NCBI RefSeq assembly: GCF_011044175.1
Contig: NZ_CP049057.1
Span: 1,751,501-1,815,500 of the forward strand
DNA length: 64,000 bases
DNA from: Rasiella rasia
GTDB taxonomy: Bacteria > Bacteroidota > Bacteroidia > Flavobacteriales > Flavobacteriaceae
Reading direction: 5' to 3'
Below are positions 1 to 64,000 of the stretch, in pieces; the stretch's first letter is position 1; each line of letters opens with the position of its first letter. Under the pieces are notes generated by a model. It ran no database searches and had not been told where the DNA came from. It saw only the letters and a list, made by a program, of their open reading frames with translations. Both the position numbers and the translations under genes were made by a program.

Positions 1-133
1 ACGATTGTTAACTTCAGAATTATTTTTTCTTTACGTTGCGTTAAACAAAGACCTTTTCCTTCCTAAGCTGCTACAAAAACTACGCTGAAATTGGTTCTGT
101 ACTGGTAATCTAAACCCATTTTATTCCCTATTT

Positions 134-1132
134 TTGATATGCAATTACACAACCTTGAGTTTACCAATAGATTTTACTAGTATTACTTCGGAAAGTGAAT
201 TTAAAGCCGCCGCTTTAGAAACCTTCAACTTTCAATATAAAGAAGTTGCCGTATATAGGCGCTTTTGTGATTTGCTAGGTATAAAATCTGAAAATGTTAC
301 TACGCTCGAAAGTATACCTTTTTTACCCATTCAGTTTTTTAAGTCTGAAACGGTACGTGCCCAAAACACCACTTCTGAAAAGATCTTTCAAAGCAGCGGT
401 ACTACAGGTAGTTCAACCAGTAAACACCATGTTGTTAATCTTAATGTATATGAGACTAGCTTTCTCAATGGTTTTCAGAAATTTTATAGCAACATTCAAG
501 ACTATGCAATTCTTGCACTACTCCCCTCGTATTTGGAGCAAGGTAATTCGTCATTGGTATACATGGCAAACCGCTTAATTTTAGAAAGTAAAAACGAGCA
601 TAGCGGGTTTTATTTAAATAACCTTTCAGCAATTATAGAAAAAATACAATTGTTAGAATCGCGCGGACAAAAGACCCTCTTATTAGGAGTTTCATATGCG
701 CTTTTGGACTTGATAGACCTTCAGACATTTCAGCTAAAACACACCATCATTATGGAAACTGGTGGAATGAAAGGCAGACGTAAAGAAATGATAAAGCCTG
801 AGCTACACAATATCTTAAAAAAAGGCTTTGGCGTAACTACCATTCACAGTGAATATGGTATGACAGAACTCTTATCACAAGCATATTCTACGGGCAATGG
901 AATGTACAAAACTCCACCATGGATGCGGGTTCTTACTAGAGACACAGAAGATGCGTTGTCTTACGTAACAGAAACAACAGGAGGCATTAATATCATAGAC
1001 CTTGCAAATGTATACTCGTGCGCATTTATCGCTACTCAAGATTTGGGAAAAGTACACAAGAATGGTACATTTGAAGTGATGGGAAGGTTTGACAATAGCG
1101 ATATTCGCGGCTGTAATTTAATGGTGTTGTAA
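134..1132 (+). CDS. LuxE-like acyl-protein synthetase / AMP-binding family protein
   Basis: Adenylate-forming protein of the LuxE/PaaK type, expected to activate an acyl group as acyl-AMP; the substrate is unknown. The sequence shows a Ser/Thr/Gly-rich AMP-binding loop (SSGTTGSS, about residue 90), the EYGMTE motif (about residue 238) and a C-terminal GRFDNSDIRG motif, in the expected order. The 332-residue length is close to LuxE. The start is unsettled: no ATG lies in frame near the N-terminus, so the frame opens with TTG at 134 (or TTG at 155), and the first TTG is part of a TATTTTTG promoter-like box at 129-136. The stop overlaps the next start (TAATG), so the two genes are translationally coupled. 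No LuxC-type reductase is seen nearby. Confidence 0.75.
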   Translation: MICNYTTLSLPIDFTSITSESEFKAAALETFNFQYKEVAVYRRFCDLLGIKSENVTTLESIPFLPIQFFKSETVRAQNTTSEKIFQSSGTTGSSTSKHHVVNLNVYETSFLNGFQKFYSNIQDYAILALLPSYLEQGNSSLVYMANRLILESKNEHSGFYLNNLSAIIEKIQLLESRGQKTLLLGVSYALLDLIDLQTFQLKHTIIMETGGMKGRRKEMIKPELHNILKKGFGVTTIHSEYGMTELLSQAYSTGNGMYKTPPWMRVLTRDTEDALSYVTETTGGINIIDLANVYSCAFIATQDLGKVHKNGTFEVMGRFDNSDIRGCNLMVL

Positions 1133-2151
1133 TGCAAAAGTCAAATAACAAAGGGTGCTTGTGGACATTTCTTGTCATCGTGGTAACAACTCTTGGCTTC
1201 GGATTCCTAAAGATTATAGGCTTAGCAACCTTGTTCGCATGTATCATTGCGTTAACGGTTTCGGTTATTGGGGTAAACAAATTACTCGGAAAACCCAGCA
1301 AGACATACACCACAACTGCCATAATTTTATGTTTGCTTATGGTGGGTGGATTTCAACTCATCAATTTTCTAATCTCTAAAGACTGGACAGCTATTGAGAC
1401 CGATACTTTTAACACCTCAGAAAAAATGGTGTTAGGTTCTTTAGTAGAAAACGAAGATACAATTTCGGTATACCAAAGTAATCGAATCTGGAACGATAAC
1501 TATGGAAACAACTACAATACAACGTTAACAATTAGAGAGCAAGATTATCTTCAGCTATACAAACATCTAGAGAGCTACACTACCAAATCTACTGTCAACT
1601 TTTGGGGTAACCTATACGATTATATAGACCGAAAAGACACACCAAAGCTCGATTTAGTTTTAGCAGCATTTTCAGAAATACAAACTACTAACAATCTAAA
1701 TCAAATGCAATTTGCCGAAATGGTGGTTAGTTGTATTCAGGATATTCCTTATTCTTTTGTATTTGAAGAAGATTGTCTACCACCAGAAAATTACGAGTAC
1801 AACATTAGAAAAACATTAGAACAATGTCCAGACTGTTGTATAGGCGGCGTAAAATTTGGTGTTCAAAATTCGTTGAGTTTTCTTCAGACATTGAAGGGAG
1901 ACTGCGACTCTCGTACCGTGCTCATTTATTCTGTTTTAAAACATTTTGGGTATGATGTTGCAATTTTAAATAGCGTCTTCTACCGTCATTCAATACTGGG
2001 CATTAACCTGCCCGCTGCTGGAGACTATAAAGCCTATAATGGCAAACGATATGTGCTTTGGGAAACCACTGCAAAATATTTTAAAGCAGGAGAACTTCCT
2101 GCCAGTTTTAACGATGTAACCCACTGGAATGTAGTATTAACCAGTAAATAG
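1132..2151 (+). CDS. Membrane-anchored transglutaminase-like domain protein
   Basis: Two or three hydrophobic segments (about residues 10-78) anchor a soluble domain that ends in a transglutaminase-like core. A Cys lies in GDCDSRTVLIYS (about residue 258), a His in FYRHSILGI (about residue 287), and an acidic residue follows in LWETTAKY. This is the Cys-His-acid order of papain-like transglutaminase folds, found in proteases and peptidoglycan or protein modifiers as well as cross-linking enzymes. A CPDCC cluster (about residues 234-238) could bind a metal or form disulfides. The ATG overlaps the stop of the LuxE-like gene, so co-translation is likely. The function is not established. Confidence 0.7.
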   Translation: MQKSNNKGCLWTFLVIVVTTLGFGFLKIIGLATLFACIIALTVSVIGVNKLLGKPSKTYTTTAIILCLLMVGGFQLINFLISKDWTAIETDTFNTSEKMVLGSLVENEDTISVYQSNRIWNDNYGNNYNTTLTIREQDYLQLYKHLESYTTKSTVNFWGNLYDYIDRKDTPKLDLVLAAFSEIQTTNNLNQMQFAEMVVSCIQDIPYSFVFEEDCLPPENYEYNIRKTLEQCPDCCIGGVKFGVQNSLSFLQTLKGDCDSRTVLIYSVLKHFGYDVAILNSVFYRHSILGINLPAAGDYKAYNGKRYVLWETTAKYFKAGELPASFNDVTHWNVVLTSK

Positions 2152-2157
2152 AAAAAT

Positions 2158-2673
2158 ATGAACTCACAACTCTTCACCCTCGCTTTAATTGAAATCATAC
2201 TGTCCTTGATAGTCTCGGTAGGTATCATTTTTGTCTCCTATAAACTATTGAAGCAATTATTTTTTAAGAACGAAGATGTTCAAGGAGATAACATGGCTTT
2301 TACAGTGTTTACTTCTGGTATCATTATGTCTATTGGTCTCATTTTAAGTGAAATTGTCCCTTCAATAACAAACATTATTCGCATTGCTACCACCCAGAAC
2401 GAGGCCATAGATACCATAACTGTGGTGAAATACTCTTGTTTGTATTTGTTTATTGGATTTGTAGTTGCGTTGTTTATTAACGCTGCCGTCTTTCTCTTAT
2501 TTTCTATTTTAACGCGTGGAGTGAACGAATTTAAAGCTATCAAAAACCATAATCTTTCCGTAGCCATCCTCGTCGTAGCCATACTTATTAGCATTACCTT
2601 AATTGCAAAAGACAGTATTGAATTACTCATTAGTGCTCTTGTGCCTTATCCAGAAGTTTCAAATTTTTTATAG
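2158..2673 (+). CDS. DUF350-like (UPF0719) integral membrane protein
   Basis: 171-residue hydrophobic protein with four predicted membrane helices (about residues 8-30, 52-70, 98-122 and 135-160). The pattern of helices with a small-residue-rich second segment (VFTSGIIMSIGLILSE) resembles the DUF350/UPF0719 family, whose function is unknown. It begins 7 bp after the transglutaminase-like gene and probably belongs to the same transcript. No catalytic motif is visible. The family call rests on general resemblance only. Confidence 0.6.
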   Translation: MNSQLFTLALIEIILSLIVSVGIIFVSYKLLKQLFFKNEDVQGDNMAFTVFTSGIIMSIGLILSEIVPSITNIIRIATTQNEAIDTITVVKYSCLYLFIGFVVALFINAAVFLLFSILTRGVNEFKAIKNHNLSVAILVVAILISITLIAKDSIELLISALVPYPEVSNFL

Positions 2674-2716
2674 GTTTATGTAAGTTGCATTTTATTCATA
2701 CGACCTACCTATCGTT

Positions 2717-3163
2717 ATGAAAAAACTTGTTCTAATTATTGCACTATTTGCCTCTGTTATAGCAATAGCTCAAGAGGTAAATACGCAGAAAGGATATGCT
2801 GCAGAAGGATATGACGTAGTTGCTTATTTTAATGCAGAGGCTTTAAAAGGAGAAAAGCAATTTACCACTACCCATCAGGGGGTAAAGTACAAATTTGCAA
2901 CTCAAACAAATCTCAACGCCTTTCTAGAAAATCCGAACAAGTTCACCCCTCAATACGGTGGTTACTGCGCATACGCCGTAGCTACATCTAGCAAAAAAGT
3001 TGGTATTAATCCAAAGTCTTTTCAAATTAAAGATGGGAAACTTTATCTCTTTTACGACACAATATTTGCCGATACTTTAGAAAAATGGAATGAAGAGAAT
3101 CCTGAAGTATTGCAACAAAAAGCCGACACGAACTGGGAGAAAATTGCGATGAAAAAGAATTAA
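2717..3163 (+). CDS. Secreted YHS domain-containing protein
   Basis: Residues 1-18 form a Sec signal peptide (MKKL, hydrophobic core, cut near IAQ-E). The mature part matches the YHS family: GYDVVAYF, then YKFATQTNLNAFLENPNKFTPQYGGYCAYAVA. YHS domains occur in metal-handling proteins, and here the stand-alone domain is probably periplasmic. The single Cys sits in GGYCAYAV. The role is unknown, but a metal-related or redox job is the usual guess. The gene is followed by a good intrinsic terminator. Confidence 0.8.
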   Translation: MKKLVLIIALFASVIAIAQEVNTQKGYAAEGYDVVAYFNAEALKGEKQFTTTHQGVKYKFATQTNLNAFLENPNKFTPQYGGYCAYAVATSSKKVGINPKSFQIKDGKLYLFYDTIFADTLEKWNEENPEVLQQKADTNWEKIAMKKN

Positions 3164-3192
3164 ACTTCATAATTGGTTGGTTAGTTTGAAAA

Positions 3193-3234
3193 CCCTCTAC
3201 AGAGCTTTATTCTGAAGAGGGCTTTCTTTTTTGC
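3193..3234 (+). terminator. Intrinsic terminator after the YHS gene
   Basis: CCCTCT (3193-3198) pairs with AGAGGG (3216-3221), and the run CTTTCTTTTTT follows. It is 30 bp downstream of the YHS stop codon and closes the leftmost plus-strand gene group. Confidence 0.75.
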
Positions 3235-3313
3235 TTTGCCTTGAAGCTATCACTTTGAGAGTATCAGACATACTCAATACATGGCCTCTGTAACCAATTT
3301 TAATTAGGAATTA

Positions 3314-4606
3314 TCACTTAACAACCAAGATAAAATAATTTCGCTTCCCTCTTTGTAGAAGAACAAATGTATTGTTTATTAAGTCTTCTGAAGTAACAGT
3401 AAAACCTTCAGATACTTTTTCTTTATTTACTGAAATAGAATTTTCTTTTAGCGCACGTCTTGCTTCGCCATTACTTTTAAGAAAACCGCTTTTCTCGGCA
3501 AGAGCAGCAATAATATCAACACCGTCTTTTATTTCTTCACTCGAAATTTCTGCCTGTGGCACACCATCAAAAACATCTAAAAAGGTCTTTTCATCAAGCG
3601 TTTTTAAATCGGCTGAAGTTGACTTTCCAAACAAAATAGCAGAGGCCTTCTCGGCATTTTCAAGTTGTTCTTGTCCGTGAACAGTTCTAGTTACCTCTTC
3701 TGCCAAACGTCTTTGTAACGAACGCAAATGGGGAGCCTCTTTGTGTTTAAGTGCTAACTCTGAGATTGTTTCTTTGTCTAAAAAGGTAAAAATCTTAATA
3801 TATTTTTCGGCATCTTCGTCGCTGCTATTTAACCAATACTGGTAAAATTTGTACGGAGAAGTACGTTCTGCACTAAGCCAAATATTTCCGCCTTCACTCT
3901 TTCCAAACTTACTTCCATCACTTTTTGTAATCAAGGGACACGTAAGTGCAAAGCCTTTACCACCACCTATACGACGTATTAGTTCGGTACCTGTAGTAAT
4001 GTTTCCCCATTGATCGCTTCCGCCCATCTGCAACGTGCAATTCTGATTTTGGTATAGATGCAAGAAGTCGTATCCTTGAACAAGTTGGTATGTAAATTCT
4101 GTAAAGCTCATACCATCTGTTCCATCACCTGTGATTCTGTTTTTTACAGAATCTTTCGCCATCATATAATTAATAGTAATATGCTTTCCAACGTCACGAA
4201 TAAAACCAAGAAAAGAAAACTCCTTCATCCAATCGTAGTTGTTTACCATAACCGCTTCATTCTTCGCTCCAGAGGTGAAGTCTAAAAATTGCGATAACTG
4301 TAAACGCACACATTCTTGATTGTGCCGTAAAGTAGGCTCGTCTAGAAGATTTCGCTCGCTCGACTTCCCCGAAGGGTCCCCAATCATTCCTGTTGCCCCA
4401 CCTACTAAGGCCACTGGTTTATGTCCAGCTCGTTGAAAAAAAGCAAGCAACATAATAGGCACCAAATTTCCAATATGTAAACTATTTGCCGTAGGGTCAA
4501 AACCCACGTAGGCACTTCGCATCTGCTCTAAGAGGTGTGCTTCAGTTTCTGGCATTACATCATGCACCATGCCCCGCCATTGCAATTCTTCAACAAAATT
4601 CTTCAT
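3314..4606 (-). CDS. tyrS: Tyrosyl-tRNA synthetase
   Basis: Class I aminoacyl-tRNA synthetase charging tRNA-Tyr. Visible are the HIGH-type signature HIGN near residue 46, the KMSKS-equivalent KFGKS, the tyrosine-binding stretch GGSDQWGN, and a C-terminal S4 RNA-binding domain (from about residue 360, [21 protein letters not shown]). The length of about 430 residues is normal. The start MKNFVEEL at 4606 is preferred because family members begin there; an ATG two codons upstream (4612) is equally open. A TATCTTTG box lies just upstream. It is a single-gene transcript, convergent with the YHS gene. Confidence 0.97.
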
Positions 4607-4627
4607 GCTCATTTTCTAGATTTTCCG

Positions 4628-4635
4628 CAAAGATA
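4628..4635 (-). promoter_or_regulatory. -7 promoter box of tyrS
   Basis: On the minus strand this reads TATCTTTG, a perfect TAnnTTTG match. It sits about 16 bases upstream of the first possible ATG, giving a short leader. The -33 region has TTTT at the expected 19-base spacing rather than TTTG. Confidence 0.5.
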
Positions 4636-4688
4636 GGCTGCTCTAACTAAACTGAAAAGCATCCCATAAAAAATAGTACTTTCGTGTT

Positions 4689-5699
4689 ATGATTTTAGTT
4701 ACCGGTGGCACAGGCCTTGTTGGAAGTCATCTTCTGTATCTTCTTATTTCGAGAGGAGCAGATGTACGTGCTATTCATCGAAGTAACAGTGACTTAACTG
4801 TAGTTGAAAAGGTGTTTGGATACTATACTGACAACCCGAAGCAACTAGCCAACCAAATCACGTGGTTTGAAGCAGACATTACCAACATTCCTAAATTAAC
4901 CGAAGCGTTCAAAGATGTAACACACGTATACCACGCCGCGGCATATGTAGACTTTAATCCGAAAAACTATCAGAAACTTAAGAAAGCAAATATTGAAGGT
5001 ACTGCCAATATTGTTAATTTATGCATCTCGAAATCGGTTAAAAAATTGTGCTACGTTAGCTCGATAGCCACCTTAGGAAATTCTGTTGCTAACGAGACGC
5101 TTACCGAAGAAACCTATTGGAATCCAGAGACTCAAAATAGCGTATATGCCATTACAAAATACGGTGCCGAAATGGAGGTATGGCGAGGCACACAAGAAGG
5201 ATTACAAGCCGTTATCGTAAATCCCGGAGTTATTCTAGGCGAGGGATTATGGTACAAAGGAAGTGGCAGCATTATTAAAAAAGTTGCTCGTAAACTTTCG
5301 TATTACACCTCAGGAGGTATTGGTCTCGTAGACGTAAAAGATGTCACACGCGCGATGCTAGAACTCATGGAAAGCACTATAATTAACGAACGCTTTATAT
5401 TGGTTGCTACCAACAAACGCTATCAAGAATTTCTTACTGAAACGGCAAACAGCCTAAATGTTCCAGCTCCTTCAAAGCCCATTGCTCAATGGAAACTAGT
5501 ACTTTTTAGTAAAATAGATTGGTTTTTCGCAACCGTTTTTGGTACAAGAAGAAAGCTGCTTCGGGCCTTTGTAACTTCGTTGTACACGTATGAAACTTAT
5601 GACGGAAGTAAGATTGAAAAAGAATTATCCTTCACATACACCCCTTTTTCTGAAACAATAGCTAGGGTAACAGAAAATTTCAGAAATGACCGTACTTAA
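4689..5699 (+). CDS. NAD(P)-dependent epimerase/dehydratase (extended SDR)
   Basis: Extended short-chain dehydrogenase/reductase. The N-terminal dinucleotide-binding motif is TGGTGLVGSH (residues 5-14), and the catalytic YxxxK is YAITK (about residue 156) with an upstream Ser in CYVSSIATLG. The length of 336 residues fits sugar-nucleotide epimerases, dihydroflavonol reductase-like and 3-beta-HSD-like enzymes, so the substrate is open. It is divergent from tyrS with 76 bp between, and converges on the DUF4296 lipoprotein gene. Confidence 0.8.
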   Translation: MILVTGGTGLVGSHLLYLLISRGADVRAIHRSNSDLTVVEKVFGYYTDNPKQLANQITWFEADITNIPKLTEAFKDVTHVYHAAAYVDFNPKNYQKLKKANIEGTANIVNLCISKSVKKLCYVSSIATLGNSVANETLTEETYWNPETQNSVYAITKYGAEMEVWRGTQEGLQAVIVNPGVILGEGLWYKGSGSIIKKVARKLSYYTSGGIGLVDVKDVTRAMLELMESTIINERFILVATNKRYQEFLTETANSLNVPAPSKPIAQWKLVLFSKIDWFFATVFGTRRKLLRAFVTSLYTYETYDGSKIEKELSFTYTPFSETIARVTENFRNDRT

Positions 5700-5701
5700 T
5701 A

Positions 5702-6175
5702 CTATTGCTCTTCTTCTGTTACAGGATCTATTAATCCTTGCTTTTCTTTAACGGTATCTAATTCTTCTTTAGTTGAAGTCTTATTAGATTTTATTGAATC
5801 TGCTTTCGCTCTTTTTCGAGCATTAATTTCAAGCTTTCGTGCGTTTTCTACTTCCTTTAATTTTTCCAAACGCGCATGTACCTCATTAAAAATCTCATTA
5901 TAGGTATTAATATCTGCGGTATAATAGGCGTTACTTTTTGCAAATTGAAGGCTATCTACGTTATAGGTAGCAAATAAAAAAGAATCTAACTTAATTCCCT
6001 GTTCTCTAATTCGTTTGTTATCTATACTACGAGCAGAGTTACCAAGGTAAATCTCGGTAAGCAAAGCGACCATGGTTTCTTTTGGGATTAAATTATCTGG
6101 TTTTTCAGGACGTTTTACTTCCTGGCAGCCCACCAACCACACGCTTAACAGTATAAATAAAATATTCTTTATCAT
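5702..6175 (-). CDS. DUF4296 family lipoprotein
   Basis: Short hydrophobic leader ending in a lipobox (WLVGC, Cys 17), so lipidated and membrane anchored. The body matches the Bacteroidota DUF4296 family: an N-terminal helix (TMVALLTEIYLGNSAR), then a long charged helical C-terminus rich in Lys, Glu and Arg, possibly coiled coil (about residues 95-140). The function is unknown. The start overlaps the dihydroorotase stop by 4 bp (ATGA), so the two are translationally coupled. Confidence 0.8.
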   Translation of the reverse strand: MIKNILFILLSVWLVGCQEVKRPEKPDNLIPKETMVALLTEIYLGNSARSIDNKRIREQGIKLDSFLFATYNVDSLQFAKSNAYYTADINTYNEIFNEVHARLEKLKEVENARKLEINARKRAKADSIKSNKTSTKEELDTVKEKQGLIDPVTEEEQ

Positions 6176-7512
6176 CTTGCAAAGGTTAGACGTTCTCCAT
6201 GAGTACGTGTTACCATTTTTCCATTTTCATAGGCTAAAACCCCATTTACAAATGTATGTGTTATACGCGAGGTAAATGTTGTGCCTTCAAAAGGTGACCA
6301 TCCACATTTGTAGGCAATATTTTCTTTAGTAACAGTCCATGGCGCATTAGGATTAATAAGTACTAAATCTGCTTTGTAACCCTCTTTTATAAATCCGCGG
6401 TTTTCAATTTCAAACAGGATTGCAGGGTTATGTGCTGTTTTCTGTACAATTTTTTCTACCGAAATACGACCACGGCGATGCATTTCAAACAATGCTTCTA
6501 TGGCATGCTGAACTAAAGGTCCTCCAGACGGAGCTTTCGTGTATACATTCGATTTTTCTTCTAAGGTATGCGGGGCATGGTCTGTAGCAATGATGTCTAT
6601 ACGGTCGTCATTTAGTGCTTTCCACAATCCTTCTCTATCGGCTTCAGATTTTACTGCTGGGTTCCATTTAATATGAGTTCCCTTTTCAGCATAATCTTCA
6701 TCGGTAAACCACAAATGATGTACACAAACTTCTGCAGTGATCTTTTTCTTATGAAGCGGAAGCTTATTTTTAAAAAGGTGTGTTTCCTTTTCTGTAGACA
6801 AATGAAATACATGCAAGCGAGCTCCTGTTTTCTTAGCTAGTTCTATAGCTTTACTAGATGAAATATAACATGCTTCGGCACTTCTAATCTTAGGATGTTC
6901 TGAAATTGGAATATCCTCCCCATACTTTTCAATTGCAGCTGCCATATTCTTTTTAATAGTAGCTTCATCTTCGCAATGTGTAGAAATAAGAAGTTTTGTT
7001 TTGCTGAAAATTTCTTCAATGGTCTTTGGGTCATCAACAAGCATATTACCCGTAGAAGATCCTAGGAAAAGTTTTAATCCGGCGACCTTTTTAGGGTCGA
7101 CCTTTAAAATTTCGTCTATATTATTATTTGTACCTCCAAACATAAACGAATAATTTGCCCAAGAAGTCTGTTTTGCAATAGCAAATTTATCTTCTAGCAG
7201 CTCTATTGTTGTGGCCTGAGGCACCGTATTTGGCATCTCTATAAAAGAAGTTATTCCTCCAGCGACGGCAGCGCGAGATTCAGTTTCTATAGTTGCCTTA
7301 TGGGTTAGCCCTGGCTCTCTAAAATGCACTTGATCGTCTATCATTCCAGGAATTAAATAGTGACCATCTGCATCAATAATTTTGGTGTCGCCAGTTTTAG
7401 CGCTAATGGTACTGGCTATTTCAGCAATAACATCATTAAGAATCAACACATCACCTTCTGTGATGGTTCCTTCATTTACAATTCTGGCATTCTTTATTAA
7501 TATTGGGTGCAT
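6172..7512 (-). CDS. pyrC: Dihydroorotase (Bacteroidota type)
   Basis: Cyclic amidohydrolase of de novo pyrimidine synthesis, converting carbamoyl-aspartate to dihydroorotate. Visible motifs are IDDQVHFREPG (about residues 59-69), EMPNT, the candidate carboxylated Lys in GLKLFLGSS, and the metal and active-site motif ATDHAPH (about residue 310). The first metal-binding motif reads QxH where class I enzymes usually have HxH. The 446-residue length is normal. It lies between the glycosyltransferase (one-base overlap) and the lipoprotein (4-base overlap), so all three probably share a transcript. Confidence 0.9.
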   Translation of the reverse strand: MHPILIKNARIVNEGTITEGDVLILNDVIAEIASTISAKTGDTKIIDADGHYLIPGMIDDQVHFREPGLTHKATIETESRAAVAGGITSFIEMPNTVPQATTIELLEDKFAIAKQTSWANYSFMFGGTNNNIDEILKVDPKKVAGLKLFLGSSTGNMLVDDPKTIEEIFSKTKLLISTHCEDEATIKKNMAAAIEKYGEDIPISEHPKIRSAEACYISSSKAIELAKKTGARLHVFHLSTEKETHLFKNKLPLHKKKITAEVCVHHLWFTDEDYAEKGTHIKWNPAVKSEADREGLWKALNDDRIDIIATDHAPHTLEEKSNVYTKAPSGGPLVQHAIEALFEMHRRGRISVEKIVQKTAHNPAILFEIENRGFIKEGYKADLVLINPNAPWTVTKENIAYKCGWSPFEGTTFTSRITHTFVNGVLAYENGKMVTRTHGERLTFAR

Positions 7513-8252
7513 TAAATTTCGTTAAAGTTGTTAGATCCAAAAAGACTCTTAAATTTCATTTTCAGAACACCAAAAATAGCTTCTGAAATTATACCGCCAC
7601 TCATTTTCGACTCCCCTTTTGTTCTGTCGGTAAATATTACGGGGACTTCTACTATTTTAAATTTTGCTAAATATGCTTTAAATTTCATTTCAATTTGAAA
7701 AGCGTATCCAACAAACTGAATTTTCTCTAAATTAATTTTTCGCAACACAGTGTGATGGTAGCAGACAAAACCTGCTGTGGTATCGTACACTTTCATACGC
7801 GTGATAAAGCGCACATATTTAGATGCCAACCAAGACAATAAAACACGACTCATGGGCCAATTAACCACATTTACACCCTTTATATAACGCGAACCTATAG
7901 ACATATCGTACCCCCCTTTAACACAAGCGTTGTACAAACGTATTAAATCGTTTGGGTTGTGAGAGAAATCGGCATCCATTTCAAAAATGTACTCATATTC
8001 TCTTTCTAATGCCCAGGTAAAGCCATGAATATAGGCCGTACCTAAACCCATTTTACCGCTACGTTCTTCAATAAATAAGCTTTCAGGATATTCCTTCATT
8101 AATTCCTTTACCGCAGCAGCAGTGCCATCTGGCGAATTATCGTCTACCACCAACACATCAAAATCCCGTTGTAATGAAAACACATTTCGCAACAATCGCT
8201 CTATGTTTTCAATTTCATTATAGGTAGGTATAACTACAAGGGCTTTAGACAT
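7512..8252 (-). CDS. Polyprenol monophosphomannose synthase-like glycosyltransferase (GT2)
   Basis: Family 2 glycosyltransferase of the DPM1 type, moving a sugar from a nucleotide donor to a polyprenyl phosphate at the inner membrane face. It shows VVIPTYNEIENI (residues 6-17), VVDDNSPDGT (about residues 36-45), the metal-binding EMDADFSHNP (about residue 91), GSRYIKG and a C-terminal DRTKGESKMS. It lacks the large membrane domain found in some homologues. It is first gene of the operon with pyrC and the lipoprotein. Confidence 0.88.
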   Translation of the reverse strand: MSKALVVIPTYNEIENIERLLRNVFSLQRDFDVLVVDDNSPDGTAAAVKELMKEYPESLFIEERSGKMGLGTAYIHGFTWALEREYEYIFEMDADFSHNPNDLIRLYNACVKGGYDMSIGSRYIKGVNVVNWPMSRVLLSWLASKYVRFITRMKVYDTTAGFVCYHHTVLRKINLEKIQFVGYAFQIEMKFKAYLAKFKIVEVPVIFTDRTKGESKMSGGIISEAIFGVLKMKFKSLFGSNNFNEI

Positions 8253-8356
8253 GCAATAATTTTAGCGCAAATGTACTTTTTTTTGGGCATATGTTGTTGG
8301 TAAAAATTGTAAGTTCAAGCGAGTTTGCCCACTATTTTCTGCTTAATTTTGCGCGT

Positions 8357-9007
8357 ATGGAGTATGCCGTACGCACTTTTGAGAATTTGAATTGGGTAAC
8401 ACTGGTTTTGGTTGGTTGTTTGCTGTGCTATACTTTGGCTAAATATCTATATCCCAAACGCTTTCAAGAATTCACATTACTACCTGTAACCAATAAATAC
8501 TTTTTATTGCTTGGTAAGGGAGACGAAATACGGCATCCATTCAACATTTTACTCTTTGTGCCTCAGGTAGCGTTGGTGTCTTTATTCATGTTTTTAGTGT
8601 TGCGCGCAACCAATCAAAATATAGCGCAACCTAAGCTCCTTTTTTTACAAATTTGCACACTATATGCCGTTTTTGTACTATCTAAGTTTGTTATCGAGAA
8701 ATTAATTGGGGTAATTTTCAACTTAGAAGGTGTTATAAATAAGTATTTGTACCAAAAACTAAGCTATAGAAACTTACTATCTATCTTACTTTTTGCAGGC
8801 AATCTCGTGTTTTTTTATGTCTACGACCCCCCACTCTCAGTACTGTTTGTATTTATAGGCCTTGTGGTACTTTTAAATGGCATTTCCCTTTTCTATAGCT
8901 ACAAAACAAATAGCCATTTAATTTTTAACCAGTTATTTTATTTTATTGTGTATCTTTGCGCACTTGAAATTTCACCCTATATAATTCTATATAAAGTGTT
9001 TGTATAG
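8357..9007 (+). CDS. DUF4271 family integral membrane protein
   Basis: About 216 residues with six or seven hydrophobic helices and little soluble sequence. It matches the DUF4271 family of Bacteroidota, which is of unknown function and commonly sits beside hemD, as here. The start at 8357 (MEYAVRTFENLNW) is chosen over the upstream ATG at 8291 because family members begin near this point. A TAATTTTG box at 8344-8351 lies immediately before it, so the upstream ATG would precede the likely promoter. hemD follows after 26 bp. Confidence 0.78.
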   Translation: MEYAVRTFENLNWVTLVLVGCLLCYTLAKYLYPKRFQEFTLLPVTNKYFLLLGKGDEIRHPFNILLFVPQVALVSLFMFLVLRATNQNIAQPKLLFLQICTLYAVFVLSKFVIEKLIGVIFNLEGVINKYLYQKLSYRNLLSILLFAGNLVFFYVYDPPLSVLFVFIGLVVLLNGISLFYSYKTNSHLIFNQLFYFIVYLCALEISPYIILYKVFV

Positions 9008-9033
9008 TATTGAAATATTAAAAATTGCAGCTT

Positions 9034-9786
9034 ATGAAAGTGAAAACTATTTTAGTTTCCCAACCGGAGCCAAAGGTTGAAAATTCTCCTTATTTCGATT
9101 TAATCGAAAAGCAAAAAGTTAAAATAGATTTCAGACCATTTATTCACGTAGAAGGTGTGTCTGGAAAAGATGTTAGAACCCAAAAAGTAGATCTTGGTGA
9201 TTTTACGGCTGTTATTCTAACAAGTAGAAATGCCGTAGATCATTACTTTAGAATTGCCGAAGAAATGCGTTTTAAAGTACCAGATTCTATGAAATATTTC
9301 TGCCAGAGTGAGGCAGTTGCTTATTACCTTCAAAAATATGTTGTGTATCGAAAGCGGAAAATTTATGTAGGTAAGCGTACCTTTACAGAGCTTTCTCCAC
9401 TCATCAAAAAATATAAGACAGAGAAATTTTTATTACCGTCTTCAGACAAGCTTAAGCCAGAAGTTCCTAGCGTCTTAAACGACTTAAAGGTAAATTGGAA
9501 ACAAGCTACTTTTTACAAAACGGTGGTAAGTGACCTATCAGATCTAAAAAATGTATTTTATGACATCTTAGTCTTTTTTAGTCCGAGTGGAATTGTTTCA
9601 CTTCTAGAGAATTTCCCAGATTTCGAACAAAACGACACACGAATTGCTGTATTTGGAAACACAACAGTTAAGGCTGCTGCCGAAAATGGTTTACGTGTAG
9701 ATATTCAAGCGCCAACTCCAGAGACACCGTCAATGAGCATGGCACTAGAGAAGTATATTAAAGAAGCAAACAAAGGAAATAAATAG
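9034..9786 (+). CDS. hemD: Uroporphyrinogen-III synthase
   Basis: Cyclises hydroxymethylbilane to uroporphyrinogen III in heme synthesis. The two-lobed HemD pattern is present: SQPEP and the first lobe with VILTSRNAVDHYF (about residue 70), then the second lobe with DILVFFSPSGIVSLLENF (about residue 180) and AVFGNTTVKAAAENGL. The length of 250 residues is typical. The ATG at 9034 is used; a TTG three codons upstream is unlikely. It is probably co-transcribed with the DUF4271 gene and ends at a strong bidirectional terminator. Confidence 0.92.
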   Translation: MKVKTILVSQPEPKVENSPYFDLIEKQKVKIDFRPFIHVEGVSGKDVRTQKVDLGDFTAVILTSRNAVDHYFRIAEEMRFKVPDSMKYFCQSEAVAYYLQKYVVYRKRKIYVGKRTFTELSPLIKKYKTEKFLLPSSDKLKPEVPSVLNDLKVNWKQATFYKTVVSDLSDLKNVFYDILVFFSPSGIVSLLENFPDFEQNDTRIAVFGNTTVKAAAENGLRVDIQAPTPETPSMSMALEKYIKEANKGNK

Positions 9787-9805
9787 CACGCTGCTATGAT
9801 TACAA

Positions 9806-9840
9806 ACAAAAAAAGGATCGCAAATTGCGATCCTTTTTTT
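9806..9840. terminator. Bidirectional terminator between hemD and pckA
   Basis: Perfect inverted repeat GGATCGCAA (9815-9823) and TTGCGATCC (9825-9833), flanked by seven A on the left and seven T on the right. It can terminate hemD on the plus strand and pckA on the minus strand. Confidence 0.9.
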
Positions 9841-9855
9841 GTTCTGAATATTTTT

Positions 9856-11469
9856 CTACAAGCCTCCTAACGGACCTCCAGACATTATTTCTTCACTTGC
9901 AAATTCTTCAAACTGTTTAAAGTTATTTCTAAATGAGCTCGCTAATTTATGCGCTGTCTTGTAATAACCTTCATCATTATTCCATGTAGACCTAGGACTT
10001 AAAACTTCTGTAGGAACATTTGGACAAACTCTTGGCTGTTGTACGCCAAATACTGAATGAATATGGTAGTTATCTTTATTTGCTTCTTCTAACGACCCAT
10101 CCATAGCCGCGGTTATCATAGCACGTGTATATTTTAACTTCATTCTGCTACCCACACCGTAAGGACCTCCAGTCCAACCAGTATTAACCAACCAAACATT
10201 CACCCCTGCTTCCTGCATTTTTTTACTTAGCATTTCGGCATATTTTGTTGGGTGCAACGGCATAAACGGAGCTCCAAAACAAGCAGAAAAACTTGGAACA
10301 GGCTCATCAATTCCAGCTTCTGTACCTGCAACCTTTGCAGTGTACCCACTAATAAAATGGTACGCCGCTTGTCCAGGTGTTAGTTTTGCAATTGGAGGTA
10401 ACACACCAAAAGCATCTGCTGTTAAAAAGAAAATATTCTTAGGATTACGCCCTATAGAAGGCTCTTGAATATTGTCAATATGATAAATCGGGTAACTTAC
10501 TCGTGTATTTGGCGTAATAGAAGTATCTCCAAAATCTACAGCGCCGTTGGCATCCATAACTACATTTTCAAGAATTGCTCCTGGCTTAATGGCATTATAG
10601 ATATCTGGCTCATTTTCTTGAGATAGATTAATCACCTTTGCATAGCAACCACCTTCAAAATTGAAAACGGTATTCTCTGCCGTCCATCCATGTTCATCAT
10701 CTCCAATCAATTTACGTGTTGGATCTGCAGATAAGGTGGTTTTTCCTGTTCCAGACAACCCAAAGAAGATTGCGGTTTCACCATTATCACCTACATTGGC
10801 TGAACAATGCATTGGCATCGTATTTTTATCTACGGGCAAAATAAAATTCAACGCAGAAAATATTCCTTTTTTGATTTCACCTGTATAACCAGTTCCACCA
10901 ATTAGAGCAATTTTCTTTGTAAAATTTAAAATAGCAAAGTTGTGCTGGCGTGTGCCATCAACTTCAGGATCTGCCATAAAACCTGGTGCATTTACAATAA
11001 GCCATTCTGGATCAAATCCGTTAAGCTCTTGTTCTGTTGGACGTAGAAACATGTTGTATGCAAACATGTTACTCCAAGGGTATTCGTTTATTACACGAAT
11101 GTTTAAGCGATAACTATCGTCTGCACATGCATAACTATCGCGGGCATAAATTTCTTTTTCCGAAAGATAATTAGTCACTTTATCATACAAAGCATCAAAT
11201 TTATCTGCTGGAAAAGGAATGTTGATGTTTCCCCACCACACCTTATCACGAGTGATGTCATCCTCTACTATAAATCTATCTTTAGGAGAACGTCCGGTAA
11301 ACTCACCAGTGTTAACAGCAAGGGCACCGCTATCAGCTTCTGTGCCTTGTCCCTTTCTTAAAGTTTCATTATGTAAATCGGTTGCGGGTAATTGGTAGTG
11401 AACGTTTGCATTCTTAATTCCGTATTGTTCTAACGAAATCGTTTTAGTAGCTTGGTTTTTGTCGACCAT
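9856..11469 (-). CDS. pckA: Phosphoenolpyruvate carboxykinase (ATP)
   Basis: Converts oxaloacetate and ATP to PEP, the entry step of gluconeogenesis. Motifs seen: TGRSPKDRFIV, the kinase-1a loop GLSGTGKTTLSADP (about residue 240), GDDEHGW, and the C-terminal SAPFM-like region CFGAPFMPLHP. The start at 11469 (MVDKNQATK) is preferred over an upstream TTG at 11496, because that TTG is the last triplet of a TATTTTTG promoter box and would precede transcription. The length of 537 residues is normal. It is monocistronic with a strong terminator. Confidence 0.96.
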   Translation of the reverse strand: MVDKNQATKTISLEQYGIKNANVHYQLPATDLHNETLRKGQGTEADSGALAVNTGEFTGRSPKDRFIVEDDITRDKVWWGNINIPFPADKFDALYDKVTNYLSEKEIYARDSYACADDSYRLNIRVINEYPWSNMFAYNMFLRPTEQELNGFDPEWLIVNAPGFMADPEVDGTRQHNFAILNFTKKIALIGGTGYTGEIKKGIFSALNFILPVDKNTMPMHCSANVGDNGETAIFFGLSGTGKTTLSADPTRKLIGDDEHGWTAENTVFNFEGGCYAKVINLSQENEPDIYNAIKPGAILENVVMDANGAVDFGDTSITPNTRVSYPIYHIDNIQEPSIGRNPKNIFFLTADAFGVLPPIAKLTPGQAAYHFISGYTAKVAGTEAGIDEPVPSFSACFGAPFMPLHPTKYAEMLSKKMQEAGVNVWLVNTGWTGGPYGVGSRMKLKYTRAMITAAMDGSLEEANKDNYHIHSVFGVQQPRVCPNVPTEVLSPRSTWNNDEGYYKTAHKLASSFRNNFKQFEEFASEEIMSGGPLGGL

Positions 11470-11493
11470 AACTTGTTTTAATTGTTGTGACTG

Positions 11494-11501
11494 CAAAAAT
11501 A
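11494..11501 (-). promoter_or_regulatory. -7 promoter box of pckA
   Basis: Reads TATTTTTG on the minus strand, matching TAnnTTTG, 24 bases before the ATG at 11469. It overlaps the alternative TTG start and so helps to reject it. No good -33 TTTG is seen. Confidence 0.5.
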
Positions 11502-11539
11502 AGAAAACTGAAATAGAAAGTGTCTTTAAAAAATAGTAA

Positions 11540-11938
11540 TTATCCCCTATTAAATGTTAATAACCCATAAGCTAACCGTACCCACCCAAGAATAAACAGG
11601 AATCCACCTACCGGAGTTACTGGACCTAAAAATGAAACAGAGAATGGAAGTTGCTCTTTTAATGCAAGCATATAGATAGAGCCCGAGAATAATAGTATTC
11701 CGAAGCAAAAAAAGCGAAACACCCACTTCTTCGTTGTCGGGGGTACCTTTTCAGCAAAACCAACTAAAAGCAATGCCAAAACATGACACATTTGATAGCG
11801 CACCCCTGTTTCAAAAGTAGCCAAGGCATCTGCTGTAACTAACTGTTTTAAACCATGAGCCCCAAAGGCACCAATAGCAATTGTTACAGCTGCCAAAACA
11901 GCCGATGTTACCACAATATTTTTACTTAATTTATCCAT
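11540..11938 (-). CDS. DUF423 family membrane protein (YgdD-like)
   Basis: 132 residues with four predicted helices. It carries the DUF423 pattern: GAFGAHGLK (about residues 22-30), FETGVRYQMCHVLALLL (about residues 42-58) and the glycine-rich FLGPVTPVGGFLFILGW near the C-terminus. The family is small, inner-membrane and of unknown function. It lies upstream of pckA with a 70 bp gap that holds the pckA promoter, so it is probably separately transcribed. It is divergent from the saccharopine dehydrogenase-like gene. Confidence 0.88.
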   Translation of the reverse strand: MDKLSKNIVVTSAVLAAVTIAIGAFGAHGLKQLVTADALATFETGVRYQMCHVLALLLVGFAEKVPPTTKKWVFRFFCFGILLFSGSIYMLALKEQLPFSVSFLGPVTPVGGFLFILGWVRLAYGLLTFNRG

Positions 11939-12007
11939 AAATGTGTCTTACAATTCTTAAATTCGCTAGCTCTAAATTGTCTCACAAAGATAACCAAAAC
12001 CCTTCTC

Positions 12008-13378
12008 ATGCGTAACATATTAATTATAGGTGCAGGACGCTCTGCTACGAGTCTGATTAAGTATTTATTAGACAAATCTGAAAGCGAAGACCTCTTTTTA
12101 ACCATTGGCGATCTCAACATTCAGCATGCACAAAAGTTTACCAGCGGGCATCCAAATGGCAGGGGCATCCTGCTAGATGTTTTCAATCAGGCACAGCGTA
12201 GAGAAGCAGTTGAAAACGCAGACATTGTTATCTCTATGCTCCCAGCAAGATATCATATGGAAGTAGCCAACGATTGTTTAGAGTTTGGCAAACACTTGGT
12301 GACCGCATCATATATAAGTAATGATATGCAATTGCTAGACCCTAAGGTTAAAGCCAAAGGACTCATATTTATGAATGAAATCGGCCTTGATCCTGGTATC
12401 GATCATATGAGCGCTATGCAGGTGATAGATCGTATTCGTGATAAAGGGGGAGAAATGTTACTTTTTGAAAGCTTTACAGGTGGTTTGGTTGCTCCAGAAA
12501 GTGACGACAATCTTTGGCACTATAAATTCACCTGGAACCCAAGAAATGTAGTGGTTGCCGGACAAGGTGGCGCTGCAGAGTTTATTCAAGAAGGCACTTA
12601 TAAGTATATACCATATCACCGTCTTTTTAGACGTACAGAATTTTTAGACATTGAAGGTCATGGACGGTTTGAAGCCTATGCCAACAGAAATTCTTTAAAG
12701 TACCGTAGTGTATATGGCTTAGAAGACGTACTTACCCTGTATCGCGGAACTATCCGTCGTGTAGGATTTAGCAAAGCTTGGAATATGTTTGTGCATTTAG
12801 GCATGACAGATGATAGTTATACAATTCCAGATTCTGAAAATTTAAGCTATAGAGATTTTGTAAATTTATTTCTACCCTATTCTCCAACAGATTCAGTAGA
12901 GCTAAAACTTCGTTACAGTCTTAAGATAGATCAAGATGATTTAATGTGGGGGAAACTTTTGGAGTTAGATATTTTCAATACTGAAAAGAAGATTGGAATT
13001 AAAGATGCGACACCTGCAAAAGCACTTCAGAAAATTCTAGAAGATAAATGGACCCTGCAGCCGGAAGACAAAGACATGATTGTAATGTATCACAAATTTG
13101 GTTATCAACTCAACGGCAAAAAGCACCAAATAGACAGCAGCATGGTTATAAAAGGTGATGACCAAACCTATACAGCTATGGCAAAAACAGTGGGGCTGCC
13201 CGTTGCAATTGCCACCCTCAAAATTTTAAATGGTGAGATTACTAATCCTGGGGTACAATTACCCATAAAAAAAGAAGTCTACGAACCCATTTTAAAAGAG
13301 CTCGAAGACTTCGGTGTAGTGTTTGTTGAAAAAGACGTACCCTACATGGGATACAACCCTAACAATGTTGTTGGCTAA
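12008..13378 (+). CDS. Saccharopine dehydrogenase family protein
   Basis: Oxidoreductase with an N-terminal Rossmann motif IIGAGRSATSLIKYLL (residues 5-20) and the family stretches DIVISMLPARYH, HLVTASYIS and NEIGLDPGIDHMSA (about residue 130). The 456-residue length and C-terminal domain fit saccharopine dehydrogenase (glutamate-forming) homologues. In Bacteroidota these are linked to lysine catabolism, but the direction is inferred and no lysine-ketoglutarate reductase is seen beside it. It converges on the metallopeptidase gene, sharing four bases at the stop codons. Confidence 0.85.
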   Translation: MRNILIIGAGRSATSLIKYLLDKSESEDLFLTIGDLNIQHAQKFTSGHPNGRGILLDVFNQAQRREAVENADIVISMLPARYHMEVANDCLEFGKHLVTASYISNDMQLLDPKVKAKGLIFMNEIGLDPGIDHMSAMQVIDRIRDKGGEMLLFESFTGGLVAPESDDNLWHYKFTWNPRNVVVAGQGGAAEFIQEGTYKYIPYHRLFRRTEFLDIEGHGRFEAYANRNSLKYRSVYGLEDVLTLYRGTIRRVGFSKAWNMFVHLGMTDDSYTIPDSENLSYRDFVNLFLPYSPTDSVELKLRYSLKIDQDDLMWGKLLELDIFNTEKKIGIKDATPAKALQKILEDKWTLQPEDKDMIVMYHKFGYQLNGKKHQIDSSMVIKGDDQTYTAMAKTVGLPVAIATLKILNGEITNPGVQLPIKKEVYEPILKELEDFGVVFVEKDVPYMGYNPNNVVG

Positions 13379-14064
13379 CGTCTACCTAAAAATAGTGATA
13401 TAAAATACAGCAGTGTGGCCAATGAGCCCAATGCAGCCACCAAATAGGTTCTAGCCGCCCATTTAAGCGCGTCTTTAGACCCTGCGTATTCATCTGGAGT
13501 CACCATGTTTTTGTCTTTTAACCACGCCAGCGCACGGTTACTCGCATCGTACTCTACGGGTAATGTAATAAACGAAAAGGCCGTTGTCATAGCAAACAAC
13601 CCAATACCTATTAAGAACACCCAATTTCCTAGCGCCATTCCTGCAAAAGAAAGTCCTAGACCCGCCATAATCACAAAATTCGAGAGTTTACTAGAAATGC
13701 CAACAGCAGGCACAATAGCAGAACGCATTTTTAACCAGCTATAGGCTGTGGCGTGTTGTACGGCATGTCCAACTTCGTGAGCTGCTACAGCTGCAGCAGC
13801 CGCGTTACGCTGCATATACACCGCTTCACTTAAATTTACAGTTTTCTTTTGCGGATTGTAATGGTCTGTTAACTGTCCTGCTACAGATATCACCTCAACA
13901 TCGGTGATACCATTATCTGCCAGCATCTTTTCGGCAATCTCTTTACCGCTCATTCCATTTTGCAAGTGAATCTTCGAATATTTCTTAAACTTGCTCTTCA
14001 ATTTATTGCTCACATACATGCTTACCAAAAAAATGGCGCCCGCGAGTATATAGTATCCAATCAT
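13375..14064 (-). CDS. Zinc metallopeptidase, YugP family
   Basis: Membrane-bound neutral zinc metallopeptidase-like protein. The HExxH motif is HEVGHAVQHA (about residue 95), followed by hydrophobic helices (about residues 115-165), a downstream Glu-containing stretch LPVEYDASNRALAWL (about residue 170), and a C-terminal helix. One further helix is at the N-terminus (residues 2-20). The order and the 229-residue length match the YugP family. Physiological substrates are unknown. Confidence 0.88.
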   Translation of the reverse strand: MIGYYILAGAIFLVSMYVSNKLKSKFKKYSKIHLQNGMSGKEIAEKMLADNGITDVEVISVAGQLTDHYNPQKKTVNLSEAVYMQRNAAAAAVAAHEVGHAVQHATAYSWLKMRSAIVPAVGISSKLSNFVIMAGLGLSFAGMALGNWVFLIGIGLFAMTTAFSFITLPVEYDASNRALAWLKDKNMVTPDEYAGSKDALKWAARTYLVAALGSLATLLYFISLFLGRR

Positions 14065-14211
14065 AATTTTTAATTTTTTCTGAAATGCCCTAACACTTCT
14101 CTTATTATTTACTTTTATAAATATAGCAAATACTATGCTCGTTTTTTCTTACCAGATAATTTTCAAGAAATATTAACATCAATGGCTCGATCTATAAAAG
14201 AGGCGTACCCG

Positions 14212-17088
14212 TTACCCTACAATATTCACGATCTTTCCGGGAACAATAATCACTTTTTTAGGTGTTCTTCCTTCTAGATAAAATTGTGTTTTCTCGTGTG
14301 CCATTACGGCAGCCTCGATAGCATCCTTGCTCATTTCTAATGGCAACTCCATGGTAAAACGCATCTTGCCATTAAAAGAAATAGGGTAATTCTTTGCACT
14401 TTCTACTAAATGTTTTTCTTCAAACTTCGGAAAAGCGGCTTCAGAAATACTTTGGTTATGCCCTAGCAAGCTCCATAGCTCTTCTGCTATATGCGGAGCA
14501 TAGGGTGATATTACTATAAGCAACGGTTCTAAAACCTCTTTAGAAGTACATTTTTGAGCCCCCAACTCGTTCACGGCAATCATAAAGGTTGAAACTGAAG
14601 TATTAAAACTGAAGTTCTCTATGTCTGCTGCTACCTTTTTTATGGTTTTGTGCAATGTCTTTAAACTATCTTTAGACGCAGTTGTTTCTGAAACCAAAAA
14701 CGAACCATTGTCTCCCGTATGGTACAATTTCCATAGCTTTTTTAAGAAGCTATGCACACCCGTAATACCTGCCATACTCCAAGGTTTAGCTTGCTCTAAC
14801 GGGCCTAAGAACATTTCGTATAAACGCAAGGTATCTGCGCCATAATCTTTACAAATATCGTCTGGGCTTACCACATTGTATTTAGACTTCGACATTTTTT
14901 CGACCTCACGGGAGACTTTAAATGTACCGTCTTCTTCTGTTATGAATGTAGCATCTTTAAACTCTTCGCGCCAATTTTTAAAGGCTTCGATATCTAGTTC
15001 GTTAGAGATGTTAATCATAGCTACGTCTGCGTGTATTGGCTGCGTATCGTACTCTGAGGCTAAGGAAGAAGTAACAAACTTATTTTCACCTGCAACACGA
15101 TGCACAAAAGCACTCTCCCCTAAAATCATTCCTTGGTTAATGAGTTTTTTAAACGGCTCTTCTACTTTTAAATGCCCTAAATCGTATAATGCTTTTACCC
15201 AAAAACGACTATATAACAAATGGCCCGTAGCATGTTCGCTACCGCCTAAGTACAAATCTACGTTCTCCCAATATTGCATCGCCTCATCGCTTGCCAAGGC
15301 TTCTGTATTGCTCGGGTCCATATATCTAAACATATAGCAGCTGCTTCCTGCCCAACCAGGCATGGTATTGAGCTCTAAAGGGAATACTGTTTTGTTATCA
15401 ATTTGGCTATTAGCAACTACATGATTATGCTTAGTATCCCACGCCCATATTTCTGCCCGACCCAGCGGCGGTTTACCGTCTTCGGTTGGAAGGTATTCGT
15501 CTATTTCTGGCAATGTTAAAGGCAAATGCGCTGCGGCTATCATTTGTGGCAAACCATTTTCGTAATATACTGGAAATGGTTCTCCCCAATAACGTTGGCG
15601 ACTAAACACTGCATCTCGCAAGCGATAGTTAATTTTTCCCGTTCCTGCCCCAAGTTCTTCCAACTTATAAATAGCTGTTTTGGTCGCCTTCTTATAGTTT
15701 AAGCCGTTTAAAAAGTCGCTGTTAGCAATCTTCGTGTTTTCTTTATCTGAGAAGGCTTCTTCGGAAATATCTACCCCTTCAAAAATATTAGGAATAGGAA
15801 TATTGAAATGCTTGGCAAAATCGTAATCACGTTGGTCACCGCAGGGAACCGACATCACCGCTCCAGTTCCGTAGCCCGCCAAGACATAATCACCAATCCA
15901 AATAGGTATAGGTTCTTTAGTAAAAGGATGTTCGGCGTAGGCTCCCGTAAAAGCACCGCTAATAGTTTTTACATCAGCCATACGCTCACGTTCGCTTCGC
16001 TTTGCTGTGGCTTCAACATAGGCAGCTACTTCTGCTTTTTGAGCGTCTGTAGTAATTTTAGAAACCAGTTCATGCTCTGGCGCCAGCGTCATAAAGCTTA
16101 CACCAAAAATCGTATCTGGGCGTGTAGTAAAAACAGGAATCGTGTGCGATTTCTCAGCGCTGTGCTCCTTCGAGATGACATTAAACGTAACTGTTGCGCC
16201 TTCGCTTCTACCAATCCAATTGGTTTGAGAATCTTTTAAAGGTTGTGGCCAGTCTATTGTATCTAACCCATCTAAAAGTCTTTGTGAATATGCCGTTATA
16301 CGCATACTCCATTGCTTCATTTTTTTACGAATTACAGGATGACCACCACGTTCAGACACTCCGTTTACCACTTCATCATTAGCAAGTACTGTTCCCAGTG
16401 CAGGACACCAGTTTACCTCTGTTTCGGCTAAATAGGTAAGGCGGTATTGCAATAGAATTTGTTGTTGTTGTTCTGCTGTGTACTGTTGCCAATTTTCCGC
16501 AGAAAAAACAGCAATACCATCATCACAAGCTGCATTTACCTCAGCATTACCTTCCGAAGAAAAAACCGTTATTAAGTCTGAAATAGGCCTTGCTTTCTTT
16601 GCATCAAAATCGTACCACGCATGAAACAATTGTATAAAAATCCATTGTGTCCATTTATAGTAAGAAGGGTCTGATGTACGCACTTCTCGGCTCCAATCGA
16701 AACTGAAACCTATTTGGTCCATTTGTTTTCTATACCCTGCAATTTTATGGCCTTGTTTATCTACTCCACCTTCAATATTTACTTGGGTGGTATTGGCAGG
16801 ATGCTGTCCGGTTTGTATGGCATACTGTTCTGCAGGCAACCCAAAACTATCGTACCCCATTGGGTGCAATACATTAAAACCTTGATGACGCTTAAATCTG
16901 GCGTACACATCGCTGGCAATATACCCTAATGGGTGACCTACGTGTAGTCCTGCTCCCGACGGATAAGGAAACATGTCTAAGACATAATATTTTGGCTTGT
17001 TACTATGATTTACGGCCTTAAATGTTTGGTTTTCTGCCCAGTACTTTTGCCATTTGGCTTCAATATCGTTAAAATGATAGTTGCTCAT
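14212..17088 (-). CDS. leuS: Leucyl-tRNA synthetase
   Basis: Class I synthetase charging tRNA-Leu. Visible are MFPYPSGAGLHVGHPLGY (HIGH region, about residues 39-56), the CP1 editing domain with TRPDTIFGVSFM (about residue 310), a catalytic segment with GSEHATGHLLYSRFW, and KMSKSKYNVVSPDD (about residue 735). At 958 residues it is longer than the E. coli enzyme (about 860). The extra length includes a stretch before KMSKS with ESAFVHRVAGENKFVTS, as in other Bacteroidota. It is monocistronic, with a TAAATTTG box upstream. Confidence 0.97.
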   Translation of the reverse strand: MSNYHFNDIEAKWQKYWAENQTFKAVNHSNKPKYYVLDMFPYPSGAGLHVGHPLGYIASDVYARFKRHQGFNVLHPMGYDSFGLPAEQYAIQTGQHPANTTQVNIEGGVDKQGHKIAGYRKQMDQIGFSFDWSREVRTSDPSYYKWTQWIFIQLFHAWYDFDAKKARPISDLITVFSSEGNAEVNAACDDGIAVFSAENWQQYTAEQQQQILLQYRLTYLAETEVNWCPALGTVLANDEVVNGVSERGGHPVIRKKMKQWSMRITAYSQRLLDGLDTIDWPQPLKDSQTNWIGRSEGATVTFNVISKEHSAEKSHTIPVFTTRPDTIFGVSFMTLAPEHELVSKITTDAQKAEVAAYVEATAKRSERERMADVKTISGAFTGAYAEHPFTKEPIPIWIGDYVLAGYGTGAVMSVPCGDQRDYDFAKHFNIPIPNIFEGVDISEEAFSDKENTKIANSDFLNGLNYKKATKTAIYKLEELGAGTGKINYRLRDAVFSRQRYWGEPFPVYYENGLPQMIAAAHLPLTLPEIDEYLPTEDGKPPLGRAEIWAWDTKHNHVVANSQIDNKTVFPLELNTMPGWAGSSCYMFRYMDPSNTEALASDEAMQYWENVDLYLGGSEHATGHLLYSRFWVKALYDLGHLKVEEPFKKLINQGMILGESAFVHRVAGENKFVTSSLASEYDTQPIHADVAMINISNELDIEAFKNWREEFKDATFITEEDGTFKVSREVEKMSKSKYNVVSPDDICKDYGADTLRLYEMFLGPLEQAKPWSMAGITGVHSFLKKLWKLYHTGDNGSFLVSETTASKDSLKTLHKTIKKVAADIENFSFNTSVSTFMIAVNELGAQKCTSKEVLEPLLIVISPYAPHIAEELWSLLGHNQSISEAAFPKFEEKHLVESAKNYPISFNGKMRFTMELPLEMSKDAIEAAVMAHEKTQFYLEGRTPKKVIIVPGKIVNIVG

Positions 17089-17114
17089 TGCTTGTGTTTC
17101 GGTATATGAAAGGG

Positions 17115-17122
17115 CAAATTTA
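17115..17122 (-). promoter_or_regulatory. -7 promoter box of leuS
   Basis: Reads TAAATTTG on the minus strand, matching TAnnTTTG, 26 bases upstream of the leuS ATG. The -33 element is not a clean TTTG. Confidence 0.45.
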
Positions 17123-17292
17123 CGGCTATTGTACGAAAGAGGAAAGATTGAACGTTAGTAAAATACAGAGACGTTGAACACTGCAAACAAACCGTTTGAA
17201 CACGCATAATTGTTCTACTAGGTTTCTCTGCACGTTTAGATTGTTTTGTACCTTTACGGCAGTTCTAATGTATAACCAATACCCACCAAAAA

Positions 17293-18171
17293 ATGGCATC
17301 ATCTTTTGAAAAATATCAAAAACGCCGGCTTATCTCTTCTTACTTTTCGGTAGTAATTAGTATTTCGCTTGTATTATTTTTATTAGGCTTGTTAGGGTTA
17401 TTGGTGTTAAACACAAAGAAAGTTGCAGATCATTTCAAAGAAAAAATAGCGCTAACAGTTTATTTAAAAGATAGCGCAAAGGAAGTAGAAATCACCCAGC
17501 TAAAGCAAAGCCTGGCTTTGGCAGAATACACCAAAACAGCAACATTTGTGTCTAAAGAACAAGCAGCAGAAGAACACGCTGCTACGATTGGCGAAAACTT
17601 CATGGACTTTTTGGGATACAATCCGTTGCAAAATAGCATCGACGTTTATATGCTTGCAGATTATGTTTCCCCAACGAAGCTAGAAGAAATTACTACAGAA
17701 ATCATGACTAAAGATTTTGTAGATGAAGTGGTTTACGACAAACCTCTCATTGCCTTGCTTAATGACAATGTAAAAAAAGTAAGCTTATGGGTACTGGTAA
17801 TAAGCGCTATCTTTTTATTTATAGCCGTACTACTCATTAACAGTTCTATTCGACTCTCTGTATACGCTAAGCGCTTTACAATTAAAACAATGCAAATGGT
17901 GGGCGCAACCAAACGTTTTATTAGACGTCCTTTTATATGGAAGAGTGTTAGATTGGGAATGATTGGTGCCGTATTGGCTTTAATAGGCATGGGTATTGTG
18001 TTATACTATCTAAACAAAAGCTTTCCAGAATTACAGCTCTTAGACGACCAAATTTTACTTGTTGTACTCTTTGTTGGTGTATTTTTAATCGGAATTTTTA
18101 TAACATGGCTGAGTACCTTTTTTGCGACACAGCGCTTTTTAAACTTAAGAACAGATGAACTCTATTATTAA
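17293..18171 (+). CDS. ftsX: FtsX-type permease (cell division ABC transporter subunit)
   Basis: FtsX couples the FtsEX complex to septal peptidoglycan hydrolysis. It has a helix at about residues 20-43, a periplasmic domain of about 130 residues, then three helices (about residues 165-190, 220-240 and 255-280), which is the FtsX layout. MVGATKRFIRRPF is the typical cytoplasmic FtsX motif. ftsE is not adjacent. It is first in a run ftsX-lipoprotein-DUF3098-uppP-truB with overlaps or very short gaps. It overlaps the next gene by 17 bp. Confidence 0.92.
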   Translation: MASSFEKYQKRRLISSYFSVVISISLVLFLLGLLGLLVLNTKKVADHFKEKIALTVYLKDSAKEVEITQLKQSLALAEYTKTATFVSKEQAAEEHAATIGENFMDFLGYNPLQNSIDVYMLADYVSPTKLEEITTEIMTKDFVDEVVYDKPLIALLNDNVKKVSLWVLVISAIFLFIAVLLINSSIRLSVYAKRFTIKTMQMVGATKRFIRRPFIWKSVRLGMIGAVLALIGMGIVLYYLNKSFPELQLLDDQILLVVLFVGVFLIGIFITWLSTFFATQRFLNLRTDELYY

Positions 18172-18526
18172 AAAAATTAGCTTGCTTATCTTTGCAGCCA
18201 GTCTTATGACGAGTTGTTTAATTCACAACCCTAAGAAAGAAGATTGTTTTATTAAAGAAATTGAAGTCGTTAAAATTTCCGAAGGTGGAGTAAAAGATTT
18301 AGTGTTTCACGACAAAGACGGTAATTTCTTTTACATTAATCGCGGACTAGAAAACGGGTTCACCATAGAAAACGCAACCGAAGCTGTTTTAAATAAAAAG
18401 GTTAAATTGCATATTGCAAACTCGTGGATGGGAGAAAACAGCAAACACATTTCGCAGTTAGAAGTAGACGGAAACATTTTATATACAGAGTTTAACGGTG
18501 ATTTAGCCGTTACTTTAAATCATTAA
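18155..18526 (+). CDS. Small hypothetical lipoprotein overlapping ftsX
   Basis: 123 residues: a positively charged start, hydrophobic stretch and lipobox LMTSC (Cys about residue 21), so a probable lipoprotein. The mature part (about 100 residues) contains GNFFYINRGLENGF and mixed beta-type sequence, with no family I recognise. It begins inside the last codons of ftsX, which suggests translational coupling and a cell-envelope role, but this is inference. Confidence 0.7.
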   Translation: MNSIIKKISLLIFAASLMTSCLIHNPKKEDCFIKEIEVVKISEGGVKDLVFHDKDGNFFYINRGLENGFTIENATEAVLNKKVKLHIANSWMGENSKHISQLEVDGNILYTEFNGDLAVTLNH

Positions 18527-18536
18527 ATATTACATT

Positions 18537-18800
18537 TTGGGAGAACAAAAAAGAAAAGAAGAAGCTGCTAAAAACAGCACCTTTATTTTTGAAAAAAAGA
18601 ACTACACCTTCATGTTAATTGGTGTTGCCTTTATTGTATTAGGGTTTATTCTAATGACCGGTGGAGGTAGTGACGATCCTAATGTTTTTAATCCAGAAAT
18701 CTACAGCTGGCGGCGCATACGTTTAGCACCAGCACTTATTTTAATTGGTTTTGGAATAGAAGTGTACGCCATACTTCTAAATCCGAACAAGACCAAGTAA
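18537..18800 (+). CDS. DUF3098 family membrane protein
   Basis: 87 residues with two helices (about residues 25-42 and 61-80) and the DUF3098 core FEKKNYTFMLIGVAFIVLGFILMTGGGSDDP. It is known only in Bacteroidota and nearly always sits between ftsX and uppP, as here; the function is unknown. The only start giving the family's MGE N-terminus is TTG at 18537, an unusual start codon. Confidence 0.85.
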   Translation: MGEQKRKEEAAKNSTFIFEKKNYTFMLIGVAFIVLGFILMTGGGSDDPNVFNPEIYSWRRIRLAPALILIGFGIEVYAILLNPNKTK

Positions 18801-18803
18801 CCT

Positions 18804-19595
18804 ATGGAGGCATGGGAAGCCATATTACTTGGCATCATTCAAGGGTTAACCGAATTTTTACCTGTTTCATCTAGCGGACACCTAGAGCTAGGAAAGGCTA
18901 TTTTGGGGGATAATTCTGTGCCCGAAGAAAGTCTTCTATTTACTGTAGTGCTACACTTTGCCACCGCCTTAAGCACCATTGTTATTTTTAGAAAAGATAT
19001 TATTGAAATTCTTAGTGGTTTGCTGAAATTTAAATGGAATGAAGAAACGCAGTTTGTTACAAAAATTGCTGTTTCTATGATTCCAGCAGCTATTATTGGT
19101 ATTTTATTTGAAGAGCAACTAGAATCATTCTTTGGCGGAAGCATAGCTTTTGTTGGCGCTATGCTAATTATTACGGCTCTTTTATTATGGCTGGCAGATC
19201 GCGCAAAGAACACAGGCAAAAAAGTATCGTTTGCACACGCATTCATTATCGGAATTTCACAAGCCATTGCCATGCTACCAGGAATTTCTCGTAGCGGCGC
19301 CACAATTTCTACGTCGGTATTATTAGGGAATGACAAGAGTAAGGCTGCGCGATTTTCGTTTTTAATGGTTGTCCCTTTAATTTTTGGTAAAATTGCTAAA
19401 GATGTTCTCGGCGGAGAACTTTTTTCTGAAAGCACTAATTACACTACGCTAGGTCTTGGTTTTGCAGCAGCATTTATTGCAGGCTTGTTTGCTTGTACTT
19501 GGATGATTGCCTTGGTAAAAAAGAGCAAACTAAGCTGGTTCTCTATTTACTGTCTTCTTGTTGGGGTCATCGCAATTATTGTAAGTTTTGTTTAA
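18804..19595 (+). CDS. uppP: Undecaprenyl-diphosphatase (BacA/UppP)
   Basis: Recycles undecaprenyl pyrophosphate to the monophosphate carrier for cell-wall synthesis and gives bacitracin tolerance when abundant. The conserved motifs are present: QGLTEFLPVSSSGHLEL (residues 14-30) and the arginine-containing PGISRSGATIST (about residue 155). About eight hydrophobic helices fill 263 residues. It starts 3 bp after the DUF3098 gene, and truB starts 1 bp after its stop. Confidence 0.97.
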   Translation: MEAWEAILLGIIQGLTEFLPVSSSGHLELGKAILGDNSVPEESLLFTVVLHFATALSTIVIFRKDIIEILSGLLKFKWNEETQFVTKIAVSMIPAAIIGILFEEQLESFFGGSIAFVGAMLIITALLLWLADRAKNTGKKVSFAHAFIIGISQAIAMLPGISRSGATISTSVLLGNDKSKAARFSFLMVVPLIFGKIAKDVLGGELFSESTNYTTLGLGFAAAFIAGLFACTWMIALVKKSKLSWFSIYCLLVGVIAIIVSFV

Positions 19596-19596
19596 T

Positions 19597-20289
19597 ATGA
19601 CAGCCGAAGACTATAAAAACGGACAGGTTATTTTAATTGACAAACCACTAGAATGGACTTCCTTTCAAGTGGTAAATAAGGTGCGTTGGCTCATTAGAAA
19701 ACAATTCAATCTTAAAAAAATTAAAGTAGGTCATGCGGGTACTTTAGACCCTTTGGCAACTGGATTGCTGATTCTATGTACTGGTAAATTCACGAAGCAA
19801 ATAGAAACATACCAAGCGCAACACAAAGAGTACACTGGTATCATAACATTGGGGGCAACGACGCCTAGTTACGATTTAGAAACAGAAATAGACAATAGGT
19901 TTGAAACAGGTTCTATTTCCGAAGAAAACATACGCAATACTACCAAACAATTTGTTGGTGATATCCAACAACAACCTCCAGTGTTTTCTGCCTTAAAGAA
20001 AGAGGGGAAACGCCTATATGAGTATGCCAGAGCGGGCGAAGTTGTTGAAATACCGAGTAGGCAAATACATATTTCAAGTTTTGAAATTACTAAGATAAAC
20101 ATGCCTGAAGTTTCATTTAAAGTAGCTTGCAGCAAAGGCACCTACATTAGATCGCTCGCGCATGACTTCGGAAAAGCGTTAGATAATGGAGCCCACCTTT
20201 CGGCATTACGACGTACAAAAATTGGCGATTTTTCTGTTAACAACGCAATTTCAATAGAAGCTTTTGAAAAATCTATCAAAGATTTGTAG
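19597..20289 (+). CDS. truB: tRNA pseudouridine-55 synthase
   Basis: Isomerises U55 in the T-loop of tRNAs. It shows the catalytic motif GHAGTLDPLATGLL (about residues 45-58, Asp nucleophile), an early DKPLEWTSFQVVNKVR, and PPVFSALKKEGKRLYEYAR (about residues 125-143), with CSKGTYIRSLAHD near the end. At 230 residues it lacks the C-terminal PUA-like extension of longer TruBs. The start is ATG 19597, directly after the uppP stop; a TTG 9 bp upstream inside uppP is unlikely. Confidence 0.95.
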   Translation: MTAEDYKNGQVILIDKPLEWTSFQVVNKVRWLIRKQFNLKKIKVGHAGTLDPLATGLLILCTGKFTKQIETYQAQHKEYTGIITLGATTPSYDLETEIDNRFETGSISEENIRNTTKQFVGDIQQQPPVFSALKKEGKRLYEYARAGEVVEIPSRQIHISSFEITKINMPEVSFKVACSKGTYIRSLAHDFGKALDNGAHLSALRRTKIGDFSVNNAISIEAFEKSIKDL

Positions 20290-20398
20290 AAAATCCTATA
20301 AGTAAAAGGAGCCGCTCAACACAATTGTAGATTGAGCGCTATCATAACAACCCGTTAATTTTCAAGGTGTTTTCAAGAAAATTTCAGTACTTGCAATT

Positions 20399-21112
20399 AT
20401 GAATTTTAACTATTCATATCGTTCGTTTTTAATCACTTGCCTACTTTTTGCTATATTTTTTCTTGCACTCTATAGCTGGAAGTTGGGAAAAGGGCAAGAA
20501 CCTTTTAATCCTAAATACGATATAGAATATACCGAAACTGATCCGCTTTTAGAAGAAGAGCAAGATGAACTGGCGCTTTCTGAGCTTGAGAAAACTATCA
20601 TAGAGACAAACCGCGCCTACAATGAGGCCGAAGCTTTTTTAGAAGAAGGTACAGACGCAGAAGAAGAAAGCCTTGAATCTAAACTAGCCCAAATGGACGC
20701 GGCTATTACCGAGGGGTTAACAAACAACTCGAACGCCACCATAAAAGCTGCCAAAGAAAAAGTAAATGAAACTTTTGAAACATCTCTGAGTAAAGAAGAA
20801 GGCAATAAAAAGGCTACAAAAGGTAGCAACCGTAAAACAACTATTCGGTATAGGCTAAAAGACCGAAATGCCTTAGACTTACCCAACCCTGTATACATCT
20901 GTGAAGGTGGCGGCAACATTGTTATATCAATTGAGGTGAACGAGCTTGGTAAAGTAACCAAGGCCACCTATAACAAAGGACTGTCTACTACCACAAATGG
21001 CTGTCTCATAGAAAGCGCGTTGAACTACGCTAACGATTCCCGATTTACAACCTTAGCGGGTAAACCAAGTCAGTTAGGCACTATTACATATAGCTTTCCC
21101 GGACAAGATTAG
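20399..21112 (+). CDS. Hypothetical membrane-anchored protein with TonB-like C-terminal domain
   Basis: 237 residues. One helix at about residues 10-28 is followed by an acidic region (EEEQDEL, EEGTDAEEE) predicted as coiled helix to about residue 140. A C-terminal domain then follows: NIVISIEVNELGKVTKATYNKGL, a Cys near NGCLIESAL, and LGTITYSFPG, which resembles the beta-alpha-beta of TonB C-terminal domains. It may transmit force or interact in the periplasm, but lacks the Pro-rich spacer of classical TonB. It follows truB by 109 bp. Confidence 0.6.
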   Translation: MNFNYSYRSFLITCLLFAIFFLALYSWKLGKGQEPFNPKYDIEYTETDPLLEEEQDELALSELEKTIIETNRAYNEAEAFLEEGTDAEEESLESKLAQMDAAITEGLTNNSNATIKAAKEKVNETFETSLSKEEGNKKATKGSNRKTTIRYRLKDRNALDLPNPVYICEGGGNIVISIEVNELGKVTKATYNKGLSTTTNGCLIESALNYANDSRFTTLAGKPSQLGTITYSFPGQD

Positions 21113-21723
21113 TCGATTAAACGCGCTAAATCTTCAAATATATTTTGGCCTTTGTCTTTGGTGTACCAAACTTGCAGGTCTCTCTTAAACTCTGGAGTGA
21201 GTGTACCATGTGCTGCTTTAAAATCATTTACCATTTTTGTTGCCACCGATGGGCGTGGACCCCAACTGGTAATCACTTTATTCTTTTCGGTATCAAAGAC
21301 TATTAATTTGGGAATAGAGCGACTTCCGTTGGTTAAAAAGGCGTCCATTAATTCGGGATGTTCATCTCTCAAAACAACACTTAATGTGATTCCTTCTGCT
21401 AAATCGGCTACTTTTTGCATTGCTGGCATGCTTTGAGCTGCATCACCACACCAACTCTCGGTTAACACCAACCATTGTTGTTTGCTCGACGTGTTTTTAA
21501 ATGCAGTTGCCACAGCTTCAGGTATTTTAAGCGTTTTGTCTAATCTACGCATACGCGCATTGCTTAACTGGGTGTATTCGCTTAGCGCTTCTGTTTGGAT
21601 AGCTCCTGTGCTAGTTTCTTGCTGCGCATGAGCCGCAACTAATTCTCTATAGGCTGTATAATCTGTTGCCTCAGTCATAGCCTTAGCTACAAGTACTTCT
21701 TTTGTTTTTTCTGAAATTTTCAT
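21109..21723 (-). CDS. Thioredoxin-like protein with a single active-site Cys
   Basis: Cytoplasmic thioredoxin-fold protein of about 205 residues. The active-site region reads TESWCGDAAQSMP (about residue 100), keeping the first Cys of CxxC while the second is Ala. A cis-Pro-like GSRSIPKLIVFD follows. This matches a Bacteroidota thioredoxin family with a CGDA motif, so it is probably not a normal disulfide reductase. The start is taken at the internal ATG (MKISEKTKEV), two codons after an alternative ATG. It converges with the preceding gene, sharing four bases at the stops. Confidence 0.8.
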   Translation of the reverse strand: MKISEKTKEVLVAKAMTEATDYTAYRELVAAHAQQETSTGAIQTEALSEYTQLSNARMRRLDKTLKIPEAVATAFKNTSSKQQWLVLTESWCGDAAQSMPAMQKVADLAEGITLSVVLRDEHPELMDAFLTNGSRSIPKLIVFDTEKNKVITSWGPRPSVATKMVNDFKAAHGTLTPEFKRDLQVWYTKDKGQNIFEDLARLID

Positions 21724-21786
21724 ATGCACTAAGACGTAAAAAAAAATAATAACTTACTACCTTTCGACATCTTCAAAAATAAAACT

Positions 21787-22350
21787 ATGAAAAAAAATCG
21801 CTGTTGGTGGTGTGGTGACGATCCTTTATACATTTCTTATCATGATGAAGAGTGGGGAGTGCCTGTAAAAGACGATGAACGCCTGTTCGAATTTTTAATT
21901 TTAGAAACTTTTCAAGCTGGGTTAAGTTGGATTACCATACTTCGAAAACGCGAAAATTTCAGAAAGGCATTCGACAATTTCGACTATAAAAAAATTGCAA
22001 AGTATTCTGAGAATAAAATTGAGGCTTTGTTACAAGATGCAGGAATTATACGAAATAGATTAAAAGTTCGTGCTACTGTTAGTAACGCTCAAGCTTATAT
22101 GAAAGTTCAAGAAGAGTTTGGCTCTTTTAGCGATTATATTTGGGGATTTGTAGATGGCACCCCTATTAAAAACCAACTAAAGTCTAAAGAAAATGTTCCC
22201 GCCAACACCACATTGAGTGATACTATTAGCAAAGATTTAAAAAAGCGGGGATTTAAATTTGTGGGCAGTACTGTGGTTTATGCTCATATGCAAGCTACAG
22301 GCATGGTAAATGACCACCTTGTTGATTGTTTCCGTTATACGCAGGTATAA
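21787..22350 (+). CDS. tag: DNA-3-methyladenine glycosylase I
   Basis: Base-excision repair enzyme removing 3-methyladenine. The family is clear: RCWWCGDDPLYISYHDEEWGVP at the N-terminus with the zinc-binding Cys and His, LILETFQAGLSWITILRKRENFRKAF (about residues 36-61), GFKFVGSTVVYAHMQATGMVNDH and the zinc-binding C-terminal HLVDCF. The length of 187 residues is normal. It is single and converges on a small secreted-protein gene 1 bp away. Confidence 0.95.
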   Translation: MKKNRCWWCGDDPLYISYHDEEWGVPVKDDERLFEFLILETFQAGLSWITILRKRENFRKAFDNFDYKKIAKYSENKIEALLQDAGIIRNRLKVRATVSNAQAYMKVQEEFGSFSDYIWGFVDGTPIKNQLKSKENVPANTTLSDTISKDLKKRGFKFVGSTVVYAHMQATGMVNDHLVDCFRYTQV

Positions 22351-22351
22351 A

Positions 22352-22702
22352 TTAGTTTCTGGCTGCGGTGGCCACAGCAAGGTATTTATTATTTTTTGCT
22401 GAAACTTTAAGTGCACGAAGTGTCTGCTTATAGCGATGCTTGGCGGCTGCATCTTTAGGCATCTCTAGGTCAAACCATTTTTCGAACCACTTTTTAGCTT
22501 CTTTATAATTACTTCGGAAATATTGAGCCATTGCCAACTCTTTATAAATTTCGAGCGTAGGATAACCTTCCTTAACAACTTGTTCGTAGACTTTTACAAT
22601 ATCTACATCTGTGTTTACATCTGTCTTCTTAGTCTGGGCAGTCACAGACAGACTACAGAATAGGGCGAGACACACCGCTACTATAAGGTGAAAATTTTTC
22701 AT
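22352..22702 (-). CDS. Small secreted TPR-like protein
   Basis: 116 residues with a signal peptide (cut near VTAQ, residue 22) and a mature part that looks like one to two tetratricopeptide-type helix pairs (TLEIYKELAMAQYFRSNYKEAKKWFEKWF). In Flavobacteriaceae similar sequences form the N-terminal part of OmpA-like outer-membrane proteins, but no OmpA domain follows here. It may be a stand-alone periplasmic adaptor; the function is unknown. Confidence 0.65.
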   Translation of the reverse strand: MKNFHLIVAVCLALFCSLSVTAQTKKTDVNTDVDIVKVYEQVVKEGYPTLEIYKELAMAQYFRSNYKEAKKWFEKWFDLEMPKDAAAKHRYKQTLRALKVSAKNNKYLAVATAARN

Positions 22703-22801
22703 AAGCTTGGGACTTTAGAAATAAGTAGTAGCAATATGATAAATATCTGATTAAAAACCAAATATATCCCATGAAATACACGAAACTATAACATTAATAC
22801 G

Positions 22802-22826
22802 AAAAAAGCCACAAATAAATGTGGCT
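22802..22826 (-). terminator. Intrinsic terminator after the deiminase gene
   Basis: On the minus strand GCCACA and TGTGGC form a 6-bp stem with a 6-base loop, followed by six T. It lies 27 bp past the stop codon at 22853. Confidence 0.8.
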
Positions 22827-22852
22827 AAATTCAATGTTTTACATGCCTTATT

Positions 22853-24595
22853 TTAGCGCTTTAGCAGCTTCCTTACTGTAGTACCTTGGGCAGTTGTAAG
22901 TGAAACAAACAACGTTCCAGACCAGTTAGACTGCAATGGCATACGTAATACTCCTCCATCTACACGTTCTGTACTAGCATGTAGTGTTTGCCCCAATAGA
23001 TTTGTAATAGTTACATCTACCGCGGTAATATCCTGACTAAATCTGAACGACATTTCTGTTGTTGCCGGATTAGGGAAGGGCCCCATTACACGATTTGCCT
23101 CTAAGTTTGCTAATCCAAGTGAACCGTCTAAAACAATAGACCAATATCCTTCTGGAGCTACTATTGGGCGAACCATTGATTTACCAGATGTAGCCTCTGC
23201 AGAGATATAATATTGAATATCTTCTGTAGTTTCTGGAATTGCAATAGTCGCTTCCCACATATCGGCACCTACCGATGTCATTGCGCTCTCTGTCCAGGTA
23301 GTTGCACTTTCTTCTTTCCAAAATACAGATGCAGTAGTAATACCAGAGATATGCTTTATTTGAGCTTCTACAGTAACATTTGTATTTGCTTCGGCTTCCT
23401 TAATTTTTTGATGAACAATCCATAGCGGCTCATCTACACCTATGGTATGTGTAATACAATGAATAGCACCAACTTGAGAAATTAAATTTTCTCCAGAGTT
23501 ATCTACATCTATACCTACAATATTGTACCCAGGCATCATTTCTTGCCATTGCTGTAATGCGGGCCCATCAACTTCTGGTCTGTAGATAGGTAGTAAAATT
23601 GATTTGTTCACAAAGATGGCGTTGGTAAAGTTTCTATAAAACCCTCCGTTGTCTGGATAGTTACCTGAAGTACTTGGCGGTGCATCAATCCACTTTACAT
23701 CGTATGGTGTACCAAATGGCGATTGAAAATTATTTAGTACGTAGTTGATGTTCTGTTCTATTTGCGGCCCGTCTGCCACCCCTTCTGGATATTTACTCAC
23801 CAACAACGTTTCTTCATCTAACAACTTTAGGTGCATATCGATATGATTAATGACATCAAAAGGCAATGCTGTCATTTTAATATAGGTGTCAATACCCATA
23901 TAATCACTCATAATCTGATCTATTTGTGCTTCGGTTTTAGGAGATACTCCGTAAGGATTACCTGGCTCATTTTCTTCTAGAATTAATTCTGAAGCAAATG
24001 CATTTCCTAGTCCATCGCTCATAAAATTTCCGCCGGTATTCACCAAATCGTTAGTTCCTGAATCTGTTACATAAATTGGAACACCAGTAGTACTTGCGTG
24101 GGCTAAAGGCATTACATTATCATTAGGCCTCGGACGATTATAAATCCAATCTACAAGAGCTCGTTCACCTACATCATCACTATAAACTGTATTACCCGCA
24201 TAGTCGCGAATCCAGATACTGTCCCAATCTTCATCCATAAAGGTGATATTGGCAAGACTAATACCGTTAGAAGTTAAATAATTAGAAACAGAAGTTTCGT
24301 TTTGTGTGGTAATAATTACCTTACATTCTTGAACACCTACTTCTACTATCTGACGTAAAATATTCTCAAAATTGGGTTCCCAAGTTACAACTAGGTATTC
24401 TACTTCTTCCCATTCGGCCATGGTACGCACGGGTCCTGTTGGGGGTGGTGTACGATTGGCATTGCTAAATGGAAAATCGTTTAACTGAAGTTTTTCTCCT
24501 TCAGTCAGATAATTAGGCAACGGCTGCTCTTGTGCAAACATAAATGTGCTCAAGCAAACTAAGAAAAGCAGTAAAAGTGGGGTATTCTTTTTCAT
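22853..24595 (-). CDS. T9SS-secreted agmatine / peptidylarginine deiminase family protein
   Basis: 580-residue secreted enzyme. An N-terminal signal peptide (cut near FAQE) is followed by a guanidino-group-modifying domain with WIRDYAGNT (about residue 125), GGNFMSDGLGNAF (about residue 186), HIDMHLKLLDEE (about residue 250) and a candidate catalytic Cys in IHCITHTIG (about residue 375). A C-terminal FPNPATTEMSF module then ends in VRKLLKR, a T9SS sorting domain. The family covers agmatine deiminase and the Porphyromonas peptidylarginine deiminase. Secretion favours extracellular protein or peptide arginine, or agmatine, as substrate. The start at 24595 is chosen for the signal peptide; an upstream extension overlaps aat and is unlikely. 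Confidence 0.88.
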   Translation of the reverse strand: MKKNTPLLLLFLVCLSTFMFAQEQPLPNYLTEGEKLQLNDFPFSNANRTPPPTGPVRTMAEWEEVEYLVVTWEPNFENILRQIVEVGVQECKVIITTQNETSVSNYLTSNGISLANITFMDEDWDSIWIRDYAGNTVYSDDVGERALVDWIYNRPRPNDNVMPLAHASTTGVPIYVTDSGTNDLVNTGGNFMSDGLGNAFASELILEENEPGNPYGVSPKTEAQIDQIMSDYMGIDTYIKMTALPFDVINHIDMHLKLLDEETLLVSKYPEGVADGPQIEQNINYVLNNFQSPFGTPYDVKWIDAPPSTSGNYPDNGGFYRNFTNAIFVNKSILLPIYRPEVDGPALQQWQEMMPGYNIVGIDVDNSGENLISQVGAIHCITHTIGVDEPLWIVHQKIKEAEANTNVTVEAQIKHISGITTASVFWKEESATTWTESAMTSVGADMWEATIAIPETTEDIQYYISAEATSGKSMVRPIVAPEGYWSIVLDGSLGLANLEANRVMGPFPNPATTEMSFRFSQDITAVDVTITNLLGQTLHASTERVDGGVLRMPLQSNWSGTLFVSLTTAQGTTVRKLLKR

Positions 24596-24642
24596 AAAAA
24601 AACAAATTGAATTGATTGCGAATATACGGAAATAATTTACGA

Positions 24643-25299
24643 TTAATATGCTGAATGGCTTTGCGTTAACAACTCCATAAATGAACTTCTTGAGATTTCT
24701 TTTGCGCCAAAACGCTCTAAATGAGACGTGTACACCTGACAATCTATTATTTGGTAATTCTCACCGGCGCAACGGTTAATGAGCGATTCAAAACCAACCT
24801 TAGAAGCATTACTTTCAAGACTAAACATACTTTCTCCGCAGAAAACCTTCTGTTCTGGAAGGTCTATTCCGTAGCCACCCCCAACTAAAACTATATCTCT
24901 CCAAACTTCAAATGATAATGCATGCCCAAGTTTGTGTAACTTTTGGTACGCACATATCATCTCTTTTGTTATCCATGTGCCCTGCTGCCCCGCTCTTTTT
25001 ACACATGCGCATTGCTCAATAACTGCATCAAAATTTTTATTAAAGGTAACTGTGAACTCCTGTTTTCGAATCACCTTTTTTAGCGACTTAGAAATTGTAA
25101 CATCTTCTAAAAAAAGAACCATACGCGGATTGGGACTCCACCAAAGAATGGGCTGATTTGCTTCGTACCAAGGAAAAATTCCCGACCTATATGCAAGTAG
25201 TAATCTTTCCGTAGAAAGATCGCCTCCTATGGCAAGCAAGCCATCGGGATTTGCCTCTTCTACCTTTGGAAAAAGCAGTTCTTTTGAAAGTACCTTCAT
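24643..25299 (-). CDS. aat: Leucyl/phenylalanyl-tRNA-protein transferase
   Basis: N-end-rule enzyme that adds Leu or Phe to N-terminal Lys or Arg of proteins for ClpAP/ClpS degradation. It shows FPKVEEANPDGLLAIGGDLSTERLLLAYRSGIFPWYE, WWSPNPRMVL (about residue 53), GTWITKEMICAYQKLHKLGHALSFEVW (about residue 102), and FCGESMFSLESNASKVGF. The length of 218 residues is normal. Confidence 0.95.
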   Translation of the reverse strand: MKVLSKELLFPKVEEANPDGLLAIGGDLSTERLLLAYRSGIFPWYEANQPILWWSPNPRMVLFLEDVTISKSLKKVIRKQEFTVTFNKNFDAVIEQCACVKRAGQQGTWITKEMICAYQKLHKLGHALSFEVWRDIVLVGGGYGIDLPEQKVFCGESMFSLESNASKVGFESLINRCAGENYQIIDCQVYTSHLERFGAKEISRSSFMELLTQSHSAY

Positions 25300-25365
25300 T
25301 AAAAAATAGGTCGTTTATAGTTAAACCACCTTACTATTTATATTTCAGCAAGATGTTTCGTAAAA

Positions 25366-25395
25366 ATAAAAAATCCCGCCTAACGGCAGGATTTT
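25366..25395 (-). terminator. Intrinsic terminator after the DUF3127 gene
   Basis: Arms AAAATCCCGCC (25370-25380) and GGCAGGATTTT (25385-25395) pair with one mismatch and a four-base loop. Reading the minus strand, the hairpin ends in a run of T, 20 bp past the stop at 25415. Confidence 0.75.
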
Positions 25396-25414
25396 AACTA
25401 TATGTTATTATTCC

Positions 25415-25789
25415 TTAGAATGGAAGATCATCGTGATCATCTTCATTCAGATTTGTTGCAGGTTCAAAGGCATCTGCGGGGGGCATTGGAGGCATATCTG
25501 CTGCAACAGATTGATCTATATTTTCAATTCTCCAACCCTGAATAGAGTTAAAGTACTTTGTCTCTCCTTGTGGATTTACCCATTCACGACCACGTAGGTT
25601 AATGCTCACCTTCACATTTTGCCCAACTTGATACGTATTTAAAAGGTCTGTTTTATCTTGCACAAACTCAATCATTATGTGTTGTGGATATTGCTCTTCT
25701 GTAGTCACAACCAATTCTCTCTTTCTAAAACCATTGCTTCCATAGGTTTTAGTTTCGTCTATCATTTTAATTTTTCCTTGTACTTCCAT
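25415..25789 (-). CDS. DUF3127 protein (OB-fold-like) with SSB-type acidic C-terminal tip
   Basis: About 124 residues. The N-terminal 95 match DUF3127: EVQGKIKMIDETKTYGSNGF, then beta strands LVVTTEEQYPQHIMIEF and NVKVSINLRGREW, consistent with an OB-fold. The tail is disordered and ends NEDDHDDLPF, almost the same as the end of the SSB protein at 49683-50138 (TEDDDLPF). In SSB this tip recruits repair and replication proteins, so a link to DNA metabolism is inferred. The start is placed at MEVQGKIK; two upstream ATGs (25798 and 25795) are also open. Confidence 0.85.
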   Translation of the reverse strand: MEVQGKIKMIDETKTYGSNGFRKRELVVTTEEQYPQHIMIEFVQDKTDLLNTYQVGQNVKVSINLRGREWVNPQGETKYFNSIQGWRIENIDQSVAADMPPMPPADAFEPATNLNEDDHDDLPF

Positions 25790-25833
25790 ATTCATCATCC
25801 GTTATATCGGATTCCTTATTAATTAAACTTATT

Positions 25834-26712
25834 TTATTTTTTAGACAGCAACAAACACCACGCTTGATGCACGTCTCCAGTGCTCAAAAGTGCTTGTGCT
25901 TCTGTGTGTATTTCTGCTTCTGTACCCGACATAATTAAGTATTGATACGGCTCAGATGCTTGGTTCACAAAGGTACTAATTTCATCTTCATTAGGCAACG
26001 CTTCAACGTTCGCAAGCATCCCTAAATCGTTACCCGTCAAAGTTTTACTTAAACGTACGGCAAGTGGCAATCTATCTACACCAATACCTAGAGTGCGCAA
26101 CGGTTTTTCAACTTCAAACAGCCCATCTTTTGCTCTCGAGTACCAATTTCCACCCATTCTTGCAACGGTGTCAATTTTAAGTGGATCTATTTTCTGTTCA
26201 TCATCTAGCACAGCCTCATCTATATGTACATGTACAACTTCACACAACACCAAATTACCTGCACCGCCTTCATTTCCTAAGTGAATAACGTCCGTTACTT
26301 TACATTCAAATTGAACCGGGGCTTCTTTAACACGTGGCGGTTTTACAACAGATGACGGGATTTGAGTAAAACCCGCTTTTATAAACTCATTTACACCTTT
26401 GTCATACTCTGTAGAAGAAAGACTCATTTGTTGAACCATAGCATGACTCACAATGTTAATAACCACTTCTTTGGTCTCCAGTACATTCTCTAACGTATGC
26501 TTGGTTGTATTATCACGAACCCTTCGTGCCGGTGAAAAAATCATGACAGGTGGGTTTGCACTAAACACATTAAAAAAACTATACGGAGAAAGGTTCACAT
26601 TGCCCTCTGCATCTACTGTGCTTGCAAAACAAATAGGTCTAGGCGATACTGCGCCTAACAAATACCCATGTAACGCGCCAACTGAAATTGCTTTTGGATC
26701 TATACTTAGCAT
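25834..26712 (-). CDS. Flavin reductase family protein (FMN-binding split barrel)
   Basis: 293-residue member of the flavin reductase-like, FMN-binding family. It shows GYLLGAVSPRPICFASTVDAEGNVNLSPYSFFNVFSANPP, with the SPRP FMN-site region and the later MGGNWYSRAK (about residue 190). It probably reduces flavins or uses FMN on small substrates; the partner is unknown. The start at 26712 (MLSIDPK) is chosen because a TACATTTG promoter box lies just upstream, between it and the alternative ATG at 26751. Confidence 0.85.
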   Translation of the reverse strand: MLSIDPKAISVGALHGYLLGAVSPRPICFASTVDAEGNVNLSPYSFFNVFSANPPVMIFSPARRVRDNTTKHTLENVLETKEVVINIVSHAMVQQMSLSSTEYDKGVNEFIKAGFTQIPSSVVKPPRVKEAPVQFECKVTDVIHLGNEGGAGNLVLCEVVHVHIDEAVLDDEQKIDPLKIDTVARMGGNWYSRAKDGLFEVEKPLRTLGIGVDRLPLAVRLSKTLTGNDLGMLANVEALPNEDEISTFVNQASEPYQYLIMSGTEAEIHTEAQALLSTGDVHQAWCLLLSKK

Positions 26713-26716
26713 AGCA

Positions 26717-26724
26717 CAAATGTA
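26717..26724 (-). promoter_or_regulatory. -7 promoter box of the flavin reductase gene
   Basis: Reads TACATTTG on the minus strand, matching TAnnTTTG, ending 4 bases before ATG 26712. It implies an extremely short leader and argues against the upstream start. Confidence 0.45.
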
Positions 26725-26808
26725 CCCAATGTGACTAGTTATTGAAAACATAGCAACACAATAATATTAACATAATTACTTTATATTTAGAACTGGAAAA
26801 AACAATCT

Positions 26809-27969
26809 ATGTACAATAGAAAATCACTAGTACGCTATATTCTTATTCTTATCTCATTTCTAATTGTAGCACTCGTTGGGTGGAACACTTACGTTTTCTT
26901 CGATATTTTGAAACAAAATGAGCGTTCTAAAATGCAGATTTGGGCTTTTGCACAACAAGACCTGCAGGAACAGATGTTAAGTAGTAACCAAGTAATGAGT
27001 GATGTGGTGCTTAAAGTAATTGAAGGCAACACCACCACCCCCATGGTCATGCACAATCTAGAAAACGACAGTTATGACTATAGAAACATTGAACTTCCAA
27101 AAATGGATTCTCTAAAATTGAGAGCCCAAATGATAGAACTTTCTAAAGAATTTTCTCAAGAATACAAACCCTTAGAGGTAAAGTACGAGGGCAAGTTGCT
27201 CACTGTGATTTACTACGGAAACTCTCCTATTATCACAAAACTTAAATACTATCCGGCGTTACTCATAATTATCTTAATTCTTGTTTTTACCGCGGTATAT
27301 TTCTTTTACCGAACTGCCAAAAGCGCTGACCAAAATAAACTTTGGGCAGGTATGGCGAAAGAAACTGCACACCAAATTGGCACACCACTATCGTCGCTTG
27401 TTGGATGGACTGAAATTTTAAAAACTGAAAATGTAAACCCAGATTACATTTTAGAAATTGAAAAAGACATTGACAGATTACAGACTATAACCGAGCGATT
27501 TTCTAAAATTGGTTCTGCGCCCACGTTAGAGCGCACAGATCTTGTTTCTGAAACTACGCAAACTTATGATTATTTAAAAGCGCGTAGCTCTAAGCTTATA
27601 GACTTTGAATTAGACGTGCCAGAAAAACCTATATATGTGTTGCTTAACCAGCAGTTATTTAGTTGGACAATAGAAAATTTAGTTAAAAACGCAATAGACG
27701 CTATGAAAGGAAAGGGTAAAATTGTAGTAACGATTTCCCAAAAAGGCAACAAAGCATTTCTAGATGTCTCTGATACTGGAAAAGGTATTCCAAAGCGAAA
27801 CCATAAAAAAGTATTTCACCCAGGCTTTACTACAAAGAAACGGGGCTGGGGTCTTGGCTTGTCACTAGTAAAAAGAATTATAGAAGAGTACCACAATGGA
27901 AAAATACGTGTCCTAAGGAGTACCCCAAAAGGCACAACCATGAGTATCATGCTTACAGAAATAACCTAA
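26809..27969 (+). CDS. Sensor histidine kinase
   Basis: 386-residue membrane kinase: helices at about residues 10-32 and 148-167 bracket a periplasmic sensor of about 115 residues. The phospho-acceptor motif is KETAHQIGTPLSSLVGW (about residues 184-200). The ATPase domain has the N box NLVKNAIDAM (about residue 293), DTGKGIP (about residue 323) and the G2 box GWGLGLSLVKRI. No response regulator is adjacent, so the partner is unknown. The following small gene starts immediately after the stop codon. Confidence 0.92.
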   Translation: MYNRKSLVRYILILISFLIVALVGWNTYVFFDILKQNERSKMQIWAFAQQDLQEQMLSSNQVMSDVVLKVIEGNTTTPMVMHNLENDSYDYRNIELPKMDSLKLRAQMIELSKEFSQEYKPLEVKYEGKLLTVIYYGNSPIITKLKYYPALLIIILILVFTAVYFFYRTAKSADQNKLWAGMAKETAHQIGTPLSSLVGWTEILKTENVNPDYILEIEKDIDRLQTITERFSKIGSAPTLERTDLVSETTQTYDYLKARSSKLIDFELDVPEKPIYVLLNQQLFSWTIENLVKNAIDAMKGKGKIVVTISQKGNKAFLDVSDTGKGIPKRNHKKVFHPGFTTKKRGWGLGLSLVKRIIEEYHNGKIRVLRSTPKGTTMSIMLTEIT

Positions 27970-28305
27970 ATGAAGACTACACATACCATTCATACCGCCA
28001 GCTTAAATAACAACTGCCCTATCTGTTATGGAAAAGATGGACTGCAACTTGAGTTTACCCAACAAAAAAAGGAAAACAAATTCTACGAAAAAGCTCTAAG
28101 CGAAATTTCATCTACCATGCATTGCTCTACCTGTAATAGTGCCATTTTTCCAGTAAATTGGACAGAAGATATAGAACGGGTTTATGAGTACAACAGAAAA
28201 TTAGCGAAACCACTACCAACAGCAATTAGACTTAAACCCTTGTTTTATCTCATTATTCTAGCAGATGCACTGCTAGTTGGCGCACTGATTTATTATTTTG
28301 CGTAG
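27970..28305 (+). CDS. Small zinc-ribbon-like protein with C-terminal membrane helix
   Basis: 111 residues with two Cys pairs, CPIC (about residue 17) and CSTC (about residue 52), which could bind one zinc. A C-terminal helix LKPLFYLIILADALLVGALIYYF anchors it in the membrane with the ribbon in the cytoplasm. It starts one base after the histidine kinase stop, so an accessory role to that kinase is likely but unproven. No family is recognised. Confidence 0.7.
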   Translation: MKTTHTIHTASLNNNCPICYGKDGLQLEFTQQKKENKFYEKALSEISSTMHCSTCNSAIFPVNWTEDIERVYEYNRKLAKPLPTAIRLKPLFYLIILADALLVGALIYYFA

Positions 28306-28695
28306 TTATAAATTTTTCTGAATGTCAACCGCGAGAGCAGCCAGCTCTTCTTGGGTCATCTTAATTTTATGCTGAAAAGACATATCTTTCATCTCGTTGA
28401 TTGGAATTAAATGCACATGCACATGCGGTACTTCCAGCCCTATAACTGAAACTCCTATTCTATCACAAGAAACTGTTTTTTCTAGCGCTTTTGCTACTTG
28501 TCTTGAAAATTGCATGAGTTGCAAATAATCTTGTTCACCAAGATCAAACAGCTTATTTACTTCTTCCTTAGGAACACAAAGTGTGTGTCCCTTGGCGTTG
28601 GGATTAATGTCTAAAAAAGCAATGAATTTATGATCTTCGGCAATTTTATGACAAGGAATTTCGCCTTCTATAATCTTAGTAAAGATAGACGCCAT
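28306..28695 (-). CDS. HIT family nucleotide-binding hydrolase
   Basis: 129-residue histidine-triad protein: the triad motif is HVHVHLIPI (about residue 97). The N-terminal FTKIIEGEIPCHKIAEDHKFIAFLDI and GHTLCVPKEEV are typical of the HinT group, which hydrolyses AMP-linked amides such as lysyl-AMP. It is cytoplasmic. The gene is 2 bp downstream of greA and likely on the same mRNA. Confidence 0.92.
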   Translation of the reverse strand: MASIFTKIIEGEIPCHKIAEDHKFIAFLDINPNAKGHTLCVPKEEVNKLFDLGEQDYLQLMQFSRQVAKALEKTVSCDRIGVSVIGLEVPHVHVHLIPINEMKDMSFQHKIKMTQEELAALAVDIQKNL

Positions 28696-28697
28696 AA

Positions 28698-29174
28698 TTA
28701 ATCTCTTGATATTTCAACAATATCAAATTTCATAGTACCATTAGGCACCTGAATTTCTGCTACATCACCAACTTTTTTACCTAAAAGCCCTTTTCCTATA
28801 GGTGAATCTACTGAAATCTTACCCGTTTTAAGGTCTGCCTCACTCTGTGCAACCAATTTATAGGTCATGGTAGCCCCATTGGTTTGGTTCTTTATTTTTA
28901 CGGTAGAATGAACCAATACTTTGCTGGTGTCTAGTTGACTTTCGTCTATAAGTCTTGCGCCAGATAAGGTATCTTCTAATTTAGAGATACGCATTTCTAA
29001 CATTCCTTGTGCTTCTTTAGCAGCGTCATATTCGGCATTTTCACTTAAATCACCTTTATCTCGTGCTTCAGCAATAGCTTGAGAAGCCTTAGGACGCTCA
29101 ACATCTTTTAACTGGTTGAGTTCGTCTCGTAATTTTTTTAATCCTTCGGCAGTATAATAAGATACTTTACTCAT
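28698..29174 (-). CDS. greA: Transcription elongation factor GreA
   Basis: Rescues backtracked RNA polymerase by stimulating transcript cleavage. The N-terminal coiled coil carries the acidic tip DKGDLSENAEYDAAKEAQ (about residues 38-56) with both tip acids, and the C-terminal FKBP-like domain has GLLGKKVGDVAEIQVPNG. The length of 158 residues is exact. It is first in an operon with HIT and has a long structured leader upstream. Confidence 0.97.
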   Translation of the reverse strand: MSKVSYYTAEGLKKLRDELNQLKDVERPKASQAIAEARDKGDLSENAEYDAAKEAQGMLEMRISKLEDTLSGARLIDESQLDTSKVLVHSTVKIKNQTNGATMTYKLVAQSEADLKTGKISVDSPIGKGLLGKKVGDVAEIQVPNGTMKFDIVEISRD

Positions 29175-29236
29175 AATTCCTTCGTTCTAATCTTGTAATT
29201 AATTTTCAGACTATGTAAATAGTCTATATACAAAAG

Positions 29237-29284
29237 ATTCCCGCCTGTGCGGGAATGGAAAAATCCCATACGTTGACGGGATTT
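29237..29284 (-). promoter_or_regulatory. Two stem-loops in the greA leader, first terminator-like
   Basis: Reading the minus strand, AAATCCC (29284-29278) pairs with GGGATTT (29267-29261), followed by a run of five T, so it looks like an early intrinsic terminator. Next, ATTCCCGC and GCGGGAAT (29256-29237) form a perfect 8-bp stem with a tetraloop. Both lie between a promoter box (29292-29299) and the greA ATG. They could attenuate greA, or they could be dispersed palindromic repeats. Confidence 0.55.
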
Positions 29285-29291
29285 CATGATG

Positions 29292-29299
29292 CAAATATA
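29292..29299 (-). promoter_or_regulatory. -7 promoter box of greA
   Basis: Reads TATATTTG on the minus strand, a perfect TAnnTTTG match, about 118 bases upstream of the greA start. No strong TTTG is found at -33. Confidence 0.45.
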
Positions 29300-29393
29300 C
29301 TAAAAAATAACTTGTTGTCTATTTTGTCGTACTTTTGAGACTCGTGAAATACCGACAATACAATATACAAAAACCTCTAATAATAACCCTATT

Positions 29394-29846
29394 TTGAGAT
29401 TAAGAACAAACAAAATACTCGCTACATTATTTGCCCTTGCCTTTTTATTTGCATGTAAGAGTGATGACGACACCTTAGATCAGAATCCTTTTTTAATTAA
29501 TCCGCTAGTTAACATTAGCTTAAACCTTAATTTACCTGAGTATAATGCGTTAAATTTCCCTGGCGGTAGTGTAACATTGGCACCTCCGCAAGGAATTAAA
29601 GGTGTAGTTATTTATAACATCAATAATACGGAATACAGCGCTTTTGAATTAAGTGACCCTAACCACACCCCTAACTCATGCTCTCGTATGGAAATTGAAG
29701 GAGTTTTTGCAACGTGCACCTGCACTACCGACAACAATGAGTATAACATCATAACAGGACAACATACTTCTCCAGACGAGACTTTGTACCCAATGCTACG
29801 TTACAATGCCGTTAGAAACGGTAATACTATTCAGGTATCAAATTAG
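29394..29846 (+). CDS. Small lipoprotein, possibly a Rieske-like fold without iron ligands
   Basis: 150 residues; lipobox LFAC (Cys about residue 21) followed by an acidic SDDD, as in Bacteroidota surface lipoproteins. The rest reads like a Rieske beta fold (FPGGSVTLAPPQGIKGVVIYNI, then ELSDPNHTPNSCSRMEIEG, ATCTCTTDNNEYN). The Cys-x-His pairs that bind the cluster are not in place, so the fold call is tentative. The only plausible start is TTG at 29394. Function is unknown. Confidence 0.65.
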   Translation: MRLRTNKILATLFALAFLFACKSDDDTLDQNPFLINPLVNISLNLNLPEYNALNFPGGSVTLAPPQGIKGVVIYNINNTEYSAFELSDPNHTPNSCSRMEIEGVFATCTCTTDNNEYNIITGQHTSPDETLYPMLRYNAVRNGNTIQVSN

Positions 29847-29875
29847 ACACTACTTAAACTAATCCGTATCAGTTT

Positions 29876-30763
29876 TTAAGACACAAGCAACTTTTTAGTT
29901 ACTAGTAATTGGTTCTTCGAATAGATTTGATAAAAATATAAGCCACTTGGCAGTAATGAAACGTCTAAGGGTGTGTTTTTTGCTGAAATCGGCGCTTCAT
30001 AGAAAACCCTTCCATTTATATCAAAAATTTTGATTCGAGCGCTGTTGATTGGCAAAGGAAGTGATAATGTTGCCTTATCATGAGCAGGATTTGGTGTGAT
30101 GCTTATTTGACTTAAATCAAATTCATCTACTCCCGCTGTAGTTTCTTCACAGGCATCATCCGTTTCTGTTATTTCATGGCCGTCCACCTTAATGGTTTCA
30201 CCGTTGTTTGTAAAGCATCTTAGCCTAACTTCAAGGTCGAATATAATCCCTCCAGGGCCAATTCCCGCTGTAGAGCCAATTCCTTCTATCCAAATCTCTT
30301 CTTCACCGCCAAGGTCAAATTGTACACCATCATGATAATATGCCGTATAAAGAACTTTTCTATCTTCTCCTAAAATAAACTGCGATTGAACGTCTACAAT
30401 CCTAATTTCATCAATATCTTCTGAAGTATCTAGTACAAGACAATTATCAAACAAATCTTCTTTAAATAAAGAATCTCCAATTTCCAATGTAAAATCTAAA
30501 TACACATCTTCACTCTGGTCGTCATTTAAAATATACACAACCCCATTTTCTTCTCGAAGCAAGCAGGTCTCATTTTTTAAGGCTTTATAGACTTTGCCAT
30601 TAACAATTTCTTCACCTATTATTTGAGTAATAAATATTCCTTCGCATTCTCCAAAAAAACAATATTGTGTGCCCCATTTATTGCCATCTTGTAACATGGG
30701 TATATAGTCTTGTGCTGTTAACGAGGACGAAATTAGCAGCATTAGCAGAAGTAACCTTTTCAT
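29876..30763 (-). CDS. T9SS-sorted secreted hypothetical protein
   Basis: 295 residues. Signal peptide (cut near LTAQ, residue 18), an N-terminal beta-rich domain of about 200 residues with several Cys, then a T9SS type A sorting domain: ISITPNPAHDKATLSLPLP (about residue 222), IKIFDINGRVF and the end LPSGLYFYQIYSKNQLLVTKKLLVS. It is exported across the outer membrane. The N-terminal domain is not recognised. Confidence 0.82.
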   Translation of the reverse strand: MKRLLLLMLLISSSLTAQDYIPMLQDGNKWGTQYCFFGECEGIFITQIIGEEIVNGKVYKALKNETCLLREENGVVYILNDDQSEDVYLDFTLEIGDSLFKEDLFDNCLVLDTSEDIDEIRIVDVQSQFILGEDRKVLYTAYYHDGVQFDLGGEEEIWIEGIGSTAGIGPGGIIFDLEVRLRCFTNNGETIKVDGHEITETDDACEETTAGVDEFDLSQISITPNPAHDKATLSLPLPINSARIKIFDINGRVFYEAPISAKNTPLDVSLLPSGLYFYQIYSKNQLLVTKKLLVS

Positions 30764-30841
30764 AGTAATATAATTAAGCTAGACCTACCTAGCTATGATT
30801 GCATACTGTAAGTTACTAAAATATAATCGATATCTGTTGGC

Positions 30842-30883
30842 AAAAAACATGCTCCGCTTATGTCTTTAGCATTAGCGGAGCAT
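30842..30883 (-). terminator. Intrinsic terminator after the TonB-dependent receptor
   Basis: Perfect 10-bp arms ATGCTCCGCT (30849-30858) and AGCGGAGCAT (30874-30883). On the minus strand GTTTTTTG follows. It lies about 100 bp past the receptor stop codon. Confidence 0.85.
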
Positions 30884-30981
30884 TCAATAAAATAATGGTA
30901 ACTGATTTCGCTTTGAGACTTCCCTATGACCTACACCTGCCCTTCGCTCAGTACGTCTAACATTATAGATATTTCAAGAGA

Positions 30982-33195
30982 TTAAAATTTTACCGTTGCG
31001 CCAACTAAGAAATTTATGGTTGCCTGAGGAAAAAACCCAGCTCCTTCTACTGTGGTTACGGCTGGCGGATTGCTAAAGTCGTCGTCAAACGTGAAAAAAT
31101 AACCGTTGCTAACATACTCCACATTAAACAAGTTGTTTACCAAACCTTGTAACACTACCTCCCTTACAAAAGGCACTTTCTTAAGCGTATAGTTTATGTT
31201 TAAATCGTTTATAAAATAGCTCTCCAATTTTGAAACTTCACTGTCTATATTTCCCATAAATTGTTCTCCAACAAATTTTGAAAGAAACCCAATTTCCAAG
31301 TTTGTAGCTGGACGATATAAAATTGCATTTCCAGCAACTATTTCTGGTGAATATGAAATGTTTGTATTACCTAGATTTACCAATTGTCCATCACGAGAGA
31401 AGAAAAAATCTTTGTTTTTATTAGTACTTAAAGCAATATTTGGTAGTACCGAAAGATTATCTAAAACTGAAATTTGAGCATCTATCTCAATTCCTAGTCT
31501 ATAGCTGTTTCCACTTGTGGTACGAATAGGAGCGCCTACATCGTTTAAAGCTCCAGAAAGTACTAACTGGTTCTTATAATCCATATAGAAAAGGTTACTA
31601 TTTACTTGAACTTTATCTGAACCGAAACGCCACCCTAATTCAAAATCATCGAGCGTTTCTGCAGTAAACAGATCTTCTTCAAAATCGCTACGACGTGGCT
31701 CTCTGTTTGCCCTTCCGTAGGAAGCGTAAAATTGATTCTTTTCATTTAGCTGAAACGAAGCTCCTGCTTTGGGATTGAAGAAATCGTATGTAACGTCTAC
31801 ATTAAGAGGTTGTCCATCACTTTCAATTCCGCTGGTTTTATGAGTAACAAACCTACCTTGTAAATCACCAAATACACTCCACTGCGTATTTATGCGATAG
31901 GTTGCTTTTCCAAACACAGTAAATTCATCTTTATCACCTGTTCCAGCATAATAACGTTCTTTGTAGTCGTACCCAATAGGGAATTCGCTCCAGAGAATTT
32001 CACCAAAGTGGTCACCATCGTACATACTAAAGAAAACACCTCCAGAGATGTCCCAACTTGCATCCTTATAATTTGCATTGGCATTAACTGCATAAAAGTC
32101 GTTATCTAACCACCGGCGTCTAATATAATCAGTTGAAGAAATGGTTTCGCCATTTAATTCAATCGGTTCTGCACCTAAGAAATCAAATTGGCTATCACCA
32201 CTAAAAAGCACATTCGTATAATAAAAATCATCTACATATTGTTCAAAATAACCCCTTCCGTAGGTATAGTTTAAGGATACATTTGTACTCCAATTGTTAT
32301 TGAAACGCTGGTTCCACAACAGTTGATAATGATCTTGCGCGTAGTTATCTACCTCATTATCGTAATACCCTTGAAAGTTTCCATTTGCATCAAATTGTTG
32401 CCCTACAGTATTAAAGGTTCGGTCTGTGGCTAAAGTTGCTGCGTCAATTCCGTAATATGCCTGATAGGTTTCTTCTCTCCCTCCAAACGTAATAGCCTTT
32501 ACCAATGTGTTGGCATCTTTATACGCAGCTTGAAGAAAATATGACTTTAAATCGCTTGAAGCGCGATCAATATAACCATCACTTTGAATGGTAGACAGTC
32601 GGCCAGAAAGTTCTAAATGATCCATAAGCAGACCAGTGCTAAATTTTACATTATGTTTTCGTGTATTAAAAGATCCAAAGCTGTTAGCTATTTCTCCATA
32701 GGCTTCTTTAGACACGGCATCGGTAAGTAAATTAAGACTTGCACCAAATGCTCCAGAACCATTGGTAGATGTACCCACACCACGTTGCAATTGTAAACTT
32801 TGCACCGAAGAAGCAAAATCTGGAAGGTTCACAAAAAATGTTCCTTGACTTTCGGCATCGTTAAAGGGAATGCCATTTAGGGTTACATTAATTCTGGAAG
32901 CATCACTACCGCGTACTCGTATATAGGTATATCCAACCCCGGCACCCGCATCACTTGTTGTAACTACAGACGGCAGATAATTTAACAATACAGGGATGTC
33001 CTGCCCTAGGTTTCGCTTTTCAATCTCTTCTTTTGAAAGGTTGGAGTGTGTAATTGGAGAATCTGCCTCTACACGAATAGATTTAACCAGAACTTCTTCT
33101 AGGTTTTCAACAGCGGTAGAGTCTTGTTGTTGTGTTTGTGCCAACATGGTGGTGGCAACTAATGCAAAAAAGGTAGTAAATCGTAACGTTTTCAT
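30982..33195 (-). CDS. TonB-dependent outer-membrane receptor, TPP-riboswitch controlled (probable thiamine receptor)
   Basis: 737 residues: signal peptide (cut near MLAQ), plug domain (VLVKSIRVEADSP, then DIPVLLNYLPSVVTTSDAGAGVGYTYIRVRG, about residues 65-110) and a 22-strand-type barrel ending in Phe (VGATVKF). There is no N-terminal CarboxypepD_reg repeat and no SusD partner, so this is a vitamin or siderophore type, not a glycan type. The TPP riboswitch in its leader points to thiamine or a derivative as the ligand. TonB/ExbBD are not in the window. Confidence 0.93.
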   Translation of the reverse strand: MKTLRFTTFFALVATTMLAQTQQQDSTAVENLEEVLVKSIRVEADSPITHSNLSKEEIEKRNLGQDIPVLLNYLPSVVTTSDAGAGVGYTYIRVRGSDASRINVTLNGIPFNDAESQGTFFVNLPDFASSVQSLQLQRGVGTSTNGSGAFGASLNLLTDAVSKEAYGEIANSFGSFNTRKHNVKFSTGLLMDHLELSGRLSTIQSDGYIDRASSDLKSYFLQAAYKDANTLVKAITFGGREETYQAYYGIDAATLATDRTFNTVGQQFDANGNFQGYYDNEVDNYAQDHYQLLWNQRFNNNWSTNVSLNYTYGRGYFEQYVDDFYYTNVLFSGDSQFDFLGAEPIELNGETISSTDYIRRRWLDNDFYAVNANANYKDASWDISGGVFFSMYDGDHFGEILWSEFPIGYDYKERYYAGTGDKDEFTVFGKATYRINTQWSVFGDLQGRFVTHKTSGIESDGQPLNVDVTYDFFNPKAGASFQLNEKNQFYASYGRANREPRRSDFEEDLFTAETLDDFELGWRFGSDKVQVNSNLFYMDYKNQLVLSGALNDVGAPIRTTSGNSYRLGIEIDAQISVLDNLSVLPNIALSTNKNKDFFFSRDGQLVNLGNTNISYSPEIVAGNAILYRPATNLEIGFLSKFVGEQFMGNIDSEVSKLESYFINDLNINYTLKKVPFVREVVLQGLVNNLFNVEYVSNGYFFTFDDDFSNPPAVTTVEGAGFFPQATINFLVGATVKF

Positions 33196-33330
33196 TCGTA
33201 AATAAATTTAGTTTACGAATAAAAGGGGCGTTATTCTGTTGTTTGTTAGTTTAAATTCCAGCAGTTGGTATCTCCAGCCCGCTGGCCAGCACCTCGCTAA
33301 AAATGCCCATTAGACATTTTCTTAACGCTT

Positions 33331-33475
33331 GGCTTCCTAAACAGCATTACCTGTTCTAGGTTCTATGGGTATAATCTCAGCCAAAAAGATTTAAACTTTA
33401 AATTTTAGATTTTTGAGTATGATTCAAAAACTATCATTTGCTATTCGTTAATCAATTTAGCACCCCTTTGAGATG
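33331..33475 (-). promoter_or_regulatory. TPP (thiamine pyrophosphate) riboswitch
   Basis: Minus strand, upstream of the TonB receptor. Conserved parts in order: GGGGTGC (33466-33460), a long AT-rich P3 arm, GGCTGAGA (around 33382-33375), ACCC (33370-33367, pairs with GGGGT), CCTAGAACAGG (33360-33350, P5) and TAATGC (33349-33344), followed by GTTTAGGAAG. These are the core TPP-aptamer signatures in the right order. A candidate expression-platform hairpin, AAAATG paired with CATTTTT, follows at about 33301-33322. The whole gene-free stretch 33196-33548 is otherwise empty except for the promoter region of the plus-strand kinase. Confidence 0.93.
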
Positions 33476-33548
33476 TGGGGCAAAAGTACGGAAGGCAATC
33501 TAAATAATCGGTATGTTTCGTGTTGTTTTTCTGTATCTTTACTAGGCG

Positions 33549-35996
33549 ATGAACAAACCTAAAACAACTCGCTTTCCCTTAAAGATTATCGTAAGCTACC
33601 TTGTATTGGCGGCACTTGCGGTAATTGTGAGTGTGTTTTTATTTTCTGAATTACGCACCTACCTAGATGCTGCTAATAATAATGATGGAAAAAAAGTAGT
33701 AGAAACTGGTTCTCTTATCAATTTAGTTTATGAAACAGACAGTTTTTCCAGATTGGCGTTACTTTCTGAAGACGAAGCAGATTTTGAACGATTTCAACTT
33801 CAAGTAGATTCCCTGTATCAGTCTATAGCCGATTTCAGAAATTCTACTTCAGACGAAAGTCAGAAAACGCAATTAGATAGTATAAAACGTCTTCTGATTT
33901 CAAAAAACAAGAATATTATTGCCTTGCGCGAGCTTTCTATGGAAATGAACGCCGATGCCTCTTTAGACGATATCTTGAGGGAACTCAACAACCTAGAAGA
34001 CAACATGGGCAAGTCTACGTTGAGCAACACCTTGAACCCTAAATGGCGAAGCAAAAAAGAGCGGGAGTCTTGGGAAAACATTATAAAGGTCTTTAATTAT
34101 AACAAAGGTATAGACACAATGAAGGTGCCAGCCAAGCTCATAGATTCTACGCTATCTGCCACCCGATTTATTGTAGCCGAAGCCAAGTATCTTAGAAATA
34201 AAAATCGTGAAGAGCTTAAAGCCAGAGAAGCAGAACTCATTGCAAACGATTTGGTGATTTCAAAAAACTTGCAGGAGCTTATCATCACCTTCGACAACCA
34301 GATAACCAAAAACTACCTAAAAGAAAAAACAACACAACAACGCTCTATGCAAAAAGCAAGTAGCGTACTAAAAATAAGCGGCATTGTCGGGCTGATTGTT
34401 ATTTTACTTTTCTCTTATATCATCATTTCAGACTTTTTTAGAGCTGAAAAGCTACGGAAAAAATTACGCCTGGCTAAAGAAACTACAGAAGAGGTTTTAC
34501 GAAGTAGAGAACAGCTTATCGCTACAGTAAGTCATGACCTTAAAACTCCCTTGCACACTATTTCAGGCTATACCGAACTATTTAAAAACACCCCACTCAC
34601 CGAAAAGCAGACCTATTATACCGATCAAATTGCAAGTGGCTCTAGATTTATCACAAACTTAGTTAATGACTTGCTCGATTTCTCAAAACTAGAGGCAGGA
34701 AAACTTAAAATAGATCATATTGCATTTTCATTGCACAACATTCTTTTTGAATCTGGACATGCAGTAAAAGACAGGTATGGAGATAAGCCCGTTGCTCTTA
34801 ACTTTACAATTTCCGAAGAATTAGAAAAGTGTTATTTTAAAAGTGACCCGCTGCGAATTAGGCAGATTGTTTTAAATCTGGTGAGCAACGCCTTTAAATT
34901 TACAGAAAGTGGCACTGTACATATTATAGCTGAAATTGTCTCGAAAAAGAAAAAACAAACAAAAGTTAAAATCACGGTTAAGGATTCTGGTATAGGCATA
35001 TCGCCTGAAAAGCAAGAATTAATTTTTAAAGAATTTACTCAAGCCGATGAAGATACTTCTAGAAAATTTGGAGGCACTGGTCTTGGACTTGCTATTTCAA
35101 AAAAGCTCGTAGGTTTATTAGGTGGCAAAATTTCTGTGATTAGCGAGGTAAATCATGGAAGTTCTTTTTCAGTAGTACTACCGCTTGAGCCTGTATCAGA
35201 TAACGAATTGCTTAGTGCCGAAGAACATATGGTTTCAAAAGGCACGCTATCTGAAAGAAATCTACAAGCACTCGTTTTTGACGACGACCCGTCCATGCGC
35301 TCTTTACTTAAAGAAGTGCTAGAACAAGAAGGAATAGCATGTACAGCATTCGAGAAATTTTCTGAATTTGAAACCGTAGCAGGCGCTGTAGATTATGATT
35401 TTGTTTTAACCGATATACAAATGCCTGACACTAATGGATTTGAAGTATTAAAATGGCTAAGAACAAAAGCAGGAATGGGATACAATCAACAACCAGTTAT
35501 TGCCATGACGGGTAACCAAACGCATAAAAGCGAACACTATTTCGAGCAAGGTTTTTGTGATATACTCTACAAACCATTTCATAAAAGCACACTTCTAAAT
35601 ACACTTCACACCCTTTTTGACACAGGAACAGTACTAAATCAAACGCACAATGCTGCACCTACTAGCAAAGCAACAAGTTACGATTTAACCATGTTGAAGT
35701 CTTTTATCACAGACAAAGTTGCTCTTAATGAGATCATTTCAGTATTCTTAATTCAGACCTATGAAGACATGGAAACTTTGCGCAAAGCAATAGATGAAGA
35801 CGATATAGAAACGATTAAAGCTATTTCGCATCGAAAATTAACGATGACCCGACAAATTGAAGCAAACAAGGTAGTTTCTATACTCGAACAAATGGAATTA
35901 ATCACCACTATAGACCCTTCATTTGCAGAACTTTTTGCAACGTTAGAAGACGCTATTAATGAATTAGTAAGCGAATTGGAACAGGAAATTGACTAG
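33549..35996 (+). CDS. Hybrid sensor histidine kinase with receiver and Hpt domains
   Basis: 815-residue hybrid kinase. Two helices (about residues 15-35 and 274-292) bracket a mostly helical periplasmic sensor. HisKA carries ATVSHDLKTPLHTISGY (His about 329). The HATPase domain has NLVSNAFKFTE, DSGIGISPEKQ and GGTGLGLAISKKL (about residues 445-540). The receiver has FDDDPSMR and TDIQMPDTNG (about residues 577-630), and a C-terminal Hpt-like helix bundle has AISHRKLTM. It converges on a sigma-54 regulator with overlapping stop codons, suggesting a functional pair. Confidence 0.93.
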   Translation: MNKPKTTRFPLKIIVSYLVLAALAVIVSVFLFSELRTYLDAANNNDGKKVVETGSLINLVYETDSFSRLALLSEDEADFERFQLQVDSLYQSIADFRNSTSDESQKTQLDSIKRLLISKNKNIIALRELSMEMNADASLDDILRELNNLEDNMGKSTLSNTLNPKWRSKKERESWENIIKVFNYNKGIDTMKVPAKLIDSTLSATRFIVAEAKYLRNKNREELKAREAELIANDLVISKNLQELIITFDNQITKNYLKEKTTQQRSMQKASSVLKISGIVGLIVILLFSYIIISDFFRAEKLRKKLRLAKETTEEVLRSREQLIATVSHDLKTPLHTISGYTELFKNTPLTEKQTYYTDQIASGSRFITNLVNDLLDFSKLEAGKLKIDHIAFSLHNILFESGHAVKDRYGDKPVALNFTISEELEKCYFKSDPLRIRQIVLNLVSNAFKFTESGTVHIIAEIVSKKKKQTKVKITVKDSGIGISPEKQELIFKEFTQADEDTSRKFGGTGLGLAISKKLVGLLGGKISVISEVNHGSSFSVVLPLEPVSDNELLSAEEHMVSKGTLSERNLQALVFDDDPSMRSLLKEVLEQEGIACTAFEKFSEFETVAGAVDYDFVLTDIQMPDTNGFEVLKWLRTKAGMGYNQQPVIAMTGNQTHKSEHYFEQGFCDILYKPFHKSTLLNTLHTLFDTGTVLNQTHNAAPTSKATSYDLTMLKSFITDKVALNEIISVFLIQTYEDMETLRKAIDEDDIETIKAISHRKLTMTRQIEANKVVSILEQMELITTIDPSFAELFATLEDAINELVSELEQEID

Positions 35997-37342
35997 AGTT
36001 CAATTTGATATTGTTTCAGCTTATTGTAGAGTGTTTTCCTGGTAATATTTAATAACCTAGCGGCTTTTGCCTTGTTATTTTGCGCCTCTTCTAAAGCGTT
36101 AATAATAAGTAATCTTTCATTGGTATCTTTAGAAAAATCCTTCTTAGGAGCAGCTTCAGTTTCGAGAATAACTTCACGTGGGATAACATCTATAGGAATA
36201 TAAGACGTGTTTGTTAGTAACACAGCACGCTTGATTACATTTTTAAGCTCTCTCAAATTACCTGGCCAGCTGTATTTTTTAAAGGCAGTTTCAACCATTT
36301 TATCTAAGCCCTTGATCTGCTTGCCCAACGATATATTAGCTTGTTCTAAGAAGAATTCTGTAAAAAGAAATAAATCCTCTTTTCGCTCATGCAATGAGGG
36401 AATATGCACCGAAAATTCATTTAGCCTATGGTATAAATCTTCTCGAAAAGTGCCCAAGTTTACTGCCTTCGTTAAATCTTCATTTGTAGCAGAAATAATC
36501 CGTAAATCTACTTCAATTTCGGCATTGCTACCCACTGGTTTAATTCGTCTCTCCTGTAACGCACGGAGAAGTTGAATTTGATTTTCATAAGAAAGGTTCC
36601 CTACTTCATCTAAAAAAAGAGTCCCTCCATCTGCCGCTTGAAAATGACCTATTTTATCATTAACAGCTCCAGTAAAACTTCCTTTCACATGCCCAAAAAA
36701 TTCACTCGCAGCAATTTCTTTAGGAATAGCCCCACAGTCTACAGCAATAAATGGCTCATTTCGGCGCAGGCTAGTATCGTGAATTGCCTTAGCCGCTACC
36801 TCTTTACCAGTGCCACTTTCTCCCTGAATAAGAACGCACATATTGGTTGGCCCAACGAGGTTAATATATTCGTTAAACTTTTTAGAAACCTCACTAATAC
36901 CCTTTACAAAAGGAACATCAACACTTTGTTTTGTTGCTTTTTTTTCAGTTACCTCGGGTTTATCTCGGTCATCCAGACTGAACATCTCTGATGACTGGTC
37001 TAAAATCATAAGAAGTTCTTCAGGTCTAAAAGGCTTTGAAATATAATCGATTGCACCCTTCTTTATAGCATCGACAGCAGAAGTAACATCTGCATACCCA
37101 GTCATAATAAGCACCTTGGTACCAGGAGCACTTTCTTTACACAACTCTAATAATTCAATGCCATTGGTATCAGGCAATTTTAGATCTGTAATCACAACCT
37201 CGAAGGCCCTATCTGCTATCATCTTTCTTGCCTCTGCACCATTATGCGCGGTAACCACGGTTCTTTGGTTTCGTTCTAGAAAGGTAGCAAGCATAGCTGC
37301 AAAAGCTACATCATCTTCAACTATTAAAATGCGCTGACTCAT
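35993..37342 (-). CDS. Sigma-54-dependent response regulator (NtrC type)
   Basis: 449 residues: receiver (residues 1-120, phospho-acceptor Asp in TDLKLPD at about 53), AAA+ central domain (Walker A GESGTGKE at about residue 175; GSFTGA in place of GAFTGA, the loop that contacts sigma-54; GGTLFLDEVGN) and a C-terminal Fis-type HTH with KAKAARLLNITRKTLYNKLKQY. It activates transcription from RpoN promoters. The likely partner is the convergent hybrid kinase. Targets cannot be told from the window. Confidence 0.95.
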   Translation of the reverse strand: MSQRILIVEDDVAFAAMLATFLERNQRTVVTAHNGAEARKMIADRAFEVVITDLKLPDTNGIELLELCKESAPGTKVLIMTGYADVTSAVDAIKKGAIDYISKPFRPEELLMILDQSSEMFSLDDRDKPEVTEKKATKQSVDVPFVKGISEVSKKFNEYINLVGPTNMCVLIQGESGTGKEVAAKAIHDTSLRRNEPFIAVDCGAIPKEIAASEFFGHVKGSFTGAVNDKIGHFQAADGGTLFLDEVGNLSYENQIQLLRALQERRIKPVGSNAEIEVDLRIISATNEDLTKAVNLGTFREDLYHRLNEFSVHIPSLHERKEDLFLFTEFFLEQANISLGKQIKGLDKMVETAFKKYSWPGNLRELKNVIKRAVLLTNTSYIPIDVIPREVILETEAAPKKDFSKDTNERLLIINALEEAQNNKAKAARLLNITRKTLYNKLKQYQIEL

Positions 37343-37443
37343 ATTTTAGATTCGTATACGTAAAAATAAAGAATATGATGCATTATATAAATGAATACTG
37401 TGATAATTAGTAGGTGATACACAAGAAAAAAAATTGGAGAATT

Positions 37444-37472
37444 ATAAAAAAAGGGTGCCCCTTAGGGCACCC
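37444..37472 (-). terminator. Intrinsic terminator after the small periplasmic protein gene
   Basis: GGGTGCCC (37453-37460) and GGGCACCC (37465-37472) form a perfect 8-bp stem with a four-base loop. On the minus strand the stem ends in seven T. It lies about 35 bp past the stop at 37506. Confidence 0.88.
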
Positions 37473-37505
37473 ACGCGAAGTATTGAATCTAAAAATACCT
37501 GCAGC

Positions 37506-37808
37506 TTACTGCTTTTCAATCCACTCACCCTTACTGTTGGCATGAAGGGTCTGACTTTCGCCAGCCTCAGTGGAAATAACTAGTTTGAATTCACCTTTTT
37601 CAGATTTGTAAGCCTTGCTGATTGTAGCACCCTCAAAATCTTTAGCTACAGCAATTTTTACAGGCTGGGGTAATTCAGAAACTTTAACTTCTACATATTT
37701 CCGAAGCTCCTTTTGGGAAGTGAGGTTTGCTTCAGAGTTGATGATTGGTGTTGCATAAGTAGCCATCATTCCGATAGAAAATATAAATACTATAAGAAAC
37801 TTTTTCAT
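37506..37808 (-). CDS. Small secreted protein, PepSY-like beta fold
   Basis: 100 residues from ATG 37808, which gives a proper signal peptide (MKKFLIVFIFSIGMMATYA); an upstream extension to 37916 has no signal peptide and is rejected. The mature part has a helix (VKVSELPQPVKIAVAKDF) then two or three strands (GEFKLVISTEAGESQTLHANSKGEWIEK), as in PepSY-like or BLIP-like periplasmic proteins. It ends in a strong terminator, so it is transcribed alone. Function is unknown. Confidence 0.7.
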   Translation of the reverse strand: MKKFLIVFIFSIGMMATYATPIINSEANLTSQKELRKYVEVKVSELPQPVKIAVAKDFEGATISKAYKSEKGEFKLVISTEAGESQTLHANSKGEWIEKQ

Positions 37809-38016
37809 AGCTTGGGGTATGCTTATTTGTTTGTTATGAGCGTTGTGACGTTCGGTAAGTATATAGAAACTATCGCGCCATTCTAGCAATACCGCAATAA
37901 AAAACCAACAACACACTGAGAACGTGCTGTGTAGATGTAATTGAGAAAAATTTCGATTATTATAAAGTGTTTCCTCTATGGTACACCTGTGTAAAAAAGA
38001 TACAGTTTATGGTCCT

Positions 38017-38421
38017 TTAATCAAGATTTGGGCGCCTACGGTTTTGTTTCTTCAGCGCAGTTTCCTTTTTATGGCGCAACCTTTTCTCAATAGCAGATTT
38101 TGAGGGTTTTGTTTTTCTTCGTTTCTTTTTAAGAGCTAAACCCGCTTCTAATAACGCTAAAAATCTTTTAGTAACTAAGGTTTTATTTCGATGCTGACTT
38201 CTCGTCTCTCCGCATTGTAAAACTAAAACGTTTGTTGCAGTTAATCTAGACTTCAATTTTTGTTTCAGGCGGTTCTTTTCTTCTTCTGAAAGTCCCTGCG
38301 ACATATCAATATCGAAGTAAAGTGTCACCTTCGTGGAGGTTTTATTGACGTGTTGCCCTCCTGGACCACTGCTTCGGACTGCTTTATAGTCTAATTCGGT
38401 TAAAACTTGGGAAGTATTCAT
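38017..38421 (-). CDS. arfB: Ribosome rescue peptidyl-tRNA hydrolase ArfB (YaeJ)
   Basis: 134-residue class I release-factor-like hydrolase that frees stalled ribosomes. The catalytic GGQ is in RSSGPGGQHVNKT (about residue 20), and the C-terminal basic tail (KKRRKTKPSKSAIEKRLRHKK) is the part that enters the mRNA channel. It has no codon-recognition domain. It starts at the stop of the DUF4301 gene (one-base overlap), last gene of the thiamine-binding/Pnu operon. Confidence 0.93.
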   Translation of the reverse strand: MNTSQVLTELDYKAVRSSGPGGQHVNKTSTKVTLYFDIDMSQGLSEEEKNRLKQKLKSRLTATNVLVLQCGETRSQHRNKTLVTKRFLALLEAGLALKKKRRKTKPSKSAIEKRLRHKKETALKKQNRRRPNLD

Positions 38422-39950
38422 TAGGCGTTAGGTCGATGCTCTTTTTGAAGCAAATCGTTCACCGTTTTTACAGGATTAAAAGTGCTAAGAGGCACCTCAA
38501 CAAAAATACTATTCCATTTTGCCATTGCGCCATTCCATAAGCCTGGTAGTTCAAGTGCTTTTAAATCTTTTCCACCCTGTGATTTTTCAGTTATAAAACC
38601 AGTATTAGGATCTGCGTAGTTGGTAAGGTCAAATTTATTACCTAGATAATCTTTCACCCCGCATACCAAATCTACTGGGTTAAAATGTGTTGCCTCACTA
38701 ACTAAATTGGCTTGATGCTTATCTTCCATATCTATTTGAGCCGTTTCTACAATCTGAAGAGAAGTAACTCCCATATCATTTTTCACCCAAAAAGGACCGC
38801 CTCCAGGAGCCCCTGTATTTTTAACTACACCGCAGACACGTATAGGCCGATGAAGCAATCCTATTAAATGACTTCTATCATTGGGAATATCTTTTATGTT
38901 GAGATCATTCCATAAAAATGATTTTATTTCTGCAATGGCTTCGGGGGTTTCACCTTCATCATTTAAAAGCGATACATAGTGAAAAGCCTGTTCTTGAACT
39001 TGAAGTAACTTTCCTGCTAACATTTTTTTATACTCAGCAGTGTCTGCAACATAGTCTTGAGCAACTACGTTGTCTATATTCTTAATGAAAATAATATCTG
39101 CATCTACTTCATTCAAGTTTTCGAGTAGAGCGCCATGACCCGACGGTCTAAACACTAACTTACCCTTAGCATCGCGAAATGGTTTGTTTTCTGGAGTTAC
39201 AGCAATGGTATCTGTTTCTGGTTTCTGAAATGAATAAGAAACATGAAACTCGGTCTTCATTTTCTTCCCTACTCTTTTTTTAACTGTTTCAAACTCTTCT
39301 TTGAAAAATGGAACATGTGCTTCCGAAAAAGTAAAATGTAAGTACGCATTATTTTTACTTTTTGCATAATGTGCAGCCTCATACAACTGCTCTTCAAATG
39401 CTGTTGTCGCGTATTTAGAATATTTGTGAAATGGGATAAGCCCCTTTGGAAGTTTCCCAAAATTTAAGCCTGATTCTTCTAACATACTTTTCACAAAATA
39501 CTGTAGGCGAACCCCCTTTTTACTTTGCTTATACTCTGGATAGTTCTCTCTAATCTTTTTACGCACATCGTTAACAAATGCAAAGTCCTTAATTGACTTA
39601 GCAAAAATCTCCATTTGCGTATGATTTCCACTTTTAACAAAACGATTGAAGGTTTCAACTTCCGGATTAAAATTTTCTAAAAACTCAAATAAAAACTTAA
39701 ACATTCTGGTAGCAGCGCCAGAAGCGGGAACAAACTTAACAATGGTATTTTTATCCTTTCGTGCTTCGTAATACGCAATTAACTCCTTTTGCGTATCATT
39801 ACCGCACACTTCTATTCCATTACCTGCTGAAGCCGCAGTAATAATCTTTGCGGGCGGAATACCTTTCGCAAAAGTCTCTAATTGCCCTACTACTTGTTTT
39901 AAATTAAGACCGTGAGCTTCAATTTGTATTCTATCTTTTTCAGTTAGCAT
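38421..39950 (-). CDS. DUF4301 family protein
   Basis: 509 residues matching the Bacteroidota DUF4301 family. Visible stretches include FVPASGAATRMFKFLFEF (about residue 75, glycine- and arginine-containing), HVSYSFQKPETD, RPSGHGALLENL (about residue 268), IFIKNIDNV and GVVKNTGAPGGGPFW (about residue 374). These resemble nucleotide-sugar pyrophosphorylase-type motifs, so a nucleotidyltransferase activity is plausible but unproven. It is in an operon with the NadR-like kinase, 3 bp downstream of it. Confidence 0.85.
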   Translation of the reverse strand: MLTEKDRIQIEAHGLNLKQVVGQLETFAKGIPPAKIITAASAGNGIEVCGNDTQKELIAYYEARKDKNTIVKFVPASGAATRMFKFLFEFLENFNPEVETFNRFVKSGNHTQMEIFAKSIKDFAFVNDVRKKIRENYPEYKQSKKGVRLQYFVKSMLEESGLNFGKLPKGLIPFHKYSKYATTAFEEQLYEAAHYAKSKNNAYLHFTFSEAHVPFFKEEFETVKKRVGKKMKTEFHVSYSFQKPETDTIAVTPENKPFRDAKGKLVFRPSGHGALLENLNEVDADIIFIKNIDNVVAQDYVADTAEYKKMLAGKLLQVQEQAFHYVSLLNDEGETPEAIAEIKSFLWNDLNIKDIPNDRSHLIGLLHRPIRVCGVVKNTGAPGGGPFWVKNDMGVTSLQIVETAQIDMEDKHQANLVSEATHFNPVDLVCGVKDYLGNKFDLTNYADPNTGFITEKSQGGKDLKALELPGLWNGAMAKWNSIFVEVPLSTFNPVKTVNDLLQKEHRPNA

Positions 39951-39953
39951 GTA

Positions 39954-40517
39954 TTAAATTCTGAATCGTTTATGAATTTCGGCAGTTGCCTGATGCAGCC
40001 TTTCTTCTTTTGTTCCCTTCAGTACAATGAAAGGTAAATTACGCGCTTTTAAGCTATTTTCAAAACTACGGAATATAGTAGACCTATCTAGAGGTCTGTC
40101 TCTCAAATCATCTTTTTGCCAAGGTATATCTATGCCTGTTAAGAAATAAAGGTCATAAACCATGTTCCCTGTAGCTTCTTTTATTTCTCTGGGGCACCAA
40201 CCGTTGTAGTAATACTCACAATATACTTGCAACTCTAACAAATTTGTATCACAAAACAACATCCCGTTCGCTCGCTTTGTTGCACTATTTTCTGAAGCTA
40301 TTTGGCCTTGGGCAATTGGCAATAGATCGTCTTTAGAAATGGTTTCCATTTCATTATCCCATTTTTCCTGTAAATAAGAACGCATATATTCTGGCACCCA
40401 TTCAGTTTTATAGTGCGCTGCTAATTGCTTTGCCAATGTGGTTTTACCCGTAGATTCTGGTCCAAACATTACAATCTTCAGGCAATTGCCGACTTGTTGT
40501 TTAAGTGTTTTTTCCAT
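39954..40517 (-). CDS. NadR-like P-loop kinase (vitamin nucleoside kinase candidate)
   Basis: 187-residue P-loop ATPase resembling the ribosylnicotinamide kinase half of NadR: Walker A MFGPESTGKTTLAKQL (about residue 17), VPEYMRSYL (about residue 38), FCDTNLLELQVYCEYYY (about residue 91), RDRPLD (about residue 143) and a C-terminal helix. There is no N-terminal nucleotidyltransferase domain. It overlaps the Pnu transporter gene by 40 bp, so the kinase probably traps the imported vitamin. Nicotinamide riboside is the default substrate, but the operon and nearby TPP regulation leave thiamine open. Confidence 0.85.
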   Translation of the reverse strand: MEKTLKQQVGNCLKIVMFGPESTGKTTLAKQLAAHYKTEWVPEYMRSYLQEKWDNEMETISKDDLLPIAQGQIASENSATKRANGMLFCDTNLLELQVYCEYYYNGWCPREIKEATGNMVYDLYFLTGIDIPWQKDDLRDRPLDRSTIFRSFENSLKARNLPFIVLKGTKEERLHQATAEIHKRFRI

Positions 40518-41110
40518 GAGAAATAGCCAAAAATGGCAATAAAAGTTAATACTAAATATAATATACTGCTAAATGTGAGTCCTTTGTAAAAATATAACGG
40601 TACTGTAATAATATCGCCGACTATCCAGTACAACCAATTCTCAATTTTTCTTTTTGCCATTAGCCACATGCCCACAAAAAAGATAGCGGTAGTTAACGTA
40701 TCTAAATAAGCACTCCAGTGGTTAAACTTATCGAACAGAGTGTATACAACCCACACAAACACAAAGGTTGCAAAAAAGATAAGTACCGAATACAGCTTTT
40801 CTTTTTTCGTGGTTCTAGTTATTGGTGTAACGTGTGTATCGTCAACTTTTCGAGTCCAAACATACCAACCGTAAATACTCATGATAAAGTAATACGCATT
40901 TATCATCATATCTCCTAAAAGGCCCCATTTTAATAAAAGGTATACAAATATGGCGGTGCAGATAATCCCTGTTGGAAATACTAGAACATTGTTTTTTTTC
41001 GAGTACCATACAGAAGCAATTGTAAAGACGGCTGCCAAGAGCTCCAATACAATATCCAAGGTTTCATATCCAGCGTATTGACCGAATAAAAAATCAAAAA
41101 TGGGGCTCAT
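40478..41110 (-). CDS. PnuC/PnuT family vitamin transporter
   Basis: 210-residue inner-membrane protein with about seven helices and no ATP-binding motif, the layout of Pnu facilitators that import nicotinamide riboside (PnuC) or thiamine (PnuT). N-terminal MINAYYFIMSIYGWYVW and C-terminal ENWLYWIVGDIITVPLYFYKG are family signatures. The WxxWxxx motif ends in Asp (WLYWIVGD) where E. coli PnuC has Asn. It overlaps the thiamine-binding-type gene by 17 bp and the kinase gene by 40 bp. Substrate is unresolved. Confidence 0.88.
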   Translation of the reverse strand: MSPIFDFLFGQYAGYETLDIVLELLAAVFTIASVWYSKKNNVLVFPTGIICTAIFVYLLLKWGLLGDMMINAYYFIMSIYGWYVWTRKVDDTHVTPITRTTKKEKLYSVLIFFATFVFVWVVYTLFDKFNHWSAYLDTLTTAIFFVGMWLMAKRKIENWLYWIVGDIITVPLYFYKGLTFSSILYLVLTFIAIFGYFSWKKHLNNKSAIA

Positions 41111-41354
41111 AGTTGCTACGGTCAGATTTTACTATTTTTATATAAAGCAAGCCATTATCTATAGCCTCTAACGCTGTCTTCATTTCTTTTTGAAGTACCT
41201 TCATTACAGCATCGTATTCTCCAAAAACTTGTGTGCTTAGCGGATTTTCAAGTACGGTAAGTCCTGAGGATCGCAGTTCTTTTATAAAGTTTATAATCGC
41301 GGGTTCAAAATCGTTTTGAAGAGGTGTTAACGTGAGTTCTACGGAAATATTCAT
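41094..41354 (-). CDS. Thiamine-binding protein, MTH1187/YkoF (DUF77) family
   Basis: 86 residues: SVELTLTPLQND at the N-terminus, a long helix, then LTVLENPLSTQVFGEYDAVMKVLQKEMKTAL and YIKIVKSDRSN. This matches the small ferredoxin-like DUF77 family; YkoF of Bacillus binds thiamine. It is first gene of the five-gene operon with the Pnu transporter and kinase, and this context is why thiamine is considered for the operon. There is no signal peptide, so cytoplasmic. A TATCTTTG box lies upstream. Confidence 0.8.
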   Translation of the reverse strand: MNISVELTLTPLQNDFEPAIINFIKELRSSGLTVLENPLSTQVFGEYDAVMKVLQKEMKTALEAIDNGLLYIKIVKSDRSNYEPHF

Positions 41355-41379
41355 TTCTTTAATTTCTTATTTCTAGCTT

Positions 41380-41387
41380 CAAAGATA
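41380..41387 (-). promoter_or_regulatory. -7 promoter box of the thiamine-binding/Pnu operon
   Basis: Reads TATCTTTG on the minus strand (TAnnTTTG), 25 bases upstream of ATG 41354. No riboswitch fits in the 81 bp between this gene and the next one. Confidence 0.45.
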
Positions 41388-41435
41388 ACAACCCTAATCT
41401 ATGAACAGTTACTTTTCTATTGAAGGTGTTAAATT

Positions 41436-42149
41436 TTATAAATTGCTAGCACTCCGCACCTCAAAATGGGTTCCCATTACCACCATGGTAGCACCGGCTT
41501 TATATGCTATTTGTTTCTGAATTTCTGTCTTAATGCCTCCACCTACTATTAACGGAATGCTTATTTCATTTTTTACCGCACTAATAATTGCTTCGGAAAC
41601 TGGAACTTTTGCACCACTTCCTGCTTCAAGGTACATTAGTTTTGCACCTAACAGTTCACCAGCTTTGGCAATATCAACTATGTGTTGAATATCATCTTGA
41701 GGCAAGGCATTGGTAGCTGTAACCCGTGCTACTGCAGACTTGTTTCCACCGTCAATAAGTATATATCCAGTAGAAATAACTTCTAAGCTGGTATGTCTAA
41801 GTTTAGGAACAGCCTTAATATGTTGGCCTATTAAGTATTCAGGATTTCTACCAGACAACAAGTTTAAAAACAAAATTGCATCTGCTTCTTTACAAATCTG
41901 TGAAACATTTCCTGGGAAGAGCACAATTGGTTTTGCCGTACTAGACTTTAAAGCGGTGACAACAGCCGAGGTTTTCCCGTTTGGCACACTACTACCTCCT
42001 ACGAAGATATGGGTCGTTTCGGCAGGTAATTTCCGCAGAAATTGGGCGGCAGTTGCAACTTCAAAAACATCTGGATCTATCAAAATAGCTAATAAAGTGT
42101 TGCTAGCAGAAACCGCACTGGTAAAAGTTTGATAAACATTTTTACCCAT
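41436..42149 (-). CDS. Geranylgeranylglyceryl/heptaprenylglyceryl phosphate synthase (GGGPS family)
   Basis: TIM-barrel prenyltransferase that joins a polyprenyl diphosphate to glycerol-1-phosphate. Motifs: LAILIDPDV (about residue 20), FVGGSSVP, KPIVLFPGNVSQI (about residue 77), LMYLEAGSGA (about residue 172) and LIVGGGIKTE (about residue 200). Bacteroidota members of this ether-lipid family are known, but the final product is unclear. The start is taken at MGKNVYQTF (42149), overlapping the phosphopantetheinyl transferase end by 8 bp. Confidence 0.9.
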   Translation of the reverse strand: MGKNVYQTFTSAVSASNTLLAILIDPDVFEVATAAQFLRKLPAETTHIFVGGSSVPNGKTSAVVTALKSSTAKPIVLFPGNVSQICKEADAILFLNLLSGRNPEYLIGQHIKAVPKLRHTSLEVISTGYILIDGGNKSAVARVTATNALPQDDIQHIVDIAKAGELLGAKLMYLEAGSGAKVPVSEAIISAVKNEISIPLIVGGGIKTEIQKQIAYKAGATMVVMGTHFEVRSASNL

Positions 42150-42783
42150 CGTCTGTAGAAATAAGTGCGTAGGCACAAGTGAATTCTTCAAACTCTAAAA
42201 ACCAAACACTATAATTTTCCATAACGCCGCTGTACCTAACTTGAGCGGTTGTACTTAAATTCTCTAACCTGAAATCTTCCACAAATATGTTTTGTAAAAA
42301 GCTAACCCCAGGTGTTGCGAAGCTCTTATATAGACTTTCTTTAGCACCCCAAACCATCGTTAATTTTCGAATGATGGCATCGTCATTGGCCAAGGTTCTG
42401 TATTCTTCTAACGGAGTAAATTTATGCGCTATTTTTATAATTTTCGGACGCTGTTTTTCAATATCGATACCCACTTCATAATCACTTACAATAATTGCAG
42501 AAAAAATAAATGAATGTGTAATCGAAATGTGCTTTCCATCTTTTAAGTGAGGCTTTCCGTTTTCGTCATAAAACAAATCGTGATCTGTATATCCCGCTGC
42601 GGCCAACAAATGACGCACACTCATAAAACCCCTTCGATGCAAATCACTTTTCATGCCTTGAACGCGCTGTTCGCAATGTGAAGTAAGTACAATACCTTCT
42701 GAAAGCGCCTCAAAAGATTCTTCAATCTTCCAAATCAGCACCTTAGCTGCATCACATACTGTTATAGTTTTGTAAAGTGGCAT
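42142..42783 (-). CDS. 4'-phosphopantetheinyl transferase family protein
   Basis: 213 residues: the Sfp-type magnesium-binding motif is VGIDIEKQRPKI (about residue 109) and the second motif is VWGAKESLYKSF (about residue 149), with ISITHS upstream. It transfers 4'-phosphopantetheine from CoA to carrier proteins; in this organism it may serve fatty acid ACP or a specialised carrier. It is divergent from ahcY and operonic with the GGGPS gene. Confidence 0.9.
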   Translation of the reverse strand: MPLYKTITVCDAAKVLIWKIEESFEALSEGIVLTSHCEQRVQGMKSDLHRRGFMSVRHLLAAAGYTDHDLFYDENGKPHLKDGKHISITHSFIFSAIIVSDYEVGIDIEKQRPKIIKIAHKFTPLEEYRTLANDDAIIRKLTMVWGAKESLYKSFATPGVSFLQNIFVEDFRLENLSTTAQVRYSGVMENYSVWFLEFEEFTCAYALISTDDG

Positions 42784-42803
42784 ACTTTTTCGCGAATATT
42801 ACG

Positions 42804-42811
42804 TATTTTTG
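42804..42811 (+). promoter_or_regulatory. -7 promoter box of ahcY
   Basis: TATTTTTG at 42804-42811 matches TAnnTTTG, leaving a leader of about 50 nt before ATG 42866. No TTTG is seen at the usual -33 distance. The leader shows no known SAM or SAH aptamer. Confidence 0.45.
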
Positions 42812-42865
42812 CAGTCCGAAAATTGAACGGAAAAGAAAAAACTTAATCTTTCAAATATAATAAAT

Positions 42866-44176
42866 ATGTCAACGAACACAGTGCCTTACACGGCGTTTAA
42901 AGTAAAAGATATTTCGTTAGCGGCTTGGGGTCGTAAAGAAATTGAGCTAGCTGAAGCAGAAATGCCTGGTTTAATGTCTTTGCGCGAAGAGTATAAGAAT
43001 GAGCAACCTTTAAAAGGAGCTCGTATAGCAGGATGTTTACACATGACTATACAAACAGCTGTACTCATTGAAACCTTAATCGCTTTAGGGGCAGAAGTAA
43101 CTTGGAGCTCTTGTAATATCTTTTCTACACAAGATCAAGCAGCTGCAGCAATAGCAGATGCTGGTATTGCAGTATATGCATGGAAAGGAATGAACGAAGA
43201 AGAGTTTGATTGGTGTATCGAGCAAACATTATTCTTTGGAGAAGACCGCAAGCCTTTAAATATGATTTTAGATGATGGAGGTGACCTTACAAATATGGTT
43301 TTGGATAGATATCCAGAGTTAGTAAAGGACATTAAAGGTCTTTCTGAAGAAACTACAACAGGAGTTCACCGTCTCTACGAGCGTATGAATAATGGCACCT
43401 TGCCAATGCCTGCGATTAATGTAAACGACAGTGTAACTAAAAGTAAATTCGACAATAAATACGGCTGTAAAGAAAGTGCTGTAGATGCAGTTAGACGTGC
43501 TACAGATATCATGTTAGCAGGAAAACGCGTTGTTGTTTGTGGCTATGGTGATGTTGGAAAAGGTACAGCAGCTTCGTTTAAAGGAGCTGGTAGTATTGTA
43601 ACCGTTACTGAAATAGATCCTATTTGTGCGCTTCAAGCTGCAATGGATGGTTTTGAAGTAAAAAGACTTGAAACTGTAGTAGGAAATGCAGACATCGTGA
43701 TTACCACAACAGGTAATAAAGACATTGTTCGAGGTGAGCATTTTGAAGCTATGAAAGACAAAACTATTGTGTGTAACATTGGGCACTTCGATAACGAAAT
43801 TGACGTAGCTTGGTTAAACAACAATGCTACCAAAGACGAAATCAAGCCACAAGTTGACAAATACGACTTAAATGGTAAGCACATTATCCTTCTTGCTGAG
43901 GGACGATTAGTAAACTTAGGATGTGCAACAGGACACCCAAGTTTTGTGATGAGTAATTCGTTTACAAACCAGACACTTGCACAAATTGAGCTTTGGAAAA
44001 ACAGCGATGCTTACGAAAACAAAGTTTACATGCTACCTAAGCAACTTGATGAGAAAGTAGCAAAACTACATCTTGAGAAAATTGGTGTAGAGCTAACCGA
44101 GTTGAAAAAATACCAAGCAGACTATATTGGTGTAGAAGTAGAAGGACCGTATAAGCCGGAGTACTACAGATACTAA
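42866..44176 (+). CDS. ahcY: Adenosylhomocysteinase
   Basis: Hydrolyses S-adenosylhomocysteine, clearing the product of methylation. It shows [21 protein letters not shown] (about residues 51-70), the NAD-binding [17 protein letters not shown] (about residues 223-239), [11 protein letters not shown] and the C-terminal [24 protein letters not shown] with PYKPEYYRY. The 436-residue length lacks the insertion seen in some bacterial forms. It is a stand-alone gene with a strong terminator. Confidence 0.97.
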
Positions 44177-44230
44177 TTGAAATAGAAACTGAGTCCGAAA
44201 TCAAATATTGAAATTGGACCTACGTACAAC

Positions 44231-44285
44231 AAAACCCTTACAAGGTTCTCAATCAGTTTGAGAATATAATGTGAGGGTTTTTTTT
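44231..44285 (+). terminator. Intrinsic terminator after ahcY
   Basis: AAACCCTTAC (44232-44241) pairs with GTGAGGGTTT (44271-44280), with an inner hairpin TTCTCAA/TTGAGAA, followed by TTTTT. It lies 55 bp after the ahcY stop. Confidence 0.85.
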
Positions 44286-44418
44286 GTATCCAGTAACCAA
44301 AAGATTTTGCACACCATTAATACCACATCTATCAGGGTTACTTCAACAAATATTCCGAAAAAAGGGTGCTGCTGAGATGTACACAGAAATATTGAAGTGA
44401 AAATCTCGTTCGTTACTT

Positions 44419-45090
44419 ATGAATATATCAATTGTAAAATTGCAGTTTTTTACCGTCGTTTTCATCGTATTGGCAGGTTTCGCCGCACCTGCAAATGCTC
44501 AAGGAAAATATATCATTGGGAAACGAACCACTCATAGCGAATATCGAAAACCCAAAGTACAGCCAAAAATCACAAACCTTGAAACCCCTACGAAACGTTT
44601 AGCGCAGAAAATCACCAAAGGAAAAACTACCGATGCACAAAAAGCTGAAAGCATTTTTCTATGGCTCGCAACAACAATTGAATACGACAACGAACTACGC
44701 CTAAATCGGAAACTTCAAAAACAAATTTATACTTCAAAAGAAAATATCATTGCCCATGTTTTAAGGCGGAAGAAAGCGCTATGCGGCGGTTATGCTTTTC
44801 TGTTTGAACAGCTGTGTGAAGATGTTGGTGTTAAGGCTAAAAGCATACATGGATTTACATTGCAGGGAGGTCAAGTTAAAAACACTTCAGGAGTGCCAGA
44901 ACACACCTGGAATGCAGTTTTTATTGATGGCTCATGGCGATTGCTTGATATTACGTGGTCCGTGAGTCACGGCAATAGGCAGAACCCACAATTGTTTTGG
45001 TATGACACCAAACCGGCAGACTTTGCTTTAACACACCTACCTGTAGATAAAAAATGGTTGCTACCAAAAAGATTAAATAGCATAAAATAG
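44419..45090 (+). CDS. Secreted transglutaminase-like (papain-fold) protein
   Basis: 223 residues; signal peptide (cut near ANAQ, residue 28). The transglutaminase core has a Cys in KKALCGGYAFLFEQLC (about residue 119), a His in VPEHTWNAVFIDGSW (about residue 158) and an Asp in RLLDITWS (about residue 173), the complete Cys-His-Asp triad. It is probably a periplasmic protease or modifying enzyme. It is not related in sequence to the membrane one at 1132-2151 beyond the fold. Confidence 0.85.
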   Translation: MNISIVKLQFFTVVFIVLAGFAAPANAQGKYIIGKRTTHSEYRKPKVQPKITNLETPTKRLAQKITKGKTTDAQKAESIFLWLATTIEYDNELRLNRKLQKQIYTSKENIIAHVLRRKKALCGGYAFLFEQLCEDVGVKAKSIHGFTLQGGQVKNTSGVPEHTWNAVFIDGSWRLLDITWSVSHGNRQNPQLFWYDTKPADFALTHLPVDKKWLLPKRLNSIK

Positions 45091-45091
45091 A

Positions 45092-45122
45092 AAACCCCAA
45101 TCGATTACTCGATTGAGGTTTA
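45092..45122. terminator. Bidirectional terminator between the transglutaminase-like gene and rpmA
   Basis: CAATCGA (45098-45104) and TCGATTG (45109-45115) form a 7-bp stem with loop TTAC, flanked by AAAACC on the left and GGTTT on the right. It separates two convergent genes. Confidence 0.7.
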
Positions 45123-45141
45123 TATCAAAAAAATATACTTC

Positions 45142-45405
45142 TTATGCTTCCGCGCTTGGCACGATAGAAACATATGATTTATTATCTCTCTTCTTGGTAA
45201 ATTTTACCACACCGTCTACTTTTGCGTGTAATGTATAATCTTTTCCAGCATATACATTTTCAGCAGGATGGTGCTCCATACCACGTTGTCTAATGATGAT
45301 GTTCCCGGCAATAGCTGCTTGCCCACCAAAAATCTTTACACCTAAGCGTTTCGATTCTGATTCTCTACCGTTTTTAGAACTACCAACTCCTTTTTTATGA
45401 GCCAT
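45142..45405 (-). CDS. rpmA: 50S ribosomal protein L27
   Basis: 87-residue bL27, whose N-terminus reaches toward the peptidyl transferase centre. It shows [39 protein letters not shown] and [20 protein letters not shown]. It is intact and standard. The gene lies downstream of rplU in the usual L21-L27 operon, with a short palindromic repeat between them. Confidence 0.97.
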
Positions 45406-45422
45406 CTTGTTTCGGATTTAGA

Positions 45423-45437
45423 TCCGCCATGGGCGGA
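45423..45437. repeat. Short palindromic repeat, TCCGCC/GGCGGA type
   Basis: TCCGCCATGGGCGGA, a 6-bp palindrome around ATG, in the rplU-rpmA intergenic space. A near-identical copy (ATA spacer) is at 52026-52040, so this looks like a small dispersed repeat family. Confidence 0.55.
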
Positions 45438-45463
45438 TAAGTTATACTTAAATGGTTGTTGAA

Positions 45464-46183
45464 TTATTTTTCAACACCACCGTCTAATTTATCTTGTAAT
45501 TCAGTTAATTCATCCCACTTACCATCTGCAGCCAATTTAGCTTGCTGTGGCCATGTGTCTGGCACGTGATTTCCACGAACACCTTCAATGATTTCTGAAA
45601 TTTTAGCTGGCTTTGCTTTCGCTAGATCCGCAAATGTTGCGATTCCTGCTGCTGCCAAAGTTTCGGCAATTTTAGGACCGATACCCTCAATTTTCTTAAG
45701 GTCATCTGCCTTAGCTGCTTTTTTAGGAGCTGCCTTTTTAGCCGGAGCTTTTGTTTCCTTTTGTGGAGCTGCTTTCTTTGCTTCAGCTTTAGGAGCTGCT
45801 GCTTTTGGCTCAGCTTTTTTAGTTTCTTTTTTAGCTGCTTCTTTCTTAGGCGCTGCTTTTTTCTTAGCTCCAGAAGAAGCAATGCTTTCAATTACGATTT
45901 CAGAAAGAGACTGTCTGTGACCATTTTTCACCTGGTATCCTTTTCTTCTTTTCTTTTTGAAAACAATAACTTTGTCACCTTTAAGGTGTCTAACGACTTT
46001 TGCTCCAACAAGAGCGCCGTCTATAGCCGGGGCGCCAACAGTAATGTTAGATCCATCACCCACTAAAAGAACATTGTCGAACTCGACTTTTTCACCTTCT
46101 TCAGTGGCTAAACGATTAACAAAAACCTTTTGGTCTTTTGCAACTTTAAATTGCTGCCCTGCTATCTCTACAATTGCGTACAT
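45464..46183 (-). CDS. rplU: 50S ribosomal protein L21 with C-terminal helix-hairpin-helix extension
   Basis: 239 residues. Residues 1-101 are standard bL21 (MYAIVEIAGQQFKVAKDQ, IVFKKKRRKGYQVKNGHRQ). Residues 102-158 are a low-complexity Lys/Ala/Glu/Pro linker. Residues 159-190 form a helix-hairpin-helix module (DLKKIEGIGPKIAETLAAAG), with a further 45-residue helical tail. Normal bL21 is about 103 residues, so the gene more than doubles it. The extra module suggests added RNA or DNA binding. It has its own canonical promoter and structured leader. Confidence 0.95.
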   Translation of the reverse strand: MYAIVEIAGQQFKVAKDQKVFVNRLATEEGEKVEFDNVLLVGDGSNITVGAPAIDGALVGAKVVRHLKGDKVIVFKKKRRKGYQVKNGHRQSLSEIVIESIASSGAKKKAAPKKEAAKKETKKAEPKAAAPKAEAKKAAPQKETKAPAKKAAPKKAAKADDLKKIEGIGPKIAETLAAAGIATFADLAKAKPAKISEIIEGVRGNHVPDTWPQQAKLAADGKWDELTELQDKLDGGVEK

Positions 46184-46219
46184 AGCGTAACGTTTATAAA
46201 TTAAATTATTTTATCGATA

Positions 46220-46268
46220 CACCCCGTTATTAGCGGGATGCTACCCTCAACGCAAAAATCTTTTCGCG
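46220..46268 (-). promoter_or_regulatory. Structured leader of rplU (possible L21 autoregulatory site)
   Basis: Two hairpins are seen in the 5' leader between the promoter and the rplU ATG. One pairs CATCCCG (46240-46234) with CGGGGTG (46226-46220), one wobble. The other is an AT-rich stem closed by CGC/GCG at 46251-46268. L21 is known to autoregulate through its leader in other bacteria, so this is a candidate binding site, not proof. Confidence 0.4.
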
Positions 46269-46278
46269 AAGGCGGGTG

Positions 46279-46309
46279 CAAATATAATTTTTAAATCTTA
46301 ATCTACAAA
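46279..46309 (-). promoter_or_regulatory. Canonical Bacteroidota promoter of rplU-rpmA
   Basis: On the minus strand TTTG (46309-46306), a 19-base spacer, then TATATTTG (46286-46279). This is an exact match to the TTTG-N19-TAnnTTTG consensus, the best promoter in the window. Transcription would start about 90 bases before the rplU ATG. Confidence 0.8.
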
Positions 46310-46325
46310 GGGATTACGTGCTATT

Positions 46326-46781
46326 TTACAGGGTATTTCGATTCCCATCTGGAGTGTTCCATGAATCTTTTAAGAGTTGCATAAATGCCAAAGTTAGTAC
46401 CAAGGATGTAGACACCCCCATTAGCACTAAAGAAATTAGTATCATAAATGTTCCACTGTCGTAATTCAAGTTCCAGGCATCTAAAATATTTCTAGCAAAT
46501 TCTGTGTCAATCTGATACATATTAATAGCCATAAACACTACAAAAATTAGTGTTCCAATAGCCCCACTCATAAAACCTACTTGAAAGCCTTTTTGATATT
46601 TAAAACGCGTTTTTGATGCTTTCGATTTCTTAAGAGCCAACAAGATTCCAGTGCCGTAGATAACACCATTTGCCGCACTTAAAACAGGATACTTGTGCAA
46701 ACCTAATAACTTTGTAAGCACGAAGTATAAAATAAGACCGATGGCGATTAATACACCATATTTTATATAAATTTTAGACAT
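46326..46781 (-). CDS. DUF4199 family membrane protein
   Basis: 151 residues with four helices (about residues 6-24, 35-51, 70-88 and 112-138), matching the DUF4199 family of Bacteroidota inner-membrane proteins. Motifs: KYQKGFQVGFMSGAIGTLIFV and NMYQID. The function is unknown. It is a separate gene, divergent from nothing close, and ends upstream of the rplU promoter. Confidence 0.8.
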   Translation of the reverse strand: MSKIYIKYGVLIAIGLILYFVLTKLLGLHKYPVLSAANGVIYGTGILLALKKSKASKTRFKYQKGFQVGFMSGAIGTLIFVVFMAINMYQIDTEFARNILDAWNLNYDSGTFMILISLVLMGVSTSLVLTLAFMQLLKDSWNTPDGNRNTL

Positions 46782-46850
46782 AAGGCTTGATTTTAGTGTT
46801 CTATAAATTTCGGAAAAAATCTCAACCCTACCTACTTATTTAACTCAATC

Positions 46851-47732
46851 TTAGCGGTTTGCACGTTTTCTATTTCCTAAATACACTCCAAAAAGTATCA
46901 CCATTGCAGCCACCGCCTGCCAAACATTAAAGACTTCGCCGTCTATTAGCCCCCAAAGAACGGCAACTATAGGCATTGTATAGGTAACTGAAGAAGCAAA
47001 TACTGGACTAGCGATTTGAACTAATTTATTAAATATGACTTTTGCCAAGGCTGTTCCAAATAGGGATAAAATAGCCACATATACAAATGACAATTGCATT
47101 TCCGAAGAAGAAAAAATCGTTTCAAAAAAGCCAGTAAAATATAACATTATCAAGGCTGGCAAAAAGATAATCACAAAATTCCCAGTAGTAACCGCAAGGG
47201 CACTAATATCGTTTAGATGTTTTTTTATAATATTTACATTAAACGCATAACCAACCGTTGCAGCCACAATAAATAGACTATACCAATAATTTTGGTTTGG
47301 GTTAAATTCGGCACCCGCAAAAATCAGCATAAAGGTTCCTGCTAAGCCAATTACAACACCTGCGATTTGATATTTTGAAGAACCAATCCCAAAGAGAAGC
47401 ACCCCAACCAACAAGGTCATAATGGGTACAATACTATTCAGCATAGAAGCTACAGCACTATCAATTTCATTTTGTGCCATGGCAAATAAGAACGGCGGAA
47501 AAAACGATGAAATAAAACCAGAAATGGCCACCCATTTCCAGTGACGCTTTTTAATTTGTGTTATACTCTTAAATCCTACTGAAAAGAGAAAAATAGATGT
47601 TAGCACAATACGTAAAGAGCCCAGTTGATAGTCTGTTAATCCAACCAACCCTTTTTTGATGAGTATAAAAGAACTTCCCCAAATTACCGAGAGAATACCT
47701 AAATAAAGCCATTTTGTGTTGTTCTCACCCAT
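46851..47732 (-). CDS. EamA/DMT-type permease
   Basis: 293 residues with ten hydrophobic helices in two five-helix repeats (residues 1-145 and 150-290), the EamA layout. VIWGSSFILIKKGL (about residues 16-29) is the typical first-helix motif, and YTMPIVAVLWGLIDGE the conserved later one. Members export amino acids and other metabolites; this substrate is unknown. It lies 57 bp downstream of gldD and may share its mRNA. Confidence 0.88.
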   Translation of the reverse strand: MGENNTKWLYLGILSVIWGSSFILIKKGLVGLTDYQLGSLRIVLTSIFLFSVGFKSITQIKKRHWKWVAISGFISSFFPPFLFAMAQNEIDSAVASMLNSIVPIMTLLVGVLLFGIGSSKYQIAGVVIGLAGTFMLIFAGAEFNPNQNYWYSLFIVAATVGYAFNVNIIKKHLNDISALAVTTGNFVIIFLPALIMLYFTGFFETIFSSSEMQLSFVYVAILSLFGTALAKVIFNKLVQIASPVFASSVTYTMPIVAVLWGLIDGEVFNVWQAVAAMVILFGVYLGNRKRANR

Positions 47733-47789
47733 TGCATAAGAAAATGCAAAGGTGACAAAATTTTTGCGTTAGGATTTCAGAAAGCGCAA

Positions 47790-48344
47790 TTATTTATTCC
47801 AAGTAATGGTCTCCATAATATGCCGGATATCATTGCGCAAATACATAACCGCAGGGTAGATTGAATCGTAATTAGGTTTTGCATTAAAATACAATGATCC
47901 TGTTACAAAATGATGCACGCTATCGGTTACATAAAACTGAGATTGAGTTGCAGCATTGCCATCTATTGCGTAAAACATGCCATATACCTTATTAATAGAA
48001 TCTATTCTAGGTTGCTCAAAAATAGCTTGCGCCTTCACATTGTGCTCATAGGTGAGTTTTTGCGCATCATACAACAAAGAATCTAGGTTAGCCCCTTTCA
48101 CTGGCTGATAGGTGAGATACAGCGTTGCATTCATAAGTGAATACTCTAAATTGATAGCGCAGGTATTTTTTGATTTAAGTCTAGCTAGTGTATTCTGCTG
48201 AAATGTATAAAAACAGTCGGTGTCTGCCATTTTATAGTGCGGGGCAGGATATTCCAAACGCAACATAGCCGATGGTTTTACCACCACATCATCTTCACAG
48301 GAAGCGAATAACAATACACAAAGTAGCGTAAAAACAATTCTCAT
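47790..48344 (-). CDS. gldD: Gliding motility lipoprotein GldD
   Basis: 184-residue lipoprotein: lipobox LFASC (Cys about residue 16), then RLEYPAPHYK, CFYTFQQ, and ESL-type strands ending in YPAVMYLRNDIRHIMETITW, the GldD signature. It is needed for gliding in Flavobacterium johnsoniae and lies directly after gldE (1-bp gap), as in that species. It supports a gliding or T9SS-competent organism. Confidence 0.93.
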   Translation of the reverse strand: MRIVFTLLCVLLFASCEDDVVVKPSAMLRLEYPAPHYKMADTDCFYTFQQNTLARLKSKNTCAINLEYSLMNATLYLTYQPVKGANLDSLLYDAQKLTYEHNVKAQAIFEQPRIDSINKVYGMFYAIDGNAATQSQFYVTDSVHHFVTGSLYFNAKPNYDSIYPAVMYLRNDIRHIMETITWNK

Positions 48345-48345
48345 A

Positions 48346-49662
48346 TTAGGGAGTGATTGAAAGTTTTATTTGTTTGATGCGTTTATTATCAAAAGCTTCT
48401 ATGGTAAACGCATACTTATGAAACTTTAGTACCTCGTTCTGCTTCGGAAATCCTTTAGATATTTCAAGGAGAAAACCAGCGAGGGTTTCAGAATCGCCTT
48501 TGGCATCTTCAAACAGCTCAGGATCTTCCAACTTTATCACTTTGTAGAAATCTTTCATAGGCGTCTTACCCTCAAAAACAAAGGTATTATCGTCTAGCTT
48601 AGAAAAAATAAGGTCTTCATCGTCAAATTCATCACTAATTTCACCCACAATCTCTTCAATAATATCTTCTAACGAGATAAGTCCGCTTGTACCTCCATAT
48701 TCATCAACTACAATTGCCAGGTGCATCTTCATCTCCTTAAACTCATTAAGCAAATCGTCTAACTTTTTGTTTTCAGGAACAAAGTACGCTTCTCGCACCA
48801 AACTAGGCCAATCTAACGTCTTACGTTCAATATACGGCATCAGATCTTTTACGTACAAGATACCTGTAATAGTATCTATATTTTCTTTGTATACAGGGAT
48901 ACGCGAATATCCATGACTAATAATTTCTGGCATGATGTCTCTGTACGCGGCATCTTGGTTGAGAGCAAAAATATCCATTCGCGGTTTCATTACCTGCTTG
49001 GTATCGGTATTCCCGAAGGTTACAATCCCCTGGAGGATTTTTTGCTCTTCTTTAGTGGTGTCACGCGCATCGGTAAGCTCTAATGCTTGTGAAAGCTGGT
49101 CTACACTGAGGTTCGATTTTTGTTTGCCAAATTTATTTTCTATCAGCAAGGTAGCTGCTCGCATGGGCAAACTAATTGGAGAAAATAATTTGTCGAGCAC
49201 ACTTAACGGGTAGGCCATCATAAGAGCAAACGAAAGTTTATTTCGGCTGGCATAAATTTTAGGTAGTATTTCGCCAAATAACAAAATGAGGAAGGTTACC
49301 ACACCAACCTCTAACAAAAAGCGAATGTTTATACCATAATACACCTGAGTAATTTTTCCGAAGAACGTCTCGCTTAAGGAGGCAAATAAGAGTACAATGG
49401 CAATATTAATCAGGTTATTTGCAACGAGTATGGTAGCTAATAACTTTTTAGGACGTGCAAGTAGTTTCTGAATAATCCCAAGCTTCTTAGACGGATTTTT
49501 ATCTTCATTGGCTTCAAAATCTGTTGGGGTAAGGGAAAACAAAGCAACCTCGGCACCCGATATTAAAGCAGAACATAGAAGTAAAACCAGTAAGATAACC
49601 AAACTGGAAATTTCGGCAGTTGTTATAAGAGATATTAATAAACTCGGGGGTTCTGGGTCCAA
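48346..49662 (-). CDS. gldE: Gliding motility-associated protein GldE (CorC/HlyC-type, CBS domains)
   Basis: 438 residues: an N-terminal DUF21 membrane domain (about three helices, residues 15-160, with SGAEVALFSLTP), two CBS domains (VMKPRMDIFAL and GILYVKDLMPYI, about residues 215-340; HLAIVVDEYGGTSGLISLEDIIEEIVGEI), then a C-terminal CorC/HlyC domain. It is a paralogue of magnesium/cobalt efflux proteins. Its place between ssb and gldD identifies it as GldE. Confidence 0.93.
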   Translation of the reverse strand: MDPEPPSLLISLITTAEISSLVILLVLLLCSALISGAEVALFSLTPTDFEANEDKNPSKKLGIIQKLLARPKKLLATILVANNLINIAIVLLFASLSETFFGKITQVYYGINIRFLLEVGVVTFLILLFGEILPKIYASRNKLSFALMMAYPLSVLDKLFSPISLPMRAATLLIENKFGKQKSNLSVDQLSQALELTDARDTTKEEQKILQGIVTFGNTDTKQVMKPRMDIFALNQDAAYRDIMPEIISHGYSRIPVYKENIDTITGILYVKDLMPYIERKTLDWPSLVREAYFVPENKKLDDLLNEFKEMKMHLAIVVDEYGGTSGLISLEDIIEEIVGEISDEFDDEDLIFSKLDDNTFVFEGKTPMKDFYKVIKLEDPELFEDAKGDSETLAGFLLEISKGFPKQNEVLKFHKYAFTIEAFDNKRIKQIKLSITP

Positions 49663-49682
49663 TGTAGCAGATTTAGTTAAAC

Positions 49683-50138
49683 TTAAAACGGCAAATCGTC
49701 ATCTTCTGTTGTATCGGGCTGCTGCACGTGTTGCTGTTGCGCCGGAACTTGCCCAGAAGACTGAGCCGTTGTTGCATTCTGAGGCATGGCACCACCTTCA
49801 GTTTTAGGACTTAAAAAAGTAAAGTCTGTACACTGAATTTCTGTACTATAGCGATCTTTTCCTTGCTCGTCTTGCCATTTACGGGTCTTTAAACGTCCTT
49901 CGATATAGACTTTATCTCCTTTTTTCAGATACTTTTCACAAATTTCTGCACCTTTATTACGAACTACAATATTGTGCCATTCGGTATTTGAAACCTTTTC
50001 ACCAGTAGTTCTATTGGTATATGTTTCGTTGGTAGCAAGCGGAAATCTACCAATGCTTCCACCCCCATCAAAATAATGCATTTTAACTTCGTCTCCAGTA
50101 TGGCCAATTAGCATGACCTTGTTCAATGTTCCGCTCAT
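49683..50138 (-). CDS. ssb: Single-stranded DNA-binding protein
   Basis: 151 residues: OB-fold core (residues 1-105; MSGTLNKVMLIGHTGDEVKMHY, EWHNIVVRNKGAEICEKYLKKGDKVYIEGRL), a Gln-rich disordered linker and the acidic tip TEDDDLPF, which binds replication and repair partners. It is first gene of ssb-gldE-gldD with a TACCTTTG box upstream (50156-50163). Confidence 0.95.
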   Translation of the reverse strand: MSGTLNKVMLIGHTGDEVKMHYFDGGGSIGRFPLATNETYTNRTTGEKVSNTEWHNIVVRNKGAEICEKYLKKGDKVYIEGRLKTRKWQDEQGKDRYSTEIQCTDFTFLSPKTEGGAMPQNATTAQSSGQVPAQQQHVQQPDTTEDDDLPF

Positions 50139-50256
50139 AAAAAATAATTAAAGTACAAAGGTATATTATGAATTCTAAATATAACCAATTTTAAGATTTT
50201 ATAGTAGCCTGTTTTATGCAAAGTTATGATACTACAAAAACATACCTAACCCCTCA

Positions 50257-51318
50257 CTATTGAAAAGTAAACATGTTTAAAAAGTTTGCAATCAATACAG
50301 GAACTGGAAATTTTTCTATTTCTGAAATCGCAATCCCAGTACCATGAAGCGTTTCGGTTTCTACAATCCAAAATGTGGTGATTAGATGCTGATGGGACAA
50401 TTTGTGTACAATGGGGGTATCGTTATATTTTACAATTGAATTAATCTTTATTTCTTCGGAAAGATTACGATATGCCGGTTCCCGCTTTAAGTCACCTTCT
50501 GAAACTTCGTTGGTTGTTTCAACTAATGGAAATTCATATAAATTTTGCCATATTCCCTTCCCTAATCGTTGATTGAGTCTTGTTTTATGATCTATAGACA
50601 GAAGCACTATATAATTAAAGTATCGTTTTTTAACCTTTAATTTTTTTAGTTTTACGGGTAATTCTGAAACCGTTCTACTTGTAAATGCCATACAATTTTC
50701 AGAAAAAATACACCCTTCACATGCCGGATTTTGAGGCACACAATAGCGGGCTCCAAACTCCATGATAGCTTGGTTAAAAACACCAGGTTGCTTTTCATCT
50801 AATAGTGTTTGTGCTAACAGCTTAAATTCTTTTATTCCTGCTGTACTATTTATAGGAGTAGCGACGCCAAAAACTCGAGAAAGTACTCTGTACACATTAC
50901 CATCAACCACTGCGGCAGGCTCTTGGTAACAGATAGACGCTATGGCACTGGCAGTATAATCACCTACTCCCTTTAGTTTTTTTAAAGACTCGTAGGTGTT
51001 TGGAAAAACGCCGTTTAACTCATTTGCCACAAAGTTTGCCGTAAAACGTAAATTTCGAGCCCTAGAGTAATACCCCAACCCTTGCCAAAGTTTTAACACA
51101 TCTTCTTCTGGTGCTTTAGCAAGCTCATAAACGTTAGGGTACGTTGCCACAAAGGTTTCGTAATATGGCAACCCTTGTGCAACCCGCGTTTGTTGCAGTA
51201 TTATTTCAGAAAGCCAGATACGGTAAGGGTCCTTGGTTTGACGCCAAGGTAATTCACGCTTGTTTTGTAAATACCACGTTATTAGTTTGTTAGAAAAAGG
51301 GAAGTTAATTTCTGGCAT
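50257..51318 (-). CDS. mutY: A/G-specific adenine glycosylase
   Basis: 353 residues; removes A paired with 8-oxoG. Motifs: LSEIILQQTRVAQGLPYYETF (about residues 32-52), the HhH LKGVGDYTASAIAS with catalytic Asp in VVDGNVYRVLSR (about residue 140), and the iron-sulfur cluster CxxxxxxCxxCxxxxxC (CVPQNPACEGCIFSENC, about residues 193-209). A C-terminal NUDT-like domain follows. Its position upstream of ssb-gldE-gldD is a conserved flavobacterial order. A TACTTTTG box (51323-51330) lies just upstream. Confidence 0.95.
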   Translation of the reverse strand: MPEINFPFSNKLITWYLQNKRELPWRQTKDPYRIWLSEIILQQTRVAQGLPYYETFVATYPNVYELAKAPEEDVLKLWQGLGYYSRARNLRFTANFVANELNGVFPNTYESLKKLKGVGDYTASAIASICYQEPAAVVDGNVYRVLSRVFGVATPINSTAGIKEFKLLAQTLLDEKQPGVFNQAIMEFGARYCVPQNPACEGCIFSENCMAFTSRTVSELPVKLKKLKVKKRYFNYIVLLSIDHKTRLNQRLGKGIWQNLYEFPLVETTNEVSEGDLKREPAYRNLSEEIKINSIVKYNDTPIVHKLSHQHLITTFWIVETETLHGTGIAISEIEKFPVPVLIANFLNMFTFQ

Positions 51319-51365
51319 TAGGCAAAAGTAGTCGTTATCTATTTATATTTTAATAGATTAAGAGG

Positions 51366-51396
51366 TTAGTATTACAAATTAAATTGTTTATATTTG
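51366..51396 (+). promoter_or_regulatory. Promoter of the HU gene
   Basis: TATATTTG at 51389-51396 with TTAG 19 bases upstream (51366-51369), one base off TTTG. Leader of about 40 nt to the ATG. Confidence 0.55.
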
Positions 51397-51444
51397 CCAC
51401 CTTGAAAAATAAACCTAAAGACCCAATTTAAAATTTATATTACA

Positions 51445-51735
51445 ATGACGAAAGCAGATTTAGTAGCAAAAATTTCAGAAAAGCTAGGAATGGAAAAAGG
51501 AGATGTTCAAGCTACTGTAGAAAGTTTCATGAGTGAAGTAAAAAATTCTCTTGAAGGAGGAGACAACGTATACTTACGTGGTTTTGGAAGTTTCATTATC
51601 AAAACAAGAGCTGAAAAAACAGGTAGAAATATTTCTAAGAATACTACCATTAAAATACCTGCACACAACATTCCTGCATTTAAGCCTGCTAAGGTTTTTG
51701 TAGAAGGTGTTAAAACGAATGTTGAAGTAAAATAA
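51445..51735 (+). CDS. HU/IHF family DNA-binding protein
   Basis: 96 residues of the histone-like HU fold: MTKADLVAKISEKLG, the core VESFMSEVKNSLEGGDNVYLRGFGSF (about residue 27), and the beta arm with RNISKNTTIKIPAHNIPAFKPAK (about residues 61-83). It compacts and bends DNA. It is divergent from mutY, with a separate small gene downstream. Confidence 0.95.
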   Translation: MTKADLVAKISEKLGMEKGDVQATVESFMSEVKNSLEGGDNVYLRGFGSFIIKTRAEKTGRNISKNTTIKIPAHNIPAFKPAKVFVEGVKTNVEVK

Positions 51736-51741
51736 TAACCT

Positions 51742-51760
51742 GTCTCTCCTTTGGGGAGAC
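51742..51760 (+). other. Hairpin between the HU gene and the COX24-like gene
   Basis: GTCTCTCC (51742-51749) and GGGGAGAC (51753-51760) form an 8-bp stem with one G-T wobble. No T-run follows, so it is more likely a processing or stability element than a terminator. Confidence 0.5.
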
Positions 51761-51779
51761 TTCTAAACAACACAAGCAT

Positions 51780-51869
51780 ATGCCAAGTGGTAAAAAAAGA
51801 AAAAGACATAAGGTAGCGACGCACAAGCGTAAGAAAAGAAGACGCGCTAATCGCCACAAGAAAAAGTAG
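51780..51869 (+). CDS. 29-residue highly basic protein, COX24/AURKAIP1-like (mS38-type ribosomal protein candidate)
   Basis: Tiny gene, ATG at 51780 and stop TAG at 51867-51869. Of 29 residues about 19 are Lys, Arg or His (MPSGKKRKRHK, RKKRRRANRHKKK). It resembles the AURKAIP1/COX24 basic domain known in mitochondrial ribosomal protein mS38 and in short Bacteroidota proteins, so a ribosomal role is likely. It is 44 bp after the HU stop and has its own terminator, whose stem begins inside the last codons. It is easily missed because of its size. Confidence 0.8.
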   Translation: MPSGKKRKRHKVATHKRKKRRRANRHKKK

Positions 51870-51890
51870 TTTTTTTAGACTACTTTTTTC
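51861..51890 (+). terminator. Terminator overlapping the end of the 29-residue gene
   Basis: AAAAAGTAGT (51861-51870) pairs perfectly with ACTACTTTTT (51879-51888), and the plus strand ends in a T-run. The left arm includes the last two codons and the TAG. Confidence 0.85.
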
Positions 51891-51974
51891 GTTTAAGAAA
51901 AAAACAAACAAACCGTTCTTTGAAAATGAAATGCAACTACTGCTTTATGTACGGTAGTTAAGTTTCGACGGGTA

Positions 51975-51992
51975 GCCCCATAATTTTGGGGC
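51975..51992 (+). promoter_or_regulatory. GC hairpin in the RNase E/G leader
   Basis: GCCCC (51975-51979) and GGGGC (51988-51992) with an eight-base AT-rich loop, 64 bp upstream of the start. RNase E is known to control its own mRNA through the leader in E. coli, so this is a candidate site only. Confidence 0.35.
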
Positions 51993-52025
51993 GCTAAATC
52001 CTGTGATAAATTATTGTTTAATCCA

Positions 52026-52040
52026 TCCGCCATAGGCGGA
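52026..52040. repeat. Short palindromic repeat, second copy
   Basis: TCCGCCATAGGCGGA, matching the copy at 45423-45437 at all but one position (A for G in the loop). It lies in the leader of the RNase gene. Confidence 0.55.
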
Positions 52041-52055
52041 CTAAAATCAAAAATC

Positions 52056-53597
52056 GTGAACTACGAATTATTTATTAGATCCAGTTCACAAGTCGTTGAT
52101 TTTGCCCTTTTAAAAGATGGAAAACTACTCGAATTACACAAAGAAGAAGACAACAACAAATTTTCTGTTGGCGACGTGTTTATCGCCAAGATTCGGAAAA
52201 CTGTTCCCGGTCTTAACGCAGCCTTCGTTAATGTAGGCTACGAAAAAGACGGCTTCTTGCACTATCACGACCTCGGTCCTAAAGTGCTCTCTTTACTGAA
52301 ATTCGTAAAACGTGTAAGCACAGGTAAATTTAAAGATTATACTTTAAAGGATTTCCCATTTGAAAAAGAGATTGATAAAAACGGGGGTATTAATAATGCC
52401 CTTAAAAACAATCAATCTACTCTGGTACAAATTGTAAAAGAACCCATATCCACCAAAGGACCACGAATTAGCAGCGAGCTTTCCATAGCAGGCCGCTATA
52501 TTGTATTGGTTCCGTTTTCAGACCGTATTTCTGTTTCCTCAAAAATAGAATCACGAGAAGAAAAAGAAAGGCTAAAACGCTTAATTATGAGCATACGCCC
52601 TAAAGGATTTGGAGTTATTATACGTACCGTAGCAGAGGGCAAAAAAGTAGCAGAACTGGATAAAGATTTACAAAATCTCGTGGATCGCTGGACAGCGATG
52701 TGCAAAAAGCTACAAGGGGCGCACCACCCAAGTAAGGTGCTAAGTGAATTAGATAGAGGAGCCTCTATTATTAGAGATGTCTTTAACGACAACTTTACCA
52801 ATATTTATATTGATGACGAAACCCTCTATTTACAAATTAAAGATTACGTGCAAGAAATTGCACCCGATAAAGAAGGCATTGTAAAATTATACGACTCAAA
52901 AGTACCGATGTACGAAAAGTTTGGTATTGAGCGACAAATTAAAACCTCTTTCGGAAAAACAGTATCCAGCAGCAAAGGAACCTATTTGGTTATTGAACAT
53001 ACAGAAGCCATGCACGTTATAGACGTAAACAGTGGTAACCGTAGTAATAAAAGTACAAGCCAAGAAGGAACAGCGCTAGAAGTAAACCTAATTGCAGCTA
53101 CCGAGGTAGCTAGGCAGTTACGATTACGGGATATGGGCGGAATTATTGTGATTGATTTTATTGACATGGCGAAAGCCGAAAATAGAAAAAAACTCTACAA
53201 CCACCTTCGAGATGAAATGAAGGAAGATAGAGCAAAACACAAAATTCTACCACCTAGTAAATTTGGGTTAATACAAATCACCCGCCAACGTGTTCGTCCA
53301 GAAATGAACATTAAAACACGTGAAGAAGCTCCTGGGAGCGAATCGGGCGAGATTGAAGCACCCATTAATGTTGTGAATAAAATTAACGAGGACCTGAAAA
53401 GGCTTCTCAAAAAAGACTATAAAAAGATTACCTTAAACACGCATCCTTTTATAGCGGCCTTCTTAATAAAAGGCTTTCCATCTGTGCGAACCAAATGGTT
53501 CATGGAGCACAAAAAGTGGATAAAAATCCAACCAAGAGATGCTTACACGTATCTTGAATACCATTTTTACGATAAAAATGGAGAAGAGATTAAATAG
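52056..53597 (+). CDS. Ribonuclease E/G family protein
   Basis: 513-residue endoribonuclease without the long C-terminal degradosome region of RNase E, so RNase G-like. It shows the S1 domain region (VGDVFIAKIRKTVPGLNAAFVNVGYEKDGFLHY, about residues 37-69), the DNase I-like catalytic segment HVIDVNSGN and GGIIVIDFIDM (about residues 320-370, metal-binding Asp pair) and KFGLIQITRQRVRP. The start is GTG 52056 (NYELFIRSS follows), because an upstream TTG at 52014 would force translation of the palindromic repeat at 52026-52040. Confidence 0.92.
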   Translation: MNYELFIRSSSQVVDFALLKDGKLLELHKEEDNNKFSVGDVFIAKIRKTVPGLNAAFVNVGYEKDGFLHYHDLGPKVLSLLKFVKRVSTGKFKDYTLKDFPFEKEIDKNGGINNALKNNQSTLVQIVKEPISTKGPRISSELSIAGRYIVLVPFSDRISVSSKIESREEKERLKRLIMSIRPKGFGVIIRTVAEGKKVAELDKDLQNLVDRWTAMCKKLQGAHHPSKVLSELDRGASIIRDVFNDNFTNIYIDDETLYLQIKDYVQEIAPDKEGIVKLYDSKVPMYEKFGIERQIKTSFGKTVSSSKGTYLVIEHTEAMHVIDVNSGNRSNKSTSQEGTALEVNLIAATEVARQLRLRDMGGIIVIDFIDMAKAENRKKLYNHLRDEMKEDRAKHKILPPSKFGLIQITRQRVRPEMNIKTREEAPGSESGEIEAPINVVNKINEDLKRLLKKDYKKITLNTHPFIAAFLIKGFPSVRTKWFMEHKKWIKIQPRDAYTYLEYHFYDKNGEEIK

Positions 53598-53601
53598 TTT
53601 T

Positions 53602-53635
53602 AAAACCCCTTTCGTTTTCGGAAGGGGTTTTTTTA
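53602..53635 (+). terminator. Intrinsic terminator after the RNase gene
   Basis: AACCCCTTTCG and CGGAAGGGGTT pair around loop TTTT with one wobble, followed by seven T. It lies immediately after the stop at 53597. Confidence 0.9.
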
Positions 53636-53637
53636 TG

Positions 53638-53705
53638 GCGTTACCCCTCGTGTCTCAGGGTCGGGCTTTCGCTGGTACACGGTACCTTAGCTCTATCCCT
53701 AACGC
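53638..53705. repeat. Putative dispersed structured repeat (68 bp)
   Basis: Ends GCGTTA (53638-53643) and TAACGC (53700-53705) are complementary, and inside lies the palindromic GGTACACGGTACC (about 53674-53686). The stretch GGGTCGGGCTTTCGC resembles a repeat widely seen between genes in Flavobacteriaceae. It follows the RNase terminator. The gap to recX (53598-53873) holds nothing else I can identify. Confidence 0.5.
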
Positions 53706-53873
53706 ATCTATAATAAGAACCTAACTAGCTAATTAATAAGCACCTTGCCCGACGAACCCCTTTGACGGGTACAGCTACAAAATCACAAATTATTTTCTTA
53801 CAACACTAAGCTATCATGATTTGGCAAAAAATGTGATTTCTCCTATCGACGAAATGACTAATTTTATAAAACG

Positions 53874-54365
53874 ATGCACCCAACTCAAAAAACCTACACC
53901 GTAGAAGAAGCAAAACGACATTTAGAACGCTATTGCGCGTATCAAGAACGCTGCCATAAAGAAGTTCAGAAGAAACTTCGAGATATGCGTATGATTCCAG
54001 AGGCTATAGACCTTATTATTCACCATCTACTACAACACAATTTTTTAAACGAAACACGCTTCGCACAGGCCTTTGCGCGTGGTAAGTTTAAAACCAAAAA
54101 GTGGGGCAAACAACGCATTGTTCGCGAATTGAAGTTTAGAGAAATTTCAAAATACAATATCACTTTAGCATTAAAGGAAATTTCCGAAGAAGCCTACCTA
54201 AAAACCTTTCATGAACTTGCCGAAAAACGTCTTAGACAACTAGAATTCGAAACAAATATTCAGAAAAAAAAGAAAAAACTAGCCGACTATCTTTTATATC
54301 GGGGCTGGGAGTCTAATTTGGTGTGGGAAAAAGTTCATAACACTTGTAATGACAAACCATTGTAA
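53874..54365 (+). CDS. recX: RecX family regulator of RecA
   Basis: 163 residues, all-helical RecX repeats: TVEEAKRHLERYCAYQERCHKEVQKKL, IIHHLLQHNFLNETRFAQAFARGKF (about residues 48-72), WGKQRIVRELKFREIS and a C-terminal DYLLYRGWESNLVWEKV. It inhibits or tunes RecA. recA is not beside it. It converges with the T9SS gene 4 bp downstream. Confidence 0.9.
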   Translation: MHPTQKTYTVEEAKRHLERYCAYQERCHKEVQKKLRDMRMIPEAIDLIIHHLLQHNFLNETRFAQAFARGKFKTKKWGKQRIVRELKFREISKYNITLALKEISEEAYLKTFHELAEKRLRQLEFETNIQKKKKKLADYLLYRGWESNLVWEKVHNTCNDKPL

Positions 54366-54369
54366 CATA

Positions 54370-55806
54370 TCACTCAAGGATAAACTTAACCTGAATTATT
54401 TGTGAATTAGTGACAATTTGTGCAAAATACAAACCTTTAGCCATACCACTCAAATCTAAAGTTTCACTATGCTCTTTCTTTAGGATACTGTTAGATTTCA
54501 CTATTTGACCATTGGTGTTAAAAATAGTATAGGATAACATAGGGCTATCTAAACTTTCTAAGGTAACAATCCCCGAAGAAGGATTTGGATGTAAAATAAT
54601 ATTCATTGAATTGTCTTGTACTTCTGCAATCCCCAACGTAGGGTCGGCAAATGCCTCAACCAAACCACCTGATGGTCCAGATGGGGATGAACCTACCACA
54701 ATACCGCCCGAATCATCTATAGCTATGTCTTGTATTCCAACCAACCCAGTGAACGTTTCACTAATTTGCAACCACTCAGTACCATCAAATTGTAACGTTC
54801 TCAAAAAGGGTTCAGACGGCAGACCAATAAGCACAATATCACCTGCTCCATTAAGTGCAGAGGTACGCAAGTTGGCGGCTGCTGGTTTAAAAATTGAATT
54901 ACCAACTTGTTGCCAATTGCCGCCATTATTTTGGTATATATCAATTCTATTGGTTGCTCCTGAAAATGCGGCAACAACAGAAATTCTATCTCCCACACTA
55001 TTTATTGATACATGAGATCCCAATCTGTCATTAGTATTGTTTCCTACTATATCTCCCCCTACCTGAACCCAGGACGATCCGTTAAAGGCATATACCCTAG
55101 CTAAACCCGCATCAACTCCGTTCGCATCATTCCCTAATGCCCCGGTTACAAAGGTGAGCCCATCATTTGATAAAGCTACTTCTAAACCAAATGCATCTTC
55201 ATCTTCGTCTCCATAGATAGAGGTACCTAATACCTGCCAGTCATTATTTTCAAACCTATACAATGTAACAGCACCCAATTCATCTCCTGCATTTCTTCCC
55301 GATGAACCTATGGCCAAAATAGACCCATCTTCATTAAGGCTTAAATTAAACACACTATCTATTGGGTCATTGTTTTGTATTGAAGTACCTTTCTGAACCC
55401 ATTCGTCATTTACCAATTCGAAAACTCTTGTAGAATTAAAAGGTTGTTCAGCGCCACCAGCTCCAGCAATTACCTGACCATTTTTACTTATTGCTACTTC
55501 AATTCCAAAAAGATTTGCCGTGTCACCGCCATCAATATCACTTCCAAGTTGTTCCCACATATCGTTCAGAAATTGATACACCTGAATTTTCCCGGCATTA
55601 AATTGTGGATCACTCCCTACTCCAAAATCTGGACTATTTGCAACGCCAAGTACCAACGTCTTTCCATCTGCACTTAGTTCTATATCACTCCCAAATCGAT
55701 CTCCTTCATTATCTCCTATTAATGTCTGACCATATTGCTGCAGTTGTCCATACCCTGCAGTTATTCCACTCAATAAAAATATCAGTACTCTAATTATATT
55801 TTTCAT
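54370..55806 (-). CDS. T9SS-sorted secreted protein with FG-GAP/beta-propeller-like repeats
   Basis: 478 residues. Signal peptide (cut near TAGYGQ), then repeated units of about 50 residues (GDRFGSDIELSADGKTLVLG; DTANLFGIEVAISKNGQV; DEDAFGLEVALSNDGLTFVTG; NDRLGSHVSINSVGDRISV), which resemble FG-GAP or propeller blades. The C-terminal sorting domain is IILHPNPSSGIVTLESL to IIQVKFILE. It is an exported surface or secreted protein; the ligand is unknown. Confidence 0.85.
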   Translation of the reverse strand: MKNIIRVLIFLLSGITAGYGQLQQYGQTLIGDNEGDRFGSDIELSADGKTLVLGVANSPDFGVGSDPQFNAGKIQVYQFLNDMWEQLGSDIDGGDTANLFGIEVAISKNGQVIAGAGGAEQPFNSTRVFELVNDEWVQKGTSIQNNDPIDSVFNLSLNEDGSILAIGSSGRNAGDELGAVTLYRFENNDWQVLGTSIYGDEDEDAFGLEVALSNDGLTFVTGALGNDANGVDAGLARVYAFNGSSWVQVGGDIVGNNTNDRLGSHVSINSVGDRISVVAAFSGATNRIDIYQNNGGNWQQVGNSIFKPAAANLRTSALNGAGDIVLIGLPSEPFLRTLQFDGTEWLQISETFTGLVGIQDIAIDDSGGIVVGSSPSGPSGGLVEAFADPTLGIAEVQDNSMNIILHPNPSSGIVTLESLDSPMLSYTIFNTNGQIVKSNSILKKEHSETLDLSGMAKGLYFAQIVTNSQIIQVKFILE

Positions 55807-55844
55807 GTTTATTATTTTAGGGCAAATCTAAATGGAGCAACGAG

Positions 55845-55873
55845 CAAAAAAAATACCCTTTGGAGGGTATTTA
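55845..55873 (-). terminator. Terminator of the biotin operon
   Basis: AAATACCC and GGGTATTT form an 8-bp stem, with a T-run on the minus strand (eight T). It lies about 130 bp past the cupin gene, the last gene of the operon. Confidence 0.8.
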
Positions 55874-56002
55874 ACGGGATTTAAAATAAATGGAGTTTTG
55901 TTACAAAGGATTTTTCGATAGAAAACTGTAGCGTATCTGTTGCACCATGATTGGGCAAACTATTTGACTTCAGAAAAAGGTAAATTCAGTGATTAGTAAA
56001 AA

Positions 56003-56866
56003 CTACGTAACTCCCAATTTTTCATGTGTCTTCGTTATTGCCTTTTCATTCTTCTTATCAATCCATTTTTGGCCTTGCAAACGACGCATTAAATTGTCGT
56101 AATGACGCATAATTGCAATGTTGTAAATGGCTTTCCCCAAATTTTTTGGGTTTCGCGCAATGGCTCGTAAGCTCATAGAAAACCCTGGAGTGATATAGCG
56201 CATATAGTGCCAATACCCTTCAGGCATATACAAGACTTCGCCATGATTTAAATTTCCTCTAAACCCGTTTGCCTTTTTTAATGCCGGCCATTTGTCATAA
56301 TCTGGATGGTTAAAATCGATGTCTTCTCGAACAATTAACGAATGTGGTATTTTATAGAGATAGTCATTCTGACTTTGGTCAAATAAAATCACTTCCTTCT
56401 TTCCATGGAAGTGAAAATGGAAAATATTGGCCAAATCGATATCGTAATGCATAAAAGTATAGCTGTCTTCCCCACCAAAGAAGAGCATAGGCAATCCTTT
56501 CATAAGTTTAATGCCAAAATCGGGGTACTCATAATCTTTTTGTAATGCTGGAACTTCTTTTAAGATATTCCACAGAAAAATTCGATAGCGCGTTGGTTCT
56601 TTTTTAAGAAGAGCAATATAATCGCGCATTTTCATTTTAGCATGCGCCTGATTAAATCCTTCGTCATGCCTAACGGGGCGATCATCGTAGAGTGGCACAG
56701 TAATATCTCCTGCAACCTCGGCCATATACGTCAAATTCCACTTTTGAACTGCAGGCCAATCGTCTACAAAATGTTCAATAATCACAGGTTTCTGAGGCTT
56801 TAAGTAGTGCTTCTTAAAGTCTTCTTTTGTGATGGAAGATACTCGGTCTATTTCTTTTAACTGCAT
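56003..56866 (-). CDS. Cupin-like JmjC-type oxygenase candidate
   Basis: 287 residues of the cupin_8/JmjC type. The iron-binding His and Asp are in FMHYDIDLANIF (about residues 139-150) and the second His in GYWHYMRY (about residue 217), the HxD...H set of Fe(II)/2-oxoglutarate hydroxylases. IIEHFVDDWPAVQKW near the start is also typical. The substrate is unknown. It is last gene of the biotin operon (55 bp after bioB), so it may be co-expressed by position only. Confidence 0.78.
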   Translation of the reverse strand: MQLKEIDRVSSITKEDFKKHYLKPQKPVIIEHFVDDWPAVQKWNLTYMAEVAGDITVPLYDDRPVRHDEGFNQAHAKMKMRDYIALLKKEPTRYRIFLWNILKEVPALQKDYEYPDFGIKLMKGLPMLFFGGEDSYTFMHYDIDLANIFHFHFHGKKEVILFDQSQNDYLYKIPHSLIVREDIDFNHPDYDKWPALKKANGFRGNLNHGEVLYMPEGYWHYMRYITPGFSMSLRAIARNPKNLGKAIYNIAIMRHYDNLMRRLQGQKWIDKKNEKAITKTHEKLGVT

Positions 56867-56920
56867 AATGGAATAGACGAAATTACGAAACTTAGACGAA
56901 ATGATTTCTTAACAACGCGT

Positions 56921-58012
56921 TTACTTTACGGAAGCTTTTTGCTTCGCTTCTTCATTACGCTCAATAGTATGCCCAGGACGACTCCACTTTGGCTTTTCTC
57001 CCAGCGGTTGTAAAGTAGAATCTGCCGCCTCCACAGTTTCTGGTTGTGCTTTTTTTACGAAAGGCTTCATTGGCTCTAAACCTAGTAGATTAAACATCTC
57101 CATATCCTCGTTTACATCAGGATTGGGTGTAGTTAATAGTTTATCTCCAGCAAAAATAGAATTAGCTCCAGCAAAAAAGCACATGGCTTGTCCTTCACGA
57201 CTCATATCGGTTCTTCCAGCCGACAATCTAACTTGAGTTTGAGGCATGATAATTCTAGTAGTTGCAACCATTCTAATCATTTCCCAAATTGAGATAGGCT
57301 CAATTTCTTCCATTGGCGTCCCTTCTACAGCAACTAAAGCATTAATAGGCACACTTTCTGGTTGCGGACTCAAACTTGCCAAAGCCACTAGCATACCCGC
57401 GCGATCTTCAACCGCTTCGCCCATACCAATAATTCCGCCACTACAAACAGTTACATTGGTTTTTCGAACGTTTCCAATAGTATCAAGTCTGTCTTTATAG
57501 GCCCTTGTTGAAATAACATCTTTATAATAATCTTCAGAAGTATCTAAATTGTGGTTGTATGCATATAAACCTGCTTCGGCTAAACGCTGTGCCTGATTTT
57601 CGGTAATCATCCCTAACGTACAGCACACTTCCATATCAAGCTTGTTAATGGTACGCACCATCTCTAAAACCTGATCAAATTCTTCACCATCCTTTACATT
57701 TCTCCAGGCTGCGCCCATGCATACTCGTGAGCTTCCACTTGCCTTTGCACGTAATGCTTGGGCTTTTACATGAGAGACCTTCATTAAATCATTTCCCTCT
57801 ATATCTGTGTGATATCTAGCAGCTTGCGGACAGTAGCCACAATCTTCTGGACACCCTCCTGTTTTAATAGAAAGCAATGTTGAAACTTGAACCTGATTCG
57901 GATTGTGAAACTTGCGATGTACAGACGCTGCCTCGTAGAGCAACTCCATCATTGGTTTGTTATATATGTCTAAAATCTCTTGTTTTGTCCAGTTGTGTTT
58001 GATCTCACTCAT
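56921..58012 (-). CDS. bioB: Biotin synthase
   Basis: Radical SAM enzyme inserting sulfur into dethiobiotin. The cluster motif CxxxCxxC is CPEDCGYC (about residues 54-61), with the second-cluster Cys residues in SRVCMGAAW and CCTLGMI and the C-terminal substrate motif RLSAGRTDMS (about residue 262). The 363-residue length includes an extra C-terminal tail. It is in the bioFDA-ketosynthase-bioB operon. Confidence 0.97.
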   Translation of the reverse strand: MSEIKHNWTKQEILDIYNKPMMELLYEAASVHRKFHNPNQVQVSTLLSIKTGGCPEDCGYCPQAARYHTDIEGNDLMKVSHVKAQALRAKASGSSRVCMGAAWRNVKDGEEFDQVLEMVRTINKLDMEVCCTLGMITENQAQRLAEAGLYAYNHNLDTSEDYYKDVISTRAYKDRLDTIGNVRKTNVTVCSGGIIGMGEAVEDRAGMLVALASLSPQPESVPINALVAVEGTPMEEIEPISIWEMIRMVATTRIIMPQTQVRLSAGRTDMSREGQAMCFFAGANSIFAGDKLLTTPNPDVNEDMEMFNLLGLEPMKPFVKKAQPETVEAADSTLQPLGEKPKWSRPGHTIERNEEAKQKASVK

Positions 58013-58036
58013 GTATTCAAAAATAGTATTTTTTGT

Positions 58037-59194
58037 TTAGTTCAATTCTGGTTTTTGAAGAATAATACTAACAGCATTTCCTCCAAAACCAACAGCATTT
58101 ATTAGTATGGTTTTTAACTGAGGCGGCAGATGTCTAGAATTTCCGTAAAAAGGGTTTTCAACCAATTTATTATGCTGAAGCATTAACATAGCCATCTCTA
58201 CACTTAACATCCCAGAGGTGGCAAATGTATGCCCCACCAGCCATTTGTTAGATGTTAGTAATGGTAGTTGCTTTCCAAAAACCAAATCGATTGCCTTCTT
58301 CTCTGCCAAATCACCTTTTACCGTCCCTGGCGCGTGCATAACAATTGCATCTACCGTAGATAGCTCGGCATTTTCAAGTGCCTGCTGCATCGAATTTTGG
58401 AAACAATCTGCTTGTTCAGAAATTGCGCTGGGGTGCTCTAAAATTTCCGAAGCAAATCCGTAACCCGTAATAACCACTTGTGTTTTTTCTGAAACTCCCT
58501 TTTCTAAAAGTGCCACGGCGGCCCCTTCGCCTAGCACCATTGTATTCTTTTTTTTCTGAAATCGCATGCTTTCACAAGCCAGATCATTTTTTGAAGTTGT
58601 GTACAGCTTTAATGCCTTCATTTGGGCTACGGTAAATGGCGTTAATGCTGCTTCACTTCCTCCCACTAAAAACGCATCTGCCATGTCAGATTTTAGCCAA
58701 GCAATTCCGTTGAGTATAGCGTGCATTGCTGTAGAACACGTTACAGAATGTTCTATCTGCACACCAGAAACACCTAAGTCCTGTCCCACCCAAGAAGATA
58801 TATTCCCCAAGGTCGTTGTAGGCGATGTAAAAGGTGACACTTTCCCGTTCTTCTGAAAATCTTGATGAAATTTTTCAAAAAGGCTGGTAGCACCCCTAGA
58901 GGAGCCAATGTTTATTCCAACGCGCTTATTACCTAACTCTGAGGAACTAGAAACAGCCTTCCTAGCGGCCAAAAGCGCAAGTAAAACAGACCTATCAAGT
59001 CTTTTGTAGCGAACTTCATGCTGCCGAAGTATTTCTATTTCATTTTCAATTTCAGTAGTAATTTGAGACACTTTGCTACCGTCGCTATCTACAAATAGCG
59101 CGCTTCCTTTGAGGTATTGCTGCCAGATATTTTGGCTAGCAGCGCCAAGAGCAGAAACAGAGGCAATAGCCGAAATAGAAATAGGGTTTTTCAA
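58037..59194 (-). CDS. Beta-ketoacyl-ACP synthase-like enzyme in the biotin operon
   Basis: 385-residue thiolase-fold ketosynthase. The catalytic triad is complete: Cys in HSVTCSTAMHA (about residue 153), His in MHAPGTVKGD (about residue 287) and His in VGHTFATSGM (about residue 321), with MVLGEGAAVALLEKG between them. It lies between bioA and bioB with gaps of 21 and 24 bp. Because bioC and bioH are absent from the operon, it is a candidate for making the pimeloyl chain. It differs from primary FabF by context and divergence. Confidence 0.85.
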   Translation of the reverse strand: MKNPISISAIASVSALGAASQNIWQQYLKGSALFVDSDGSKVSQITTEIENEIEILRQHEVRYKRLDRSVLLALLAARKAVSSSSELGNKRVGINIGSSRGATSLFEKFHQDFQKNGKVSPFTSPTTTLGNISSWVGQDLGVSGVQIEHSVTCSTAMHAILNGIAWLKSDMADAFLVGGSEAALTPFTVAQMKALKLYTTSKNDLACESMRFQKKKNTMVLGEGAAVALLEKGVSEKTQVVITGYGFASEILEHPSAISEQADCFQNSMQQALENAELSTVDAIVMHAPGTVKGDLAEKKAIDLVFGKQLPLLTSNKWLVGHTFATSGMLSVEMAMLMLQHNKLVENPFYGNSRHLPPQLKTILINAVGFGGNAVSIILQKPELN

Positions 59195-59215
59195 CGCAAA
59201 GAAGTTTCGACAAAT

Positions 59216-60481
59216 TTACATTAATAACAAAGCCTCTTCAATACTATCGTAGATTTTCTGAAGTTGTTTTGCCGAAATAATATAGGGTGGTAGCACGTAA
59301 ATTGTATTCCCCAAAGGCCTTAAAACAATACCTTGAGAGATAAAGTGCTGATACAGTGTATCGCGCAATTTACCATAACGCTCCATTTCAACTTCTAGGT
59401 CGATTGCCAAAACCACTCCTATGCAACGCGCGGCTTTCACCTTGAGATGATTGCTAATTTTTTCTACAAAAACTTCATGCGACTTTGCAATACTGTTTCG
59501 TTGCGTTAAGATTTCAGAAGCGTTTAGGAGGGCCAATCCTTCGAGAGCAGCCGCACAGCCTAACGGGTGCGCACTAAAAGTGTGAGCGTGAAAAAAACCT
59601 TTGTGTATTTCGTCATTAAGAAATCTATTAAAAACAGCTTGACTACAACTTGTAATACTTAGCGGAAACATCCCTGCTGTGAGCGCTTTCCCCAAGCACA
59701 TTATATCGGGGTTTTGGGTAAGGTAGTCACTTGCAAAGTTTTTTCCTGTTTTACCAAAACCTGTCATAATTTCATCTGCAATGCATAAAATATCGGCTGT
59801 TTGGCATCTGGTAATTAACGCATCTAAACCTTTAGCTGAGTGAAATTTCATGCCAGCCGCGCCTTGCACCAGAGGTTCAAATATAAAAGCTGCACAAGAG
59901 TTTTCGGCAATCGCAATTTCTAACTTTTCAAGTACTTCTGCTAGATTATGTTTTTGTGGTGTAGGAATTCGTATTACGTTTAGCAAGAAATCTTCAAAGG
60001 GTGCGTTGTAAGAAGCGAGCCCAGAAGCACTCATAGCGCCAAAGGTATCACCATGAAAACCGTCTTCGAACGCAATTAGGGTATCGCGTTTCTCGCCAGC
60101 GTTGCTGTGATATTGTAACGCCATTTTAATGGCAGCTTCTACTGCTGTGGACCCATTATCATTAAAAAATATCTTTTGCTGGTTAGTAGGTAAAATACGA
60201 ATTAAGGATTCTGAAAGCGCTACCGCAGGTTTGTGTGTGAATCCGCTAAACATTACAAAATCGAGCGTATTCATTTGTTTTGTGATTGCCGCTTTAATTT
60301 TTGGATGACCATGACCATACATGCTCGTATACCACGAAGCGATTCCGTCTATGTACTCATTACCATCTTCATCCCAAATTGAGGCTCCTTCAGCCTTTAC
60401 AATGGCAATAAGTTCTTTCGCGGTTTTGTGTTGTGTAAGCGGGTGCCAAATGTGTTTTTTATCTCTTTCTGAAAGATTCAT
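59216..60481 (-). CDS. bioA: Adenosylmethionine-8-amino-7-oxononanoate aminotransferase
   Basis: PLP enzyme of biotin synthesis using SAM as amino donor. Motifs: DKKHIWHPLTQHKTAK at the N-terminus, DGIASWYTSMYGHGHP, ADEIMTGFGKTG (about residue 243, PLP Asp) and the PLP Lys in MCLGKALTAGMFPLS (about residue 271). The start is taken at MNLSERDKKHI (60481), because the alternative ATG at 60493 lies inside the hairpin repeat at 60488-60513. Confidence 0.95.
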   Translation of the reverse strand: MNLSERDKKHIWHPLTQHKTAKELIAIVKAEGASIWDEDGNEYIDGIASWYTSMYGHGHPKIKAAITKQMNTLDFVMFSGFTHKPAVALSESLIRILPTNQQKIFFNDNGSTAVEAAIKMALQYHSNAGEKRDTLIAFEDGFHGDTFGAMSASGLASYNAPFEDFLLNVIRIPTPQKHNLAEVLEKLEIAIAENSCAAFIFEPLVQGAAGMKFHSAKGLDALITRCQTADILCIADEIMTGFGKTGKNFASDYLTQNPDIMCLGKALTAGMFPLSITSCSQAVFNRFLNDEIHKGFFHAHTFSAHPLGCAAALEGLALLNASEILTQRNSIAKSHEVFVEKISNHLKVKAARCIGVVLAIDLEVEMERYGKLRDTLYQHFISQGIVLRPLGNTIYVLPPYIISAKQLQKIYDSIEEALLLM

Positions 60482-60487
60482 ATTATA

Positions 60488-60513
60488 CGTCATGCTGAAC
60501 TTGTTTCAGCATC
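60488..60513 (+). repeat. Left 26-bp hairpin repeat flanking the GIY-YIG pseudogene
   Basis: CGTC followed by stem ATGCTGAA (60492-60499), loop CTTGT and stem TTCAGCAT (60505-60512). It is the inverted counterpart of 60812-60837, matching it at 22 of 26 positions. It ends next to the bioA start. Confidence 0.85.
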
Positions 60514-60521
60514 TCATTAAG

Positions 60522-60803
60522 TTAGACTATTTTTAAGGTCTTAAGCGTCGGGGTTGTGGTTTTAATAAGATTCAATTTCCATTCTTTATGCCAATTTTAT
60601 AATTGTTTTTCACGAGAAGTAGCCTATTCAATTAAAGCAAATTCTTCAAAACAGATTATGTCCGCTAGGTTATATTTCTTCGTAAATTTTGACCCCACAC
60701 CATTAATATGGTCGACAACTCTTTTTTGTAAGTTAGACATAACTACAATGTAGAATATACTCCTATAGGCATTGGTCATTATGTAAACGTAACTTTTTCT
60801 CAT
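60522..60803 (-). pseudogene. Decayed GIY-YIG endonuclease gene
   Basis: The minus strand reads a GIY-YIG-family frame from ATG 60803 (MRKSYVYIMTN), with KRVVDHINGVGSKFTKKYNL and FEEFALIE, then TAG (60626-60624). After it the same frame continues with recognisable family sequence (TSREKQL, then TAA at 60599-60597, then NWHKEWKLNLIK) to TAA at 60524-60522. The second catalytic motif reads YIV instead of YIG. Two in-frame stops and the mutated Gly show loss of function; the catalytic Glu lies beyond the first stop. Full-length relatives are about 90 residues, as here. Confidence 0.85.
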
Positions 60804-60811
60804 TAGAATGG

Positions 60812-60837
60812 GACCCTGAAACAAGTTCAGGGTGACG
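60812..60837 (-). repeat. Right 26-bp hairpin repeat flanking the GIY-YIG pseudogene
   Basis: Plus strand GACCCTGAA, ACAAG, TTCAGGGTGACG: stem ACCCTGAA (60813-60820) with TTCAGGGT (60826-60833). In reverse it matches the left repeat except at two stem pairs that change together. It supplies the last codons and stop of bioD (Thr-Ser-Pro-stop). Confidence 0.85.
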
Positions 60838-61453
60838 TTAATTTTTTATTCAACTTTTCGGCATATTCTTTCACTACATTTTCATCAAAATACGGCTCTT
60901 CGTCTATTCGTCCTAAGATTTTTACTGTGGTCATTTTTTCGATAATTCGTTCTGTGGCTTCATTTTCTTCTCCACTAAAAATAATTCCGAAGATATTTAG
61001 CTTTCTTGCTTTGAGTGCCTCAATAGTGAGTAAAGTATGGTTAATGCTTCCTAAATAATGACGAGAAACAACAATCACTTTATCTGTTTCGTGAATCAAA
61101 TCTGCAATAGTCTCTGTGGCGTTCAACGGAACCAAAAGACCTCCAGCACCTTCAATAACTAGTTTATTTTGAGTACTCGGACGCTTTATTTTTTTTGCTG
61201 AAATTTTCACTTCTTCAATTTCGGCAGCCGCGTGGGGACTCATAGGGGTTTTCAGATTAAAAGCTGACGGATAAAACTGAGTCTTATCACAAGATACCAA
61301 TCGTTGTACTTTATGTGTGTCGGTATTGTCTAACTCACCTGCTTGAATGGGTTTCCAATAATCTGCTTTCAGAGCTTCAGTGACAATCGCCGAAACTACC
61401 GTTTTACCAACTTCGGTAGAGATTCCAGTAATAAAATAGGTGTGGTTCTTCAT
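60827..61453 (-). CDS. bioD: Dethiobiotin synthetase
   Basis: 208 residues; ATP-dependent ring closure of DAPA to dethiobiotin. The P-loop is ITGISTEVGKTVVSAI (residues 8-23), with the substrate Lys in DYWKPIQAGE (about residue 31) and VIEGAGGLLVPLN (about residue 98). The C-terminus (NKKLTSP) is encoded partly by the flanking hairpin repeat, so its last residues were probably replaced by insertion of the element. Confidence 0.95.
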   Translation of the reverse strand: MKNHTYFITGISTEVGKTVVSAIVTEALKADYWKPIQAGELDNTDTHKVQRLVSCDKTQFYPSAFNLKTPMSPHAAAEIEEVKISAKKIKRPSTQNKLVIEGAGGLLVPLNATETIADLIHETDKVIVVSRHYLGSINHTLLTIEALKARKLNIFGIIFSGEENEATERIIEKMTTVKILGRIDEEPYFDENVVKEYAEKLNKKLTSP

Positions 61454-61462
61454 GCAATTAAT

Positions 61463-62605
61463 TTAGCTTAAATGTATTTTCAAGGTTTGAAGAAGTGCAT
61501 ATATTTCATGTTCTGTATTAAAACTATGTACACAAATACGCAGTCGTTCTTTACCTATTGGAACCGTTGGTGAAAGAATGGGTTTTACATTAAAACCTTC
61601 ATTTTGTAATGCTTGGGAAATTTTCTTTACGTTTTCGTTCCCTGAAACAACGCAACTTTGAATCGCGGAATGGCTAGAAATAAAATGTTCTTCTAGCTTC
61701 GTATCAATAATCATATTTTGTAATATTGCAATATTACTATATAATTTATTTCTGTGTTTATCACAATTTGCAAGTTCTTGATAGGCCGCCCATATAGTTG
61801 CTAAAGTATGCGGAGGCAAAGCGGTGGTATAAATAAAGCTTCGCGCAAAATTAATTAAATAAGATATGAGCTGTTGACTTCCTAATATGGCAGCCCCATG
61901 AGATCCTAATCCCTTACCAAAGGTTACCAGTCGCGCAAATATTTGGTCTTCTAAGCCTAGCTGTTGTACTAACCCTTCTCCTTTTTCACCAAATACGCCA
62001 AGTGCATGTGCTTCATCTACTACCAAATGACATTGGTTTTCGTCGCAGAATTGCACAAGAGAAATTAAATCAGCTTGGTCACCATCCATAGAGAATATGG
62101 ATTCGGTGACTACATACACTTCAGTTCCTTTCGGAGTACTGTTGTGTTTTTCTTTTAGACCTTCTACATTATTGTGAGTAAACTTATATGCTTTGGCGTC
62201 GCTCAATTTTATACCATCACGTATAGACGCATGGCACAATTCGTCATAGAAAATAATATCCCCGCGCTGCGGGACGCTACTAAAAAACCCAACATTGGCA
62301 TCATACCCGCTATTAAAGATAAGCGCACTGTCTGTTTTATGAAATGTTGAAATGCAATTTTCGGTTACTGTATAAAGACTATGATTGCCAGATAAAAGTC
62401 TTGATCCGGTGGCACCATTAACAGTTAGATTGTGTTCTTCTAAAATTTCCGAAGCACGATTAAAGATAGTTTCCGAAGTACTAAAACCCAAATAATCATT
62501 AGAAGAAAAATCAACCAAATCATTAGGGGTACCCAAGGACCGTATCGATTTATTAACCGTACGTTCTTCTAATTTCTTTTGGAGTTTTTTGGGTAGATAA
62601 TCCAC
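61463..62605 (-). CDS. bioF: 8-amino-7-oxononanoate synthase
   Basis: PLP-dependent enzyme that condenses pimeloyl-CoA or -ACP with alanine. Motifs: DFSSNDYLGFS, GATGSRLLSGNHSLY (about residue 65), HLVVDEAHALGVFG (about residue 190) and the PLP Lys in VTFGKGLGSHGAAILGS (about residue 230). The start is GTG 62605 (MDYLPKKLQKK), as no ATG is in frame nearby. It is first gene of the biotin operon and divergent from the GNAT gene, with a TAAATTTG box just upstream. Confidence 0.95.
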   Translation of the reverse strand: MDYLPKKLQKKLEERTVNKSIRSLGTPNDLVDFSSNDYLGFSTSETIFNRASEILEEHNLTVNGATGSRLLSGNHSLYTVTENCISTFHKTDSALIFNSGYDANVGFFSSVPQRGDIIFYDELCHASIRDGIKLSDAKAYKFTHNNVEGLKEKHNSTPKGTEVYVVTESIFSMDGDQADLISLVQFCDENQCHLVVDEAHALGVFGEKGEGLVQQLGLEDQIFARLVTFGKGLGSHGAAILGSQQLISYLINFARSFIYTTALPPHTLATIWAAYQELANCDKHRNKLYSNIAILQNMIIDTKLEEHFISSHSAIQSCVVSGNENVKKISQALQNEGFNVKPILSPTVPIGKERLRICVHSFNTEHEIYALLQTLKIHLS

Positions 62606-62609
62606 TTGT

Positions 62610-62617
62610 CAAATTTA
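62610..62617 (-). promoter_or_regulatory. -7 promoter box of the biotin operon
   Basis: Reads TAAATTTG on the minus strand, 4 bases before the GTG start of bioF. If used, the mRNA would be nearly leaderless. No BirA operator palindrome is recognised. Confidence 0.4.
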
Positions 62618-62635
62618 AGTATCTTTATTTAAATT

Positions 62636-63202
62636 ATGTTTCCTATCATAACATATCATCTTTCGTCTTCAGACTATGAACTAGAGCAAATCTTAGACCT
62701 ACAAAAGCGCAATCTATTTGCGTCGCTTACAGAAGAAGAACAAAAAACCGAAGGCTTTGTCACCGTACAACATGATTTTGATCTTTTGAAAGCGATGCAC
62801 GATAAATGCCCGCACGTCTTGGCAAAAGACGGAACTGAAGTTGTGGGGTACGCCCTTAGCATGCATCCAGATTTTGGGAATGATATTGAAGTGTTACGAC
62901 CTATGTTTGAACAGATATACCTATATTATAATAGCATTGAATCGGCCAGAAAACTATTACATCACAACAACTTTATTGTAATGGGGCAAATCTGTATAGC
63001 GAAGGAATATCGCCAGCAAGGAATCTTCAGGAAATTGTACAAGAACATGCAATCTCATTTGCCAGACTCATTTTCAACCATCATCACCGAAGTAGACGCT
63101 AAAAACCAGCGTTCGCTAAACGCTCATCTTTCTGTAGGATTTAAGGAGTTAAAGCGCTATAATTCTGGAACCAAGCAATGGGTTTTGCTTTATTTGTTAT
63201 AA
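62636..63202 (+). CDS. GNAT family N-acetyltransferase
   Basis: 188 residues of the GNAT fold. The acetyl-CoA-binding motif A is QICIAKEYRQQGIFRKLYKNM (about residues 120-140), followed by IITEVDAKNQRSLNAHLSVGFKEL (about residue 153), which is motif B with the conserved Asn. The acceptor is unknown. It is divergent from bioF with 30 bp between, which suggests shared promoter space. Confidence 0.85.
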   Translation: MFPIITYHLSSSDYELEQILDLQKRNLFASLTEEEQKTEGFVTVQHDFDLLKAMHDKCPHVLAKDGTEVVGYALSMHPDFGNDIEVLRPMFEQIYLYYNSIESARKLLHHNNFIVMGQICIAKEYRQQGIFRKLYKNMQSHLPDSFSTIITEVDAKNQRSLNAHLSVGFKELKRYNSGTKQWVLLYLL

Positions 63203-63206
63203 TTAT

Positions 63207-64000
63207 CTATTTAGTCATGTCTACCCATTGTGAATCCCGTGGGTTACTCGCATCTAATAATGCTATATTTAGCTGTTTTGCAATTTTTGCACCAACTTCC
63301 ATTCCTTTACTATAATCATCACTTGCAGTTAGCGTAATATGCTTATTTGTATTATACCAAAGATTAATTAAAAAGTACCCTTCATTTTTTTGAAACACCG
63401 ATATGTAATCTACACTTTTCAGGGCACGCCATTTACCCCAACGAATGGGTCCTACGTTATGAATTATTTTAAATTGGTCATGCTGTAAATCGAAAAGGTA
63501 GTCATTAACGATAGAGAACCTAACCCCAGCACTAATTAAAATAGCAACTATCTCAAAAATCTGCAATGGCCATTTTCCGCGTTTATGTACGAAATCTAAG
63601 CCCATGACAAATGAGTATACAAGTCCTAATGCTGAAGCAAAACACAAAGCCGCAATTATAGTTTGCCAAAGCGGTCTATTACCATGCGAAAAATAAGCGT
63701 CAATTTTTCTGTCTTCTTTAGAAATAGAAGCAGCCACATCGTTCTCACCTGAGTGCTGATGCACGTTATTAATTGCATTATGTAATTCAATATTGAGTTT
63801 ATTAGCAACTTTTGAAGCAAATTTTATTGCGGAAGCACTTTTCACAAATGAATCTACAAAAAAATGCTTGTTTGAATTATACCAAATATTAATCTCAAAA
63901 GCGCCATCAGGATTTTCGAAAACAGATACGTATTCTAATTGTTTAAACGAGTGCCACTTTCCAAAGCCTAGTACGCCAACTCTTTTTACAATCTTATATC
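63207..64000 (-). CDS. Partial membrane protein with a duplicated C-terminal module (runs off the window)
   Basis: The frame is open to the window edge (no stop from 63207 to 64000), so the gene is 5'-truncated; a GTG at 63845 is not the true start. Two copies of one module are visible. The edge copy reads FGKWHSFKQLEYVSVFENP, INIWYNSNKHFF and ANKLNIELHNA. The second reads WGKWRALKSVDYISVFQKN, INLWYNTNKHIT and AKQLNIALLDA. Between them lie a polar linker and two helices (about 63660-63620 and 63600-63530). The protein may come from fusion of tandem paralogues. No family is recognised. Confidence 0.65.
   Translation of the reverse strand, partial: YKIVKRVGVLGFGKWHSFKQLEYVSVFENPDGAFEINIWYNSNKHFFVDSFVKSASAIKFASKVANKLNIELHNAINNVHQHSGENDVAASISKEDRKIDAYFSHGNRPLWQTIIAALCFASALGLVYSFVMGLDFVHKRGKWPLQIFEIVAILISAGVRFSIVNDYLFDLQHDQFKIIHNVGPIRWGKWRALKSVDYISVFQKNEGYFLINLWYNTNKHITLTASDDYSKGMEVGAKIAKQLNIALLDASNPRDSQWVDMTK

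Follow-up and report, generated by a model that had tools for sequence, protein, structure and literature searches.

Between bioD and bioA in the biotin operon of Rasiella rasia lies what is probably the dead remnant of a REP/REPIN-like unit, composed of a GIY-YIG nuclease gene and two outward-facing hairpins that formed a matched pair with it. The unit was analysed within a stretch of 64,000 nucleotides of the genome (hereafter the window) and compared with related loci in other Flavobacteriaceae and in other phyla, where the presence of hairpin-gene-hairpin units suggests a selfish or mobile system of wide distribution. The evidence consists of hairpins on both sides of the genes, covarying stems, co-inheritance of hairpin and protein, one duplicated unit whose ends are exact, derivatives of the unit, sites with and without it and, in the window, the dead gene itself. 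For the window the result is modest, the unit being a fossil copy.

The unit in the biotin operon

A preliminary description of this DNA had reported two inverted 26-bp units, identical at 22 of 26 bases and differing by compensated TG/CA and CC/GG stem pairs, with the bioD stop in the right unit, an alternative bioA ATG in the left unit and, between them, a GIY-YIG frame with two in-frame stops and YIV in the place of YIG. All of this was confirmed from the sequence (Table 1), and the interval given for it, 60488-60837, corresponds to the 348-bp unit together with one flanking C and G (CGTC...GACG). The ends of the unit were placed by analogy with two copies in another genome (G337), the similarity of which stops at CGTC...GACG.

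Table 1. Features of the window unit and of the genes around it (positions in the window).
Feature	Position	Strand	Remarks
Whole unit (5' hairpin, GIY-YIG pseudogene, 3' hairpin)	60489..60836	(-)	348 bp, between bioD and bioA
5' (gene-upstream) unit, GTC-ACCCTGAA-CTTGT-TTCAGGGT-CCCA	60809..60836	(-)	bioD stop codon inside; stem and place shared with G251
3' (gene-downstream) unit, inverted, GTC-ATGCTGAA-CTTGT-TTCAGCAT-CTCA	60489..60516	(+)	alternative bioA ATG inside
GIY-YIG pseudogene	60519..60803	(-)	~94 codons, ATG at 60803; two in-frame stops; G251 and G005 have intact relatives at this place
In-frame stop TAG	60624..60626	(-)	
In-frame stop TAA	60597..60599	(-)	
YIG glycine codon to valine (YIV)	60744..60746	(-)	G invariant in the 18-row alignment of relatives
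bioD (dethiobiotin synthase)	60827..61453	(-)	last codons and stop (60829-60827) in the 5' unit
bioA	59216..60493	(-)	longest frame begins in the 3' unit, alternative ATG 60493-60491
bioF	61463..62605	(-)	upstream operon gene

At their full length of 28 nt, the 3' unit reads GTCATGCTGAACTTGTTTCAGCATCTCA and the 5' unit GTCACCCTGAACTTGTTTCAGGGTCCCA, each on its own strand, and both present a GTC, an 8-bp stem and the 5-nt loop CTTGT. Their DNA folding energies are -6.7 and -7.1 kcal/mol, values reached by 0/200 and 3/200 shuffles, respectively. The core CTGAACTTGTTTCAG is found at 60495-60509 (+) and 60816-60830 (-), against a chance expectation of 0.03 matches with at most one mismatch in the window, and the stem of the 3' unit recurs in many relatives located in bio operons.

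In the whole 3.39-Mb genome, TGAACTYGTTTCA has two copies only, both in the window unit, and a search with the full hairpin pattern (at most two mismatches) returned two poor extra matches versus one for a control pattern; beyond the two hairpins of the unit, no further hairpin of the window type was found in this genome. Rarity of the repeat, named in the preliminary description as a point that would count against its reading, is therefore true of this genome, in which the gene is dead, but not of the family, since the core is present in 63 of 120 Flavobacteriaceae genomes.

The gene order, assigned with NCBIfam, is bioF-bioD-(unit)-bioA-(ketoacyl-synthase-like gene)-bioB. Judging from the starts in relatives, the old start of bioA was likely the ATG at 60481-60479, and all that the surviving hairpins now contribute is the stop of bioD and a portion of the spacer between bioD and bioA. 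As regards a plasmid origin, the window region gave no blastn match among plasmids.

Two other GIY-YIG loci were observed on the genome. A second gene of R. rasia (L012; C1:235665-237794) is intact and lies within an array in which GTCACYTCKAGTGA is matched 11 times (at most one mismatch), on strands that alternate; this repeat also begins with GTCA but belongs to a different family. The other locus (L011; C1:1516500-1518800) holds three identical 84-aa GIY-YIG frames in a 350-bp head-to-tail array, at which ARAGORN detected no tRNA.

The GIY-YIG pseudogene

In the translated fragment 60797-60624, 53 of the 57 residues align with the Pfam GIY-YIG family (PF01541; E 1.4e-5), and two relatives of 97 aa also match PF01541 as stand-alone GIY-YIG domains of ~90 aa. 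When the 18-row profile was compared with the PDB, the sole matches at E <=0.01 were 1zg2 and 1ywl (E 1e-10 and 4.2e-7). No NCBIfam model exceeded its cut-off. Two other identities were considered and rejected: for a GIY-YIG homing endonuclease, the NCBIfam model grpIintron_endo, whose cut-off is 56.05, gave five relatives scores of 16.1 to 26.5 bits, and for a defence gene, the PADLOC matches were partial and weak (best E 6.9e-5). The death of the gene is specific to the window's lineage, as the same-genus genome G251 keeps an intact copy at the bioD-bioA junction.

Relatives in Flavobacteriaceae

The search of 349 Flavobacteriaceae genomes with the intact protein of G005 (E <= 1e-28) yielded 45 genes in 42 genomes, of which 40 are free of in-frame stops and five, the window's included, carry them. 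Under a strict rule (GTC, A and an exact 5-bp stem), a hairpin was present on the 5' side of 34 genes, on the 3' side of 33 and on both sides of 26. In several of the genes that fail the rule, a hairpin is visible but altered, and the four copies at hisC-hisB have related hairpins without the usual feet. The identical rule applied to a second flavobacterial set gave both hairpins in 18 of 30 loci.

The biotin operon holds 20 of the 45 copies (15 at bioD-bioA, four just upstream of bioD and one after bioA). Seven occupy the trpB-trpA slot and four the hisC-hisB slot, both slots being identified by NCBIfam on one representative each and the other copies assigned via shared ORF clusters. Two copies lie in a slot between hisD and an aminotransferase gene that clusters with that hisC, and single ones were found at trpC-trpF, beside a hisF-like gene and beside thiC. 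Biosynthetic neighbours thus total 36 of 45, the other nine having none by eye in flanks of 0.8-1.5 kb; they represent at least seven distinct slots and are not independent insertions. In a different GIY-YIG clade, one unit was seen between hemB and an aminotransferase gene, taken for hemL. Some loci are more complex: in G251 (L157) the loop of the 3' hairpin carries a long insertion and more units precede bioA, and arrays of many similar segments surround several GIY-YIG genes in G220 (L289; steps of ~143 bp) and G174 (L291).

The occupancy of the bioD-bioA junction was followed in 40 relatives, among which bioD was detected in 26 and bioA within reach behind it in 13. Three of these 13 have the unit (the window's genome G000, G251 and G005), one has a gap of 1.1 kb (G002), and the other junctions, which were inspected and include those of the same-genus G073 and G249, are without it. 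Junctions without the unit were also found in G017, which belongs to the genus of the occupied G246, in G145 and in G205. In other genera, this junction (L161 in G019 and L298 in G226) carries GCGnAGGC-like hairpins, which are of another type, as though the site were preferred.

Of the 20 rows from the biotin operon, 14 group in a single branch of the protein tree (SH-aLRT 96), and the other six, with that of the window, fall outside it and are poorly placed. The site labels require 14 changes on the tree, whereas shuffled labels require 31.1 on average and were never as low (0/200). The distances of the GIY-YIG genes agree with those of bioD (r 0.58 for 19 rows, 1/5000 permutations; r 0.53 for 17 rows, 12/5000). 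The gene is under purifying selection, with a median pN/pS of 0.24 over 153 pairs excluding the window copy and of 0.30 over the 18 pairs with it, and among the 20 copies of the biotin operon, the window's carries two stops and that of G145 is apparently frame-shifted near its end. Since the site labels track the tree, the distances agree with bioD and selection is purifying, most of the flavobacterial copies seem to have been in place for a long time and not to have moved recently.

Such residence would also be expected of a domesticated gene, i.e. a stable functional part of the biotin, trp or his operon for which the hairpins are cis-acting sites, without mobility. The 20 of 45 relatives in the biotin operon and the seven at trpB-trpA, the 14-row branch, the agreement with bioD and a pN/pS of about 0.24 can all be read in this sense. 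However, the copies use differing slots within one operon, G337 has two of them, decayed or gene-less pairs exist, G073 and G249 lack the unit at bioD-bioA, six of the 20 biotin rows are outside the main branch, and the same layout is met in many phyla; we thus consider domestication unlikely and retain a REP/REPIN-like unit as the preferred reading.

Unit boundaries, copying and derivatives

The two copies of the unit in G337, one on each side of bioD, are 91% identical over 349 bp. Their flanks are unrelated, and the similarity runs from CGTC to GACG; as it ends at the hairpin feet, the unit is bounded by these feet. Between the two copies, dN is 0.023 and dS 0.212. The pair is the only clear recent copying event found, and a truncated derivative adjoins the G337 unit. 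At the two copies, judged without an exact empty site, no target-site duplication is visible, whereas one would be expected of a MITE of a DDE transposon. Unit lengths computed in relatives are mostly ~340-360 bp, longer values including extra repeats or a misplaced end.

The bioD-bioA junctions of G113 and G279 and the trpB-trpA junction of G049 hold pairs of hairpins around a lost or decayed gene; REPIN-like inverted pairs with a short spacer are found at these three junctions and also at bioD-bioA in G226. Recent dispersal within genomes was considered and rejected: 2-5 GIY-YIG copies were compared in each of 16 other genomes, and in the eight of these where they align over 100 bp they are 71-80% alike, none exceeding 80%. 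A 94% copy in G174 was set aside as evidence of dispersal, its ends not being diagnostic within the repeat array where it sits. The data do not support the window copy as a working element of the mobile system envisaged in the preliminary description: its gene is dead, and among the flavobacterial copies, mostly long-resident in appearance, the G337 pair is the one clear recent event.

Hairpins around GIY-YIG genes in other phyla

An idealised GIY-YIG query was run against bacterial and archaeal species genomes; 559 relatives were confirmed, and the best 80 of them, drawn from many phyla, were examined. Of these loci, 79 were usable, one being excluded for masked sequence. In the 79 loci (best 80 of 559), an outward GTCA-hairpin is present upstream of 62 genes, downstream of 65 and on both sides of 54, whereas 476 control positions at least 1.2 kb off in the same loci gave 12, 9 and 0; the rule was framed after viewing these flanks, and the controls were scored by the identical rule. 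Shuffles under this rule gave 2%, 1.9% and, for both sides, 0.0%. Hairpins in the opposite orientation were found at 39 and 35 of the same 79 loci, and on both sides of 20, as would be expected if pairs and arrays are common. The link of the repeats with GIY-YIG genes of ~90 codons in inverted pairs, which had been proposed from the window, is thus observed in 54 of these 79 loci as well as in 26 of the 45 flavobacterial ones, which excludes a lack of linkage, one of the points named there as refuting.

A relative in Neisseria gonorrhoeae (tblastn, 48.9% identity to the relative L048, E 4e-24) is flanked on each side by GTCATTCCCGC..GCGGGAATC repeats, and one relative each in Rhizobium and Aeromonas has its own version. 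A second Rhizobium locus, L184, one of four plasmid-collection loci that were read closely, has no GTCA hairpin beside its gene by this rule and was dropped from later counts. In the plasmid collection, 34 records match the L048 protein, two of them being 2.17-Mb N. gonorrhoeae records filed as plasmids, and no match to this protein was found in phages. At five loci (L046, L053, L085, L112 and L113), read-through of the hairpins yields recurrent peptides (HSERSEES and LNLFQG, for example) ahead of the GIY-YIG frames, from which spurious protein starts might arise.

Covarying stems and matching of hairpin and protein

Copies for the covariation analysis were picked by the inner core TGAACTYGTTTCA only, and pairing was counted outside this core. 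In the 64 distinct flanking copies (of 65), the variable positions pair (Watson-Crick or G-T) in 61 and 62 cases; Watson-Crick pairs account for 58 and 62, versus averages of 24.2 and 28.5 in shuffles, which never exceeded 34 and 39. The 57 distinct copies found elsewhere, out of 60 in nine genomes, show pairing in 47 and 53 cases; 37 and 53 of these are Watson-Crick pairs, where shuffling gave 14.0 and 43.3 on average and at most 24 and 49, it being noted that the shuffles ignore relatedness among copies and that some of these 60 copies are without GTC feet and some may adjoin GIY-YIG genes. The G of the 5' foot is at its column in all 64 flanking copies. Selection on the structure, claimed previously from the two window hairpins, is borne out by this covariation in other copies, and a lack of compensation, likewise named as refuting, is excluded. 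Eight loci of G044 (L239-L241, L245, L251, L252, L254 and L255) have the 13-mer core in another repeated context, TGTGCTGAACTTGTTTCAGTATTAAAACGA-like and without a GTC foot, which is perhaps a different repeat.

Hairpin sequence and protein sequence were also compared. In Flavobacteriaceae, the distances between hairpin arms and between proteins are correlated with r 0.65 for 5' arms (55 loci) and 0.58 (57 loci), and in the best 80 of 559 loci with r 0.47 for 5' arms (62) and 0.36 (66), in each case with 0/1000 permutations. The 30-locus flavobacterial set alone gave 0.49 (21) and 0.30 (24), the latter barely over the highest permutation. On the wide protein tree of 158 rows (118 typed, 22 'other', five mixed and 13 without a hairpin found), the five hairpin types require 11 changes over the 118 typed rows, and all label groups together 44 changes versus a shuffled mean of 96.5 (0/200). 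The median number of core copies is 8.5 in the 16 genomes with a window-type gene versus 0 in the 104 without (p = 4e-8), a comparison which includes flanking copies and assumes that its 120 genomes are all among the 349 searched; 18 of the 104 hold at least four cores. An asymmetry between the arms was noted in the window clade (same in 2 of 26 versus 7.1 expected), but as it is absent in the other two sets, it is not a general rule. Taken together, the flanking of 54 of 79 loci (best 80 of 559) against 0 of 476 control positions, the covariation and the co-inheritance support the REP-like layout with a GIY-YIG nuclease instead of a tyrosine transposase, as first suggested from the window.

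Covariation is as compatible with RNA as with DNA, and the units lie between co-directional operon genes, often right after a stop codon, so that the hairpins could act as terminators, attenuators or mRNA stabilisers with the GIY-YIG gene as a passenger. We regard such a role as quite improbable, given that the hairpins accompany GIY-YIG genes across many phyla, that their sequence follows that of the protein, and that the conserved GTC foot lies outside the stem, which is unexpected for a terminator.

The anatomy of the units, REP/REPIN-like, might also be that of ordinary REPs mobilised by an unseen RAYT or IS200/605-type (Y1) transposase, the GIY-YIG gene then being cargo. REP-like repeats are common in bacteria, and to our knowledge many of them have no known engine. 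Y1_Tnp matches were obtained in seven of 13 tested genomes, G337 and G117 included, but not in the window's genome (G000), G251, G085, G049, G070 and G230; since they are missing from these six, the units are not in general driven by a Y1 transposase. Moreover, G085, G049 and G070 contain 16, 13 and 28 cores without a Y1_Tnp match, and the hairpin type follows the GIY-YIG phylogeny, so that this explanation appears hardly credible to us; the choice of loci by GIY-YIG is in itself no evidence for or against it.

Proposed mechanism and significance

Under the preferred reading, that of a nuclease gene with its own hairpins, each built of GTC, stem, loop, stem and TC, the GIY-YIG protein would recognise and cut the hairpins, and this cutting would drive the copying. 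Most likely, the nuclease would recognise the extruded hairpin in single-stranded DNA, either on the lagging strand or in incoming transforming DNA, and cut near the hairpin foot; repair or annealing at related hairpins would occasionally copy the unit or leave pairs of hairpins. Recognition of the hairpin as single-stranded DNA is probably the reason why hairpin and nuclease are matched. The unit and its deletion derivatives would spread rarely, stay long in intergenic slots, which in this clade would be mostly in biosynthetic operons, and be inherited with the host, the gene having died in the window lineage by two stops and the change of the YIG glycine.

A broader proposal, which we hold tentatively and with some doubt, is that small GIY-YIG nucleases mobilise phylum-wide REP/REPIN-like elements with covarying GTC-foot hairpin ends, as a hydrolytic counterpart of the single-strand transposition of RAYT/REP and IS200/605, with a hairpin-recognition code in the nuclease and a preference for bio, trp and his operons. 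If a single nuclease family does drive the GTC-foot hairpins of bacteria ranging from Bacteroidota and Cyanobacteriota to Neisseria, it becomes directly testable where several long-known repeats came from, and the matched pairs of hairpin and protein would constitute a natural catalogue of single-strand DNA specificities.

Comparison with known systems

Chenal et al. are said to have described in 2025, in Nat Commun, a family of GIY-YIG nucleases named Ssn, which act site-specifically on single strands, together with the repeat that they target in Neisseria, NTS. There, Ssn reportedly cleaves single strands at this repeat and influences natural transformation. The N. gonorrhoeae gene matched by L048 is presumably Ssn, and the GTCATTCCC...GGGAATC repeats around it would then be NTS. 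Like Ssn, the window clade has a small stand-alone GIY-YIG protein with genome repeats as cognate sites, here the flanking hairpins; unlike Ssn, the window gene is dead and its hairpin core differs. The class is therefore probably already described at the level of nuclease and target repeat, which makes the word 'undescribed' in the preliminary description doubtful, whereas the residence in biosynthetic operons, the duplication that marks the unit ends and the REPIN-like derivatives were found in this analysis.

Neisserial GTCATTCCC(N)GGGAATC hairpins, which we take to be dRS3 repeats, have the same logic of foot and stem as those of the window clade and differ in the sequence of stem and loop. 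One such repeat is printed inside a construct in a study of the N. gonorrhoeae pilus, in a passage that makes no link to a GIY-YIG gene (PMC7593972). Prokaryotic GIY-YIG proteins of the UPF0213/Slx1-like group (1zg2, 1ywl) are alike in matching the 18-row profile; 208 non-eukaryotic Slx1-like members have been listed, the prokaryotic ones being termed a minimal GIY-YIG domain, in a report whose passages on these proteins mention no association with repeats and whose text does not contain 'palindrom' (PMC1564403). A Moraxella pangenome table has RayT and a GIY-YIG gene as separate entries (PMC9465073). In the open-licence literature, no title among the matches listed joins GIY-YIG genes with REP-like repeats, and unit ends, REPIN-like derivatives, biosynthetic-operon residence and hairpin-protein co-inheritance were not found there.

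REP and REPIN elements are short hairpins with a conserved GTAG foot, arranged in inverted pairs and associated with a RAYT, a tyrosine (HUH) transposase. The units studied here share with them the footed hairpins, the inverted pairs, the gene-less copies, the flanked gene and the long vertical inheritance, but they differ in their enzyme, which is a GIY-YIG protein and not a tyrosine (HUH) transposase, and in their foot, which is GTC(A) and not GTAG.
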